A stretch of 64,000 nucleotides of DNA from positions 992,001-1,056,000 of the forward strand of contig NC_089392.1 of the NCBI RefSeq assembly GCF_003171515.1. The letters are read 5' to 3'. Below the pieces are notes generated by a model that saw nothing but the letters and a program-made list of their open reading frames with translations, ran no database searches and had not been told where the DNA came from. The position numbers and the translations under genes were made by a program. Of this stretch, positions 1 through 64,000 are shown in pieces. Source of the stretch: Pyrenophora tritici-repentis (taxonomy: Eukaryota > Ascomycota > Dothideomycetes > Pleosporales > Pleosporaceae). Numbering within the stretch: the stretch's first letter is position 1; every line of letters begins with the position of its first letter.

Positions 1-179
1 GGAGAAGAGGTACTCATGTGTTGACTAGATGCGAGAATTTATCCAAACTACGAAGCTGTAGAGGTGATTTATATGCCCATTTTGTCGTAAGAAGCCAAGA
101 TAGCAAACAAATGTCGAGGATGTGCTCAGAAGATGGCTTTCCATGTAGATTTTTCTAAATTACAAGATTAACGAGGTTA
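1..179. other. Unassigned edge sequence
   Basis: No open frame or repeat I recognise. It ends exactly where the TGTTGG terminus of an LTR fragment begins at 180. Confidence 0.4.
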
Positions 180-298
180 TGTTGGTAGGCCTTGTACGAT
201 CGTACGGGGTGAATAACAACAACGAGGTTCTTCTAGTGACTGGTATTGGTATTCTCTACGAGCGGGGGTGCTACGAAGGTATACCTAAGCTCAGCGCA
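180..298 (-). repeat. Truncated LTR, same family as 40169-40345 and 59200-59396
   Basis: It starts TGTTGGTAGGCCTTGTACGA, the reverse complement of the terminus of the LTRs at 40169-40345 and 59200-59396. Similarity runs through the TACGAAGGTATACCTAAGCTC segment and then stops near 298, where LINE-derived coding sequence begins. It is an LTR of the Copia family whose coding region lies at the right edge of the window, inverted here and cut off before its other terminus. No TSD can be assessed. Confidence 0.75.
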
Positions 299-299
299 C

Positions 300-533
300 T
301 CCCAAACAACGACCGGGTAGAACACAAAGACACTGTCAAGTGGCTAAGTATCTATCTAGATAACCGTCTATCATTCAAATCACATATGTCTATACGTGTA
401 AGCCAAGCTAGACAAGCGTTCTACAGGCTAGGAAGACTAGCAAACATTGAACTCGGTCTATCAACACACGGTATTAGACAACTATACTTAGCATGTGTAA
501 CTAGCGTGTCAGACTACGGGGCACAAATATACT
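300..533 (+). pseudogene. LINE reverse transcriptase, C-terminal fragment
   Basis: The translated stretch contains KDTVKWLSIYLDNRLSFK, GRLANIELGLS, IRQLYLACVTSVSDYG and Q-IY. These are typical of the region after the RT palm in fungal Tad/I-type non-LTR retrotransposons. A closely similar open fragment lies on the opposite strand at 24165-24472. This piece is fused to an LTR fragment on its left and cut on its right by the CAGACTTG terminus of hAT1. It cannot be functional. Family assignment is by motif memory, not by search. Confidence 0.75.
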
Positions 534-3500
534 CAGACTTGTCAACAATCAAGTCAATCAAGTCTCAGCTTCCAGCTTGACTTGAGGCTTGAACATTTGT
601 TATAAGGCTTGATTGATTGGCTTGTTTGCAGTTCTTACTTGAGGCTTGATTGAAAAGCTTGATTGACTTGGTGTTATACAACCCAACTGCTTATACTAGG
701 TACTCGTTCTCGTTCTCGTGATCCCAATCGCACAATTGATATATAGCGTCTATATCAGCGTCAGTTATAGTCCCCATGGCAGCGCTATCGTCGCCCTGAT
801 TAAAGCCAGCCCTATGCCACCGCCGTACGCACTGTATAGCGGCTAATAACTGAGGTGAGATCTGCCGTCTCCGAGGCTCAAGGAGATCGCCAAGCTCGCT
901 AAACATGCGCTCACACTCGCAGCTTGAAGCTGGGATAGAGAGCACGTCAATAGCCATCTGCGCAAGGCTGGGGTAGCGATCACGCAAGCCTACCCAGTAT
1001 TTGATAGGGTGAACGGCAGCGTAGCTACCCTTACTAGCTTAGGGTTCGCACGCCTTCCACCTCTCGTACTCATCTATATAGCCGTCGTTAGCAGCCACAG
1101 CGCTATCTGGGTCTGTGAGGGCATCAATTGCGTCGTCGATCTCGTTGGAGACAACCCTTGGGCGCCTTACAGCACGCAGTGAGGTGTTGTACTCTGCCCA
1201 AAGCTCGTGAAACGCGCGGTTGTTAGACTCTAGCCACTCAGGTTTGTCCGCCTAGGCGACCTCGCAGTACGTTTTGTAGCGTGGATGGAGTAGAGTTGCA
1301 GCGTAGTACGCGGGTGAGAGGTTAAGCTTATTATAGTAATCACTAGCCTTCGCCCAGGCAGCACGGAGGTTAATCGCGAGGTGGTCTTTAGGCGCTTCGT
1401 CATGCGCGTTATAGTCGACAGCCTTATAAGCTTCAACGCGTTGCTCGTAGAAAGTAAGTATATACTCAAAGACTGGGATAACCTCAGCGATAGCGCCGTA
1501 AAGACCGCCTCCAACGCGGCCCTCAGTGTCTTTGCCACGTCCTTCTAGGCGCTTTGTTGCCGACTTTAGTGGCTTCAACACGTCGATATACTCAGTAACA
1601 ACTGCCCAGTCAGCAGCTGTAAGGCCGCCAGATCGCATCCAGTCCGCAGCCTCAGGTAGCTTGTTGCCACGGCTAATCGCATATGTATCCTCATCTCGCA
1701 CGCGGCATATATGATGATGGGCGTAAGCGTTAACAGCGGGCTGCAGCTTAACAGCGCGCTCAAAGGCGGAACAATACGAGTTCCAGCGCGTGACAACTGG
1801 CTTAACTGGCGCAAGCACTTCGCGCTGATCAGCGAGCAGCTCAGCGTTAGCTATGCGCTGGAACTTTTCAAAAAGCTCGAGCTGCTGCGGCGTTCTGATG
1901 TAGTTGATCACGCTAAGAAGTACGCTAAGTGGCCCATTCTCGCGCCAATTGCGTAACAGCTCGCTCTTAACAGCAAGCTCGCTGCGATCGTTGTCGTACG
2001 CATTGTTGTTGCTGCCCCAAAGTAATGCCTGACCAACTAAGTTAAGAGTATGAGCACCGCAGCGGAGTCGACGATGGGCAGCGATTAAGCCCATCTGCTG
2101 CGCGATGCTGAGGACAGCAGTGTCGTTATTAGTAGCGTTATCGAGCATAAAGTAGCCGATAGTACGCGAGTTAATGCCAAACTGCTGCAGAGTTTTGCTA
2201 ACAACCTCTGCCATCTTCTCGCCAGTATGGGCGCCCGTTAGTTGGGGCAGCGCGATAGGGAGATCTATAAGGTCCCCAGCGCTGTTGACGTAGTGCGCAA
2301 CAACGCCTAAGAAGCCGCGTTTACCGCCCTTTGTTGTCCAACCGTCAAAACTAATGTGAATCTTGCTAAGGGCCTTCGACAGATCAATGACGACCTGGGG
2401 TAACATGAAGTCGAAACGACGCATTACGTATCGCGAAACGCTTGCGTGGGACGTCCACAACGCCGCCTCCGCCTCTACATTTGCAGCCTTAAGCATCTGT
2501 CGAAAGGCGGGCTTTTGAAACTCAGAGAGCGGATGGTTGCCGTCGACAAGCCAGGCGACTGCGGCATGTCGAAAGGCCTGACAATCAAAGCCCCCAAGCT
2601 TATTAGCAAGGCCCTGCGATACCTTAACGCTAGCGGCTTTCAATAGAGCGCGCAGCCCCCCTTTGCTTGCCTTCGTTATACTGTGCGTTTTACTAGGAGC
2701 TGTAAGGCTATGGCCGCGTCTAACTTGCTCAAGATGGCGGGCTGAAGTTGTTGTTGAGAGCGTCGTTTCGTATATACCGCCTTGCCCAGCGTCTATCCAT
2801 TTGTGCTGGTGGCAATAGCGACAGACAAAAAAAAAGACGATCGGGGTCCTTAATGAGCGCAACGCGGTAGCCATAGCGGTATATCCAGCTTTTGCGCTGC
2901 TTCTGGGTGGCTACAGGCTTGCAATATAGCGGCAAACGCGACTAATCTATGCCGTCAAAGTTGTCGGCAAAGCGATCATCAAGACCCTTGTCGCGATCCT
3001 CGTTGCCGTCCTCGTCGTCCTCAATTATAGCAACTGTCGCGGCGCTGCTGCCCTCGGTTAGCGCTACGATAGCGGCTTCAGGCTGACTCTCGCGCAACTG
3101 CGATTCGAAGGTGGGCGGCTCGGTAGCCTGGGACGCGACAGTCGCCAGGGCTTTGCGCGGTGATAGACGCTGAGCTGGCTGTTGGCTCTTATTAATGTGG
3201 ATAGGCTGCGACTCTGTACTGCGAGCAGCGACCTTGGCGCGCTTGTTTAGTGCAAACACGTCTCTGCGCGGACGTTTAGGGGGTCGAGTAGGCGGCATAG
3301 CGACGATAGAGACAAGTGTAACACCAAAAACGCGTCGGTATACGCGAACAGGTGGGCTTTAGCGGCTTCAAAACGGAGATAATTACATCAAGGTTGTGCG
3401 CTAAAATATAGCTGACTAAGCGAAACTCAACACCACAAACCTATCGCGAGATTGCTCGTACCGCAGCCTAAATAGCCTCGCCAAAATTAACGCTAAAACA

Positions 3501-3649
3501 TCAAGCCAATCAAGCCAATCAATCAAGCCTATGTCTCTAAGACTTGATTGATTGCAAAATTACAAGGCGGAGGCTTGACTTGATTGACTTGCAGTTTTCA
3601 TCAAGCCTCAATCAAGTGCTTGTTTGCAGCTTGATTGTTGACAAGTCTG
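534..3649 (-). mobile_element. hAT1, dead hAT transposon
   Basis: The outer ends are inverted copies of CAGACTTGTCAACAATCAAG (534-553 and 3630-3649), the CAG start usual for hAT elements. Both ends carry dense short subterminal repeats of the type TCAAGTCAATCAAG (about 545-670 and 3505-3640). The transposase remnant lies inside on the minus strand. The 8-bp flanks do not match (AATATACT left, CTTTCCCT right). The left neighbour is LINE and the right one Copia, so the locus has been rearranged or recombined since insertion. Confidence 0.85.
691..3298 (-). pseudogene. hAT1 transposase remnant
   Basis: This was a cut-and-paste transposase. The N-terminal 118 residues are a basic, low-complexity leader ending FDGID, followed by TAG where relatives have Trp (2942-2944). 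A BED-type zinc finger follows (CRYCHQHKW), with a frameshift in an A-run near 2830. The RNase H-like core keeps KIHISFDGWTTKGGKRGF, GYFMLDNATNNDTAV and RRLRCGAHTLNL. The hATC dimerisation domain is at 691-987 (IPASSCECERMFSELGDLLEP). A second stop at 1252-1254 also replaces a Trp, and another lies near 1036. The bias to TGG-to-TAG changes suggests RIP. hAT2 at 21482-23995 is the intact comparison. Confidence 0.9.
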
Positions 3650-4030
3650 CTTTCCCTCGCAGCCTCGCAGATGGAAGAGTGGATGCGATTCTTCGTTGGT
3701 ATTAACCTTACGCTCAACTGCACGCCTACCATCTGGTGCGACAACCAGCAGACTGTTGGTATTGTCACGAAGGAGCACGATAAGCTTCATACAAAGATCA
3801 AGCATGTCGACATCCACCAGCTCTGGATCCGACAGGAGGTCACCGCCTCACGTATCAACGTTAAATGGGTACCTACTGATCACATTCTTGCTGATGGACT
3901 CACGAAGGTACTACCAAAGCAGAAATTTGTGGAGTTTATCCGCCAACTTGGCCTCGTGGATATCACTGAGCGCCTGAGGGGACTACGTCAAGCTGATCAA
4001 GATGATCTCGATGGTATCTACGTACACTAA
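3650..4030 (+). pseudogene. Copia RNase H C-terminal fragment
   Basis: The C-terminal end of a Ty1/Copia polyprotein. Motifs include ASQMEEWMRFF, PTIWCDNQQTV, KIKHVDIHQLWIRQEV, WVPTDHILADGLTK and a final LRQADQDDLDGIYVH before the stop at 4030. Copia1 (15074-16687) ends with the same architecture. Everything upstream of the RNase H tail is missing because hAT1 abuts at 3649. A purine-rich run (gctggggag) lies just before the 3' LTR at 4086. Confidence 0.85.
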
Positions 4031-4085
4031 CTCTATTCAGCTGTCATCAACTCTCTGCAGGAGCGTCTATGTCAGCTGGGGAGTG

Positions 4086-4276
4086 TGTCACGGTTTGGGG
4101 TCTATCCTGTTCTGCTTCTGGAGTCGCAACTCACGTATGGTAAAGGCGCGATGCCTATCTAAGACTAGCGCTGTCTATGGTCACTCACCTACATAAACTT
4201 TCCATAGCTTCTACAATAGAACCTCAGTTCAATCCTTCAATTCTCCGCACATGCGCACTGTTCACTCTACCCAACA
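4086..4276 (+). repeat. 3' LTR of a truncated Copia element
   Basis: It begins TGTCACGGTTTGGGGTC and ends CCCAACA, directly downstream of a Copia RNase H tail and purine tract. The solo LTR at 34024-34222 starts TGTCACGGTTTTGGAGTC and shares the block around CAATAGAACC-CAGTT-AATC near its 3' end, so they are one family. The 5' LTR of this element is absent. Confidence 0.8.
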
Positions 4277-4583
4277 TACCTCAACACCAAATCTAGGCTT
4301 GGATAGAGCGTATACAGTTTCATGTAAAGGAGATTATTAGACTTGAAGGCGGCAACGAATACAAGGAGGGGCGGCGCGACCGAACAGTCCAAGCTTCGGT
4401 GGTACTACGGCAGTAATATAGACCCCCCTGTCAGCAAGAACTTTTGAAAGTCACCTCCGTACTGCTCTGTAATCCTGGTCCGCACTAAGGCAGGTGAGAC
4501 TAACGTTGTTGTGCCCGCGTTGGCTTGTCTGGCGACACAATGGGGATAGTAGGTATTTGGGAATGACAATCCAATTCTATATA
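4277..4583. other. No gene seen
   Basis: About 300 bases between the Copia LTR and the pogo1 TIR. No convincing open frame, repeat or RNA signature is visible. Confidence 0.4.
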
Positions 4584-6445
4584 ACGTATCTAACGGGTTG
4601 GCGGGCCACACGGGTTGGCGGGACACTTTTGCCAAGCCCCCACCAACTCTACCTATGTACACGATGCCTCAACAACACCAGATAGGACCTTCTAATGAAC
4701 GTCAGATACAGACTGCCCTTCAAGCTCTTAAAGAAGATGCGACACTCTCCTTGCGACGCGCTGCAGCTATCTATAACGTCTCTCGAACAACACTAAGCTA
4801 TCGACGCGCTGGACGACCTTCACAAGCAGATTGCTGGCCTAAATCGTTGAATCTGACAAAGACTGAGGAGAGCGTAGCTGTTGAGTATATACTTGAGCTT
4901 ATTACGCGCGGATTTCCCCCTCGGCTCGCAGCTGTAGCTGATATGGCCAATTCCTTACGCGCAGAGCGCAATCTAGGCCAGGTTGGCTTAAACTAGCCCA
5001 GTATGTGGGTTAAGCGCCGCCCTGAGTTCACAATGAAGTTCAATCGCAAGTACGATTATAAGAGAGCGCTCTGCGAGGATCCGAAGGTTATCCGGGGCTG
5101 GTTTAGCCTAGTAGCTAATATTAAAGCTAAGTACGGCATCTAGGATGAAGACACGTACAACTTTGATAAGGCAGTCTTTATAATAGGCTAGATATCAACT
5201 GGGGCGGTCGTTACAGCTTTAGAGAGACGAGGACGGCCAAAGTCAGTGCAGCAAGGCAACAGAGAGTGGACAACAGTTATCCAGGGCATCAACGCGACAG
5301 GGTGGCCTATTCCACCCTTCATCATCTTCAAAGGCCACTACCACCTCTCTGCCTGGTACAAGGAGGATAGCCTACCTTATAATTGGGTTATTGTAGTCTC
5401 TGAGAACGGCTGGACTACAAATGAGCTTGGCCTGCAGTGGTTGAAGCACTTTGATGAGCATACAAAGAAGAGAGCAGTTGGCAGCCACTGACTACTCGCA
5501 ATTGACGGCCATGAGAGCCATAACTCACTCAAATTTCAGCAATACTGCAAGGAGAACAAGATTATTACTATCTGTATGCCTCCGCACTCATCGCACCTCC
5601 TGCAGCCTCTTGATGTGGGTTGTTTTGCTCCTTTGAAGAAGGCGTATGGGCGCCAAGCCGAAGATCTTATGCGCAACCGGATCACTCACATCACGAAACT
5701 TGAGTTCCTACCATGCTTTATACGCGCCTATAATGCTGCAATTACTTCTAGTAATATCTAAGGAGGGTTTCGAGGCGCTGGATTAGTCCCTTTTAACCCA
5801 GAACGGATTATAACAGCCCTTGACGTCCGGCTGCGTACTCCATCACCACCACTGCCTATCAACAACGAGCCCTGGCAGTCGCAAACCCCAAGCAATACTC
5901 TTGAACTAGGGTCGCAACCGACGCTTGTGAAGGCAAGGATTCAGAGGCATGTAGATAGCTCACCAACGTCTATGGTGGAGGCCTTTGAGAAGGTCTCAAA
6001 GGGAGCAGCAATTATCGCGTATAAGCTAGTGTTGGCGCAAAAGGAGATCGCAGAGCTTCGAGCGGCAAATGAGGCTGCTACGCGGCGTAGATCGCATAAA
6101 AGGAAGCAGGTTCAGGCAGAGGGGACCTTGATAGTTGAGGATGGGGCTCGTCTAACTGCTCTACAGGAGTTTGGGGCGCGTAGTGATGGGAAGAAGCTAA
6201 AGACGCGAGTGCGCGCTGAAGCAGGTGAACCATCTCAAAGGCGGTGTGGACGGTGCAATCAGACTGGGCATAACGCGCGTACGTGTAAGCAAGCAGCAGA
6301 AGTAGACTCTAAATGATATCTTATATTGTATTATACTATATAGGGCTAAAGTGGGCTGTTTTGCGCCAGAATGAGGGTGGTTTTGGTGAGGGCTTGGCAA
6401 AAGTGTCCCGCCAACCCGTGTGGCCCGCCAACCCGTTAGATACGT
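4584..6445 (+). mobile_element. pogo1, dead pogo/Fot-type element
   Basis: Inverted termini begin ACGTATCTAACGGGTTGGCG at 4584 and end with its complement at 6445. TA dinucleotides flank them (4582-4583 and 6446-6447), as expected for Tc1/mariner-pogo insertion. Inside each TIR an ACGGGTTGGCGGG block is repeated in tandem. Length is 1,862 bp, close to the 1,851 bp of the intact relative at 24795-26645. It sits 17 bp from the left end of MULE1. Confidence 0.9.
4664..6316 (+). pseudogene. pogo1 transposase, RIP-type nonsense only
   Basis: A DDE-superfamily transposase with an N-terminal HTH/CENP-B-like region (ATLSLRRAAAIYNVSRTTLS), a core (DEDTYNFDKA, LLAIDGHESH, PPHSSHLLQPLDVG) and a C-terminal CCHC knuckle (CGRCNQTGHNARTC). 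The whole length stays in one reading frame. It is broken only by stops: TAG after GQVGLN, TAG after AKYGI, TAG after FIIG, TGA after AVGSH and TAA after SSNI. Substitutions without any frameshift point to C-to-T mutation by RIP rather than slow decay. It is closely related to the intact gene at 24915-26564. Confidence 0.92.
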
Positions 6446-7568
6446 TAAGCGATAGAATAACTAAGGCAAAACATTTTCGGCCGACCCCAAATAATATTCG
6501 GCCGACCCCAAATACCAGATGAAGCGAGTTGAGACGAGAGAGGCCCCTGTGAGCACCTACGCGGCCAAAAAACCCCTCCAAAACATCCACGTCAATCGAC
6601 ACCTCTAAAACGTATTACCTAATTAGGCAATTATTTCTTAGAATAACGCTGGGAGCCTCTGGGACCTATAACGTACGCGAGCCTTAAGCGACAAACTTAT
6701 TAAGCATTTGTTAAGACGATACTAGCTGCTTTTTCCGCTTTTTCCGGTGTTTTCCTAGGGGGCTCTATCGAGGATGTGTCAGATTTTTATGGATGGGATC
6801 AAGTGTGTATTCTCCGTCTCTGTCTACGGCTCTGTCTGTGGGAGGTGGCCTCGCCTCGGGCTTGGCAGTGCTAAGTCCCGGCGCTAGCCCTGGTTTGGGG
6901 GTCTCATGTCCTTCCCCAACCACCATCGGCTCGATCATGGAGCAAAACCTCGCCTCAATCTGACAGGATGTCGCTTTTTAATGTTGGCCGCCGCGGAGGT
7001 GCTAAGACTAGGGTCCATTCAGGGTCTAGCAACCGCCCCACGGTATCGCCAAATATTTCTACCCACCAACAAGTGTTTTGACCCCACTAACCCTTCCACA
7101 ACACTAAACATGGCCGATATAGTCGCGTTCGACGGCCTCCACGATAACTGGCCTACCAAATAGGATCCACATCGCGATAACCCGCTTTAGATACCACACA
7201 GGTACAATCTCCTAGCTTTCCTAGCGATTCTTACCTATACTGCGGCTGTAGTCGAAGCGAACCGCCTTCTAAAAGACTCTAGATTTGCTATAACGATCGA
7301 CAAGCCACTATATACGAAGCCTTCAAAGCTGACGCTAGTTAAGACTATTAGAGCGGCGGTCTTGCGCTGCGCTTTGAGTAGAAAGTACAAGCCAGAAGCT
7401 AGTAATTCAAACCGGAAACACTCTACCAGGATGTGCGATTGCCTATGGCGAGCACGTATACGCTTAGTACAAGATAAAGAGAAGGAATATACAGAAGATG
7501 GAGGTGTTAGATAGCTCTTTGAAGAGCAAGATCCGCGGCATAACCACGCTCCTGCTGGTGTACTTGCG

Positions 7569-7946
7569 TGTGAAGGTCGTCCGAAGATGATCTTGGGTTG
7601 GTTCTCGGGGATGGAGTGATGCGATGGACACGAGGTTGTATAGCACGATTGGTAGATCGATGTAATATACGGGGAGTTGAGAATCAAGTACTAATCCTTA
7701 GATTTCGAAGTTGAACACAATGAACCGTAAGGGCTCATTGCCTACTGTTATATAATAAGCGTGCCCTCCATTGTGGCCTTTCCCTCCATGGAGGTCGCAC
7801 CCTCCGTGGAGGTCATGCCCTCCATGGCGGTCATGCCAAGGTTGGAGGGCAGGTCACGTGACTGCGCGGCACAAGCTTACCCGCTGTGCCCCGCCTTCAA
7901 CGTTGTCCTGCCGTTGTTGCTTGTCCTTCTCCTTGCAATCGTAACA
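7569..7946 (-). repeat. Gypsy1 3' LTR
   Basis: 378 bp. In element orientation it begins TGTTACGATTGCAAGG and ends CCTTCACA. It contains the repeated CCTCCATGGAGG-type blocks and a TATATAA-like stretch, and is virtually identical to the LTRs at 13915-14291 and 20160-20537. Confidence 0.93.
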
Positions 7947-7962
7947 CTACCTCCCCCTTCCA
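7947..7962 (-). other. Polypurine tract of Gypsy1
   Basis: On the minus strand GGAAGGGGGAGGTAG lies directly before the TGTTACG start of the 3' LTR. This is the expected place for the plus-strand primer of reverse transcription. Confidence 0.75.
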
Positions 7963-8020
7963 GCGTATCGTCCCTGATACGTAGATTATCCGTGCCGTGG
8001 GGTCGCATAAGAGGTCCTGT

Positions 8021-8030
8021 GTATAAATAC
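8021..8030 (+). promoter_or_regulatory. TATA box for the antisense ORF
   Basis: GTATAAATAC lies about 50 bp upstream of the ATG at 8078, on the strand opposite gag-pol. Its position suits an independent transcript of that ORF. This is inference from sequence only. Confidence 0.5.
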
Positions 8031-8077
8031 TCGTGGTGGGTCGTCTTGTTTTCTGAATCCTTACAGCCTCCCTGACC

Positions 8078-8668
8078 ATGCCTAAAGAACCGAGGACCCG
8101 TGCGTCTCGCAAGAAGACAACCACCGAAGAGCGTTACGAACGCCTCCGTCGTGTCGAGCTTTCTGGACGAGAAATGCCGTTTCGCTGTGAGCGTTGCGAA
8201 AAGAATAACCTGCGGTGTTTTGTGGATACGGTGTCTGGTCGTTGTGCGGGTTGCATCTCAGCGCGATGCGACTGTGAGTTGTTTGTTCCTGAAGAGGAGT
8301 GGGAAAAGGTGGAACAAGAAAAGCGCGATAAGGAGCTCGCGTTGCTACGTTTGGAAGAAGAGGTTGCCCGGGCTCGTCGTGAGCTGGCTGAGATAAGAAA
8401 TCGTGAGCTGGCGTTTGCTCGTCGCGATCGAAAATTGTTGGATGCCTCGGAGCGGGCTCAGTCGTCGGAAAGTGGCAGTACTGTCGCCGCGTCTTCTTCT
8501 ATCGGTTCTACCGCTGATCCGGGCTGGTCACAGGCCAACAACCTTCTTGATCCTTCGCTTGATCAAATTCTTAATGACTTCTTCCTTGAGGCCTCTGCCT
8601 CTGATCTCGATCCGTTTTCCTCGGCTGGTTCTTCTGGTATTGCGCCAGGAGTTGCCGACAGTTTGTGA
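8078..8668 (+). CDS. Antisense Cys-rich coiled-coil protein of Gypsy1
   Basis: An uninterrupted 196-codon ORF on the strand opposite gag-pol, between the 3' LTR and the end of pol, overlapping the last 98 bp of pol. A basic N-terminus is followed by a cysteine cluster near residues 35-65 (CERCEKNNLRCF, CAGCISARCDCELF), like a variant zinc finger. A long charged predicted coiled coil follows (EEEWEKVEQEKRDKELALL onward), then a Ser-rich acidic tail. A TATA box sits about 50 bp upstream. Function is unknown to me. The metal-binding cluster suggests nucleic-acid or protein binding. A chance shadow ORF is unlikely given the promoter and domain-like composition, but expression is unproven. Confidence 0.65.
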   Translation: MPKEPRTRASRKKTTTEERYERLRRVELSGREMPFRCERCEKNNLRCFVDTVSGRCAGCISARCDCELFVPEEEWEKVEQEKRDKELALLRLEEEVARARRELAEIRNRELAFARRDRKLLDASERAQSSESGSTVAASSSIGSTADPGWSQANNLLDPSLDQILNDFFLEASASDLDPFSSAGSSGIAPGVADSL

Positions 8669-11600
8669 GATTGGTATCTGGTTCCCATGTATTTTCGCTG
8701 TCTGGGTATCCTAACCATTTGACTAGGTATTCCATGCCGTTGTCCACAACTCGATGTGTGACAATGTTCTCGACTTCAAATTCGTTTTCTTCTTCCGTTT
8801 CGTAGTGGAAGGTTTTCTGTAATGGCGTGTCTGGGTGTGCTGGTTCCAAGAGGCTTACGTGGAACCTAGGATGTATTCTAGCGTCTGGTGGAAGGTCAAG
8901 TGTGTATGTAACTGGCCCTTTCCGGTTAAGAATCAAAAATGGTCCGACTTTGACGTTGTCGAGTCCTTTGCTTGGTCGCTTCGTGCGAAGATTCTTTGTG
9001 CGTAGATAAACTTTATCCCCCCTCTTTAGCTGAGGTGCCATTTTTCGTTTCTTGTTGACATATGAAATGCTTTGACGTTGTGCTGTCTCGAGTTTGTTCT
9101 GTAGCAACTCATGTACTGCCTTCAGCTCCTCGGCTGTGGCGATAGCTGCTTCCGTTTTCTGACTTGGAAGTGTGCGTGTAAAGAGATTTGGGTGTCTCCC
9201 GTGGTTTGCATAGAACGGAGTCTGTCCCGTAGACTCTGAAAGCTTGTTATTGTATGCCATTTGTGCCATTGGCAGAAGCGAAACCCAGTTGGTTTGCTGA
9301 TGGTTGACGTATATCCTGAGATATGCTTTCATGGTTCTGTTCGTTCTTTCTGTCTGTCCGTCCGTCTGCGGATGAAACGCTGTTGATAGCTTGCGTTTTG
9401 TACCAATTGCGGCCAAAAGTGTCGTCCAAAAGTTTGAAGTGAAGAGCTTGTCTCTGTCGCTTATGATTGACTTTGGTATGCCGTGATGTCTGATGATTCG
9501 ATCGTTGATGATGTGAGCCAGATGTACTGCCGTGAAATCGTTTCTGAACGGGATGTACTCTGCTTGCTTGGTGAATCGATCGATTACAACGAGTATTGCG
9601 TTGTATCCTGTGTTTGTCGCTGGGTCTCTTGAGACTGGTAGACCTGTGACAAAGTCCATAGAGATGTCTGCCCAAGGTTCCGTGGGTAGTTCTAGTGCTT
9701 GCATCTCACCGTAAGGTGCATGCGTGTCGTGTTTGTTCTTCTGACAGTCTGCACATTTTGTGATGAATGAGGTAACCTTTTCCTTCATTCCTGGGAACTC
9801 GTAGTTGCGTCTGATGAGTTCCATTGTTCTGGTAATGCCCGGGTGACCGTGTACAGGGTCGTCGTGGTGTTGTTGAATAATTGCCTCTTGCAATTCTTCC
9901 GGTACATTGTTTCCGATGTGGAGGATGGCGTTCAGCGTTTTTGTTGGTTCTAGCGATCCGTCCTTGTTAACCTTGAGTATCGCGGTGTCGATGACTTCCT
10001 TGGTGCCTGCGATATCTGGTCTTCGGCTGAGAGCGTCTGCTCTGCCGTTCTCTTTTCCTGGTGTATACACAATCTTGAACTTGTATTGTCCGAGTAGTTC
10101 TGACCATCTTACTTGTCTGCGGTTGAGTACTTTGGTGGTCGTAAAGTTCACTAGATTTTTGTGATCTGTGTATATCGTAAGTTCCGAGCAGCTTTCTGCG
10201 TATACTCTCCAGTGTTGTAAGCATGCGACAATAGCTAGTAGCTCCTTGTCGTGAACGTCGTATCGTTCTTCTGGTCCTGAGAATTTGCGAGAGTAGTAGG
10301 CGATGGGGTGCCATTTGCCTTCGTGCAATTGACTTGCGCATCCGCCTAGCGCGAGATCCGATGCGTCGGTCTCAAAGCGTAATGGGTGTCCTGCTTGGAA
10401 TATTCGAAAGCATGGTGGTTCTATGCTTGCTTTCTTAAGCGTTTGGAATGCGTTCTCTGCTTCCTTGCTCCATTTAAAGGGTACGTCCTTTCTTGTGAGT
10501 TTTGTCAAAGGGATGGCGATGTCTGAGAAGTCCTTGATGAACTGTCGGTTGAAGTTCAAGAATCCTAAGAAGGACTGTATCTGTACAACTGTTGTCGGTG
10601 TTGGCCAATCCTTGATAACCTGAATCTTTTCTTCGCTCATTTGTACTCCGTCCGCTCCTACTACATAGCCTAAGAAGTTGACCTTAGTCTTGTGAAATTC
10701 ACACTTCTCTGGTTTGAGTCGGAGGTTGAACTGCTCAAGGGCCCTTAGTACCGTCTTGACATGTTCAACATGGTCCTCTAAAGTCTCGGAGTAGACGAGA
10801 ATGTCGTCTAGGTAAGCTATGACAAAGATGTCTAGATGTGCTCTCAACACGTTGTTGATGAGTTCCTGAAATGTGGCTGGGGCATTCGTGAGCCCAAACG
10901 GCATAACTGTGTATTCGTAGTGTCCGTATCTTGATCGGAACGCCGTTTTCCACTCCTCACCTTTCGCTATGCGAATCAGGTGGTATCCATCTCGAAGATC
11001 TAATGCTGTAAAGATCTTTGCGCGAGATAATCGATCCCGTAGTTCTGTAATGTTCGGTAAGGGGTATCGATTCTTGATTGTGATGTCGTTGAGCTTGCGA
11101 TAGTCTACACATAGTCGTAGTTTTCCGTCTTTCTTCGGGACAAACATGATTGGATATCCTGCTGGTGACTGCGATGGTCGGATATATTTTTTTGCTAGAC
11201 TTGTCTTGATGTAGTCGCGTAACGTGCTCAATTCTTTTTCCGATAGTCCGTATATTGGGCCGAAAGTCGGTTTCTTTCCTTCCTGTAGGACAATCTTGTG
11301 GTCCCAGGGTTGGTGCTTTGGCAATGCTTGTTCATCTGCCACTTCCCGGAATAGATGTTCGAATTCTTTGTATTCTTCGGGAATCTCAGGAGTTGCGCGT
11401 TTCTCCAAAACTCTAGTCTGTCGACCCGGTGGCTCCGTTCCGGCGTCTGCTGAGTCGGACCCTTGTTTCTTAAGGCCGTCCTTTGTCGAGGCTCGCTTTT
11501 TCTTTGCGATGTTATTCAGTTTCCTCTCATCTACCATCGTACTCTGACAATGCGTAGGCTGGCTTGTGGTTGCGTCCGTTCCACAGCACTCAAATGAGAA

Positions 11601-12050
11601 CGTCTTCGACTTCCAGTCGATCCGTGGGTTGTGTTCTCGTAACCAGGGAAGTCCTAATATGATGTCGTGGGTAGCTAGTCCGAAGACATCTAGGTCTATC
11701 TTCTCTTGGTGTCCTTGGATGTTGAGCGTCACTTGTCTGACCTCATGGGTGATCTCTTGTTCACCTGGCATTGGCTCTCCGTTGGCCACATGTAGTGGGT
11801 AAGCTTCTTGTTTCCGTAGTGGCTTCAGTCCGGCTGAAGACGCTGCGTGCGCTGAAACGTAGTTGGCTTGTGATCCCGAATCTACTAATGCCTTCATCCA
11901 CCTCCCTTCAAGCTTCACCTGGAGCTTGATGAGGTCTAAGGAGTTTACTGAGTTAATCTCCTTGCCGGGCCGTTCTAGGCCGGGCGCTGGTCTAAAAAAG
12001 CCTGATTTCCAAATCCATGGAATCCTTTGGCTATCGCATGAAGGTCGCAT
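8571..12050 (-). CDS. pol: Gypsy1 pol: protease, RT, RNase H, integrase, chromodomain
   Basis: An open frame of 1,159 codons, expressed by -1 frameshifting from gag (slippery site at 11993-11999), so its first residues are probably not a true start. The order is: aspartic protease (ALVDSGSQANYV, about residue 54), RT with YLDDILVYS near residue 410, and RNase H (FETDASDLALGG, VHDKELLAIV). Then come the integrase HHCC finger (HPGITRTMELIRRNY, CADCQKNK), the integrase core (DISMDFVTGLP, IISDRDKLF, HPQTDGQTERTN) and a C-terminal chromodomain near 1085-1135 (YLVKWLGYPDSENTWEP). The chromodomain places it among chromoviruses, whose integrases are thought to target modified histones. No internal stops, so it could be active. 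Confidence 0.95.
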   Translation of the reverse strand: MRPSCDSQRIPWIWKSGFFRPAPGLERPGKEINSVNSLDLIKLQVKLEGRWMKALVDSGSQANYVSAHAASSAGLKPLRKQEAYPLHVANGEPMPGEQEITHEVRQVTLNIQGHQEKIDLDVFGLATHDIILGLPWLREHNPRIDWKSKTFSFECCGTDATTSQPTHCQSTMVDERKLNNIAKKKRASTKDGLKKQGSDSADAGTEPPGRQTRVLEKRATPEIPEEYKEFEHLFREVADEQALPKHQPWDHKIVLQEGKKPTFGPIYGLSEKELSTLRDYIKTSLAKKYIRPSQSPAGYPIMFVPKKDGKLRLCVDYRKLNDITIKNRYPLPNITELRDRLSRAKIFTALDLRDGYHLIRIAKGEEWKTAFRSRYGHYEYTVMPFGLTNAPATFQELINNVLRAHLDIFVIAYLDDILVYSETLEDHVEHVKTVLRALEQFNLRLKPEKCEFHKTKVNFLGYVVGADGVQMSEEKIQVIKDWPTPTTVVQIQSFLGFLNFNRQFIKDFSDIAIPLTKLTRKDVPFKWSKEAENAFQTLKKASIEPPCFRIFQAGHPLRFETDASDLALGGCASQLHEGKWHPIAYYSRKFSGPEERYDVHDKELLAIVACLQHWRVYAESCSELTIYTDHKNLVNFTTTKVLNRRQVRWSELLGQYKFKIVYTPGKENGRADALSRRPDIAGTKEVIDTAILKVNKDGSLEPTKTLNAILHIGNNVPEELQEAIIQQHHDDPVHGHPGITRTMELIRRNYEFPGMKEKVTSFITKCADCQKNKHDTHAPYGEMQALELPTEPWADISMDFVTGLPVSRDPATNTGYNAILVVIDRFTKQAEYIPFRNDFTAVHLAHIINDRIIRHHGIPKSIISDRDKLFTSNFWTTLLAAIGTKRKLSTAFHPQTDGQTERTNRTMKAYLRIYVNHQQTNWVSLLPMAQMAYNNKLSESTGQTPFYANHGRHPNLFTRTLPSQKTEAAIATAEELKAVHELLQNKLETAQRQSISYVNKKRKMAPQLKRGDKVYLRTKNLRTKRPSKGLDNVKVGPFLILNRKGPVTYTLDLPPDARIHPRFHVSLLEPAHPDTPLQKTFHYETEEENEFEVENIVTHRVVDNGMEYLVKWLGYPDSENTWEPDTNLTNCRQLLAQYQKNQPRKTDRDQRQRPQGRSH

Positions 12051-13897
12051 TCTTTGCTAAGGCACGTTTGCCAGTTGGGTTGTTGACATTCCCAAGCGTC
12101 TCCTTCATCGTATTCTTTTAGCCATACTGTTTGCATCTGATCAATTTCTTCGGGGTTGTCGTGACCTGGGAAGTATGTTTTTTCCCTTTTGTCCCATAGG
12201 TGTATTGGGCATAGGTCGTTTTTGCAGTCGAAGAATTGCCACTTGCAGCGGTACGATCGTTTGGTTTCTTCTGGGAACCATCCTGATCCGGACTTATCCG
12301 AGTAGTGTACTCTGCAATGGTCGTGAATGCATGTGACCCATGATAACTTCTCATGTTCTGGGTTCCTAGGGTCCATCCAGTAGTCGTATTCCTTTGATCT
12401 ACTGATGTCCTTGGCCTTTCTCTTGTGGCCGTGTTGGAAGGTCTTCCAATCGTTCCTGGTCTGGCAGAGTTCGTCGTAGATCTCTTGCTTCTCTTCTTCC
12501 GAGATTGGCAACGTTGGTTCTTCCCATGATCGGATTGCGTCTTCGATCCAGCTTAGTTCCCATGTTGTTGGTAGGAACTCCAATATTTCGGTTGAAACGT
12601 TTTCCTTGTTTCGTTGTACTTCTAGTGACAATCGGTAGAAGTCCTGTCGCATAGCAGCCATGATGCTAGGTTCCTCGTAGGCGTACTCGATATCAGCCTT
12701 GTTGAGGTGTCGTAGTAGCTGGTTGATCTGTCCTGCGAGCTTGTAGAACTCTTCTTCCTGTACATAAGGTGTGGATGGCCTGTTGACTTCTTCGAATGTG
12801 GCCATCTTGCCGAATTTGGTCTGGTCGATTTCCGTAGCCTCTAAGTTCTTGGACTCATCTTCGAGCATATCGTACTCCGAAGTGGGCTCTTCTTCTGAGT
12901 CTGATTCCACGAGTGTGAGGTTATCCAATCCCAAAACGCTTTCCTGCGTGTTGATTTCGATGGTTGGTTTGGATATGACATTCCATGTCTCGTGTCGCTC
13001 AGTGGGTACTGCTTTGTGGATAACGTTGAGTTGTCTAACCACTTTGTTCTTGCTGTGGCAGTCCCTAGCCATGTGACCTTTCTTGTCACAATTATAACAA
13101 GTGATCTCCTTCTTGTTATATGGCTTCTTCTTGTCATTCCTTCCGAAACTCTTGCCTTTGTTGATGTTGTCCAGTTGCATTGCATCAGGGTCATGCCAGT
13201 TGTTACCGGCGGAGGGTACAACACCTCCGGGTGTCGTCCGATATCCTGGTTTCTTCTTGAAGAATCGTCCCTTTGTGCGTTGCACTGACTGGTTGGCTCT
13301 AACCGGTCGGATTTCCTGCTGCAATTCGTAGAGTGCGTTGTCGATACGAATTGATTCTCGGATGAGATCCTGTAGGTTGTTGATTGCGACGCCGCTTCGC
13401 ATAAGCTCTTCTTTGACTCTTTCCTTGAGTCCTTGTCTGTACATAACCCTTAATGCCTTGTCGTCCCAGTCGGTCTTCAGGGCGTGTCCCTGGAAGACAC
13501 TGGCGTAGTCGGCGACTGATTGGGTTTGTTTGAGCTGTTGGATTGCACGATCTGCCTTGGATTCTTCGTTGATGACTCCGAATTGCTGTCTAAGCTTGTC
13601 TTTGAAGGTTGGGTGGTCTTCAAACATTCGTTCAATATCGTCGTCGTCATCGTTGTCGTCCATGTATTTGTTGAGGTAAGGCTTGATCCAGGTGGCGGCA
13701 GTTCCTCGCATGTAACTTGCCATGAGCAGTCCACGATCAGTAGGGTCGACCTTCTCATCTTCAAACCTGAAGAAGAGATCGAACTGGAGAATCCAGTCTT
13801 CGAGCTTGTGTCGATCGCCGTGAAATAGATCGGGTCTGGCCACCTTGGTGCGGCTTGACGAAGTTTCGTTAGGTGTGTTCATCGGGGTGTCACTCAT
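11975..13897 (-). CDS. gag: Gypsy1 gag
   Basis: A 640-residue capsid/nucleocapsid protein. I chose the ATG at 13897 (MSDTPMNTPNETSSS), just inside the 5' LTR boundary, because longer readings start within the LTR. The retrotransposon gag domain spans roughly residues 15-220 (DLFHGDRHKLEDWILQFDLF, GTAATWIKPYL). A CCHC knuckle CYNCDKKGHMARDC lies near 265, followed by a long acidic region. The stop at 11975 follows the U UUU UUA slippery heptamer by about 20 bases. It is intact, unlike gag of Copia1. Confidence 0.92.
   Translation of the reverse strand: MSDTPMNTPNETSSSRTKVARPDLFHGDRHKLEDWILQFDLFFRFEDEKVDPTDRGLLMASYMRGTAATWIKPYLNKYMDDNDDDDDIERMFEDHPTFKDKLRQQFGVINEESKADRAIQQLKQTQSVADYASVFQGHALKTDWDDKALRVMYRQGLKERVKEELMRSGVAINNLQDLIRESIRIDNALYELQQEIRPVRANQSVQRTKGRFFKKKPGYRTTPGGVVPSAGNNWHDPDAMQLDNINKGKSFGRNDKKKPYNKKEITCYNCDKKGHMARDCHSKNKVVRQLNVIHKAVPTERHETWNVISKPTIEINTQESVLGLDNLTLVESDSEEEPTSEYDMLEDESKNLEATEIDQTKFGKMATFEEVNRPSTPYVQEEEFYKLAGQINQLLRHLNKADIEYAYEEPSIMAAMRQDFYRLSLEVQRNKENVSTEILEFLPTTWELSWIEDAIRSWEEPTLPISEEEKQEIYDELCQTRNDWKTFQHGHKRKAKDISRSKEYDYWMDPRNPEHEKLSWVTCIHDHCRVHYSDKSGSGWFPEETKRSYRCKWQFFDCKNDLCPIHLWDKREKTYFPGHDNPEEIDQMQTVWLKEYDEGDAWECQQPNWQTCLSKECDLHAIAKGFHGFGNQAFLDQRPA
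11993..11999 (-). promoter_or_regulatory. -1 ribosomal frameshift site TTTTTTA
   Basis: In the gag frame the sequence reads GCT TTT TTA GAC, giving a canonical slippery heptamer T TTT TTA. It lies in the overlap between gag (ends 11975) and pol (frame open from 12050). Re-reading one base moves gag into pol exactly. I did not identify a downstream pseudoknot by eye. Confidence 0.75.
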
Positions 13898-13914
13898 CTT
13901 GAGGGTGTTCAAAG

Positions 13915-14291
13915 TGTGAAGGTCGTCCGAAGATGATCTTGGGTTGGTTCTCGGGATGGAGTGATGCGATGGACACGAGGTTGTATAGCACGATTGGTAG
14001 ATCGATGTAATATACGGGGAGTTGAGAATCAAGTACTAATCCTTAGATTTCGAAGTTGAACACAATGAACCGTAAGGGCTCATTGCCTACTGTTATATAA
14101 TAAGCGTGCCCTCCATTGTGGCCTTTCCCTCCATGGAGGTCGCACCCTCCGTGGAGGTCATGCCCTCCATGGCGGTCATGCCAAGGTTGGAGGGCAGGTC
14201 ACGTGACTGCGCGGCACAAGCTTACCCGCTGTGCCCCGCCTTCAACGTTGTCCTGCCGTTGTTGCTTGTCCTTCTCCTTGCAATCGTAACA
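13915..14291 (-). repeat. Gypsy1 5' LTR
   Basis: 377 bp, differing from the 3' LTR by one G in the GGGG/GGG run near its terminus. In element direction the gag leader starts immediately after its CTTCACA end. The primer-binding tRNA was not identified. Confidence 0.93.
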
Positions 14292-14854
14292 TTGCGCTGC
14301 CTCAGTTTAGAAAGCGGGATACCTTCGCACTCCTTCGTATCCAGAACGCTATGAAACAACCGTGATTCAGCACAGAAGATCCTGCGCAATATGCTCGGCA
14401 CTGGCGACAATGTGCGGCATCATGATATCGCCAATGAGCTGGCCAAGTATCGGCGTGCAGAACTTAGTGGCAGGACTCGTATTCAAGCACTTATAGAGTT
14501 TCTTGAAGGCTATTCTATAGATAGCAGCGGCAACAAAGGCACTAAGTTTTATTAGGTTGTCACGAAAGACGAGTATAACAACGCTAATATAGTGTTCTTT
14601 TTACACCTATTGGCCTTCGACATTATTAAATGCAACCTAGACGTCGTCTAAATCGATGCAACTTACAAGACTAACAAGTTTAATATGTGATGGATCAAAC
14701 CTACGATCCCTCACGCGATCACGTGCCATACAATCACGTGCCACGCTGGCAGTTGGCCCGTGCGAGGAATAATAAAGTTCCCCTCGTACTTGTATATAGA
14801 TCTGTACACACAATCTCACTTATTAGAGGCATCCTAACTATTGCAGTGTACTAG

Positions 14855-15018
14855 TGTCAGATATAATGAGATATTGCACAAAAGTGATGGATGTTGATGA
14901 TTGTGTGTATTGTGTTCTGTCTATCGTGTGTCCGCGCTTGTGGCCCTCTTGAGGGGCGCACTGACCCTCTCTACGCTGATTGGTTGCTGCCAACGTCGAG
15001 TAACCCTGCTATCTGACA
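14855..15018 (-). repeat. Copia1 3' LTR
   Basis: TGTCAGATATAATGAG...CTATCTGACA, 164 bp, with short inverted ends TGTCAGATA/TATCTGACA. A pyrimidine run on the plus strand (ccccctc, 15020-15026), purine-rich in element sense, follows as the likely polypurine tract. Confidence 0.92.
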
Positions 15019-15073
15019 CACCCCCTCAGCTTGGAAGCCCTGATTGCAAGCTGCGTAAACTGGTTAATCGATC

Positions 15074-17130
15074 CTACATATAGAGGCCTTCCAGATGCTC
15101 CTGCAACTTCTCAAGCTCAGCTTCTTTCAACGGGGATTCTTTGCGTTTAACAAGTCCCAACTGATCAAGGAAACTGGCCCATTTATTGGCTGGCAGTGAC
15201 TTGGTGAATCCGTCTGCGATCATGTTGTCAGACGGAACATACTCTACCTTGATCGTCTTTCGGGTAACTTCTTGTCGTAGCCAATGATTGTGTATGTCAA
15301 CGTGCCGAAGCTTTGTTTGCAATTTGGCAACGTCTTCATTTACTAGACGGATTGTCTGGGTATTGTCGCACTTGATTGTGATAATTGGATTGCTTAGGTT
15401 TACCTGAAGCTCCTTCAACAACCGCGACGTAAAGATTGCCTCCTTAGCAACTTGTGATAGGGCAAGCAGCTCTGCTTCTGTTGTTGATGTTGTCACAGTA
15501 TCTTGCTTACTTGCTCTCCAAGCGATGAGTCCTCCGAACAGCTTAATTGCGTATCCCTGCGAGCTTTTCCTGTCTAGTGTGTTGTCTGCAAACGATGCGT
15601 CACTTGCTACCTCAAGGCCATCGCCTCTACCGAGTTCGAGGGCTAGGGATTCTGTTTTCTTGAGGTACAGGAGCACACGGTCTGCAGCGTCCTGGTGTTC
15701 TGTACTTGGATTGACTAGGAAGCGAGCAAGTCGTGATGTTGCAAAGGCTATGTCGGGTCTTGTTGTGACTGCAGCGAATAGAAGCGAGCCAATCTTGCGC
15801 TGGTAGCGGTTGATCTCGGACGGCTCTGCTAGGTCACTCCTGGGTCTGAGTTCCATGCCTGACATCGGCGTGTCATGTCTGATGTCTTGTCGGCTTGCTA
15901 GTTGGCTGATTTTGTCTGCGTATGCGGCTTGAGATAGCTGTATGGTCTTCTGCTTGCGATTGCGCATGACCTCTACGCCGAGAAACCACTGTAAGTTATC
16001 TCCTCCCGTACAAGCGTATTTTTCTTGGATCCGGTTGATGGCCTTCATGGCCTCTGATTCTTGCTTTGAATGGTACGCAACGATGATGTCGTCCACATAG
16101 AAGAAGATGATAACTCCGTCTTTGATCATGCAGCATGGCTCCTGTGGTATTTGTTGAAACCCTATCGAAGCAAGAGTTGCAGTGAATTCTTTCTGCCACA
16201 GTAATGGTGAGATCCGGAGCCCATACAGTGCCTTTCGCACTTTGAGTAGAGTGCCAGGCTTCTGATACCCTTTTGGCATCCTCATGTATATTTCTCTGTC
16301 GATTGCAGCATGCACAAAAGCATTAGTGACGTCGTATTGCTTTAGCTCAAGATCGTATTTGGCGGCGATTGCCATGAGCATTCTGAATGAGCGTCCTGCC
16401 AATGTTGCTGCGTATGTGTCTTGGGAGGTGATGTTGCGTTGTTGGTCTCCTCTTACCACCAATCTTGCCTTACATTTGATGAGGCGGTGATGCTTGTCGA
16501 GTTTGTAGGTGTATACCCACATACAGTCTAGGATCTGGTGCCCTGCTCGTTTGACTGGTGATGCTTGGACCTCAGTCCATGACTTCATTTGTTGGTGACT
16601 CTGAAGGTGTGTCTTTTCTGCTTCCTTGAACATTTCGTATAGTGGATGGTCTTCCAGCTTTGAGTATGCTGTTGGGAGTGGCGGTAGCTAGTTGCGATGG
16701 GGCTTGATTCCCTTGGATAGCAGTCTCTTCACCTGAGCCTTGTCGATTGGCTTTCCTTCGTGTTGACCAATGTGTCCTGATTCGGTGCCGGCCATGAATG
16801 CGGCTGCCCATGGATTAGTCATTAATGTTGATTGGTTGGACATGTTCGTCATATCCTCGTTGTTCACCTCTCCTTGAACTAGCAAGGCCACAGGTGGAGG
16901 AGTTGGTGGCGGGGTTAGATATGCCTCTACCACCTTCCTTCCTTGGTGGTATCTGGTTTTCTGAGTGCGCGGGCTCTCTTCCTGCGTCGTATCGTCCTCG
17001 TAGAACGTCTCGGTTTCTGGTTGTTGGCTCTGAGTACCTAGGAGTTCGACTGTTCTTACCCAAGTTGCGATTTCCTCTAGGGTGTTGTGCATAAGATTGT
17101 CTTTGCCATGGATGGGATCCAGATGCGGTA
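15074..17130 (-). pseudogene. Copia1 reverse transcriptase and RNase H region
   Basis: The frame from about 17130 down to 15074 encodes an integrase-to-RT linker (NLMHNTLEEIATWVRTVE), a TAG at 16688-16690, then an open RT and RNase H. RT motifs are MWVYTYKLDKHHRLIKCKAR, YGLRISPLLWQKEF and FFYVDDIIVAY (YVDD). RNase H motifs are SDASFADNTLDRKSSQGY, TEAELLALSQ, CDNTQTIRL and ADGFTKSLPANKW. It ends LEGLYM. The frame differs from the upstream gag-integrase frame, so no continuous polyprotein can be made from this copy. Confidence 0.9.
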
Positions 17131-17142
17131 GATGTTTGTTGA

Positions 17143-18486
17143 CTAATATCCCACAAGATACCCAATCCAGGCTTTTGGGTCCAGCCGTTGCAGCCTTGAC
17201 TTTCCTCGGTGGGTATCGTCTGTCATTGCAAAGGCTTTGCACCCATATGCTCTCAGATGAGCTTGGTTTGGTCTTCGGGGTCCGGTGACTATGCCATTTG
17301 TGGCAGCTGCGCGCGTGAAGAATATTTCGTAAGGCGATTTCCACTTGTTTGGATAATTTGGCGTTCGATTGTATAGGTATACCGCCGCTCTGGTTATCTC
17401 TGGCCAGAGTTCCCATGGAAGATTCGCATCTAGTCGAATTGCGCGTGCCTTTTCTTTTATCACACCCCCTGAGCGTTCGGCTCCTCCGTTCTGCGCTTGT
17501 GTGTCTGGAGCGGAAGGCTCGAGTCTGATTGATAGGGACGTGCACCATTTCTCGACTTCTTGCTTAACTGTGACGATCTCGTTGTCTGTTTCAATGACCT
17601 TGACCGTAATGTTGAACTGTTTCTTCATAAATTGGATAAAGAGGGCTAATAGGCGAATAATAGAGCGTGCTGGCCTATTGTCTTTGAAGTAGAAATCCCA
17701 AACGTATCGGGAGTTTCGGCAAGTTATTAGCATCTGACTCTTTTCCTTAGTGAAGCTGTCCGCCTCGTACTCATGGAAGTCGATTGCAATTCTTTCTCCA
17801 GGACCTTCGTTATTTAGTCTTAGCGCCCTTCTTATTTGGCGCTTCGACTTTGATCTGCCGCAAGCGTCACATTGTACTGTGGTGATTCCTTTGATCCTCA
17901 CCCCCTCAGATTGCTGTATGAGGTGTTCAATAGCGGATGGCCCTGGATGTCCTAGTCGTTTATGCCATAGCATAGCTGTCGCCCTTTGTGGTGATCGCTT
18001 GGTTCGATTCATACGCACATGGAAGGCTGAGTCGAATAGAGTGGTGTCTTCGATAGTCCATTGCCCATGGCGTTCCGATAGGATAGCAATGATTGTTCTA
18101 TCCCATCGTCGCAGGCTTGTTGGATCTTCCCGATTGTCCCACCATATTCCTTGTCGTCGGAGTAGCCTGAATGATACTAGGCTGCAGAGGAAGTCTGGAC
18201 ACCACGCAACGTTGACAATGTGCAAGGCTTGTTTGTCCTGAGATCCCTCTGTTGTCAATGTGACAGCTCCGTATCCTCGTATCCAGACTTTGGAGCTGCC
18301 GGCCCAGATGTAGTCCCCTGGCGTCGACGGGCGTACGTCTTCAATTCTTGAGAGGTCGTTGCAGATGTGCGTAGTCGAGCCGGAATCCAGGATGAAGGCA
18401 TCCTTTAATGGATATCCTTGTTGGCTTGCGCTGAATGCCGCTTTCATCGTGCCCTCATCAATTCTTGAGATTTCGCGTCCATCTAG
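17143..18486 (-). pseudogene. Copia1 protease and integrase region
   Basis: In frame with gag but after the TGA at 18487-18489. It holds the protease motif FILDSGSTTHICND, the GAG-pre-integrase motif MLWHKRLGHPG with a CDACGRSKSKR finger, and the integrase core (IAIDFHEYEADSF, VIETDNEIV, QNGGAERSGGVIKEKAR). It ends at a TAG (17143-17145) inside the conserved GYLVGY-STNIYRIW stretch. Shortly after, sequence between IWIPSM and NLMHNTLEE has been lost, shifting the frame. Confidence 0.88.
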
Positions 18487-19821
18487 TCATTCAATGACTG
18501 CGTCCGGTGTTTGTGATGTCTTGATATGAGGTGTAATCGATCGTGACGTTGTCGAGAATCGAGGTCGTTTAGTCTCTGGGGACATTTCCTGCATCGTTCT
18601 CTGTAAGTTGGTGTCATTTTCAAGTTTGTACTGTACTAATCTTGCGATGCCTCGATTTGGCTTGAACCATTCAGGTGCCTTGGCTTTGTTCACATAGTAG
18701 CAGTCAGATATCTCATGACGCTGTTCACAGGCAGGACATATGTCTCCAGCTTTCGCTGAATTCCTCTCCGGGATCTGCTTGGTTCTGGTACTTTGACCAT
18801 CCATCTTGCGTTTGTTTGATTGCCTAGGGTTTCCCCGGCCTTGGTTGGATGGCGCTCTTAATTCCACACTAGAGGCGTCCCTCAGTGTGTCCGAGTCGGG
18901 TTCACCGCTCGCCGCGTATGAGTCTTCTACCGCGAAGGCGCTCTTTGGCTTCCCTCTTGATGGATATTGAAGACTCATATATTCACGGAAGAGTTTCATC
19001 ATCCTTTTCCTATTCATGGCTTTCTTATCGTACCCTGGCCCTTGGAACCCTGCGGTCCAGGTTGATGCCATTTTAGATACGGAGCCTAGGAAGTCGTCTA
19101 TTACGGCTTGTGTTTGCATAACCTCGGCCACCTCAAGGGTTTCAGCTCGAGTTGCAGCCTGATCGTATTCATTTAGCCACGTCTCCCAGTTTGTGGTTGA
19201 ACGCATTGGCTTGAGTGCGGCTTGGTATCTCTCTCGTGCTCGCGCTCTCTCCTCGTCTTCATCCACTCCAACTGTGTCTTGGAGGGCGGTTATCCAGTCG
19301 CGCGGCGTGCCGTTCTCGGCGCAGCAGCTAAGTTGTAAATGGGGTGTTACGGTTGTAAGGATGTGTTCGACCATCTTTGAGATTTTGTTGCTTTCTTCTT
19401 GATAGTCCCTCTCCCGTATTTTGTATGACTCAAGGCGCAGCTTGTAGTCGTCGCGATCCTCCTTATACGCTTCTTGTCCTTTCTCTGAGAGTTCTGACAC
19501 TCGCGTTGGTATAGTGGGGATTCGTGAGGTTGTTGTCGACATTTCTGTAGTGTCTTGTGCTGATCCTCGCGTGTTGCCTCTAGCGTTTCGGGTGGTATGC
19601 GATGAGGCAGCTGAGGGGCTACTTGACGGTTCATACTGCGAAATGTCTGGGGGTAGCGGAGCCTCCGGTTGGATGCGCTGGAGTCGCACTCCTTCGGGGT
19701 CCAACAGTGGCCAAATGCCTTGCGACTGGCATTTCAGCTTAAGTTGGCGGTACCAAGGGATCCAGTTGCTTGAGTCGGTGAGGATGACCGTCGCGTCCCG
19801 TTGGGTCTGGATTGTTGCCAT
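18487..19821 (-). CDS. Copia1 gag-like N-terminal region
   Basis: The start ATG at 19821 (MATIQTQRDATVILTDSSNW) was chosen because longer readings begin inside the LTR. The protein has Copia gag features (WIPWYRQLKLKCQSQGIWP, AVIDDFLGSVSKMASTW) and a cysteine/histidine knuckle CPACEQRHEISDCYY near the C-terminus. It ends at TGA (18487-18489), which would be CGA in an unmutated copy. A programmed gag stop cannot be excluded, but the other breaks downstream argue for damage. Confidence 0.8.
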   Translation of the reverse strand: MATIQTQRDATVILTDSSNWIPWYRQLKLKCQSQGIWPLLDPEGVRLQRIQPEAPLPPDISQYEPSSSPSAASSHTTRNARGNTRGSAQDTTEMSTTTSRIPTIPTRVSELSEKGQEAYKEDRDDYKLRLESYKIRERDYQEESNKISKMVEHILTTVTPHLQLSCCAENGTPRDWITALQDTVGVDEDEERARARERYQAALKPMRSTTNWETWLNEYDQAATRAETLEVAEVMQTQAVIDDFLGSVSKMASTWTAGFQGPGYDKKAMNRKRMMKLFREYMSLQYPSRGKPKSAFAVEDSYAASGEPDSDTLRDASSVELRAPSNQGRGNPRQSNKRKMDGQSTRTKQIPERNSAKAGDICPACEQRHEISDCYYVNKAKAPEWFKPNRGIARLVQYKLENDTNLQRTMQEMSPETKRPRFSTTSRSITPHIKTSQTPDAVIE

Positions 19822-19866
19822 TTTCGTGGTTTTATCGCTCGTTATTGAGGCAGTGAGACTCTTAAT

Positions 19867-20030
19867 TGTCAGATATAATGAGATATTGCACAAAAGTGAT
19901 GGATGTTGATGATTGTGTGTATTGTGTTCTGTCTATCGTGTGTCCGCGCTTGTGGCCCTCTTGAGGGGCGCACTGACCCTCTCTACGCTGATTGGTTGCT
20001 GCCAACGTCGAGTAACCCTGCTATCTGACA
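19867..20030 (-). repeat. Copia1 5' LTR
   Basis: 164 bp, identical by eye to the 3' LTR at 14855-15018. The gag start lies 46 bp inside. Confidence 0.92.
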
Positions 20031-20159
20031 ACTAGTGCCTTTACAAATATGCCTCTTGTCCACTTTGTTAGCATCACTTTAAGGGATACTACATTTGATA
20101 TTGCATATGCTTTTGTACTAAATAAGACTAGAGACACCTATCGAGAGGTTGTTAAGATG

Positions 20160-20537
20160 TGTTACGATTGCAAGGAGAAGGACAAGCAACAACGGCAGGA
20201 CAACGTTGAAGGCGGGGCACAGCGGGTAAGCTTGTGCCGCGCAGTCACGTGACCTGCCCTCCAACCTTGGCATGACCGCCATGGAGGGCATGACCTCCAC
20301 GGAGGGTGCGACCTCCATGGAGGGAAAGGCCACAATGGAGGGCACGCTTATTATATAACAGTAGGCAATGAGCCCTTACGGTTCATTGTGTTCAACTTCG
20401 AAATCTAAGGATTAGTACTTGATTCTCAACTCCCCGTATATTACATCGATCTACCAATCGTGCTATACAACCTCGTGTCCATCGCATCACTCCATCCCCG
20501 AGAACCAACCCAAGATCATCTTCGGACGACCTTCACA
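20160..20537 (+). repeat. Solo LTR of the Gypsy1 family
   Basis: 378 bp, TGTTACGATTGCAAGG...CCTTCACA, flanked by perfect AGATG duplications (20155-20159, 20538-20542). Removing it restores MULE1 coding register (VVKM-LRDLFEYL). It probably formed by recombination between the two LTRs of a full element. Confidence 0.95.
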
Positions 20538-20795
20538 AGATGCTCCGAGATCTCTTTGAGTACCTAGAGGTAGTACTAAAGTGCTTTATTACCGACTATA
20601 ATAAGGCGTTAAAGGCTGCGCTCACAGCTATATTCACTAATATACCACAGCGCCGGTGTATCTGGCATATAAACTAGAACGTTTAGACGAAGGCCATTAA
20701 GTATTGGGATCTTAACAAGAGTGAAACTAACTAAGAGAGAGAAGAAATTAACCTCTTAAGGAACGAGTTCATCCAACATTAGCACACGCTAGTTG

Positions 20796-20962
20796 TGTTA
20801 CGGATCCATAGACTCGCTCGGCCCATGGCCCCCATATCGATAAGATCCTTATCTTATCGGACTAGCGCCTTGGCGCCCACAGCATAAGTTCGGGCTCACA
20901 ACGTAGATAGCTCGATAGCTTGTATCTTGTCAAATCCAATCTTTCTTGATCGATCCCTCACA
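20796..20962 (+). repeat. Solo LTR, family B (TGTTACGGATCC)
   Basis: 167 bp, TGTTACGGATCCATAG...CGATCCCTCACA. The copy at 46226-52642 is the same sequence minus a 17-bp block (GACTCGCTCGGCCCATG), once its nested insertion is removed. Here the left flank is AGTTG and the right flank CTTCC, so no TSD remains. MULE1 sequence stops at its left edge. Confidence 0.8.
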
Positions 20963-21182
20963 CTTCCACCAGACTCCGCAACAATCAATCCAGATTGGTC
21001 AGATTGATTGATTTGATTGGTCATTTGGAGTTTTTACCAACTCAATCAACTCAATCTAAGCTTTTCAAAATAGCTAATCAAATCAACTTGCGAAGGTCAG
21101 ATTGATTGATTTGATTAGTTAGATTGATTTATTATTAACGAGTTGTAAGGCGAGTAGTGTCGTATTAAGAGAAGGTTTTTGG

Positions 21183-21425
21183 TGTTGAAGATAGTTATCT
21201 TGGACCCCTATCTCGCTTAGCTTGTGATCCCTGTCGGCCGGGCAAGCCAGTCTCTATGCATTCACTTCTCACCAGCTAGCTCTCCTCTTATAGGACTAGC
21301 TCCTTCTGCTTAGGGGCTAGCCTCTTCTAGGCTTCACCCCGCACCTATATAGCTAGTCCTTCGCTGTTCTTAATACAACAACGATTTCGCTCACTCAGTT
21401 CCCTAATAATCCCTTACACACAACA
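21183..21425 (+). repeat. Possible solo LTR in the hAT2 leader
   Basis: Runs TGTTGAAGATAGTTATC...TTACACACAACA with an internal CTATATAG, a Copia-LTR look. No target duplication is visible (TTTGG left, CTAGT right), so it may simply be the leader and promoter of the hAT2 gene. Confidence 0.35.
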
Positions 21426-21481
21426 CTAGTTGCCTAGCTACCTATACAGACATTTTTCTTTAGTGTTTAGTATCGCCCACG

Positions 21482-23995
21482 ATGGCCAAACGCTCTCGAG
21501 TTCCCACCAATACTGCTGCCGCCGCCGCCGCCGCCAAACGGGCGCGCCTATCAAGGCCCTCTGTCCTATCTCAGCGATCGCTGTCGCCTCAGGAAACCCT
21601 TGGCGCCGCCGTAAGCCAGGCCACAACGTTTGAGTCGCAATTTTTCGAGTCGCAAACAGAGGAGGAGGGTGCGGCTGAGGGCAGCCAGGCTGGTACAGCA
21701 GCAACAACAGAGGCTAGTGTTGATACAGAGCCTGATAATGGCGATAACTTTGACGGCATTAACTGGGATCGCCTCCCTCGGTTCATGAAGCCTCTTACAA
21801 CTGGGCGGCGCGTCAAGAGTTGGATCTTTCAACATGGATATCGCGTTGTTGAGCTCTACGATCAGAATCGAGTGTGGTTTGTATGCAAATACTGCCACAT
21901 CCACAAGGTCATTGACACTGGCGGCAGTGGAGTTTTTGACGTATCAAAGGCCACCTCCTCAGCTGCAGCTCATCTTGGCCTTCAGAAACGAGGCCATGGC
22001 TTTACAAAAGACGGCCTGAAGCCTCGAAGAACAGGGCAGCAACTCTCTCTACGACAGACGCTGGAGACTGGTGTTGCAGTCTCTCAAGAGGCTGCCAACG
22101 CGATGGGCAACTTCAACATCCAGCAGTTTCGTGAAGTTGCAGTGTTCTGCCTTCTTGATAACAACTTGCCAATGGAGCTACTTGCAAGGCCGTCCTTTCG
22201 CGAGATGATTAGCCTTGCAAACCCAGAGGCAGAGGCAGCTTTGTGGGTAAGTCCTCGCAGTGTAGCTACCTACGCAATGCGCCTCTTCCAATATATGCAG
22301 CCACAGATTGTCTGCGCTCTGTCAGAAGCTGCAAGCAAGATCCACATAAGCTTTGATGGTTGGACGACAAAGGGTGGCAAGCGTGGATTCTTTGGAGTCG
22401 TTGCACACTTTGCTAACGCCTCTGGAGTGATACAAGATCTCCCCATCGCCCTCCCACATCTCGCAGGCTCTCATACTGGTGATGCTATCGCTGATACAAT
22501 TAAAAAGACGCTCCAAGAATACAGTATTGGGAGTGATAAACTCGGCTACTTCGTCCTCGACAATGCTGCAAACAACGATACTGCAGTCTCCTCGCTCGCC
22601 CACGCGTACGACTTCAACGCTGCTCACCGACGCCTCCGCTGCGGCCCTCACACGCTTAACCTTATTGGCCAGGCAATTATCTTTGGCAGCAATCAAGAGG
22701 CGTACAACAACAACAACGACGAGCAGCTCCAAACAGAGGAGGTGTACATGCAGGAGTGGCGTCAAGAAGGGCCCTTAGGTGTACTTATCGACGTTATCAA
22801 CCATATAAAAACGCCTCAACAACACGAAATTTTCCGAAGCTTCCAAACCGCCGCCAACGCCGAGTTGCCAGCTAGAGAGCGCCTCCACGTACTTGAGCCT
22901 GTGAAGCCTGTTGTTACACGCTGGAACTCTTACTACGCTGCCTTCAAACGCGCAACTCAACTCCAGGCAGCATACAACTCTTACGCTGAGCACTACATTA
23001 ACGCACTCTCCCTTGAAGATCGCCGCGCTTGTCAACGTGGCAATAAACTCCCTGAAGCACCTAGTTGGATGAGATCAACAGGACTTACAGCTGCTGATTG
23101 GGCGGTGATAACAGAGTATCAGGACTGCCTAGAGCCGCTTAAGCTTGCTACGGAGAAGCTTGAGGGTCGCGGAAAGGCAGGCAAATACGGCGCTATATAT
23201 GAGACTATTCCTGTATTTGAATACGTACTTGGCGCGCTCGAAGCCCGTACGCGCTCGTACGAGCAAGTTGACTTCAACCCACCTGATGCGCCTGAAGATC
23301 ACCTCTTTGTTAACCTCCGCGCCGCCTGGAGTAAGGCCAACGATTACTACAACAAGCTCGATCGATCGCCAGCATACTACGCTGCTACCTGCCTCCATCC
23401 ATACTACAAATACTACTGCGAGAACAGCTGGGTGGATAAGCCAGAATGGCTAACATCAGCCAACGCTGGCTTCCTGCAGCTCTGGCAGTCGTATAAGCCT
23501 CAACGTACACGTCCTCTATCTCAAACAACTGCAAAACCAAGGCATAGAGGAATAGATGATGTGATTGGCGCCCTCGTACGGCGCAACAAGGCTCAGGTAG
23601 AGGCTGCCCACGACGATGAGTACGAGCGCTGGAGAACTCAAGAGCCAGAGTGGACAAGCGAACAGTATCTTAGCGATGGCCACCCAGTCAAGTACTGGAT
23701 TCAATTACGCTCAAAATACCCGTGTTTAAGCCAGTTTGCGATTGATATACTCACGATACCAGCATCTAGTTGCGACTGCGAGAGGCTCTTTAGCGAGCTT
23801 GGCGATTTACTTGAGCCGCGCCGGCGAGCTCTTGGCAGCGAGTTACTTGCTGCCCTTCAGCTTGTACGTTCGTGGAGACGAGCTGGCTTTGACGGCTTGT
23901 ACAACAACGGTGATGATGAAGATAAGTGGAGTGACGTCAAAGATGAGGAGATTGTACAACAGTACGATATAGAAGGCTGGAGTACAACACCATAA
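21482..23995 (+). CDS. hAT2 transposase, intact
   Basis: 837 residues, no stops. A basic Ala/Ser-rich leader precedes a BED-like zinc finger near residues 140-180 (VWFVCKYCHIHKV with later His residues). The RNase H-like catalytic core starts near 290 (KIHISFDGWTTKGGKRGFF) and continues GYFVLDNAANNDTAV and RRLRCGPHTLNL. The insertion domain carries KPVVTRWNSYY and AADWAVITEYQDCLEPLK. The hATC dimerisation domain is near 755-805 (IPASSCDCERLFSELGDLLEP). It is the best intact reference here for the dead copies hAT1, hAT3 and hAT6. Confidence 0.95.
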   Translation: MAKRSRVPTNTAAAAAAAKRARLSRPSVLSQRSLSPQETLGAAVSQATTFESQFFESQTEEEGAAEGSQAGTAATTEASVDTEPDNGDNFDGINWDRLPRFMKPLTTGRRVKSWIFQHGYRVVELYDQNRVWFVCKYCHIHKVIDTGGSGVFDVSKATSSAAAHLGLQKRGHGFTKDGLKPRRTGQQLSLRQTLETGVAVSQEAANAMGNFNIQQFREVAVFCLLDNNLPMELLARPSFREMISLANPEAEAALWVSPRSVATYAMRLFQYMQPQIVCALSEAASKIHISFDGWTTKGGKRGFFGVVAHFANASGVIQDLPIALPHLAGSHTGDAIADTIKKTLQEYSIGSDKLGYFVLDNAANNDTAVSSLAHAYDFNAAHRRLRCGPHTLNLIGQAIIFGSNQEAYNNNNDEQLQTEEVYMQEWRQEGPLGVLIDVINHIKTPQQHEIFRSFQTAANAELPARERLHVLEPVKPVVTRWNSYYAAFKRATQLQAAYNSYAEHYINALSLEDRRACQRGNKLPEAPSWMRSTGLTAADWAVITEYQDCLEPLKLATEKLEGRGKAGKYGAIYETIPVFEYVLGALEARTRSYEQVDFNPPDAPEDHLFVNLRAAWSKANDYYNKLDRSPAYYAATCLHPYYKYYCENSWVDKPEWLTSANAGFLQLWQSYKPQRTRPLSQTTAKPRHRGIDDVIGALVRRNKAQVEAAHDDEYERWRTQEPEWTSEQYLSDGHPVKYWIQLRSKYPCLSQFAIDILTIPASSCDCERLFSELGDLLEPRRRALGSELLAALQLVRSWRRAGFDGLYNNGDDEDKWSDVKDEEIVQQYDIEGWSTTP

Positions 23996-24164
23996 CCCCC
24001 TGTATACTACTTCTTAGCATCAATCAGCCAATCAACCAATCAATCGCAATCAATCTGCTCAAAAACCCTAACAATCAATCCGCAATCAATCAGCAGCGTC
24101 GCCGCAAGCTAATCAAACCAATCGACAACCTTAAGATTGATTGATTTGATTGTTGCGGAGTCTG

Positions 24165-24472
24165 GTAGAGATGGTGACGTTCTGAACACTCCAATTATCT
24201 TTCTACACGCTAGGTTGTGCAGTGATTGTAGGAGGCTAGTGGCGTAGCTTTGGTTCTTCCAGTATATTTGTGATCCGTAGTCTGCAACGCTTGTGACGCA
24301 CGCTAGGTATAGTTGTCGTACTGCTTTTGGGGAGAGTCCTCTTTCGATGTTGGCTAATCTCCCTAGTCTATAGAATGCTTTCCTTGCTTGGCTTACGCGT
24401 GTAGCAATATGTTCCTTAAAGGACAGTCTATTGTCTATGTGGATGCCTAGCCATTTGATTGTGTCTTTCGGT
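24165..24472 (-). pseudogene. LINE reverse transcriptase fragment
   Basis: Read on the minus strand, an open fragment gives PKDTIKWLGIHIDNRLSFKE, ARKAFYRLGRLANIERGLS, RQLYLACVTSVADYGSQIYW and LHNLACRKIIGVF. This is the post-palm part of a fungal non-LTR RT and a longer relative of the fragment at 300-533. It is trapped between the right end of hAT2 and the left CAGACATG end of hAT3. Confidence 0.78.
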
Positions 24473-24794
24473 CAGACATGCCAACAAGCAAGCTGATTGA
24501 TTGACTTGATTGAAGATTGATCCAAACGTCAATCAATTCAAGATCAATTTGTAAAAATCCTTAGCGCCGTTCTATCAAGTCAAGATCAAATTGTAGTTGT
24601 AGATTGATTGACTTGATTGACGTTTTTGATTGCGATCGCGATCGCGATCGTGATAGCTTTAGTGTCAATTTTTTAGTGTTGAGTTTCCCGCAATCTCATC
24701 TGATTGGCTGCCTGTATATCTCATCCAGACACACTAGCCACACTAGCCACACTAGCCACAGTAGCCACTTCATTTCCTGTTTAACCTACCTCTA

Positions 24795-26645
24795 ACGTGG
24801 ATGGCAAGCGAGTGGGCCAGGCAAGCGAGTGGGCCACCCCACCAACTTTTGTAACTTCAAAGCGACTTATCTCAACAACGCGATAATATTATTGCTAGAT
24901 ATTGATACAGTAGATTACTCTATATTAAGAGTATTAGTGTTGCATGTGCGCGAGTTGTGCCCAGTCTCCTTGCACCTGGTGCAGCGCCTTTGAGCGCGCT
25001 GGCTAAGGCCTGATCGCGCTCCTCCTTGACGCTCTTCATGAGCAATCTGCTGGTCAGCCTCATTTTGAGCTAGTATATCCTCTCCAGCTCCCTTTGTGAG
25101 TACTCCATGCTTCTGTATACGCCTTTTAGAGCGCTGCCTACGCGCTGAGGCTGCGCTGTTAGCCTTCTCAAGACTAGAGATCCGATCGCGCATCAGCTCA
25201 GCAGACAGCATCATCACCTCAGCGCCCTTCTTCAGCTGGTCAATCGCCTCAATGATCGAAGCTGGTGATGAGCTCTTATGCTGGCGCACGCGCTCACGTA
25301 TAAGGCTTGACTGAGCCTCAAGCTCACGCGCGTTGCTCGGCGTTTGAGCTACCCAGGGAGCATCTGGTAGAGCTGCTGGAGGAGTAGGTGTACGCAGCTG
25401 TACATCTAGCTTTGATAGAACAGCCTCTGGTTGTAGAGGAACAAGGCCTGCGCCGCGGAAGGCTGAGTAGATATTAGCTGGCGTGAACGCTCGATCAAAC
25501 GCAGCCTTAAACGCAGGCAGAAACTCTAGCTTGGTGATGTGGTTGATGTGGTTGCGCATGAGGCTCTCCACCTCACGGCTATACGCGCGCTTTAATGGCG
25601 AGAAGCAGCCAACATCAAGTGGCTGGAGTAGGTGAGATGAGTGAGGAGGCATACAGAGCGTATGGATATTGTTCTCCTTACAGAGCTCCTGGAACTCTAG
25701 AGATTGGTGGCTCCTATGGCCATCAATAATAAGCAGGCGACGCGCGCCTATAGTACGAGCCTGCGTGTGAGCGTTGAAGTGCTTTAGCCACTCAACTCCA
25801 AGCTCATTATTCGTCCAGCCATTATCGCTGACTGCGATCGCCCAGTCGCGTGGGATATCCTCCTCATACCACGCTGATAGGTGGTACTGACCAGCGAAGA
25901 TGAGGAACGGTGGCACTGACCAGCCACCAGCGCTGATGGCAGCAATCAGCGTTACCCACTCGCGATTGCCTGGCTGAATACTCTTCCGCCGGCCTCTTCT
26001 CTCTGATCCTGTTATAACCAGCTGCGTTGTAATCTTGCCCATCATAAAGCCAGCTTCATCAAAGTTGTAGACATCCTCATCGCAGATACCCTGCTCAGCC
26101 TTTATCTCTTCTACAAGCTTAAACCACCTCTTTATTAATGTCGCATCCTCACACATAGCTCTCTGCCTATCGTACGCTCGGTTGAAACACGTCCGAAGAC
26201 TGTCTGTACGCTTAACAAAGTTGGCTGGCCACTTCTGCCCAACCTGGCCAGCGCCGCGCGCAGCCAGCAGCTTATCAGCCATATCGCGTGCAGCTGCGTA
26301 GGTAGGCGCAAACCCGCGCTGATCTAGGTGAAGTATATAGCTAATAATCACCTCCTCTTCTCTCTGGGTAAGCTTCCTTGAGTTAGGCTGGCAATCGCGT
26401 CGTGCAGGTATACCAGCGCGTCGGCGCGTGAGTGTCATTCGGGCGACTTCAAATGTCCGCGCAGCGTCTCTATTAGACTGGAGCTGGTTTCGGGTAGTAG
26501 CTGAGATAGCTAGCTGTATATCAGCTTCATAAGAAGGGTTTTGGGATTGTTTTGGTGGAGCCATAATTGATTGAAGTTAGGTAGATGCAAAAAGTTGGTG
26601 GGGTGGCCCACTCGCTTGCCTGGCCCACTCGCTTGCCATCCACGT
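24795..26645 (-). mobile_element. pogo2, intact pogo/Fot-type element
   Basis: TIRs begin ACGTGGATGGCAAGCGAGTG (24795 and complement ending 26645) and are flanked by TA on both sides. Within each TIR the unit GGCAAGCGAGTGGGCCA occurs twice in tandem, then CCCCACCAACTTTT. 1,851 bp, one intact gene. It sits in the untranslated leader of hAT3. Confidence 0.95.
24915..26564 (-). CDS. pogo2 transposase, intact
   Basis: 549 residues from the ATG at 26564. The N-terminus has an HTH of Psq type (RDAARTFEVARMTLTRRRAG) and a CENP-B/Tc5-like second HTH. The DDE_1 core carries three acidic positions (DEDVYNFDEAGFMMG, RRLLIIDGHRSHQS, SSHLLQPLDVGCFSPLK). A coiled coil and basic stretch follow, and the C-terminus ends in a CCHC knuckle CTRCKETGHNSRTC. 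A retroviral-type knuckle on a DNA transposase is worth noting; pogo1 has it too. Uninterrupted, so possibly active. Confidence 0.95.
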   Translation of the reverse strand: MAPPKQSQNPSYEADIQLAISATTRNQLQSNRDAARTFEVARMTLTRRRAGIPARRDCQPNSRKLTQREEEVIISYILHLDQRGFAPTYAAARDMADKLLAARGAGQVGQKWPANFVKRTDSLRTCFNRAYDRQRAMCEDATLIKRWFKLVEEIKAEQGICDEDVYNFDEAGFMMGKITTQLVITGSERRGRRKSIQPGNREWVTLIAAISAGGWSVPPFLIFAGQYHLSAWYEEDIPRDWAIAVSDNGWTNNELGVEWLKHFNAHTQARTIGARRLLIIDGHRSHQSLEFQELCKENNIHTLCMPPHSSHLLQPLDVGCFSPLKRAYSREVESLMRNHINHITKLEFLPAFKAAFDRAFTPANIYSAFRGAGLVPLQPEAVLSKLDVQLRTPTPPAALPDAPWVAQTPSNARELEAQSSLIRERVRQHKSSSPASIIEAIDQLKKGAEVMMLSAELMRDRISSLEKANSAASARRQRSKRRIQKHGVLTKGAGEDILAQNEADQQIAHEERQGGARSGLSQRAQRRCTRCKETGHNSRTCNTNTLNIE

Positions 26646-27961
26646 TATCGCTAGTCTATATCTATCAGCTATTGTCTCATCTGTATCTTAATACTATCCT
26701 ACACACTATGCCGCCTAAACGCTCGTCTGATCGATCTACTGGACCAAAAAAGCGCGTTAAAAACAGCAGCGCGTCGCAGCTATCGCAGCCATCGCAGCCC
26801 GAACAGCCTGAGCAGTATACACCTATACTATCGTCGTCTCGCGATCTCGATACTGTGGAGGAGAGTTTTGAGTACCGGCTGCTTAGTCAGATCGCTGATG
26901 CTGCAGTCGATACAGCAGTCGATCTATCGCGCGATGGTACACAGGCATTAACTCCTCTAGCTACCGACGCGAGCGATTTCACTGATCTTAACGGCTGGTT
27001 CGAAGATCGATACGAAGGCCTTAATTAGCTAGATATACCACGATATATAAAGCCGCTAAGAACGCTTAAAGGCAGAAAAAGCTGGGTGTTTGCACACGGC
27101 TATCGCGTCGCATTGATATCCGAGCCATCCCGTACTTTCTGGATCTGCCAACACTGTTATCAACACCGCCGAGTTGATGGGAGGCAGGCTCTTGAGGTGA
27201 CGCGCTCCACCACATCAGCGATATCTCACATGGGCCAGAACCGAGCTGGCCACCACCTCAACCGCCAAGGGCAGTCTACCTAAGCTATACTACCTCGTGG
27301 GCAGATGACACTGCGAGTACTAGGCGAGAGCGGTGCTGTTGTCCCACAAGCAATCGCTAATGCGATTGGAAACTTCAACGTACAGGCGTTTCGATATGCG
27401 GTAGTAAGCTGGCTAATTAAGAACAACCACCTGCTCCAAGAGATAGAGACAGCTAGTTTCCGAGAGATGGTTGCATACGCTAATCCAGAGGCAGTTGACG
27501 CGCTGTGGACCAGTCGAACAAGCGTCAAAAGCTACGTTATAAGGCTCTATCGCGAGCTCTAGCCGCAGGTTGTCGAGGCCCTGTCGCAAGCTACTAGCAA
27601 AATACATGTAAGCTTTGACGGCTGGACGACAAAAGGTGGCAAACGAGGCTTCTTTAGCGTTGTTGCTTACTACGCCGACGAATCTAGTGTTGTTATAGAC
27701 CTACCGATCGCTCTACCACAGCTGACAGGCTCACACTTGCACAGTTGCCAAAAAGCAAGTTGACTTGCTTGCTTGTTCAAACTTGCTTGGTTCAAACCAA
27801 GCAAGCAAGTCAAGTCAGAGCTGCGCAGCGAACCAAGCAAGTCAAGTTAACGTGCCTTACTTGCTTGACTTGCTTGGTTTACTTGGTTAAATTAACTGTA
27901 ATTGACTGCATAGCAGATCTCGCGATACTTTTTTGTTGTTGCAGTTTTTTAGTGCTGCAAC

Positions 27962-30900
27962 CAAGGTTGTCAGTAATCAATATCTCATCAATATTGTTGT
28001 TTGATTTGTTTGATTCGGAGCCAACCAACTAACCAACAGTTAGCCACTGTATTTCTGTCAATCAATCAACCAATCTTGAGAACAAAATGTTGATAGGATT
28101 GGTGTTGTTTGATAGTAAGCGAGGGAGGGGGATACCTAGGTGAGGCCTCTGGGATAGCTGCTCAACGACGAATTCTTAGTGTTGGATCTTGCTTACTAAG
28201 CCTACTCGCGTGTAAGTTATATGACCTAGGTTCCATCCCATCTCTCACTCACTCCAGGCTAGTACGTACGAGGCTTAGCGCCCACAACGCTAGCTGGCAG
28301 AGACATAGATCTCAATTCCTGTAGCACAATACACAACACGATTCACACATGTTCTATTCCTAGTGCTACTGACATCAGGCTTATAACATTTAACAACACC
28401 TTACTTTCTCGCGGCTCCGGCTTACTTTTAGCCTTATCCATGCCCTCTATACCAGCAAAACGCAAGCCCGAGGCTGCCGAAGAAGCTGATACTCCCTTCA
28501 AGCGAGCACAACGTACGCGCAAACCTACGCTCAAAGCGCTGTTGGGTGACGGCAGCCAGCCAACCCAGCCGATAGAGCTGCCAGAAAGTACGCCGGATCC
28601 GCCTACAGAGCCGCCTACACAAGTTATCGAGCCGCCCACACGGGCTATTGAACCGCCATGTAAGCCTGTACAACAACCCGAGGAGCGCCCTCGGCGGGCA
28701 TCACCACTGCCTATTTTGGCTGCCTCACAAGCCTCTCGGCTCACTGATGAGCCAGCCTGGGAGTCGCAGTTAATGTTTGATAAGCCAGAGGACTCTATTG
28801 TACAGCCTTTAGCTTTCTCTAGCGCTGCCACTGAGGCTTCGGTGGAGGAGGATAGCGCTGTGAGCGTCGATTTTCGCGACTTTGAGGGCGTCGATTGGTC
28901 GCGATTAAAGGGGTTTGTCGCGCCGCTGAGCACTCCACGAGGCAAGGCAAGCTGGATTTTTCAACACGGCTGGCGTGTCTGGAAGGAGGGTACTCACCAC
29001 CCAGATGAGTTGTACTTTGTGTGCAAGTACTGTCATATTCATAAGCTACCTAATGGTGTACACCGAGTAACGAAGTCAACCACTGCCGCCAACGGGCACC
29101 TCCAGCTTGATAAACCTGGTCATCGGCTCAGCAAAGATGGTCCAATCCTAAGCAAACCTCTCCGCAAACATGGACAACAATCACTTCGTCAGGCAGCTCT
29201 AAGCGGTGTCAAATTTAGTCTAGAGGCGTACAAGACTATAGGAAACTTCGACGTACAAGAATTTCGGCAGGCAGCTGCGCTCTGGCTGGTCGACAACAAC
29301 AGACCACTCCGCGAGTTTGAGACGCCGGCTTTTCGCAAGATGATCAGGCTTGCTAATCCTGAGGCAGAGGCGGCGTTATGGAGGTCTCATAACAGCGTGT
29401 CAGCGTTCGTGATGAGGTTGTACAGTTGGCTACGGCCTCAGGTGGTGCGCGCGTTGGCTGAAGCCGAGAGCAAGGTACATATAAGCTTCGATGGGTGGAC
29501 GACAAAAGGCGGCAAACGTGGCTTCTTTTCTGTAGTTGCTCACTACGCCAACAGTAAGGGCGCGATAGTTGACCTACCCATCGCGCTGCCGCAGCTGGTG
29601 GGTGCCCACACTGGTGAGGCGATAGCTGACGCTGTAACCAAAATCCTGCAATCCTTCAGCATTAATCGCAGCAAACTCGGCTACTTTGTGCTCGATAACG
29701 CTTACAATAACGACACCGCTGTTAACAAACTCGCCGCGATGTACCACTTTTCTGCCTCCGATCGCCGCCTCCGCTGCGCTTGCCACATACTTAACCTTGT
29801 TGGCCAAACGATTATGTTCGGGAGGGATGCTGACGCGTATAACAACGCCCTGGAGAACACAAAGATGGAGGATTTTTACATGAAGGAGTGGCGGAAAGAA
29901 GGACCGCTTGGCGTGTATCTTGATATTATCAACTACATCAACACGCCGAAGCAGTGGAGTATTTTTGAAGATTGCCAACGCGAGGCAGTTAACAGCATGC
30001 CCACAGGCGCCAGCGGCGGCACTCGCGAGCCAATTAAGCCGTGTGTTACACGTTGGAACAGCTATTACGACTGCTTTAAGCGCGGAGTTCAGCTCCAACA
30101 AGCTATCAACGCATACGCCACGTACCACATTCGCGAGACTGAACAGGCTGACGAACAGGCAGCTATTAGAGGAAACAAGCTGCCTGATGTGCCGCGGTGG
30201 ATGAGGTCAGACGGCCTTACGGCGGCTGACTGGGCGGTGATTACTGAGTACATGGCGATACTGCAGCCGCTCAAGTTTGCTACAGATCGCCTCCAAGGCC
30301 GCGGCAAGTGTGGCCGTTTTGGCGCACTCTACGAGGTCATCCCAGTATTTGAGAGTGTGATAACTGAGCTGGATGCACGCCTTCGGCCATACGAATCGGT
30401 CAACCACGAGCCATCTGAGGCGCCCGAAGATCACATCCCGATCAACCTGCGAGCCGCGAGGCGAAAAGCGAGCAATTACTTTACTAAGATCCTCCAAAGT
30501 CCCATTTACTACGCAGCTACGGCACTACATCCACGATATAAAACATACTCTAAGCGCTTCTGGCGCGACAAACCTACACAATTGAGCACCGCGCACGCGA
30601 AGTTTCTGCGGGTTTGGGCTGCCTACAAGCCTGCCGCTGCTGCCACAACACCAACCCCTGCGCCAAAACCTACCATGAGCAGCTTTGACGACGCTATCGA
30701 CGCTATACTAGATGAGGACGGCGAGCATACATTGGAGGTGGAGGATGAGTACGATAGCTGGTTAAAAGAGCCTATGTGGACGTCTGATCAACACAAGGAG
30801 GGTCCAACAGCTGTACAGTACTGGTTATCGTTGAAGCCGAAGTATCCACATCTTTCACGATTGGCGATCGACGTGTTGACTATACCCGCCTCCAGCTCTG

Positions 30901-31287
30901 ATTGTGAGCGCGTTTTTGCGGGAACTGGCGATATAATTGAGCCACAAAGGCGGAAAATTGGCGCGCAGTTACTGGCTGCTTTGGTGTGCTTGCAACGGTG
31001 GACTCGTGCAGGTTTTACAACACCAAGCACGACAACAGCAGCAAAGCATACTGATGAGGAGCTCACGGAAGAGTTTGCGATAGGAACGTGGGAAGAGCCG
31101 CCTGCAGAATTGTCATAGAAACGTCCCTTCAGAACCTTAAGTCTATCAATATTCAATCAATCAACCAACCAAAAATTGGCTCTTCAGTCTCATCAACTCA
31201 AACAAACAAACTGTAGCCCTAAGAAATGAGCCAGTCAATCAACATCTACGCCTCAAATGTTGGTTGTTTTGTTTGTTGACTTCTCTG
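27962..31287 (+). mobile_element. hAT5, intact hAT nested in hAT6
   Basis: 8-bp duplication GCTGCAAC on both sides (27954-27961, 31288-31295). The termini are only loosely inverted (CAAGGTTGTCAGTAATC versus CAGAGAAGTCAACAAAC). Subterminal CAATCAATCAACCAA-type motifs occur at both ends. 3,326 bp with an intact transposase gene. No separate gene is visible in the 480-bp leader (27962-28439). Confidence 0.82.
28440..31118 (+). CDS. hAT5 transposase, intact
   Basis: 892 residues, uninterrupted, from an ATG followed by a Pro/Glu-rich leader (repeats of the type EPPTQVIEPPTRAIEPP). The BED finger is near residues 195-230 (LYFVCKYCHIHKL). The core is KVHISFDGWTTKGGKRGFF, GYFVLDNAYNNDTAV and RRLRCACHILNL, with KPCVTRWNSYY in the insertion domain. 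The hATC domain is near 810-860 (IPASSSDCERVFAGTGDIIEP). It diverges from the other hATs most in the leader and dimerisation helix (AGTGD instead of SELGD), so it is a separate subfamily. Confidence 0.95.
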   Translation: MPSIPAKRKPEAAEEADTPFKRAQRTRKPTLKALLGDGSQPTQPIELPESTPDPPTEPPTQVIEPPTRAIEPPCKPVQQPEERPRRASPLPILAASQASRLTDEPAWESQLMFDKPEDSIVQPLAFSSAATEASVEEDSAVSVDFRDFEGVDWSRLKGFVAPLSTPRGKASWIFQHGWRVWKEGTHHPDELYFVCKYCHIHKLPNGVHRVTKSTTAANGHLQLDKPGHRLSKDGPILSKPLRKHGQQSLRQAALSGVKFSLEAYKTIGNFDVQEFRQAAALWLVDNNRPLREFETPAFRKMIRLANPEAEAALWRSHNSVSAFVMRLYSWLRPQVVRALAEAESKVHISFDGWTTKGGKRGFFSVVAHYANSKGAIVDLPIALPQLVGAHTGEAIADAVTKILQSFSINRSKLGYFVLDNAYNNDTAVNKLAAMYHFSASDRRLRCACHILNLVGQTIMFGRDADAYNNALENTKMEDFYMKEWRKEGPLGVYLDIINYINTPKQWSIFEDCQREAVNSMPTGASGGTREPIKPCVTRWNSYYDCFKRGVQLQQAINAYATYHIRETEQADEQAAIRGNKLPDVPRWMRSDGLTAADWAVITEYMAILQPLKFATDRLQGRGKCGRFGALYEVIPVFESVITELDARLRPYESVNHEPSEAPEDHIPINLRAARRKASNYFTKILQSPIYYAATALHPRYKTYSKRFWRDKPTQLSTAHAKFLRVWAAYKPAAAATTPTPAPKPTMSSFDDAIDAILDEDGEHTLEVEDEYDSWLKEPMWTSDQHKEGPTAVQYWLSLKPKYPHLSRLAIDVLTIPASSSDCERVFAGTGDIIEPQRRKIGAQLLAALVCLQRWTRAGFTTPSTTTAAKHTDEELTEEFAIGTWEEPPAELS

Positions 31288-31454
31288 GCTGCAACTACCT
31301 CAGCTATTTCCCAAACAGGCTATGATAGGCTAGACGGCTGCTAAAACGGCTTAGCGCTCTACTCCTATTCTAACGTTAGCCTTGTTTTGAAGCCTATCAC
31401 GATGCCCATTTTCCTATATCAACGCTTTTTTCTGGTGTTTTCGACTGCGCTGAT

Positions 31455-34001
31455 ATGGCCAAACGCCGCGCACTACATACCTCTTCGAGTAGCAAACGCT
31501 TAAGAGTAGCTGCTGCTACCGACAACGTTGTCTCAACTCCTGCGGCCTCACCTCAGCCAGCATCTCAGCCAGCATCTCAGCGTCGATCACCTCGTAAAGC
31601 CCTCGCTGCCGCAAGCCAGGCCACCGCCTCGTCGCTAGTCCCTACATTCGAGTCGCAGTTTTTGGAGTCGCATGTGGAGGATGATATCGTTGCGCCTACC
31701 GAGGGCAGCAGGGCTGTTACGGTGGCTACAACTGAGGCTGGACACAAAGATAATGGCCAAGATAAGATGAGCAGCGCTGCTGATAGCTTTGACGGCATTG
31801 ACTGGGCTCGTTTACCTGGCTATATGAAGCCACTAGCGGGCTCTAAGCGTCCCAAAAGCTGGATTTTTCGGTATGGCTACCGCGTTGTTGAGCGCCAGGC
31901 TACTAATCGGATCTGGTTTGTGTGCAAGTACTGCCACATCCACAAAATTATCGACGCTGGCGGTGGTGGTTTGTTTAATATTACTCAGGCCACTACCTCA
32001 GCAGCTACCCATCTCAGCCAGCCAAAACGTGGCCACAACCTCACAAAAGATGGCCCAAAGTCGACGCCAAGGGCACAAGGGCAGCTATCATTGCGGCAAG
32101 CTTTTGACGCTGGGTTAGAGATGCCTCAGCCTACCGCTAACGCACTCGGAAACTTCGACGCACAATGCTTTCGAGTAGCTACCGTTATGTGGCTCGTTAA
32201 CCAAAACCACCCTGTTAGTGAGCTTACGGCGCCTGGTTTTAGAGAGATGATAAGGTTTGCCAACCCAGAGGCAGAGGCGGCGTTGTGGGTGAGTCACACG
32301 AGCGTTTCTACTTTTGTTATGAGGTTGTTTAGGTCTATACGACCGCAGGTCGTCAACGCCTTGTCAAGCGCAGTAAGCAAGATCCACGTAAGCTTTGACG
32401 GCTGGACGACAAAAGGTGGTAAACGTGGCTTTTTTGGAGTGGTCGCTCACTTTGCCGACGCAGCTGGAATAATACGAGACCTACCTATCGACCTGCCCGA
32501 GCTCGCCGGCGCCCACACTGGTGAAGCTATTGCCAAAGCTATCTCGATGACCCTCTCGGCGTATGGAGTAACTAGCAACCGAGTAGGTTACTTTGTACTA
32601 GATAACGCCGCTAATAACGACACTGCAATCGCCGCGCTCGCCCGCGAGTACAGCTTCGACCCAGCTTACCGGCGCCTCCGCTGCAGTTGCCACACGCTTA
32701 ACCTAATTGGCCAGGCTATTATATTTGGTAACAACAAGGACGCCTATGGTAACACTCGAGAGCAGTACAGTACTGAGGAGCAGTACATGCGAGAGTGGCG
32801 GAAAGATGGCCCTATAGGCGTCCTAGTTGACATCATCAACTATATTAAAACGCCGCAGCAGTACGAGCTTTTTCGCAGTTTCCAGCGCCGCGCCAACGCC
32901 GACCTGCCCGCCGAGGAGCGTCTCAAAGTACTCGAGCCTGTCAAGCCTGTCGTTACTCGCTGGAACTCCTACTATGCCGCTTTTGAGCGAGCTACCAAGC
33001 TTTCGGCTGCCTATAACTTGTACGCTGAGCATCACATTAATAGGATCATCCTCGAAGACGCGCACGCCAACAAGCAGAACAATAAGCGGCCCGACGCTCC
33101 AAGCTGGATGAGATCAACTGGGCTGCGAGCTGCTGATTGGGCAGTAATTGCAGAGTATCAGGACTGCTTAACGCCGCTCAAGTACGCCACAAAACGCCTT
33201 GAGGGGCGCAGCAAAGATGGCAAATATGGGGCGATATACGAGGTTATACCAGTCTTTGAGTATGTACTTAGCCAGCTTGAGGACCAGGCACGCCCGTTTG
33301 AGCAGGTCGATTTCAACGCTCACCCAGAGGCCCCCGAGGATCACCTCAAGGTCAACCTCCTCGCCGCGTGGGCCAAGGCCAACGACTACTACACCAAGCT
33401 TGACGCCTCGCCCGCCTACTACGCTGCTGTGTGCCTCCACCCGTACTATAAAACTTATTGCGATGTGGCCTAGGCTGACAAACCTGGGTGGCTCAGCAAT
33501 GCCAACGTGGCGTTTCAGCAGCTCTAGGCGGCGTACAAACCTCAGCGCCCACGCCAGTCGTACACGGCTGCGACGAGTAGCAACAACATAGACGAGGCAA
33601 TCAGCGCTATACTCGGCCGAAACGTCGGCCGAGAAGCTCCGCTGGACGAGTTTGAGCGCTAGAAAATACAGGAGCCGCAGTGGACGCAGGAGCAGTATAC
33701 CGCGGATGGCAATCCAGTCCAATACTGGATCCAATTATTGCCAAAATACCCGCATTTGGCGCAGTTTGCAATCGATATTATGACTATCCCAGCGTCGAGC
33801 AGCGACTGCAAGCGCCTCTTTAGCGAGCTTGGCGACCTACTTGAGCCAAAACGACGAGCTCTAGGCAGTGAGCTACTTGCAGCTCTTCAATTAGTGAGAT
33901 CCTGCGTGCGAGCTGGCTATAAACCAACTATTTATAGTAAGGCTAAGCTTTCAGACAAGGAACTTTTGGATAATTACAATATACTTGAGTGGGACAGTTA
34001 G
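31455..34001 (+). pseudogene. hAT6 transposase, three nonsense changes
   Basis: A single frame of about 848 codons with stops only near the C-terminus: TAG at 33471-33473 (DVA-ADKP, Trp in hAT2), TAG in FQQL-AAYKP (Trp) and TAG in FER-KIQEP (Trp). The N-terminal 672 codons are open and contain the BED finger (WFVCKYCHIHK), KIHVSFDGWTTKGGKRGFF, GYFVLDNAANNDTAI and RRLRCSCHTLNL. The hATC region at 33738-34001 is intact (IPASSSDCKRLFSELGDLLEP). The truncated product would lack dimerisation and so probably activity. Confidence 0.92.
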
Positions 34002-34023
34002 CTATAGTAATGTAGTGGTATTA

Positions 34024-34222
34024 TGTCACGGTTTTGGAGTCTTTCCTCTTGTATCACGTATCACAGTTTCATGTCTCCACTGCTGTACTACGTAGTACAC
34101 CTGGCCGCTGCTCTACACCTTACTGCTTTCCTACTACATGCATTGTTTATAGCAACATACAATAGAACCGCAGTTTAATCGTTCAATTCCTTCTGCATAT
34201 GCGCTGTTTTCACACCGCGACA
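34024..34222 (+). repeat. Solo LTR, same family as 4086-4276
   Basis: TGTCACGGTTTTGGAGTC...CACACCGCGACA, 199 bp, with near-matching 5-bp flanks TATTA and TATTT. It lies just after the hAT6 stop codon, within hAT6. Confidence 0.82.
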
Positions 34223-35944
34223 TATTTAGTCCCTTTAGCAGTCAAGTAAACCAAGTACTTGCAAGCAAACCAAGCAAGTCAAGCAAGCAACAAATTACTT
34301 CCAATCAAGTCAAGTTTGAGGCAGAAACTTGCTTGACTTGCTTGTTGGCAACTATGCACACTTGGGCGATAGGATTGGTGATACGATCGCACGAACGCTG
34401 GAGGAGTTTAATATTAGCTACACTAAGCTCGGTTACTTTGTCCTCGATAACGCGTACTCAAACGATCGAGCAGTTGCCCATATGGCTGAGCAATATCAGT
34501 ATGCAGCTCCTGAGCGTCGCCTACGCTGCTCACCTCATATCTTCAATCTTATTGGCTAAATGATCATGTTCGGCATCGACGAGGACGCGTACAACAACGA
34601 CGACGTACACGAGTATACTACAGAGACAAAATACCTGCAAAATTAGCGGAAACACGGTCCACTTGGTGTGCTGATTGATATCATTAACTATATCAAAACG
34701 CCTCTCTAATACGATCTATTTGCCTCACTTTAGCGCTTAGTTAACGAGCAATCGTACACACACAACGCGCTAATATTAGAGCCTATTAAACCTGTCGTTA
34801 CACGATAGAATAGCTACTATGACGCTTTTGTACGCGCTGTACAGCTATCTGACGCGATCAACCTATATGCCGCTTACCATATTGAGCGTACTGCTCGTGA
34901 CGACGCTTACGCGACTATCCACAACAAGAAGAAGCCTGTTGTACCATTGTAGATGAGGTCAACTAGCCTTAATACAGCTAATTAGGCAGTGGTAACTAAG
35001 TATACTAAGGTGTTGAAGCCTCTCAAGGAGGCTACTAAACGCCTTGAGGCTCGCGGCAAATAAGGCAAACATGGCGCGATCTATAAGGTTATACCTATAT
35101 TTGAGTACGTCCTTAGAGCTTACGAGGCTATAGTTGAATCGTATCGCGATGTTAACTTTAACGCTTACGCTAAGTCTCCAGAAGACCACCTCGCAATCAA
35201 CCTCTAGGCCGCGTAGTCAAAAGCCTCCTCATACTACGCTAAGCTCGATCTATCGCCTGCCTACTACAACGCGACCTCCCTCCATCCCTTTTATCAAGGC
35301 TACTGCGCGAGAGCCTGGCGCGATAAACCTCAGTGGATGCACGACAACGAGGCTAGATTGAAGCAACTATAGGCGGAGTACAGGCCTACAACACCATCAA
35401 ACTCCCGCGTACGTCCGCCTCGATCGAGCGGTATTGACGAGGCAATCGCTGCGATCATCGGCGAGCCCGCGCTTGATATCACTGAGTTAGATAAGCTAGA
35501 TCGCTGGCGTCGATATGAGCTACCGTGGACAGAACAGCAGCTTGGTGAGGGTGATCCAGTAACGTACTGGCTTGGGATGAGATTGCAATATCTCCATCTG
35601 TCTCAGATGGCCCTTGATACGATCACTATACCAGCTAGTAGCTGTCAATGCGAGCGTCTGTTCAGCGAGCTTGGCGATCTACTAGAGCCTTGGCGGAGGA
35701 AGATTGGAGCTCAACTGCTAGCTGCAATACAGTGTACTCGGAGTTGGAGGCAGGCTGGATTTCAGCCTCAAAGTCAACACCAAAACAATCTATCAGAGGC
35801 TGAGTTGATCTGGATATACGATATAGACGATTGGGATACTGATAGCGACAGCGACTAGGTCGATATTGATCAAAATACTATGTCAAGAAGGATCAATCGG
35901 ATCAAAACTCCAATCAATCTTCAATCTAGCACGTAATATATCAA

Positions 35945-38900
35945 GGGAAAACTTTTTCGGACAACCCCACCTACTATTCGGACAACCCCAAAAGTTCAGA
36001 TGAGACGAAAGATCAGACGACCAAAATAAGCCGTGAAAAACATCTACAGTAATCGACACCTGTAAATTTATTACCCAATTAGGCAATTTCTTTCTAATAG
36101 TTCTCAGAGGTCGCAGTGTCTGCCAGAAGCTAACGTTTACGCGAGAGTTACGCGAGGCGCTACCCTAGTATTTTGTAGGTCGATAACTACTGTTAATATT
36201 GAAATCTTTCGTCGTTTGGGTGCTTTCCAAGGTCTCCTTTTGACGATGTCGCTTTTTGATGGGGGACGCTGCGGCGTCCGTGCGCACCACCGCGGAAGTG
36301 CCAAGATCAGGGTCCAACAGCCGAACACCAAAATCTATTAAGACCTCCAAGTTTTGAGCCCCAGGTGCAACCCCAACATCGACCCGTCGCAGCACTTTTA
36401 TCGTTCGGTAATTACGAAACAGGATCCCGCGATTCCAAAACACCAAAAATCTCCTAGATCCAATTTGTAGTTGTGTGGAAACAATTCATCGCAATATTGT
36501 GGCTTCTCCCCACCCGCTCAGGTGGGGTCGGCTCTCCGATCGCGACTACCCCACGAACAACAACAAATGCGTTGATCCCTCCACCCATTCAACCTCAAAA
36601 ATGACCGAAAACGAGCCTTCCGACAGTGAGAATGATGCCTACGCGACAACATGGGATCCTGACCGCGAAGACCTTCGTTGGGTACCACCCGGAGCTGCTC
36701 TTCCCGCCCTTATCAACCTCCCAACCCATACTGAAGCTGTTCAGGAAGCAAATCGCCTTTTGATGAACACAGGATTCGCCATCAACATTAGGACCCCGCT
36801 CTACACGAAGCCCTCAAGGGCAAATCCGGTGAGGACAGTTTGCGGAGCTGTATTGCGGTGTGCACAAGGTAGAACGTATAGCTCGACTGGTAGCAACAAG
36901 CGGAAACAGAGCTCCAGAATGACTGCCTGTGAGTGGAAAGGACGCATGAGGTGGGTAGAAGCCGAAGGAGCTTCTGGAGCTTCTGGATGGCAATTCACTA
37001 CGGAAGATGGGCGTCACAACCATCCTGCTGCTGGTGTACTTGCTTTGCCGCAGTTCCGGAAGCGCGATGAAGCTTTACTAGAGCGCATCAAGGGCGCGAA
37101 GAGCAATCGCGACTCAGCCATGAAGATACTAAGAAAGGAACGTTCGGCGGGAGCCAATATAATACGCTCAGATGTATCAAATGAGTTGGCGAAGCTCCGC
37201 TGCGAGGAGCTTGGTGGCCGTACACGTATTCAAGCGCTGGCTGAGTTCCTCTCAACATACTCTTGTGATGACAGCGGTAACGAGGATACCAAGTTCTGGC
37301 ATAAGATAACCCAGGATGATCAAGGTCGTGCCCGTATCATTTTCTTTGCTCACCCACGCGCCTTTGAGCTTATCAAGTGTAACCCAGACGTTGTTGAGAT
37401 TGATGCTACGTACAAAACGAACGCCTTCAACATGCCGCTGGTTCATATCGTGGGTATCACTTGCCGGGCAACAACGTACGACATTGCGTACGCCTTCATC
37501 CCAAATGAAGCCGCGGAGACCTACCTAGAGGTCGTACAATACCTGAAGGAGCTCTTCGACTACCTCAGCGTCTCCCCAAAGTGTTTCTTGACCGATCACG
37601 ATAGGTCTCTTAAAGCTGGGTTATCCGTTATCTTTCCAGGCATCCCGCAGCGTCGCTGCATTTGGCATATATATCAAAACGTCCAAACTGAAGCTGTGAA
37701 AGCTTGGGACGTTCGGAGGGTTGCTACAGCGGAGGAGAAGGACGTTATCGAGAAAGCTAGGCTTGATTTCATCCAGGTTTGGCAGAGCTTAGTATCCTGC
37801 CCTACCGAAGATGCCTTTTGGGCTTTAAAGGAGCAGATTTGGGAGAGCTATGCTGGCTTTCCAGCGCTTCTGCAGTACCTAAAAGCTCACCAGTTGCCCC
37901 ATTACCACGAATGGGCAGAGTGTATATGTAAGTTCTTTCCCGACTTTGGCCAGAAAGCCACCTCTCGCGTTGAAGGAGCTCATCGCCAGCTGAAGCTTGC
38001 CCTTACTTCCTGGAAAGCTGGCCACATTTACGACGTCGTTTTGGACATCCATCAATTAGTGCTTGTACAGCGAAATGAGCATGACGGACACCTACAACTG
38101 GATGAAGCCAGGCATGCAACTGACTGCCTCCTGCTCGAGTTTGCACGCCTTCATCGAAAGGTAAGCCACCAAGGCCTCCGTAAGCTGAAGGAGCAGTTAC
38201 TGCTAGCCAAGGATGAGCGTTATGACGAGCTTGAGGAGTGTTCAGGCGCTTTCTCTATGAAGTTTGGGCTGCCTTGTAAGCATACACTTCACCGTCAACT
38301 CAACGAACCCGGGGGACTCGTTATTGATCCAAAGGACATTCACCAACACTGGTGGTATCACCCGCCGCGCGCACGCGGTGAGGAGGTGCAAGACGAACGA
38401 TATATACTTGATCCTGAAAAGATAAGGCCTAAAGGACGCCCACAGGGTTCCACAACAGTCACCTTGCCTTCAACACAAGTCTCTCAAAGCCTCCGCGGAC
38501 GCCAACCTCAACGTCAACCCCGAGAAAAGACGAGGAACGAACACGTACAAGCTACCCAGCAAACCCAGCAAGCTGAGGAAGCTTCTGACGACGATATAGA
38601 GCCTCGCCGAGGCAACCGACGTCGTCAGCCAACCCAGAAGGTCCTGGAGAACATGCAGGACCCAGTTGAGATATCCTCTGCCGAAGAAAGCAGTTCTGAC
38701 GATGAGGTAATCGTCCAGGAGGTTTTAGTTACCCGTACAGCCAAGAGGGTCGTCAGGAAGGTTACTAAGAAGCCAACAGCTAATGATCGTATCCTTGGTG
38801 TACTTGAAAAGGTTCTGGCAAACCAGGCGGAGCTTTCTAAGCGTCTCCAGGCTGTAGAGAAGCCTCAACAGGTTCATGATGACTTTATTAATGTCGGCCA

Positions 38901-40010
38901 TAGGGCTTATCCCTTGGCTCCTCTTTGGGCAACCAGGCAGCCACCTATTTACCCGCTAGTACCTTTACGGCCTAGCTCCTTCTCTCCTCCCACTGCGTAT
39001 ATAGACCTCTTCCCGATAGCTCTAATACGAGATGATGATTCTCCCCAACCTTGACGCTTGACAATTAACATTAACAGCATCGATATTGACCATGATTCAC
39101 CCCCCAAACAACCCAGGAAGAAGCGCAAAGCTCCATAACCTAAGAAACCTTCAATTCACCCCTCCAAAAGACGTCGAAATAGTAGTTAAGAAGACTAATG
39201 CTCAGTCGGGCTTGCTTGCTTGAGCAGCTCACAATTATTTGGGTATACCGGAGCTATTTAGACCAATAAGAGGCCTCCGTTATAATTAAAACGCGTACAA
39301 ATAGCGATTGCTACAGGTACTGTAAGCCCTAGGTTGCGTACGCCTTCGTACGATTCATTGTTAGGTCAACCCAAGGGTTCATCTCATCCAAAAGTCTCCA
39401 AAAGTTCATTGTTTTTCATGCGATTTCGTTCTACGGCGTTCATGGACGTTATTAGAAGCTGCCAGAAGCATCCCCGACCGCGGTATACCCTAGGTTTGCT
39501 TTGTATTGGCTAGGTTGGTGTTGGGGGCTCCATTTTGAGTTTCTTTCCGCATACTGGTTACTCCAAGATCATGCACAACTCCACCACCCCTTGATCAATC
39601 TTTTTTGAAATTTTACTACATCACAATCAATGCCATTGAAATCAGCTCCTAGCTTTTGGTATAATTGCGCCGTGACGTGGAGGTGTGGTGTGGCCGCGGA
39701 GGTGGTGGAGGATTTGGGTGGGTTAGGTGGCAAATGTCACCAAAATACGACATTTTCCACTCAAAATTGGGGAATAGTATATTGATTTCGGAGACCCAGA
39801 AATTGACACTGTTGAGACCCCTACGGGGGCTGCCGAGACCCCTACCCAAAACCTTATTTCTACAACAAATAACCCAATTAGGCAACTGTCGAAAGGTGTC
39901 GATTACTGTAGATGTTTTTCACGGCTTATTTTGGTCGTCTGATCTTTCGTCTCATCTGAACTTTTGGGGTTGTCCGAATAGTAGATGGGGTTGTCCGAAA
40001 AAGTTTTCCC
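35945..40010 (+). mobile_element. MULE2, Mutator-like element with long TIRs
   Basis: TIRs of about 118 bp: left 35945-36062 from GGGAAAACTTTTTCGGACAA, right about 39893-40010 as its complement, with few differences. Each contains two TTCGGACAACCCCA blocks. The transposase gene is open. No 8-11 bp duplication is visible on either side. From 39055 to 39892 I see only a possible coding remnant near 39080-39190 and AT-rich sequence. Confidence 0.9.
36601..39054 (+). CDS. MULE2 transposase, intact
   Basis: 817 residues from the ATG at 36601; an upstream in-frame GTG is unlikely. The N-terminus resembles a FAR1/WRKY-GCM1 zinc finger (VLRCAQG, ACEWKGRMRW, DGRHNH). The MULE DDE domain includes DVVEIDATYKTNAFNMPL and CFLTDHDRSLKAGLSVIFP, then IPQRRCIWHIYQNV. 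A SWIM-like CxC..CxH segment (CSGAFSMKFGLPCKHTLH) follows, then an AT-hook-like and acidic C-terminal region. It is the intact counterpart of MULE1 and appears free of nonsense changes. Confidence 0.93.
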   Translation: MTENEPSDSENDAYATTWDPDREDLRWVPPGAALPALINLPTHTEAVQEANRLLMNTGFAINIRTPLYTKPSRANPVRTVCGAVLRCAQGRTYSSTGSNKRKQSSRMTACEWKGRMRWVEAEGASGASGWQFTTEDGRHNHPAAGVLALPQFRKRDEALLERIKGAKSNRDSAMKILRKERSAGANIIRSDVSNELAKLRCEELGGRTRIQALAEFLSTYSCDDSGNEDTKFWHKITQDDQGRARIIFFAHPRAFELIKCNPDVVEIDATYKTNAFNMPLVHIVGITCRATTYDIAYAFIPNEAAETYLEVVQYLKELFDYLSVSPKCFLTDHDRSLKAGLSVIFPGIPQRRCIWHIYQNVQTEAVKAWDVRRVATAEEKDVIEKARLDFIQVWQSLVSCPTEDAFWALKEQIWESYAGFPALLQYLKAHQLPHYHEWAECICKFFPDFGQKATSRVEGAHRQLKLALTSWKAGHIYDVVLDIHQLVLVQRNEHDGHLQLDEARHATDCLLLEFARLHRKVSHQGLRKLKEQLLLAKDERYDELEECSGAFSMKFGLPCKHTLHRQLNEPGGLVIDPKDIHQHWWYHPPRARGEEVQDERYILDPEKIRPKGRPQGSTTVTLPSTQVSQSLRGRQPQRQPREKTRNEHVQATQQTQQAEEASDDDIEPRRGNRRRQPTQKVLENMQDPVEISSAEESSSDDEVIVQEVLVTRTAKRVVRKVTKKPTANDRILGVLEKVLANQAELSKRLQAVEKPQQVHDDFINVGHRAYPLAPLWATRQPPIYPLVPLRPSSFSPPTAYIDLFPIALIRDDDSPQP

Positions 40011-40168
40011 TTCAGGAAGGCCACGTCGAAACAGAAAATGCCAAGACCTGTGGTGCGTCAGTGCGCTGTCTACCCCTGTCGCGAAGACTTTTGACGCGCT
40101 CCTCCATACTTGATTCACTGCTCAAATCGGGCCGAATCAGCCGCCTTCGTGTCTACAATTAGCAAATG

Positions 40169-40345
40169 TGTCGGATCGTGAGTATCGGTAGAGACGTCGG
40201 CTGCTTGACACTTCGGCCTACCTTGCGCAGAGCTTAGGTGTACCTTCGTAGCACGAACGTTCGTAGACAATCAATACCAATACCAGTCACCAGAAGAACC
40301 TCGTTGTTGTTATTCACCCGTACGATCGTACAAGGCCTACCAACA
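40169..40345 (+). repeat. Solo LTR of the Copia2 family
   Basis: 177 bp, TGTCGGATCGTGAG...GGCCTACCAACA, with perfect 5-bp duplications AAATG (40164-40168, 40346-40350). It shares its terminal half with the 5' LTR at 59200-59396 and with the scrap at 180-298. Confidence 0.92.
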
Positions 40346-41692
40346 AAATGAAAGTTTAAACAGTTGCTTGCAGAGTCTGCCCATGGGATCTGCTAGTATA
40401 GCTTGGCCAGCGTTGTTTGCCATGAATGAATCTGTGCCACTATTGGTCCGGGTTTGCTCCTTTAGACCACTAGTCGTACTGCAAGAGGCCCGGATAGAAA
40501 CCTGTGCTATCCGACTGACCCCGCACTGTAAAGGTATTTTCACCCCTAGCCCAGACTTAAATGACGCGGCCTGCTAGGCAGTCAGCGCTAGCAGTTGCTT
40601 TCAATTACCCGGGCATTGATAAGGTAGTCGGAAGCCACCTTTATCGGTCTGCCACACCCAATCAACTCCGGATCGATATAACCGATACAATAGGACTTGC
40701 GGAGTTCAAACTATCTAGAGACTAGCACTAGACAGCAGTGCCGTACCGCAAAAACAATCGCATGTATCGATGAATCCTAAAGCTTTGGCTGCATAGCGGC
40801 CACGGCGGCAACGTGATCAACCACCTCATCAACTGACTAGAGAACGCCAGACTACTGTGCTTAACTACTGCGGCTATGAGGGTGGGCTTGCAGGCTGTGG
40901 AATGCGTAGAAATACATTACGATAGCAAGTGGATATGTTGTATCAGACGCGTTTGGGCGCGTTCGGGACAAGTTCGGAACTTAGTGCCTAGGGGACCCGG
41001 TCTACCCGGCCCCCGGCTTCCAAACGGCTGCGTCGGAAGCTTGCAAGTAGGAGCAGGGGTAACATCTGATGCATCTAGAGTCTTATTCAAGGGATCTGCT
41101 TCCGTACATCACATTAGCGCCTCAACTATACAGCCGCAATGCAGCCGTAATGCAACCAAGCAATTGCCCCCTGATCTAGCCACCCCTCGGTATTTTCCAC
41201 CCTGTGCCTTGATGCAGGCTGTGTCAATAGTCGCCTCGTAGTTCATTCCACAAAGGTAGCTAGGTTACTCAACAAGACGTAACGTCCATCCCTGTATGAC
41301 GAGAATCCCTATATGACGAGAATAACCAATCAAATCGCATGGAAAACAGAAGTGTTACCACTACTCACGATTTAATTAGTTATTTTCGGCACAGTGCTAG
41401 ACGTTACTCTCGAGTCTTCTCCCATAGAACTAAGCCTAGCCATTTTGTCATGGCTTTTGATTGCTGCTCACAGAATTAGTGCCGTGTACAAGGACCTCAT
41501 CTGTGCGGATTGTGCAAATTGCGGGGATGTAACTCGGCCCCTCTACGTAGATCTTTCATTGCCATGCGTGTCTAGGGGCTGCATTCTTAAAGCCGACCAA
41601 GCTCAAAGCAATATGGAATTCAAAACCAAATGATTAGATACTTTTTCAACTTTTGTTAATGATAGTGCAGCCTGTTTAGACTGCTTATCGTC
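40346..41692. other. Non-coding stretch before the regulator gene
   Basis: About 1.3 kb with no long open frame and no transposon termini that I recognise. It probably contains the promoter of the downstream regulator. Confidence 0.45.
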
Positions 41693-44285
41693 ATGGGCTC
41701 TCAAGCAGATACTTCTCGTCCAAAGCACACGCGCAGGAGAGGCGCATGTAAGGAATGTCGCTCGAAGAAGATCCGGTGTGCGTTATACTGCCCCGAATTT
41801 AGGAAGCATATGCTAATACTGTTGGAACAGGTGATGGGGCTAGTCCGTGTCACAGTTGTGAAGTAAAGGAATCATCATCATACATTATTGTGGAACCCTA
41901 ACCTTTACCTAGAAGGCCTTAGCTCCTTGTATATACCTGAATACACGGCGCTCTCAGGGATCGCAAGGAGGCTCAATCAATTCGAATTCGCCCAGTTACA
42001 ACGACACCTTCCAGAACGTTTCTTCGCCCTTACCCACAACGGAGGGCCTAGTGACGCCAGCCTCTCTGGACTTGTTTAATTTTGTTTATGAGAATCCCAT
42101 ACAGCAAAGGAGGAGTCCCGAACCTAATCGTGAAGATTATTCATCACGAGTAGTTGCGCAGGGGACACCTCGTTATTTCGATGATAGCTTCTTTGGTGAA
42201 TCTTATCTAGCCACTGGATCTGGAGAAGGTGCGTTCTTACTTGCAACTCTCTTGTTTTTCGTTTCGTTCCAGCAATTATACTTCTATCTGCTGATCAGAT
42301 TATAATTTACTACTGATTTCCTGTTAGCGAGTTAACACTTACATAGGACTACGCAGCTGCATGCAGGACAGCATTTTACCGAGACAGACATTGCAGTCGA
42401 CTCCTGGAAGCAACAACAATCTAAGCGCCTTCGAGAATAGCTTGAACCTAGCTGCTCGTCGAAATAGTGAAGTTGATTCAAACAATGTAACAAGGAATGC
42501 TTCGCAACAGGGCTCACTCTCCTTTTCCCTTCTAGATCTGGGTTGGCAAGTCTTTCTAGAACCTCTACAGGTCAGTACTTCTTTTCTGCATACAAATCCA
42601 TAGTGATACAAATCCAGGAAGAAGACTACTCCAGTTTCTAGAGTATGCGACATAACAGCTGCTATCTATGCGTCAAAACTAGGGAGCTCTAGGAAGCAAG
42701 CTGCGATGAGAGCGATTAAGACTCTACTTTCGTCTGACTGTCAAATTTCTCTCCCTTCTTTCTGGAAAAGTGGGTTTGATGGGAAACAACCCTCATCCCT
42801 GGATATGGCGAGCCCGAAAATAGGTGCATGGATTCACGGTACGTCTATTATCATATACTAGGGTAGTATACTGACTAGGCGAAGAAGCTTTCCAAGAACC
42901 AGGAGGGTAAGTAAGTCAGTACACAGTTTATCTCTACATATATCTAACCTAAAGCTAGCTTGAACACTTTCATAAAATCCCAGCATGTTATACAGATACA
43001 CAGGGCAGTTCTAAACCCCCCAGAACGATCGGTCCAGCCTACCGAGTTATCCCTGTTACTAGTCACGATTACATGGGGAGCTCTACTCGACACAGAGTTT
43101 AACAGCTCTGTTAAGGCTAATCTAGCCACTGCTGTTGAGGATATGACGAAACTTCTATTCAGATACACTGACAGTGCGGATAAGTTCCTGGTAAGTGGCA
43201 TCAACAGACACTATCTATGCTTTTACTAAAATCACTTCAGGCGCTTGTTGCTATGGTGAGTACATAATTCGGGTGGATAAGATAGGGTTACTAATGCGTC
43301 TAGCTTTGTCTTGCTGAAAGGATAAACCAAAAAGAACTACATGCGCTGATTGTAGGATGTGCTGGAATAGCAAGTTCATTGAAACTTCAAATGAGATCTG
43401 TAGTGCATGCCACTTGCCTTAGTGAAGAGCAGGCTGCGCAGGTTAGGCAAGCTATTCGGGTCCTCTATTGTATCGACAAGTCCTATGCGTTGAGGTGGCA
43501 AACTCTTCCAGTAAGTATACTGCTGTTAATACATAAGCCTAGGTCTGACCAGACTAATTCAAATAGCTCGTTAGCAAAGAAGCTCTTCCTGTGTTAGATA
43601 TACCAAACGATCTAATACTCAGAGATGACACATCCGCGGTATCGGTTGAGCTCTTGCATGCTCGAATGCAATATGCGCATCTTTGTCTGCATATAGCAGA
43701 GTTGCGCAAAGCCGTCGACGAGAATACGTCTAATTCCTTCGTGGAAAGATCTATAGAGCTAGCGAAAGCATTAGATGATTGGCACGAATCAATCATAGAG
43801 AATCCGTTCATAGCGTCGTTAGAGGAAAGCAGAGCAAGACGCGCTAAGCATCAAGCATTCTGTCTCTACCATGAGGCATTGCTTCACTTGGTGAGCATTT
43901 GCTCATCAAACCAGTACAATCCCCTCAATCCGCCGCACCAAGAATGGGAAGCGATCAGACGGCGATCTATCCGGGAGGTCGTGCTTTCGTGCTCTACGAT
44001 ACCGTCTGATGATCTGCTTCAAGACCAGTAAGCATAGAACAACCTTGTGATCGATTGCAGAAGCCACCCTGACTATTGATTAGGAATTTTATGTTCACAA
44101 ATGTCTTTGCATTCTGTCTGCTTGCTCAGAACTCCTTACTAAATCAGAATACCGAGCTAAGAAGAGAAGACCAAGCGCTGCTTTGTATTGCCAGTGGATT
44201 TTTTGCTCGGATGCGTCTCCTGTACCCACAAAGCTTCGTCTTCGAGGAAGTTTCTAATCTTCTCTCTATCATCAACCACGAATGA
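41693..44285 (+). CDS. Zn(II)2Cys6 transcription factor, 11 exons
   Basis: A nuclear regulator, and the only ordinary host gene seen. Joining 41693-41777, 41831-41862, 41913-42228, 42347-42570, 42622-42838, 42879-42906, 42959-43190, 43241-43255, 43304-43510, 43567-44027 and 44084-44285 gives 672 codons in one frame. The DNA-binding cluster is split by the first two introns and reads CKECRSKKIRC-DGASPC-HSC-EKALAPC, the exact C-x2-C-x6-C-x5-C-x2-C-x6-C spacing. The fungal-specific regulatory domain follows (VRQAIRVLYCIDKSYALRW, LHARMQYAHLCLHIAELRK). Introns mostly have CTAAY-like branch sites. The 42571-42621 junction needs an AAG acceptor and is the least certain. Target genes are unknown, and no cluster partners lie in the window. 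Confidence 0.85.
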
Positions 44286-44582
44286 ATATGGGTGGGCAGC
44301 CGAGAAGAGACGCTGCTTTGATTGTTAGCTCGTAAGGTTAACTAAGAGATGTGAGATCAACACAGTTTTTGTAATATATTTAGTCGGGAACTGCTCCGTC
44401 GTGTTACGTAAGACTAATGATATAAACCACATCCGATTTCATGACTCCAGTACTTGAGTTTCCCCTAGTCCATCAGCCTCAGACAAATTTATGAAATGCG
44501 AGTCAGCACAAACCGACAACTAATAACGTGGACGGCAAGCGAATTGCGGAGGTAAGCAAAATACGCACCTTCGTACCCAAAT
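44286..44582. other. No gene seen
   Basis: 3' flank of the regulator. No feature is recognised before the SINE target site at 44583. Confidence 0.4.
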
Positions 44583-44596
44583 AATCTCTACACATA

Positions 44597-45322
44597 GGGG
44601 GGATGGCGCAGTGGTAGTGCGCCTGGTTGCTTCTGCTAGCCTGCTTGCAGAGGTTGAAGGTTCGAATCCTTCTCCCCTCACCGCTATAATAATTCTATTA
44701 TTCTAGCTTTACCAAAAAACATCGAACGGCTCCTTTCGAAACCTGGAAAGTTTTTCACCAATACCCCGCACGCTTAACGCTAGCCGCCGCCGTACAACCG
44801 AGCCACAAAGTACCGCCGAGACGAAAATATGCCGCAACTGCCGCTATATACAACAAACGTTCAAGGTCCCATGACTTTTTCCCCTACGAGGTTTTTTCAG
44901 TCTTAGGAGCACGGGGTTATTATAGCAAAGGGATTGGTGTCAGATAGCAGGGTTACTCGACGTTGGCAGCAACCAATCAGCGTAGAGAGGGTCAGTGCGC
45001 CCCTCAAGAGGGCCACAAGCGCGGACACACGATAGACAGAACACAATACACACAATCATCAACATCCATCACTTTTGTGCAATATCTCATTATATCTGAC
45101 AATTGGTCACAAAGGTGGAGATAAACGGGTGTCTATTACAAGGTCTCTCTCTCTTTCCTGTATAGAAGCAAAAAACCCAAACCCCCATAGTCAAACTCGA
45201 CCAAAGAAACGAAATCCTACGGGTATAGAGGGAAAAAACTAGTCAAACAGCCCTAGGCCACCGTCCTACATAGTCTCTGACTGAAAAAGGACGTTAATGG
45301 ATACAACAACAACAACAACAAC
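44597..45322 (+). mobile_element. SINE copy 1, tRNA-headed
   Basis: Flanked by 14-bp duplications AATCTCTACACATA (44583-44596, 45323-45336). The head GGGGGGATGGCGCAGTGGTA...GGTTCGAATCCTTC contains A-box and B-box-like Pol III promoter sequence and a tRNA-like acceptor pairing. The body matches SINE copy 2 (57547-58107) through GCTTTACCAAAAAAC, ATCGAACGGC and CATGACTTTTTCCCC. The tail is ACATAGTCTCTGACTGA...AAAGGACGTTAATGGAT plus (CAA)n. A 164-bp solo Copia1 LTR lies inside. Confidence 0.85.
44938..45101 (+). repeat. Solo LTR of the Copia1 family
   Basis: Reverse orientation relative to Copia1: TGTCAGATAGCAGGG...ATATCTGACA, 164 bp, with perfect ATTGG duplications (44933-44937, 45102-45106). 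Identical by eye to both Copia1 LTRs. It lies within SINE copy 1. Confidence 0.93.
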
Positions 45323-46529
45323 AATCTCTACACATACATCGAACACCAACTTTTCGAGATGACAAAAAGGTCCTGGATTACCCTTTTTTCATCTCAAATC
45401 TATTAAAATGCCTTCCTAGAATCAGTTTCCAACGCCTGTTTCTGCGTGCAGGCGTTGTGGCGGGCGCGCTGGCCGCTGCAACTTTGACAGAGTTGTGACC
45501 TGGCCTTAGTTGAGAGAAATCTCTGCAAGTGGTCCGTGCGCCAACTGATTTTAGATGTTCGATCGAAGGCACCCTATACGAAATCGACAGAGCAACGGCT
45601 CTTCCTTAGGTATATAGTCTTACTGCTGTAAAGCAATAGGTCTATATATCTAGACGTCATCTATAACCGAACTCCCCAAACCGACACGATATACCGACCC
45701 CCTATACCGAACCGCTCTAGCACCTGCTGTAGTTCACCAGCACACTCACGAGCAAACTATCGACAAGGCAGTAGATGTATAGATCTACTATGATTGTAAA
45801 TAGATCCCTGTATACAATTGCCTACACCACCGAACGCCCTGTGAGGGACGTCAATAGTTGAGATGACCGTATCTGTATTAAGTACTAAGTGAGATATTGC
45901 GTGCAGGTTCGAAGACCTGCGCGGGTCGAACTTTGGTGTTCGGCTGTGGCCTTCGCTTAAGGCGCACGGGCCACCTCGCTTACTAGAGGTCGCGGGTTTG
46001 ATCCATGACACGCCCTACCCACCGAACGCTCCTAACCATTCGATATACCGACCCCTATACCGAACCACAAACCATACAAACCACTTACAAGCACTGGCTT
46101 ATAAGTATACAAACAAAAAACTAATGAACAGAGAGCTACTATATAACATTAGTACTCTCCGTGCCTAAAGAACACATATTTTACTTTCCTTTGTCATAAG
46201 AGCCCGCTGCTACATCTCTTTCTATTGTTACGGATCCATAGCCCCCATATCGATAAGATCCTTATCTTATCGGACTAGCGCCTTGGCGCCCACAGCATAA
46301 GTTCGGGCTCACAACGTAGATAGCTCGATAGCTTGTATCTTGTCAAATCCAATCTTTCTTGTGTTACGATTACAAGGAGGAGAACAAGCAACAACGGCAG
46401 GACAACGTTGAAGGCAGGGCACAGCGGGTAAGCTCGTGCCGCGCAGTCACGTGACCTGCCCTCCAGGCTTGGCAACACCTCCCAGTGTATCCATGGAGGG
46501 CGTTGACCTCCATGGATACGCTGGCAAAT

Positions 46530-46668
46530 GGGTCGGGGTGTGGTTGGGGTTGGGTTAGAAATTTTGCGACCCCAACCCAACCCCAACCCATTTGTCAGCG
46601 CCAAGCTTAGGGTTGGGTTGGGGTTGGGTTGGGGTCGCACGGACCATGGGTTAGGGTTGGGTTATAGT
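46530..46668. repeat. Left subterminal G-rich array of hAT7
   Basis: Repeated GGGTTGGGGTTGGGTT units, including a palindromic join of G-rich and C-rich halves near 46570-46590 and one GTCGCACGGACCATGGGTTA segment. The right end holds the complementary array with three copies of the same segment. Probably transposase-binding subterminal repeats. Confidence 0.75.
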
Positions 46669-46828
46669 AAAAAAATTGCAAGATGTATAATATAGATTTC
46701 AATAAAAGAAAAGTTTATATAGTATCACAGTAGATTAACACAGTGTAGCATTAACTAGTTTCATTTATAATATACAGAGGCTTCGCCAGCTAGCATTTAA
46801 GCACGTGTATCTAGATATATCTTATAAT

Positions 46829-47401
46829 CTAGAGAAAAGCTAGTAACTCGCGCGCAAAGTAGCGCCTAGCCAATTGAGAATCCTTCTCTTGAATAGTAAC
46901 CCTCTTTGCGTGAATAGCATTGATGTTGCAGTCTATAAAAGTTATTAAATGAAAAATAGTATAGGGTAGATAGACTATACCCTCAAAATAACCAACTAAG
47001 AAAGCTTCTGTAGCTTCCTGAAGAGCTTCGATTGCAGATCGTTGAAAGCGGATATCGGCCTTGTGCACCTGTGCAAATTCGCGCACTACGCGGGAAAAGG
47101 GGAGTTTTCGCAAGAGTAGTTCAAAACCTCTCTGGTATCTCTTGATTTCCCGTAATGCGACAGCTAAGCTAAATTAGAAAATAGCTGTGATAAACGACTG
47201 TGATAACCTACTGCCGGCCTTAAACTTGCGCTTCTTCTTAACAGCTACAGGTGCCTTTCGCGTAGACTTTCCTGCTACTTGACGTCTAGCCTTACTAGCA
47301 AGGGCCTTCTGAGCCGGCTTGCCGCCAGTAACTGTCTTGCCATCAGGACCACCCCGGCCGGCTTTACCGGTGACCTTAGGCCGTGGTTTTGTCCTTGCCA
47401 T
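46829..47401 (-). CDS. Divergent histone H3 carried by hAT7, 3 exons
   Basis: Exons 47401-47212, 47163-46981 and 46932-46829 join to 158 codons. The tail begins [15 protein letters not shown] and includes [20 protein letters not shown], longer than the canonical H3 tail by about 20 residues. The fold domain is clear: [69 protein letters not shown] and KDSQLARR. Loop 1 has normal H3 length, so it is not a typical CenH3. The C-terminus continues [10 protein letters not shown] instead of IRGERA. Both introns (48 bp each) restore H3 codons exactly; the first holds the paired TTATCACAG motif. It would act as a nucleosomal H3 variant if expressed. It was probably captured from a host and then diverged. 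Confidence 0.93.
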
Positions 47402-47911
47402 TGCGTAGTAGAGTAGATGATGAACGTAGGCGACGTATGTGATTAATTACTGTGATAAATGTGGTCGACAATTAAGAAAGTAGTAGGCTGAAAGAGTTAG
47501 GTAGCTGGAAAGTTTGGGCGACGGCAATTTCCCGATTTCCGCACTAGTAAAGGCAGCAGCGCACGGACTGCATGACGTAATTTGCTGTTTCACGATCGCA
47601 TACAACCATTTCTGTTGCAAAATCAGTAGCGAGCATATCATACAAACGTGTTAAACTGCTGTGATAAACGCCGAGCTCGCGCATGCGTGCAGCCCAAAAA
47701 TGAAGGAATCATCGATGTGTTGATCATTTTGGGTAATTTCCGCGTTTTCGCGCTAGCGCAGGCAGCAGCGCACGGACCATTTCTAGGTGAGCATAATGCT
47801 GTCTACCCATTTCTCCAGCCCCTGACGCCCAGTAACTCCCAACACCTAATAACTCTCTTTACTACATTGAAAACACCCCATTTACAACAGCGCATTATCA
47901 CAGTCCCCGCC
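47402..47911. promoter_or_regulatory. Shared intergenic region of the two hAT7 passengers
   Basis: The divergent promoter region. It holds a direct repeat of about 50 bp (47513-47571 and 47728-47780, both ending GGCAGCAGCGCACGGAC) and several TTATCACAG-type motifs (complement at 47438-47459 and 47647-47669; plus strand at 47894, just before the ATG at 47912). Confidence 0.5.
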
Positions 47912-49115
47912 ATGCCTGTCGCGAAAGAGCAAGTCGGCGACGTACCTGAAGGCCTAGTTCCAGCCATCAAACTTGAACCTCCGCCTGGGTTCGAACAAGA
48001 TGAGTGGGAGCAGCTTACCGATGTAATAATCACAGCCATTTATCACAGCTTATGCTAATATAAGCAGGGATTTGCGTGTGAAGCTGACGAGATTGACGGT
48101 ATCTTAGATCAAAGAGGTAGTGGGGGTTCACGAAAAGGCCGACCTATCAATTTGAGCGTCCCCTATACTGGCTCTCTGAGTGGTAGCGCCCGTGCTATTG
48201 CTCAACGTGAACGCAAAGCTCTTTTCGATAAAGAGGAGAAGGTACTTGAAAGCGTTAGAACAGCCGACCGCTCCGCGAAGTACCAACTGAAGAAATCGCT
48301 TTTGCAACAGCCTAAGTATAAATTAGCAAATAGTGCTAGACAGGCTAAGCTGCTAGAGAAAGAGTGGGATATACTTTCAGAGAAGCGGTTTACCCAGAAA
48401 AAGTCTGGTAAGTTATCACAGCTGCTTATCATAGACATCTGCTAATAGACTATAGCTGAATGGCTAGAGACAAACCTAACTCATGTGCATCGTAAATGGG
48501 ATGCGATCACTAAGCAGGTGGATATGAGAAAACACGAGATCACGATTGCGAAAGTGCTTAGCAAAGATGACAAGCCCACCCATGACATTAGTGGTAGAGG
48601 AATAGCAAGAATTTACGGCTCAGGTGGTGTTTTGCAAAAGATTCTTCGAAAGACCTATCAAGAAGGATTAGCAAAGCTTAACAACAACGACTTTGAGAGC
48701 AAGGAGGCTAAGAGAGAGTTTGAGAAGTTCGTGGAGGAACTTACACCTGATGAGATGAAAGTCGTAACTGATAATGACTGGCAGTAAGTTTATCACATCC
48801 TTTTATCACAGAGATACTAATATAATAAGGCAACGGGAGCCACCTAGCATTCTCGACTTACTTGGTGACGCTGATATTGAGCTGGAGGGTGATAAGCCGT
48901 ACGTTAAAGGTGACGATAGCGATGAGTGTGAAGAAGAGGTTGACTATGACTCTGATCTTGAGGAGCATTTCAATTCACTTGAAGACGAGTACGAGGATGA
49001 CGACCAGTGGGCTGCTGTACAGAAGCAGGCAGCGCTTGAGGAGTCTGAGGAATCTGAGGACTCTGAGTTTGAGGGGTTTCCGGATTCTGATGCCGCTTCT
49101 GAGTCTGATAATTAG
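47912..49115 (+). CDS. Acidic-tailed coiled-coil protein of hAT7, 4 exons
   Basis: I do not recognise a family. Exons 47912-48022, 48065-48407, 48456-48783 and 48830-49115 give 355 codons in one frame. I chose the ATG at 47912 (MPVAKEQVGDVPEG). After a Pro-rich start there is a Lys/Glu-rich helical middle (RERKALFDKEEKVLESV, KYQLKKSLLQQPKYKLA). Then a conserved-looking block (DISGRGIARIYGSGGVLQK) and a strongly acidic C-terminus (DDSDECEEEVDYDSDLEEH, EESEESEDSEFEGF) follow. Acidic tails are common in histone chaperones, and the neighbour is an H3, so a chaperone-like role is a speculation. All three introns carry the paired TTATCACA motif and CTAAT branch sites. The first acceptor could be TAAG or CAG three bases on. 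Confidence 0.75.
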
Positions 49116-49464
49116 AGTTTTAGGCTAAGACACTTTCAAGCATTGAGGGATAGTAAGCAGTTATCACAACCAATTAACACGGATTATTGCGCCATATAAT
49201 CTTAACTTAAGATTGTGATCTGTCATTTATGCAGATTAATATCCGTGCACTCCTGACGATCTCTGTGTTTACTATGAGGCATTAAAAATGATATTCCGCT
49301 AGTAATATGCCAAGGTTTCAAGTTAAATTACAGGCGTCATAGCGCAAGCAAAGCTGAGAGGAGCGTGAGAAGCCTTGAGTCCTACATCCAAACTTAAACT
49401 TCTCAACTTTTTCCTATTGTGTGCTACTACTATTAATGCCTTATTCTACTACTTTCTAGAAGCG
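49116..49464. other. Spacer between hAT7 passenger and transposase
   Basis: No gene. Contains a GTAAGCAGTTATCACAACC...TTAACACGG stretch (49153-49181) that looks like the 5' half of the element's introns. Confidence 0.4.
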
Positions 49465-52111
49465 ATGGACATAGCTGCACAGTCTATTGAGCTTATGCCT
49501 AATCCTACTAATATTGAATTTCCGGAGGACCTCAACTGTTTAAAAATCAATTCTCCACAGGTTACAAAGGGGGGTGACAGGAGAACGATTGGATTAGTGA
49601 AATATCCAAATAATCGTTTTCTGCAAGATTATAGTGTAAGTGAGATCTTAGGGACATGGACAGCGTCGTGGAGTAATACTAGCTGGGGTATAAACCCTAA
49701 AAATGATAACCCACGATGGAACTCTCCTACTCGCTATGGCACAGTATGGTTACGATTTGGAGAAGCTGCTGAGCTTCGAACTGGCCACCCCTACGTGTTC
49801 TGCTACAACTGTAGTCTTGCACTCCAGCATCCAAATCTAGGTGGTATTGGGACAAAGCACCTTATTACTCATCTTAAAACAAAAAGCTGTCGAAATGTCC
49901 TTACTCCTATTCATAATGAGGCAGACTTATCGGCCTCTACTCTATCCCAACGTCAACAAAGAAACAGTACTTCATCAATACCAGCTTACACTACTACTAC
50001 CTTTGAAAAGGAGCTTGTACGGGTAGTAATCGACAGCAACTGGTCATTCCGAACAGTTGAACGACCATCTTTCCATCGATTTCTTCGGTTCCTTCGACCA
50101 GATACTGTGATAATTAGTCGTTGTAAATTCAAGACGATATTCAAGAGTCAACATGAGGAAGCAAAAAGGTCTATCCTTCGAGATCTTGGAAAATCAACAA
50201 AGATCTCAATCGCCTTAGATGCCTGGTCTGCAGCTAATCACCTCTGCTTTCTTGCGGTAAAGGGTTACTACATTAACAAAGACTAGAAACTTCAGGAAAA
50301 GCTACTTGACTTTCTCCCTATGCGCGGCAGGCACACCGGTACTTCTATAGCAGACGAGGTACTGCATATTCTTCTGGATACAAAGACCAAAACCCAGCTT
50401 CTAGCTATTACTTGTGATAACGCTAGTAACAATAGCGTACTTGCTCGCACTCTCCAGTCTAAACTCCAAGAAGTCGACATTCAGTGGAGTGCCAGAGAAA
50501 ACACTATCCCTTGCCTTGCCCATATTATCAACCTCGTTGTCCAGGATATTATCCAACACCTTCGGCTAGCAGCAACTACAGAGTTAGGAGCAAGGGATAC
50601 CCTACAGAGACGTCATATACAGGACATTGAGACGCATATTTCAGTCCCAAATTCCCTTCGCAAGGTATTTCGCTTTTAACACATTCATTTATCACATACT
50701 AATAATAGACTAGATAAGGGCGATTTGTATCGCTATTGACGTATCACCTCAACGCTTTGAGCGGTTTATTGCGGTACAACAACATCTACCGCCAAAGGGG
50801 CGATTATCTGTTATCCGCGACGTGAAAACCCGATGGAACTCAACATACGACATGTTAGAGCGCGCGCTCAAAATCCAAAAATATATTGATGAATGGCTTA
50901 AACAAGAAATCTTGCTAAGGCCAGGTAGTCACCTGGATAGCTCTCTAGACAACAATCAAATGGCTGAGATTGATTTCCGGGATCTTAAACGCCTCCGCTT
51001 ATCTTCGACTGAGTGGCATCATCTCGAACTCGTTACTGAGATGCTTAAACGGTTTAAAACAGCAACTAGCTTCCTCAGCCAGAACGAGAAGCCCCAGATT
51101 CAGTATATTTGGTTAATGTACAATCGACTGTTTGATTTCTTGGACAAAATGTCAGAGGACCTAGATGAGGATGAAGAAAATCAAGATGATAGGGAATGGC
51201 TAGACGTAGTACGAGCTGCAGCTGACAGGGGTCGTCTAAAACTGAGCAAGTACTATTCGAAGACAGACGCAGAACGTGGGTTCTTGTTTAATTGTGCCAC
51301 TATCCTTGATCCAACGCAGAAGCTTACAGCATATGAAGTATGATTATCACAGCTATTTATCACAGTCACGCTCTAATTACGCTTATAGGACGATTCATGG
51401 GAGCCACAGTACAAGCATCTCTACCGAGGCCAATTTCTTGCTTACCTTGATCGTTATGATAATACGGACGGGAGAGGTTCAACCCCAGGCTCTAGCATAG
51501 TCAAAAGGAGGTCACTTGGGAATGAGTGGTTCAGAAAGCCAGCTCCTCCCCCTACATCAGCGTTAAACAGCTTTTCTTCCCAGAACTCTTCACTAGTAGA
51601 ATCAGACAAGACAACTGGCCCAACCCGCCAAGAAGGAGAGTCCTACCTTAGTACTGCCTGTGTAATGACAGATGACTCTTTCGATATTCTAGAGTGGTGG
51701 AAGACGAACGAGCCTACCTACCCACGACTATCCCAAGTGGCGAAGGATATACTAGCAATACCAATTGCTCAGGTTGGGGTTGAAAGAGTTTTCAATGTTG
51801 CTAAGGATGTTATTGGTAGTCGGAGGCACCGACTATCTGCCCGGACAATACAGCAGATAATGGTTCTTAAGGATACAATATCTCAAGAGGAAGAACAGGG
51901 TCTAGACTACCTAGTTGCTCAATTAGGGGAGGATGGAGAGCCAATTGACGAGGTTAATGATCTTTTTGAGCTTCCAGCCTCGTTAGAGCATACCTTCGAT
52001 ATAGATGAGGAGAACCAGACTACAGAAGAAGAGTCGGAGGAAGAGGTCCAGGAGGAGCGTCAATTGCCACCTCGAAAGCGCCAGCGTCCTCAGCGCTACC
52101 GTGATAATTAG
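49465..52111 (+). pseudogene. hAT7 transposase, one in-frame stop, two introns
   Basis: ATG at 49465; longer readings start with TTG. Exons 49465-50664, 50714-51337 and 51389-52111 are in register. The BED finger (CYNCSLALQHP...HLITHLKTKSC) is followed by the core motifs KISIALDAWSAANHLCFL, LLAITCDNASNNSV and NTIPCLAHIINLVV. The hATC domain is in the third exon (AKDILAIPIAQVGVERVFN) and an acidic, basic tail ends it. A single TAG at 50284-50286 stands where Trp is expected (DWKL). It is far from hAT1-6 and closer to plant Ac/Tag-like and restless-type transposases. Both introns have the TTATCACA pair. If the stop is real, this copy needs help in trans. Confidence 0.88.
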
Positions 52112-52207
52112 CTGTGTTAATATATCTCGTTTTATGTATCTACTATATCATCAACGTGTACACATTATCTTAATTAAGTGTTGTTCCGTTAAAGTACCCA
52201 AAAAATA

Positions 52208-52376
52208 TAACCCAACCCCAACCCAACCCAGCCCAACCCAAGCCCAACCCTACCACTTGGTCTGTGCGACCCCAGCCCAGCCCTAACCCATGGTCTGTGC
52301 GACCCCAACCCAACCCTAACCCATGGTCTGTGCGACCCCAACCCAACCCCAACCCAAGACTGGGTATACCCAACCC
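52208..52376. repeat. Right subterminal C-rich array of hAT7
   Basis: CCCAACCCCAACCCAACCC-type units, with three tandem copies of about 33 bp beginning TGGTCTGTGCGACCCCA (52259-52357). It is the inverted counterpart of the array at 46530-46668. Confidence 0.75.
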
Positions 52377-52819
52377 ATTTGCCAGCGTATCCATGGAAGG
52401 CAAGGAGGGCAGACCTCAACATGGAGGGCACACTCACTATATAATAGTAGGCAATGAGCCCTTACGGTTCATTGTGTTCAACTTCGAAATCTAAGGATTA
52501 GTACTTGATTCTCAACTCCCCGTATATTACATCGATCTACCAATCGTGCTATACACCCTCGTGTCCATCGCATCACTCTATCCCCGAGAACCAACCCAAG
52601 ATCATCTTCGGACGACCTTCACATCTTGATCGATCCCTCACATCTATTCACCAAACTGCTCTTTAGCACCAGGCACTAGCTAGATACTCGGTATCTAGCT
52701 AGAAGCAAGCCTAAACTGCCATAGCCAAACAAACACCCAAACTGTACGATAAACAAAACCAGATAGAACGGCCTCCGGCCCAGTCCTACATAGTCTCTGA
52801 CTGAAAAAGGACTCAAATG

Positions 52820-52850
<31 letters not shown>

Positions 52851-52911
52851 CTCTACACATAAATAACTCAACATTCTCTTAACCAATTAAGATGTATCAT
52901 GACTAGAGTTA

Positions 52912-55010
52912 ACGTGTCTGTGCGCGTGATGCCCATAATCGCGTGCCGCACACCCCACCAATATCGCGACGACGGCAAAGTTGAGGCTGCGCAGCCACGT
53001 ACAATAACTATTATCGCGAGATTTTCCGGTGTATTGATCTATAGACGTAGCTCTACAACTTTGTCTATCTATATTTTGCCGGAGTATTGACGGCCCGGCC
53101 GCGTCGGGTGGTTGTTGGTGGGGAGCCGGTGCAGCCACCTCAGCCAGAGTACCACCGCCAGCACCACCCACGCGTCGTTTTTTTGGCTGTTGCTTTGCAG
53201 CGGGCTTTGAAGCCTTACGCTTGCCCGATTGGGGTTGTTGTATAGCCTTTGCAGCGTCGCGATCGCGTCGTTTGGCGTCAAGTTCGGCAGCCTTTACAGC
53301 CTTGGCTTCATCCCGCACCTTCTTTGCCTCCTCACGCGCCGCCCGCGCTGCCTCTTTGATCTTAAGTTGATAGATCCTGTTGTTCTCCTTTGCCTCTTTC
53401 AACTCTATCTTATCAAGTAGCTCTTTCTCCTTCTCCTTCTCCTTCACTAGCTGCCTGAAGCGGGCCTCTCGAAGCTTGCACGGCGACCACCAAACTGCCC
53501 CTGAATGGAACGCTTTTCGCTGCTGTAGATCTAGGGAGGTTCGTGCCGATTGCGGGGCTTCTGGTGAACGTGTAGCGCCGCGCGCAGTGTGTCCTTCTCG
53601 TACTCGGCGATCTCTTTGGCAGCCTGGAGGCGGAGGAGTATTTCTGAGAGGTTGTTGGCCGCAATAGAGCTCGGATCGTAGGCCTGATTAATGAGGTTCG
53701 TGATAGTAGCTCTACTCACGTTCACTAGTGGCGGCGGTGCTGTTAGTGTTGACTTTCGGAACTTTTTAAGTACTACTTCGGGATCTATAGGAGCTATCCC
53801 AGTGGCTTTAAATGCCTTCAACGCGTGCTTCTTAATGAAAGAGGAGTCCCAGGCAGGCTTGAAAAGACGGTAGAAGTCATCCTTCCTCACAGCTAAGAGA
53901 CCGTGGCTCGCCTGGAGGTAGTGCTGCAAGCTGAGTGAGTACGCGGCTGCCAGAGGTTTGAACATTACCACATCGAGTGGCTGCAGCGTATGGGTACTAT
54001 GGGGGGGTAGTACGAGTAACATAATATTGTGGGCGATCGCGTAGTCAATAAACTCCATAGTAACGTGACTCCCATGGCCGTCAAGGATGAGTAAGCGTGT
54101 GTGATTGCCGGCCTTCTCCTTCGTATGGCGATCAAACACCTGTTCGAGCCATGCCAGGCCTACCTGATCATTGGTCCACCCTGAGGGACTTGAGGTAACG
54201 TAGACTGGATCGTCAATTGCGATATCATCAACCCATCTGGCGTACATGTTGCCCGAAGTAGCTTCGTATATAATCGCGGGCGGTAACGTACTCCCATCAG
54301 CACATATAGCAGCGATAACAGTGATCCAATCTCTGTTGCCGTCCTGTATCACTTTCTTAAAGCCCCCAGTCTCATATTTCTGCTTACTAAACACTCTCTT
54401 ACTCCTCCCCGTCACTCCAATAAGGAATCCCTTCTCATCCATATTATATACATCCTGCGCCCGAATATGGTGCTGAGCCATTTTAGTAGATAGTAGATCA
54501 AAGTACGACTCGTACTTGTATACAGAATCAGCCCGGTGGCGATTGCGGTCCAAACCAGTTGACCAACGTGATATAATCGCGTCGGGATGACGGTGAAAGA
54601 AGCGCGTCACCCAGCTTTGGGAGGCAGCCCTTCCGGCTATAGCACTAGCAAAGTTCTGGATCATAGTCCTCGTCGGTGGTAAGCCAGCCTCAGTAAGCTC
54701 GTCAATGTGCTCTAGAAGCTGTAGCTCCTGGTGTGGGTGAAGGAGTTGCTGATTACGTGATTTGGCTTCATTTGAGCCCCGGATCTGTTGATGGCGTCGC
54801 GACAACGTAGAGCGATCAACACCAAAGCGGCGCGCAACCTCAGAGTATGTAAATTTATCTCCGGGATCACGCGATTCAATAGCTTCAATCGCAGCGTTGA
54901 TACAACTCATAGTTGTGGAGTTATGGGTGGTTGAAGTGGTAAGGGTGGATTGGTGTTGATGTTGCGGGGTGTGCGGCACGCGATTATGGGCATCACGCGC
55001 ACAGACACGT
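52912..55010 (-). mobile_element. Fot3, pogo/Fot-type element
   Basis: Long TIRs of almost 50 bp beginning ACGTGTCTGTGCGCGTGATG (52912, complement ending 55010), flanked by TA (52910-52911, 55011-55012). 2,099 bp. Like pogo1 and pogo2 its TIR opens with ACGT, but the transposase is a different subfamily without the CCHC end. Confidence 0.93.
52930..54910 (-). pseudogene. Fot3 transposase, frameshifted C-terminus
   Basis: The frame from the ATG at 54910 (MSCINAAIEAIES) runs 459 codons to a stop at 53531. It includes an HTH (FTYSEVARRFGVDRSTLSRR), a CENP-B-like domain (SWVTRFFHRHP) and a DDE core (AQDVYNMDEKGFLIG, RLLILDGHGSHVTME, PPHSTHTLQPLDVVMF). After the stop, the next frame continues sensibly (LDLQQRKAFHSGAVWW, then a Lys/Glu coiled coil KEKEKEKELLDKIELKEAK and a basic tail). 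One base in a C-run near 53532 therefore broke the tail. The catalytic part is intact, so function may be only partly lost. The exact C-terminal end is unclear. Confidence 0.88.
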
Positions 55011-55012
55011 TA

Positions 55013-55438
55013 ATCCCCTAACTCTGCTGCATTTTTTTGACACGTGCATCTATTGTGTGCGGCCTCACCACACACTTTACAGTGACGGACACCCTTGCAG
55101 CTACTACCTGCTTCTACCCTCTCTACCTTACTACTTCCCCTGCCTTTACCTTTGATAGAGTCCCGCCTTCCTGAATCCGCTTCTTCTTGCGCTTCTTATG
55201 CTCAGAAGCACAGCTCTCAACCACCAAACTTCGAGTTTTTCCGAACACGTGAAACTCCATCAGAAACCAACTATATCCATCGAAAGAAATAGATTCCGAC
55301 TACTCCCAAGCCGTGCAGCCGCGTGGTTGTGGAGATACAAGGAGTCTAGTACCCCAAACGCGACGCGTCCGAACTTTCAGAAGCAAACGCACAGACCAAG
55401 CCAAGAAACAACAACAACAAGACAACAGAGAGGCTAAA
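55013..55438 (+). other. Probable LINE 5' leader
   Basis: Pyrimidine-rich, then A-rich sequence leading into the ORF1 start. No separate gene is seen. The true 5' end of the LINE was not determined. Confidence 0.4.
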
Positions 55439-56401
55439 ATGGCCCCAGATAGCGACACTATCGTAGTCCAGCTACCAGAAGACCTCCGGACCCCAAGCAT
55501 ACTGGACGACGAAATGGAGACCGACGAAAGGCATCAAGACAACCCAACAACACCCATCGAGCAGACCACCCAAGAAACACCAAAGTTAATTATTCAGCCA
55601 CCACTAAATAAAAGACCAGCGGCATTCTCCCCAGAGATAACTACAAGAGAGAGAAACCCATTCCAGAACAGCCAAGAAAAGAAACCAAGAGCAAATGACT
55701 CAACCCAAGCAATCTTCTGGGCAAGGGACCTAATTCTACAAGCATCTACTATGGCCGAATCCCATCTATCCCAAAACAAACTACTACAACTACTGGACGT
55801 CTTTAGAGACTTTACGGAACTAGGCAGGGTTACGCAGCAAATGACTGAGAAGTTTACAGCACAGCTTGCGTACCAGACTGCAACGCTTACAAGCGCCTCC
55901 CAACAAGCTACAAAGACACTAAAGAAAGCTGTTAATGCCGCAACTGGACCACAAAACCCAAACAAACAAGAAAAACCAAACAACCAGAACACCCAGAACA
56001 CCCAAAACACCCAACAAAACAAGACATCATACGCTAGCGTAGCCGCCCAGAACAACGGAAACACATGGACTACAGTGTCTACAAAAAAGAAGACAAACAA
56101 AAAGCCAGCAAGCTACTACCAAGCAGTCCTTACGCTTACCCAGCCTACGTCCCACACACCACTCCAGATTAGAGACCTAATCAACGAAGAGTTCACAAAG
56201 GGCGGCATCAAAGACCCAGTAGTGAAGGAAGTAACAACAAGTAGAAAGAACAATATTATTCTAACAACTACTCCAACCTACTCAGGAGAATACCTAGTCC
56301 AACACAAGCATATATGGCATCAAAAGTTTGAGCTAAAGAATGTACAACTACTAGAATCATGGACGAAAGTAGTAGTACATAATGTGCCAACAGAATGGGA
56401 G
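55439..56401 (+). pseudogene. LINE ORF1, 3'-truncated
   Basis: Nucleic-acid-binding ORF1 protein of a Tad/I-type non-LTR element. ATG at 55439 (MAPDSDTIVVQLPEDLR). A Gln/Asn/Thr-rich middle (NPNKQEKPNNQNTQNTQ) is followed by SYASVAAQNNGNTWTTVSTK, typical of fungal LINE ORF1. An RRM-like segment ending KVVVHNVPTEW follows. The frame is cut by the LTR of Gypsy2 at 56402; the longer open reading to 56533 is LTR-derived. The zinc knuckles and ORF2 are missing. No stops in the retained part. Confidence 0.8.
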
Positions 56402-56599
56402 TGTAAGGGGCTGCGCAAAGTATGCCAGTGCCTGGTAACAGGATTGTATTCGATGAAGAAGAAAGCTATCTGCAGTGCAACGATATCTATATACGTTTGG
56501 CTTGTTGTTCACGTAGCTTCTCGAAGCATCTAAAGTGCCGAGGAAGCTCCGAAGGTTCCACCGAGGATCACCATAGCATCTGGGCTCTAGCCCGTTACA
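56402..56599 (-). repeat. Gypsy2 3' LTR
   Basis: 198 bp bounded by TGTAAGGGG on the left and CCCGTTACA on the right, inverted TGTAA/TTACA ends. It interrupts LINE ORF1 right after GGGAG. No matching duplication is found at the other side. Confidence 0.65.
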
Positions 56600-56712
56600 T
56601 TACCCCCCTCCTCTCTCTCTCTAGCGTCTGGATGGATCTCGTTTGAGCCACGACGGAATCCTGCGGGAAGCAGTCTTGTTCTAGGGTCTCGATAAGGTTC
56701 CGTGAACTGTTC

Positions 56713-58842
56713 CTATCGAATCTTCGCTTCAGTATTCTCCAAATTCTCCTTAGGCTCCATTGTTGGCAGATGGTAACCCTTCCACTTCACTTCGTACCAC
56801 CATTTCATTCCACGTCCACGCCGCCGACAGATCTCTGCTAGGATATCTTCAACTTCCCACATGTCTGCACCATCAGTGTCTACCTGGATCGGTAGTGGTT
56901 GGTCATCGTCCCTTGACTGGCTCGGTAAGGGGTCTGATGATGCCAGTCTTAACCGGTCAACGTGGAAGACATTGTGAGGTCCTGGAGGTGTATTAAGGCG
57001 GACCGTGTGGGTGTCGATTACTTCGATTACCGTGTATTTCGCGCTTCTCCAGTCGAGTTTCTTTGATCTCCGGCCAGTGGCAAACTGTTTTCCTAACTGT
57101 AGCCATACTTTGTCGCCAACGCGTAGCTGTGGTGCTTCTCGACGATTTCCGTTTGCCTGTCGTTCTTGTTCTTGCTGTGCCTGTGCCATGGATGCCTGGG
57201 CCATCTCTAGGAGTTCGCGTAGTTTGGTAACGATCGATTCAGCCTTCTCTCGGTCAGATTTCTCATGTGCGTTGTATCTCCGTCGATCGGCACCTATAGG
57301 GATCTCTAGCTGTAGAGGGTCGATGTTGTAACCATGCTGAAGGAAAAACGGAGATACTTTCGTCGTTGTTGCATCCCTTCCTTTAATCGCGATCTGCGCC
57401 AACGGGCACAGAGGTGCCCAATTGTCTTGAGCCCAATTAACGAAGGCCTTCATGTATGTCTCCCAAGTGCTGTTCATCCTTTCCGTGGCTCCGTCGGTTT
57501 GAGGGTGAAAAGCTGTAGATATCCGCCGATTAATCCTAAGAATCTCTCTCAGGGGGGATGGCGCAGTGGTAAAGCGTCTGGTATTCCTCTACCGCACTCC
57601 AAATTTGCAGTGTAGTAGAGGTCGAAGGTTCGAATCCTTCTCCTCTCACCGCCACTTGTGGCTTTACCAAAAAAATATCGAACGGCTTACTCCAACTCGC
57701 AAATTTTCACCTACCCCTGCAAAAAACTTAGCGACAGTTTATAGCCGCAGTACACCCGAGCCACGTACTGCTACGACTACAACACTACGCTAAGCTTGTT
57801 ACAACCCTACGCCTCGTTCAAGATCCCATGGCTTTTTCCCCCTCGAGGTTTTTTTCAGACTTAGGAACACGAGGAAAGCGTTGCAAAAAGAGATAGGTTG
57901 AAGAGAAGGAAAAACAGGCAGCTATAATAGGGTTTTACTTTCTCTCCTCCCCTGTAATAGCTAGGACATGCCTAAACCACAATAGTCAAAAACACAACCA
58001 ACGAACGTCAAAGGAGAGATAAAAATAGCTAGAATGGCATCTGCCACCGTCCGACATAGTCTCTGACTGATAAAGGACGTTAATGGATTACATACATACA
58101 TACATACAATCCTAAGAATCTCGCAAAGCCTTCGCCAGAATACGCTAACGAACTGAGTGCCCCGATCTGATGTGATCGCATCTGGAATCCAGTGATATGC
58201 GACTACATATGTGATGAACGCTTGAACAACTGTTTCGGTCTCAGTGTTAGCTAGCGGTATAAACACTACGTCCTTGCTTAGGCGATCGGTAACAGCCATT
58301 AGGCTCTTTTTACCATCGCTTTCTGGTAACCCATCGATAAAGTCGATTGAAATCTCTTTCCAGATTTGCTCTGGTACTGGCAAAGGTTTCAGTAGGCCTT
58401 GTAAGCCATCTCTCCATGGTTTCGTTCGTCCACACGTGTCGCAGTTCCGTACGTATCGTCGGATATCGTTAGACATCCCTGGCCAGAAGAAGTCTCTTGC
58501 AACCATCTTGTACGTGATCTCTCTACCAGGATGCCCTGTTGCTACAGAACCATGAATCCGCTCGATAATAGAAGTTCGCAGGGGTTCGTAGTTAGGTACC
58601 CATTTCCGGTTTCGGAAATAAAGTATCTGGTCCTTGATTTTGCACTCTGCAATCGAACATTTGATCTGGAGAGCAGCGGGAAATCTCCTTTGTTGGCTCT
58701 CTACTGCTTCGCGTACTTCCTGATATACTGGATCCTTTTCCACTGACTGAATCCAGAGGTTCTCAATGTCGTGTTGGCGCGGTGCATCTTCCTGGTCATT
58801 CCCTTGAGTTGCGGCAGGTAGGGCGCGGATTCTCGCGGACAT
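56713..58842 (-). pseudogene. Gypsy2 integrase and chromodomain, split by SINE copy 2
   Basis: From 58842 down to 58123: an upstream linker (MSARIRALPAATQGND), the integrase H2C2 finger (HPGREITYKMVARDFFWPG, CDTCGRTK) and the core start (KEISIDFIDGLP, AITSDRGTQFVS). From 57531 down to 56713, after the SINE, the frame resumes with TAFHPQTDGATERMNSTWET. It goes on through a GPY-like region (LQLGKQFATGRRSKKLDWRS, FHVDRLRLAS) and an end resembling a chromodomain (WEVEDILAEICRR, WYEVKWKGYHLPTMEP). The join works exactly when one copy of the 15-bp duplication is removed. Confidence 0.88.
57547..58107 (+). mobile_element. SINE copy 2, tRNA-headed
   Basis: 561 bp, flanked by the 15-bp duplication AATCCTAAGAATCTC (57532-57546, 58108-58122). 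The head from 57552 is GGGGGGATGGCGCAGTGGTA, with B-box GGTTCGAATCC near 57630. The body is homologous to SINE copy 1. The tail has ACATAGTCTCTGACTGA, AAAGGACGTTAATGGAT and then (CATA)n. It lies in the Gypsy2 integrase gene. A pairing CCTCTAC/GTAGAGG in the head replaces the normal anticodon arm, so it is not a working tRNA gene. Confidence 0.88.
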
Positions 58843-58960
58843 CGCTATAGTGCCTGTCGCTTTGTCCGCTTCCTCGTAATATGACGTTGTTGATGATGTT
58901 GATTGTGGTTTAACGCCCTATCTGTAACCTCCCATAGGGTATTCGGGCGGGTCCCGCCGT

Positions 58961-59199
58961 GGTCTTATAGTGTTGTCGCACTTGCCTCGTGGAACCTATT
59001 CCTAGGTGTTTTGTATCTAAGGGGAGTGATGTCCTGCCTATATACATGTTCGTGAAAAGGACTCCCGCCATTTGAAGCCGTTTTCCTACAATATTCTAGT
59101 ATTTCGTGGCTTGCGCCTTTGATCGATGCAGTACAGTGACTGCTTTGTAGAGAGAGAAACGAAAAAGTAACAAGAGGCAATTTGAGATATAATGAAAGG
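58961..59199. other. No gene seen
   Basis: A short spacer before the Copia2 LTR. No recognised motif. Confidence 0.35.
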
Positions 59200-59396
59200 T
59201 GTCGGCATACACACGGTGTGTCGCCTAATAAGGCCCAATGTACCGCCTCGATCCTACTTCGGCCCAACTCGGACCCAACGCTATGTATACCTTCGTAGCC
59301 CCCACATTCGTAGAATCATCATACACCAGAATACCAATACACAAGATTACCTTAGCTACTGTTATTCACCGTACGATCGTACAAGGCCTTCCAACA
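59200..59396 (+). repeat. Copia2 5' LTR
   Basis: 197 bp, TGTCGGCATACACACGGTG...GGCCTTCCAACA, with inverted TGTCGG/CCAACA-type ends. I could not name the primer tRNA from the sequence after 59396. Confidence 0.85.
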
Positions 59397-59759
59397 CTGA
59401 TCAGTGATTGCACGGCAGTCACAGACAGTTAGGTTAAGAAGAGATAGATTCTTTACCCCGCGCGTTCCCTAGATTGCCTATATCAGCAAGGCGGAGTTAT
59501 CTATGCTAAGCTCACTGTTAGCTATATCAGGCGTCGTTCGTGGCTAGCGACCGACCGTTACAGCCGTATCAGAAGCGTTCCAAGACGCCGTCTATACACG
59601 CGCCAACCGACCGGTTGAGATTTGACCCGTGTACAACCCACGACCACCGACGCATCTCTAGCGAACGCAGCTAGCGCAACAAGCGTCAACAAGAACACAA
59701 TAGCAGGAGAGAGAACATCATCGGAAAGAGCACCGGTAGCCAGGACACCGGCAGTAGGA

Positions 59760-62700
59760 ATGGCGAGCAGTAGTAGAAGAGTGGTACCCACACTAGAGGC
59801 GCTACTAGGGACCACAAACATAAAACCAAGAGAATGGCATCACATCGATCCAGAGATTTGGGAGGACAACGTTGAAGCTCCAGACGATGAGGTAGGGATT
59901 ACTACAGCAACAACGTACATTGCGCGTGCGATTGCGGACTATACAGATCGACCAACAGCAGATGAAGAACTCTTTTGGGAGTTCCGTCAGGACTTTGAAG
60001 GATGGACAGAGGCAATGTTCCTACGTGCCCAGCCAATATACACAAAGGAACTAAAGCGGATCCTCCGCTTTAAGGGAGTGTATACTGGCCGTATTAATAT
60101 GGCACCTAGTGAGTCTCTAGCTAGGTTATTACGCATGGAGGAGTACCTAGAATGGCCTCAGGACGTATTCCAGTCGGCTGTGTTTGACACACGATCAGCT
60201 GCGCACATGTTGCAAGAGCGGGCACTACGGCAACAACGCAGTGAAGGATCAGTACAGTCCACAGACAGGAGATTATCAAGCCAGGCCCAGAGCCGAACCC
60301 AAACGCCTGTAAGGACAAGAGGCCGAGACGTAGACAGTCGGCAAACCCGCGATCAAGACCAGACCCACGCCCGTGTGCAAGGACGACAGGAGACCGTTGA
60401 GGAAGAACAACAGATTCAGGACCAGCTAGCAAAAACGATTGAGAAAGCCCAAAACCAACCAATCCGAAGCCAGCCTGTAGAGACAACTGAATCCGCACCG
60501 CAGCCAGCCTATCAGCGCGTCCAAAGTCAGCAACCTCCCCTCACCTACAACAACTTCGACCGATTCCGCGAGTATACACCAGCATACCCGCAACGTCCGA
60601 AGGGACTGAGCGTTCCCCCAATTGTGCCCTCTGGTGAAACAGACCCGTACAAGGCAGTTCCACCAATCGAGTTTGGCAATGAGAAACTGGATCCTAAGAC
60701 GATCAATGTCTTCGTGAAAATGTGGGACCGAGACAAAAAGTATACGGGAAAGCCGTACGACCTCCTAGACGATAAATTGAAGATCTTCTACAGCATCTGT
60801 TATCACGCAGACATCGAGCCAGGGCAGTTCCATGCAGTCTTTCCACGGATTCTCGACGGCCGCGCAGAGGAGTATTACCTCCACTTCGTCGATCAGCGGA
60901 TGGATACGTTCTTGACTGCCTACACAAAGCTCAAGAACCACTTCGACACAGACGTCAACCACGGCCATTACTACGCGGACTGGACGACGACATCGTTTGT
61001 CAAAGTCCGCAGGGAGAACCCCGAAAAGAACCTCCACGAGGTCCTTGACATCATGCTGGACAAGCTCCAATTGTGTCAAAGAGCACTTGGACAGCAGTAC
61101 ATGGGAGAATACGCGCTCCGAACGACTGTAATCACAGCATGCCGAGGCGTGAAGGAGCTCGAGATGGCACTCTACAAGCCGTCTCTAGAATGCGAGGTTC
61201 TGTTTGGAGATCTGCGATCGTCAATCGAAAACTCACTCGCCATGACCGTCTCCGTCAACTTCACTGAGGCGGATACGGATAGCCAGTACTACTTGGATCG
61301 TCGGTACAACAACAACAGCTCTGGAAGATTGCGAGGGAATTACAACCCTCGCGGTGGACGCAGCGGATTCACCCGCGGACGCGGTGGGCTTCAGCACCGC
61401 TCTGGAGTCAACACACAAATCGACAAGAAATGTTACGTCTGCGGCAAGACAGGCTGTTGGTCCACAAACCACACGCTTGAAGAAAGAAAACGCTCAAAAG
61501 CGCAGTACATCACACACTGCGCGATTACGGGAGAGCAAATGGAGTTTAGCACATTTCTCGTCGCGTACGAGGGGGAAGAAGTCGACCAGTTCTTCCTAGA
61601 GGAGCAAGACGAAGATGATGAGGACCAAAGATTGGCAGTTAAGTACCTCACAGATCAGGCCTTTTTGCACCACGTGACTGGAGAAGACGTCTACAGGTGC
61701 AAGGAGCCTATTACGCCCGCAACGCAGTTCCTTATCGAGGATCGATACTCGCGAATCACGTACCAAGGCATTCTTCCTGACACTGGTGCCTCAAATGTAT
61801 CGACAGCCGGAAAGGAGCAGTTCTGGGCGCTCCAAACTGAGGACCCCACCGTAACTCTAGATACGTCTACTGCTGGAAACGCATCTGTGCAATTTGGCAA
61901 AGGAAGCGTCACTACTTCGATTGGAACCGCACATGTATCGACACAGATTGGAAAGATCAAATTTGAGGTCTTGAACGCACCCACCCCGTTTCTCCTCTGT
62001 CTGAAAGACATGGACCGGCTCCACGTGTACTTCAACAATACTACGGACCAGCTGGTACAAGGAAAAGCTACCTTTCCAGTGATTCGCAAATGGGGACACC
62101 CGTGGTTCCACCTAAGCAAGGCAGAGCGCGCGCGCGTATTCCTTACGGAGACTGAGCTCCGACGCTTACACCGGAGGTTCGGGCATCCAGCCGTCGAACG
62201 GCTGATACGATTGCTCAAACGCGCAGGACACGAGGACGTGGATGAACGGCTGCTCCGAGAGATCCAAACGTTCTGCCATCACTGCCAAGCGCATGATCCA
62301 GCGCCGCGCCGATTCAAGTTTAGGCTGAAAGATGATCGGGAATTCAACTTCGAGATCCTCGTAGATGTGATGTATCTGAGTGGGAAACCAGTGCTTCACG
62401 TGATCGATTCGGCTACAACATTCAACGGCGCGCGATTTCTACCGTCTATGAGCGCGAAAGACACCTGGGAAGCACTCCGCCTGCTCTGGATTGATACATA
62501 CCAAGGGCCGCCAGATATCGTCACCCACGACGCCGGCACCAACTTCGCGTCAGTCGAATTCAGATCAGAGGCGAAGATCATGGGAATCACATGTAAACAA
62601 GTGCCAACCGAGGCCCATTGGTCTATCGGCAAGGTAGAAAGATACCACGCACCGCTCAGACGCGCGTACGAGATCCTGAGGACAGAGCTTGACACTGGCA

Positions 62701-63358
62701 CCAGCGACGCCGCAGTGTTGCAGATGGCAGTCAAGGCCGTCAACGACACCGCAGGCCCAGACGGGCTCGTACCCACGCTGCTCGTCTTCGGTGCATACCC
62801 CCGGATATCCATGGATTCACCACCATCTCCCTCGATAACCCATCGCGCGGAGGCAATCCAGAAAGCGATGAGGGCGCTGCGGAAGGCCTCAGCGGAACAT
62901 GCGGTGAGCAACGCACTTGGTACCAGGAATGGGCCTACTACAGACGGGGTACTGTCACTGCCTCTTCAGAGTGAGGTGATGGTATGGCGCGAGAAGAATG
63001 GATGGCAAGGGCCGTATAGAGTCATCGATATGAAGGACCACGATGTTACTGTAGACATGATCAACGGCCCAACGACGTTCCGATCCACTGTCGTAAAACC
63101 GTACTATCGCGATCTGACTACAGCGATAGACGGCGCAGATCAAGGCACAGGTGGATCTCCGACCACAGACGAAGCGATTGCTGATGAACCGCCACTACCG
63201 GTACCACCGGCGGAAGCCAACCAAGCGGCTCAGCCGCGCAAGCGGGGCCGCCCACCTGGATCAAAGAACAAGCCCAAGGTGCAGTACCTGTCGAAGAAGG
63301 AGGAGGACGATTACGCCCTGGCCGTCAAGCTACGCAATGACGGCGTGATTAACGTCCG
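59760..63358 (+). CDS. Copia2 gag-protease-integrase polyprotein
   Basis: ATG at 59760 (MASSSRRVVPTLEALLG) is preferred over an upstream TTG reading. Gag features are YPQRPKGLSVPP and the domain DPKTINVFVKMWDRDKKYTG. A knuckle CYVCGKTGCWSTNH lies near residue 560 and a protease ILPDTGASNVST near 675. The GAG-pre-integrase finger is LHRRFGHPAVERL with CHHCQAH, and the integrase core is EILVDVMYLS, IVTHDAGTNFASVE and SIGKVERYHAPLR. A basic AT-hook-like GRPPGSKNK follows. At about 63355-63358 one base is missing from a C-run, so the frame runs on uselessly to 63575 instead of into RT. Confidence 0.88.
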
Positions 63359-64000
63359 GGCGCTCCATTCGAAGCATCCGATCAGAAGGAGATCGACGAC
63401 CTCGTCGGCCGTGGAGTATTCAGTTTTGAGCTGTTTGATCCAACTCTACACGGCGGGTATCGTATCTTCAAATCGCGCATGGTCCGCGAAGTCAAAGGCA
63501 AGACCATGGTCCCGTACGAGAAATCACGCCTCGTTGTTCAAGGTTACAATGACGAGGGCAAACACGAGATCCTGACGCAGTCGCCAACCATCCAACGAGC
63601 CAGCCAGCGCCTGATTCTAGCCCTAGCGCCTGCATTACTCGATGAGGGCATGGTTGTGGAACTACGAGATATCACGCAAGCGTACCCACAGGCACAAACA
63701 GAGCTATTCCGCACGGTTTTAGCGCACCTCCCAAAGGAGCTTATAACAAAGTATCCCAAGGGAACAATTATTCGCGTAATCAAGCCACTCTATGGAATCG
63801 CGGAAGCAGGAGTCCACTGGTTTGCTACGTACCAAGGACACCACTGCAAGGAGCTCGACATGGCTACATCAACGTATGACCCGTGCCTCCTGATCACGAA
63901 CGGGAGACGGGAAGCGTTTGGAATAGTGGGCCTGCAGACAGACGATACTCTCGCGATTGGGACGCCTGCATTCTCTGGTGCAGAAGACGCTGCGCTCCAG
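63353..64000 (+). pseudogene. Copia2 reverse transcriptase, partial and out of frame
   Basis: In the -1 frame relative to gag-integrase: APFEASDQKEIDDLVGRGVF, GYRIFKSRMVREVKGK, SRLVVQGYNDEGK, VVELRDITQAYPQAQTELF, VIKPLYGIAEAGVHWF and VGLQTDDTLAIG. The last is the catalytic box, with TDD where most Copia RTs have YVDD. It is cut by the window end. A stop at 63350-63352 in this frame shows it cannot be translated independently from upstream. Confidence 0.85.

Follow-up and report, generated by a model that had tools for sequence, protein, structure and literature searches.

The window analysed here is a 64-kb stretch of the Pyrenophora tritici-repentis genome (40.9 Mb), and it contains a hAT transposon with a histone H3-like gene (H3L), a central gene and a transposase gene (Table 1). 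The element carries the terminal inverted repeats of the hAT superfamily, is flanked on both sides by its target duplication, and encodes a transposase with a Dimer_Tnp_hAT domain (Pfam PF05699, E 2.1e-20). A related element-free site elsewhere in the genome (C2:5051209-5051428, L061) matches both flanks with an 8-base overlap, which confirms the insertion and the target duplication. The element is the already known histone-H3-carrying hAT of this species (Manning et al. 2013, PMC3538342). The available part of that report describes a ~5.6-kb form, which carries the transposase, the central frame and H3L, and also a short form, matching the forms and gene set seen here. It differs from our description in that the same part of the text leaves the paired motif unmentioned and refers to introns only in an EST figure legend, without naming which. 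In protein searches the closest proteins to those of the element were from P. tritici-repentis.

There are 11 full or nearly full copies in the genome, the window copy included, one of which (L019) has 95% identity and bears RIP-like substitutions (C to T and G to A). The transposase frame of the window copy is interrupted by an in-frame stop that is shared with one other copy (L015). The remaining nine full-length copies have no stop at that place, and some may therefore be intact. A further 22 copies are short, with element bases up to ~1937 joined to those from ~5210, and both pieces were present in 18/18 short loci examined. Both ends of the element are full of telomere-like G-rich repeats (TTGGGGTTGGG and its complement), which may be the real end-recognition sequence.

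The three genes have seven introns of 45-51 bp, and their splicing is supported by the annotated proteins P0001, P0023 and P0052, which skip them. All seven begin with GTA, as the first-pass annotation had stated; its lengths of 42-51 bp were slightly too wide, and the CTAAT branch site that it gave for the introns in general is found in six of the seven, the same six that contain the paired motif.

Table 1. Features of the element, in window coordinates
Feature	Position	Strand	Evidence or remark
hAT transposon	46517-52389	+	tips TACGCTGG...CCAGCGTA; 8-bp target duplication TCCATGGA; limits common to copies
G-rich repeats, left end	46530-46665
Pair 1	46722-46743	+	left end, inward-pointing, 205 bp from tip
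H3L, histone H3-like gene	46829-47401	-	Pfam Histone 8.3e-32; reading frames; annotated protein P0052
H3L intron 2	46933-46980	-	without pair, without CTAAT
H3L intron 1	47164-47211	-	with pair 2
Pair 2	47185-47206	-	inside H3L intron 1
Pair 3	47437-47458	-	36 bp upstream of H3L ATG
Pair 4	47646-47667	-	midway between divergent H3L and central gene starts, ~245 bp from each
Pair 5	47882-47903	+	immediately before central gene ATG; first half-site with two mismatches
Central gene, 354 codons	47912-49115	+	three introns, pair in each
Central gene intron 1	48023-48067	+	with pair 6
Pair 6	48027-48048	+	central gene intron 1
Central gene intron 2	48408-48455	+	with pair 7
Pair 7	48413-48434	+	central gene intron 2; fits P0021 and P0022; decayed in relic L056
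Central gene intron 3	48784-48829	+	with pair 8
Pair 8	48790-48811	+	central gene intron 3
Pair 9	49161-49182	+	between central gene and transposase
hAT transposase gene	49465-52111	+	two introns, pair in each
In-frame stop	50284-50286	+	window copy and L015
Transposase intron 1	50665-50713	+	end from annotated protein P0023; end 50718 also used in scans
Pair 10	50676-50697	+	transposase intron 1; fits P0033 and P0034, core only P0037
Transposase intron 2	51338-51388	+	with pair 11
Pair 11	51344-51365	+	transposase intron 2; fits P0033, P0035 and P0039, core P0038; P0037 one mismatch
Pair 12	52099-52120	-	right end, spans transposase stop codon, inward-pointing, 269 bp from tip
G-rich repeats, right end	52210-52375

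A rigidly spaced pair throughout the non-coding DNA

We identified 12 pairs of the form TTATCACAG-N4-TTATCACAG in the element, each a 22-bp site made of two head-to-tail 9-bp half-sites that point in the same direction. The regularity is greater than first described: the half-site starts are exactly 13 bp apart in 12/12 pairs, and the spacer, initially given as 3 to 7 bases, is always four. Within the spacer, position one is C or T in 12/12 pairs and position four is A or T in 11/12. The weakest pair is the one at 47882, both of whose mismatches fall within its first half-site. Using a fixed definition, with at most one mismatch to TTAWCAC in each half and lags of 8 to 40 scanned, we found 11 pairs at lag 13 as compared to a shuffle mean of 0.09 and maximum of 2 (300 shuffles); every other lag gave one pair or none. 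Exact TTAWCAC half-sites occur 22 times in the element, 18 in ~1,759 non-coding bases and 4 in ~4,114 coding bases (gene boundaries used in this count are off by up to ~30 bases), and one of the four coding half-sites belongs to the pair at 52099. The exact 9-mer TTATCACAG occurs 11 times in the 64-kb window, in all cases inside the element.

Six pairs are intronic, four lie upstream of start codons and one is near each end. All places listed in the first-pass annotation were recovered to within 1-2 bases, both those near the 5' end of H3L intron 1, the three central gene introns and both transposase introns and those outside coding sequence at about 46722, 47438, 47647 and 49160; the list had missed two pairs, at 47882-47903 and 52099-52120 (minus strand). 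Pair 9 may lie inside a leader intron that, by eye, starts with GTAAGC near 49154.

Nine interior pairs have one clear neighbour gene and all nine are in its sense (0.004 two-sided, by simple arithmetic), and the pair is close behind the donor in six of the seven introns. Both patterns could be expected if the motif acted in RNA, as a splicing or retention signal or as a leader element in the sense transcript. We consider this unlikely: both end pairs run antisense to the genes next to them, the tenth interior pair (47646) is equidistant from two divergent starts, pairs 3, 4, 5 and 9 may lie outside the transcripts, and H3L intron 2 does without a pair. The presence of pairs outside introns and near both ends favours a site that is read in DNA.

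The pair is confined almost entirely to this element. A genome-wide search with the strict pair gave 56 matches, 53 of them within element copies, and a reversed-pattern control gave none. Counted over the whole genome, this speaks against the motif being equally common in unrelated introns, the observation named at the outset as refuting. By eye, two of the three strict pairs outside the element are beside or in pogo-like transposase sequence. Pairs with TTAACAC as the first half have one of the element's two spacers in 44/45 cases (control, 1). The single 9-mer matches 423 times as compared to 193 for the reversed pattern; element copies explain ~264 of the 423 (10 x 11 + 22 x 7), and hence there is no excess in host DNA. 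Nine other well-kept full copies have the same pairs with few single-base differences, and L019 has lost several half-sites. The short form lacks four of the pairs and has nevertheless multiplied to 22 copies, and thus these four are dispensable in cis for movement when full copies are present.

This distribution also bears on whether the half-site is a host transcription factor site, for example of the GATA type, driving the element's genes. CTGTGATAA contains TGATAA, a GATA-type consensus, 18/24 half-sites contain TATC (GATA on the other strand), and pairs do occur upstream of start codons. However, 6/24 half-sites (TTAACAC and TAATCAC, for example) break GATA and keep CAC, the paired site is nearly missing from the rest of the genome, and the intronic sites would have no explanation. 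A host site of this kind is therefore very unlikely.

Introns and pairs in related elements

By protein search, six further species have a conserved homologue of the central protein, at 38-65% identity; they include P. teres (65%), P. seminiperda (50%), Boeremia (42%), Exserohilum (41%) and Parastagonospora (38%), and homologues of the transposase were found as well. Some of the homologue entries, most of which derive from metagenomes or read archives, look like unprocessed frames with translated introns. In relatives at 41-67% protein identity these introns are at the same places as in the element, indicating that the introns are old. Not every relative shows an intron: P0013 reads straight through all three intron places and may derive from a spliced transcript.

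The extra peptides allowed the pair to be looked for in the relatives, which were read as peptides fitted to degenerate codons and not as DNA. Peptides that fit the pair are SGKLSQLFITG (P0021) and SGKLSHYIITV (P0022) at central gene intron 2, LFITYIYHM (P0033) and GFITGFYHI (P0034) at transposase intron 1, and LLSQLFITA (P0033), MFITVYYHS (P0035) and RYHSYLSQL (P0039) at transposase intron 2. Ten retained introns were picked by eye for a test with the full 9-mers at lag 13, leaving out a two-residue remnant in P0034 as too short; seven fit with zero mismatches, one with one and two with two, and the frames are mutually related and hence not independent. For six of the seven perfect fits, 0 of 2,000 shuffles fit, and for the seventh one shuffle did. 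P0011 and intron 2 of P0037 have no zero-mismatch fit and were counted all the same; in P0037 intron 1 the core fits and the full 9-mers have two mismatches.

With P0038 added, the seven-base core fits 9/11 retained introns at lag 13. Elsewhere in the scanned range of 9 to 18, one of the 11 fits at each of lags 10, 11 and 16 and none at the remaining lags. Among 2,000 shuffles, 0 to 36 did equally well for the nine fitting introns; the two non-fitting introns had 95 and 133. As a control, the best full fit in the rest of the same protein had 4 mismatches in P0021, P0022, P0035 and P0039, 3 in P0011 and 2 in P0034; it had 0 in P0033 and 1 and 2 in P0037, where the remainder still contained the other retained intron. 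In the same genome, a short decayed related element (L056, G000:C7:2005500-2011500; 71% DNA identity over 328 bases) retains a decayed pair of its own, likewise at lag 13, in central gene intron 2. Judged from these peptides and the relic, the pair appears to be the part that is kept inside the homologous introns of relatives.

The age of the introns weighs against one of the two explanations first proposed, namely that the introns descend from a single multiplying, pair-bearing unit in the manner of introners. Six introns do share donor, pair and branch site in the same order, the best alignments between introns cover 32-42 bases of 45-51, with H3L intron 1 and transposase intron 2 76% identical over 42 bases (E 1e-5), and the positions of the H3L introns differ from that of the host H3 intron. 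The mutual similarity of the introns is, however, mostly that of donor, pair and branch site, and by eye the stretches from pair to branch and from branch to acceptor look dissimilar between introns. The pair also occurs at six non-intron places, and the genome-wide search for strict pairs did not find it spread through many host genes. In the available text on introners (PMC9860276), several introns likewise share sequence; the introns here are old and common to relatives, occur in one family, and have a motif that also lies outside them. An introner-like origin is accordingly hardly credible. Since relatives appear to keep the pair in the same introns, it would be a working address label and not a leftover of self-copying introns. 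Intron interiors usually diverge freely, and a rigid 22-bp site retained in the homologous introns of distantly related elements would make transposon introns carriers of cis sites.

Candidate readers of the pair

The other explanation first proposed, in which the motif is a binding site retained all along the element, agrees better with the data; the binder is a candidate, and action in DNA rather than in RNA is putative. We tentatively favour, as the leading candidate and at somewhat less than even odds, an array of 22-bp cis sites scattered over the element and read in DNA by an element-encoded protein; such an array would mark or regulate the element as a whole. An element-encoded binder is favoured by the restriction of the pair to this element family; it would most likely be the central protein, or else the transposase zinc finger acting as a regulator, with a host factor as a less probable alternative. 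The sites would occupy the non-coding space, including the very short introns, such that the entire element is marked, and a dimer or tandem binder on the pairs could keep the three genes expressible, either by regulation or by anti-silencing. Each of these steps is putative: binding in DNA, the protein that would bind, and the outcome of binding. Against this array stand the 9/9 sense orientation, which would not be needed if the array simply bound a protein in DNA, and the two of 11 retained introns that do not fit.

The likeliest functional parallel for the element's pairs is with the anti-silencing targets of VANC proteins, and membership in that system would go beyond likeness. According to the available parts of two reports (PMC5735166, PMC10398659), the motif arrays targeted by VANC21 of Arabidopsis lie in the introns of VANDAL21 and in its non-coding DNA between genes and at the termini. 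In those texts the VANC21 and VANC6 targets are, as here, a short motif in the non-coding DNA of one family with extra genes, and the accumulation of the present motif in non-coding DNA, introns included (18/22 half-sites; 12 pairs), agrees with this. VANDAL elements belong to a different superfamily and kingdom, and their motifs are fast-changing tandem arrays, whereas the element has fixed and seemingly conserved pairs, a point that also counts against the favoured reading. Targets of VANC differ between related families; here the same core pair fits relatives at 41-67% identity at the peptide level. A Pfam search of the three element proteins and the central-protein alignment gave no match to a VANC-like domain. 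We found no paper on this motif in a literature search judged by titles and the beginnings of abstracts. If an element-encoded reader exists, the self-addressed regulation described for VANDAL elements of Arabidopsis would also operate in a fungal hAT.

The pairs might also be ordinary sites for the BED finger of the hAT transposase, used in end recognition or transpososome assembly and present in extra internal copies. One pair lies by each end and the two are inverted towards each other, and by eye the N-terminus of the transposase has a finger-like C-x2-C...H-x3-H...C pattern. In the available part of a report on Hermes (PMC10368747), BED fingers read short repeats, all hAT transposases are said to carry a BED finger, and the subterminal repeats, 17 at one end and 14 at the other, are concentrated towards the tips. 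Hermes resembles the present element as a hAT transposon in which a short motif occurs many times, including at the ends; the present motif differs in being mostly interior and in introns, longer and rigidly paired. Ten of the 12 pairs are interior, and even the two end pairs lie 205 and 269 bp inside the tips. A Pfam search of the transposase did not return a BED domain, and the short form reached its copy number without four pairs. These considerations make it unlikely that the pairs are ordinary transposase sites.

The central protein and the H3 variant

The favoured candidate for an element-encoded reader, the central protein, gave no recognised family or fold in family and fold searches. 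It is predicted to be mostly helical, GR[PK] is present in 12/12 homologues examined, an AT-hook-like [KR]GRP in 10/12, and those homologues whose sequence extends to the C-terminus have an acidic tail, strongly so in the central protein. For the histone, we compared the H3L protein with seven relatives chosen from 120 listed rows. The exact ARKS context at K9 is missing in 8/8 of this set, with a lysine still aligned at position 9 in 6/8; ARKS at K27 is retained in 2/8, and TGGK at K14 is identical in 8/8. The element's own H3L lacks the ARKS contexts of both K9 and K27 and has TGGK (K14).

In its boldest version, the proposal is a self-addressed anti-silencing system in which the central protein would read the pairs and load the element's own H3 variant, so that its nucleosomes resist heterochromatin marking; the introns would be retained to carry the tag, and the parts of the protein concerned would be the AT-hook-like motif, the helical body and the acidic, chaperone-like tail. 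This version is quite unlikely. If an element-encoded reader does exist, it would offer a testable reason for the histone H3 variant and the conserved central gene of this lineage. Within the H3L set, linkage of H3L to the transposon is established here for the window element only; neighbouring locus tags at the CFE70_001393/001394 locus, on a contig of equal length, suggest that the H3L-like and central genes are linked in P. teres too.
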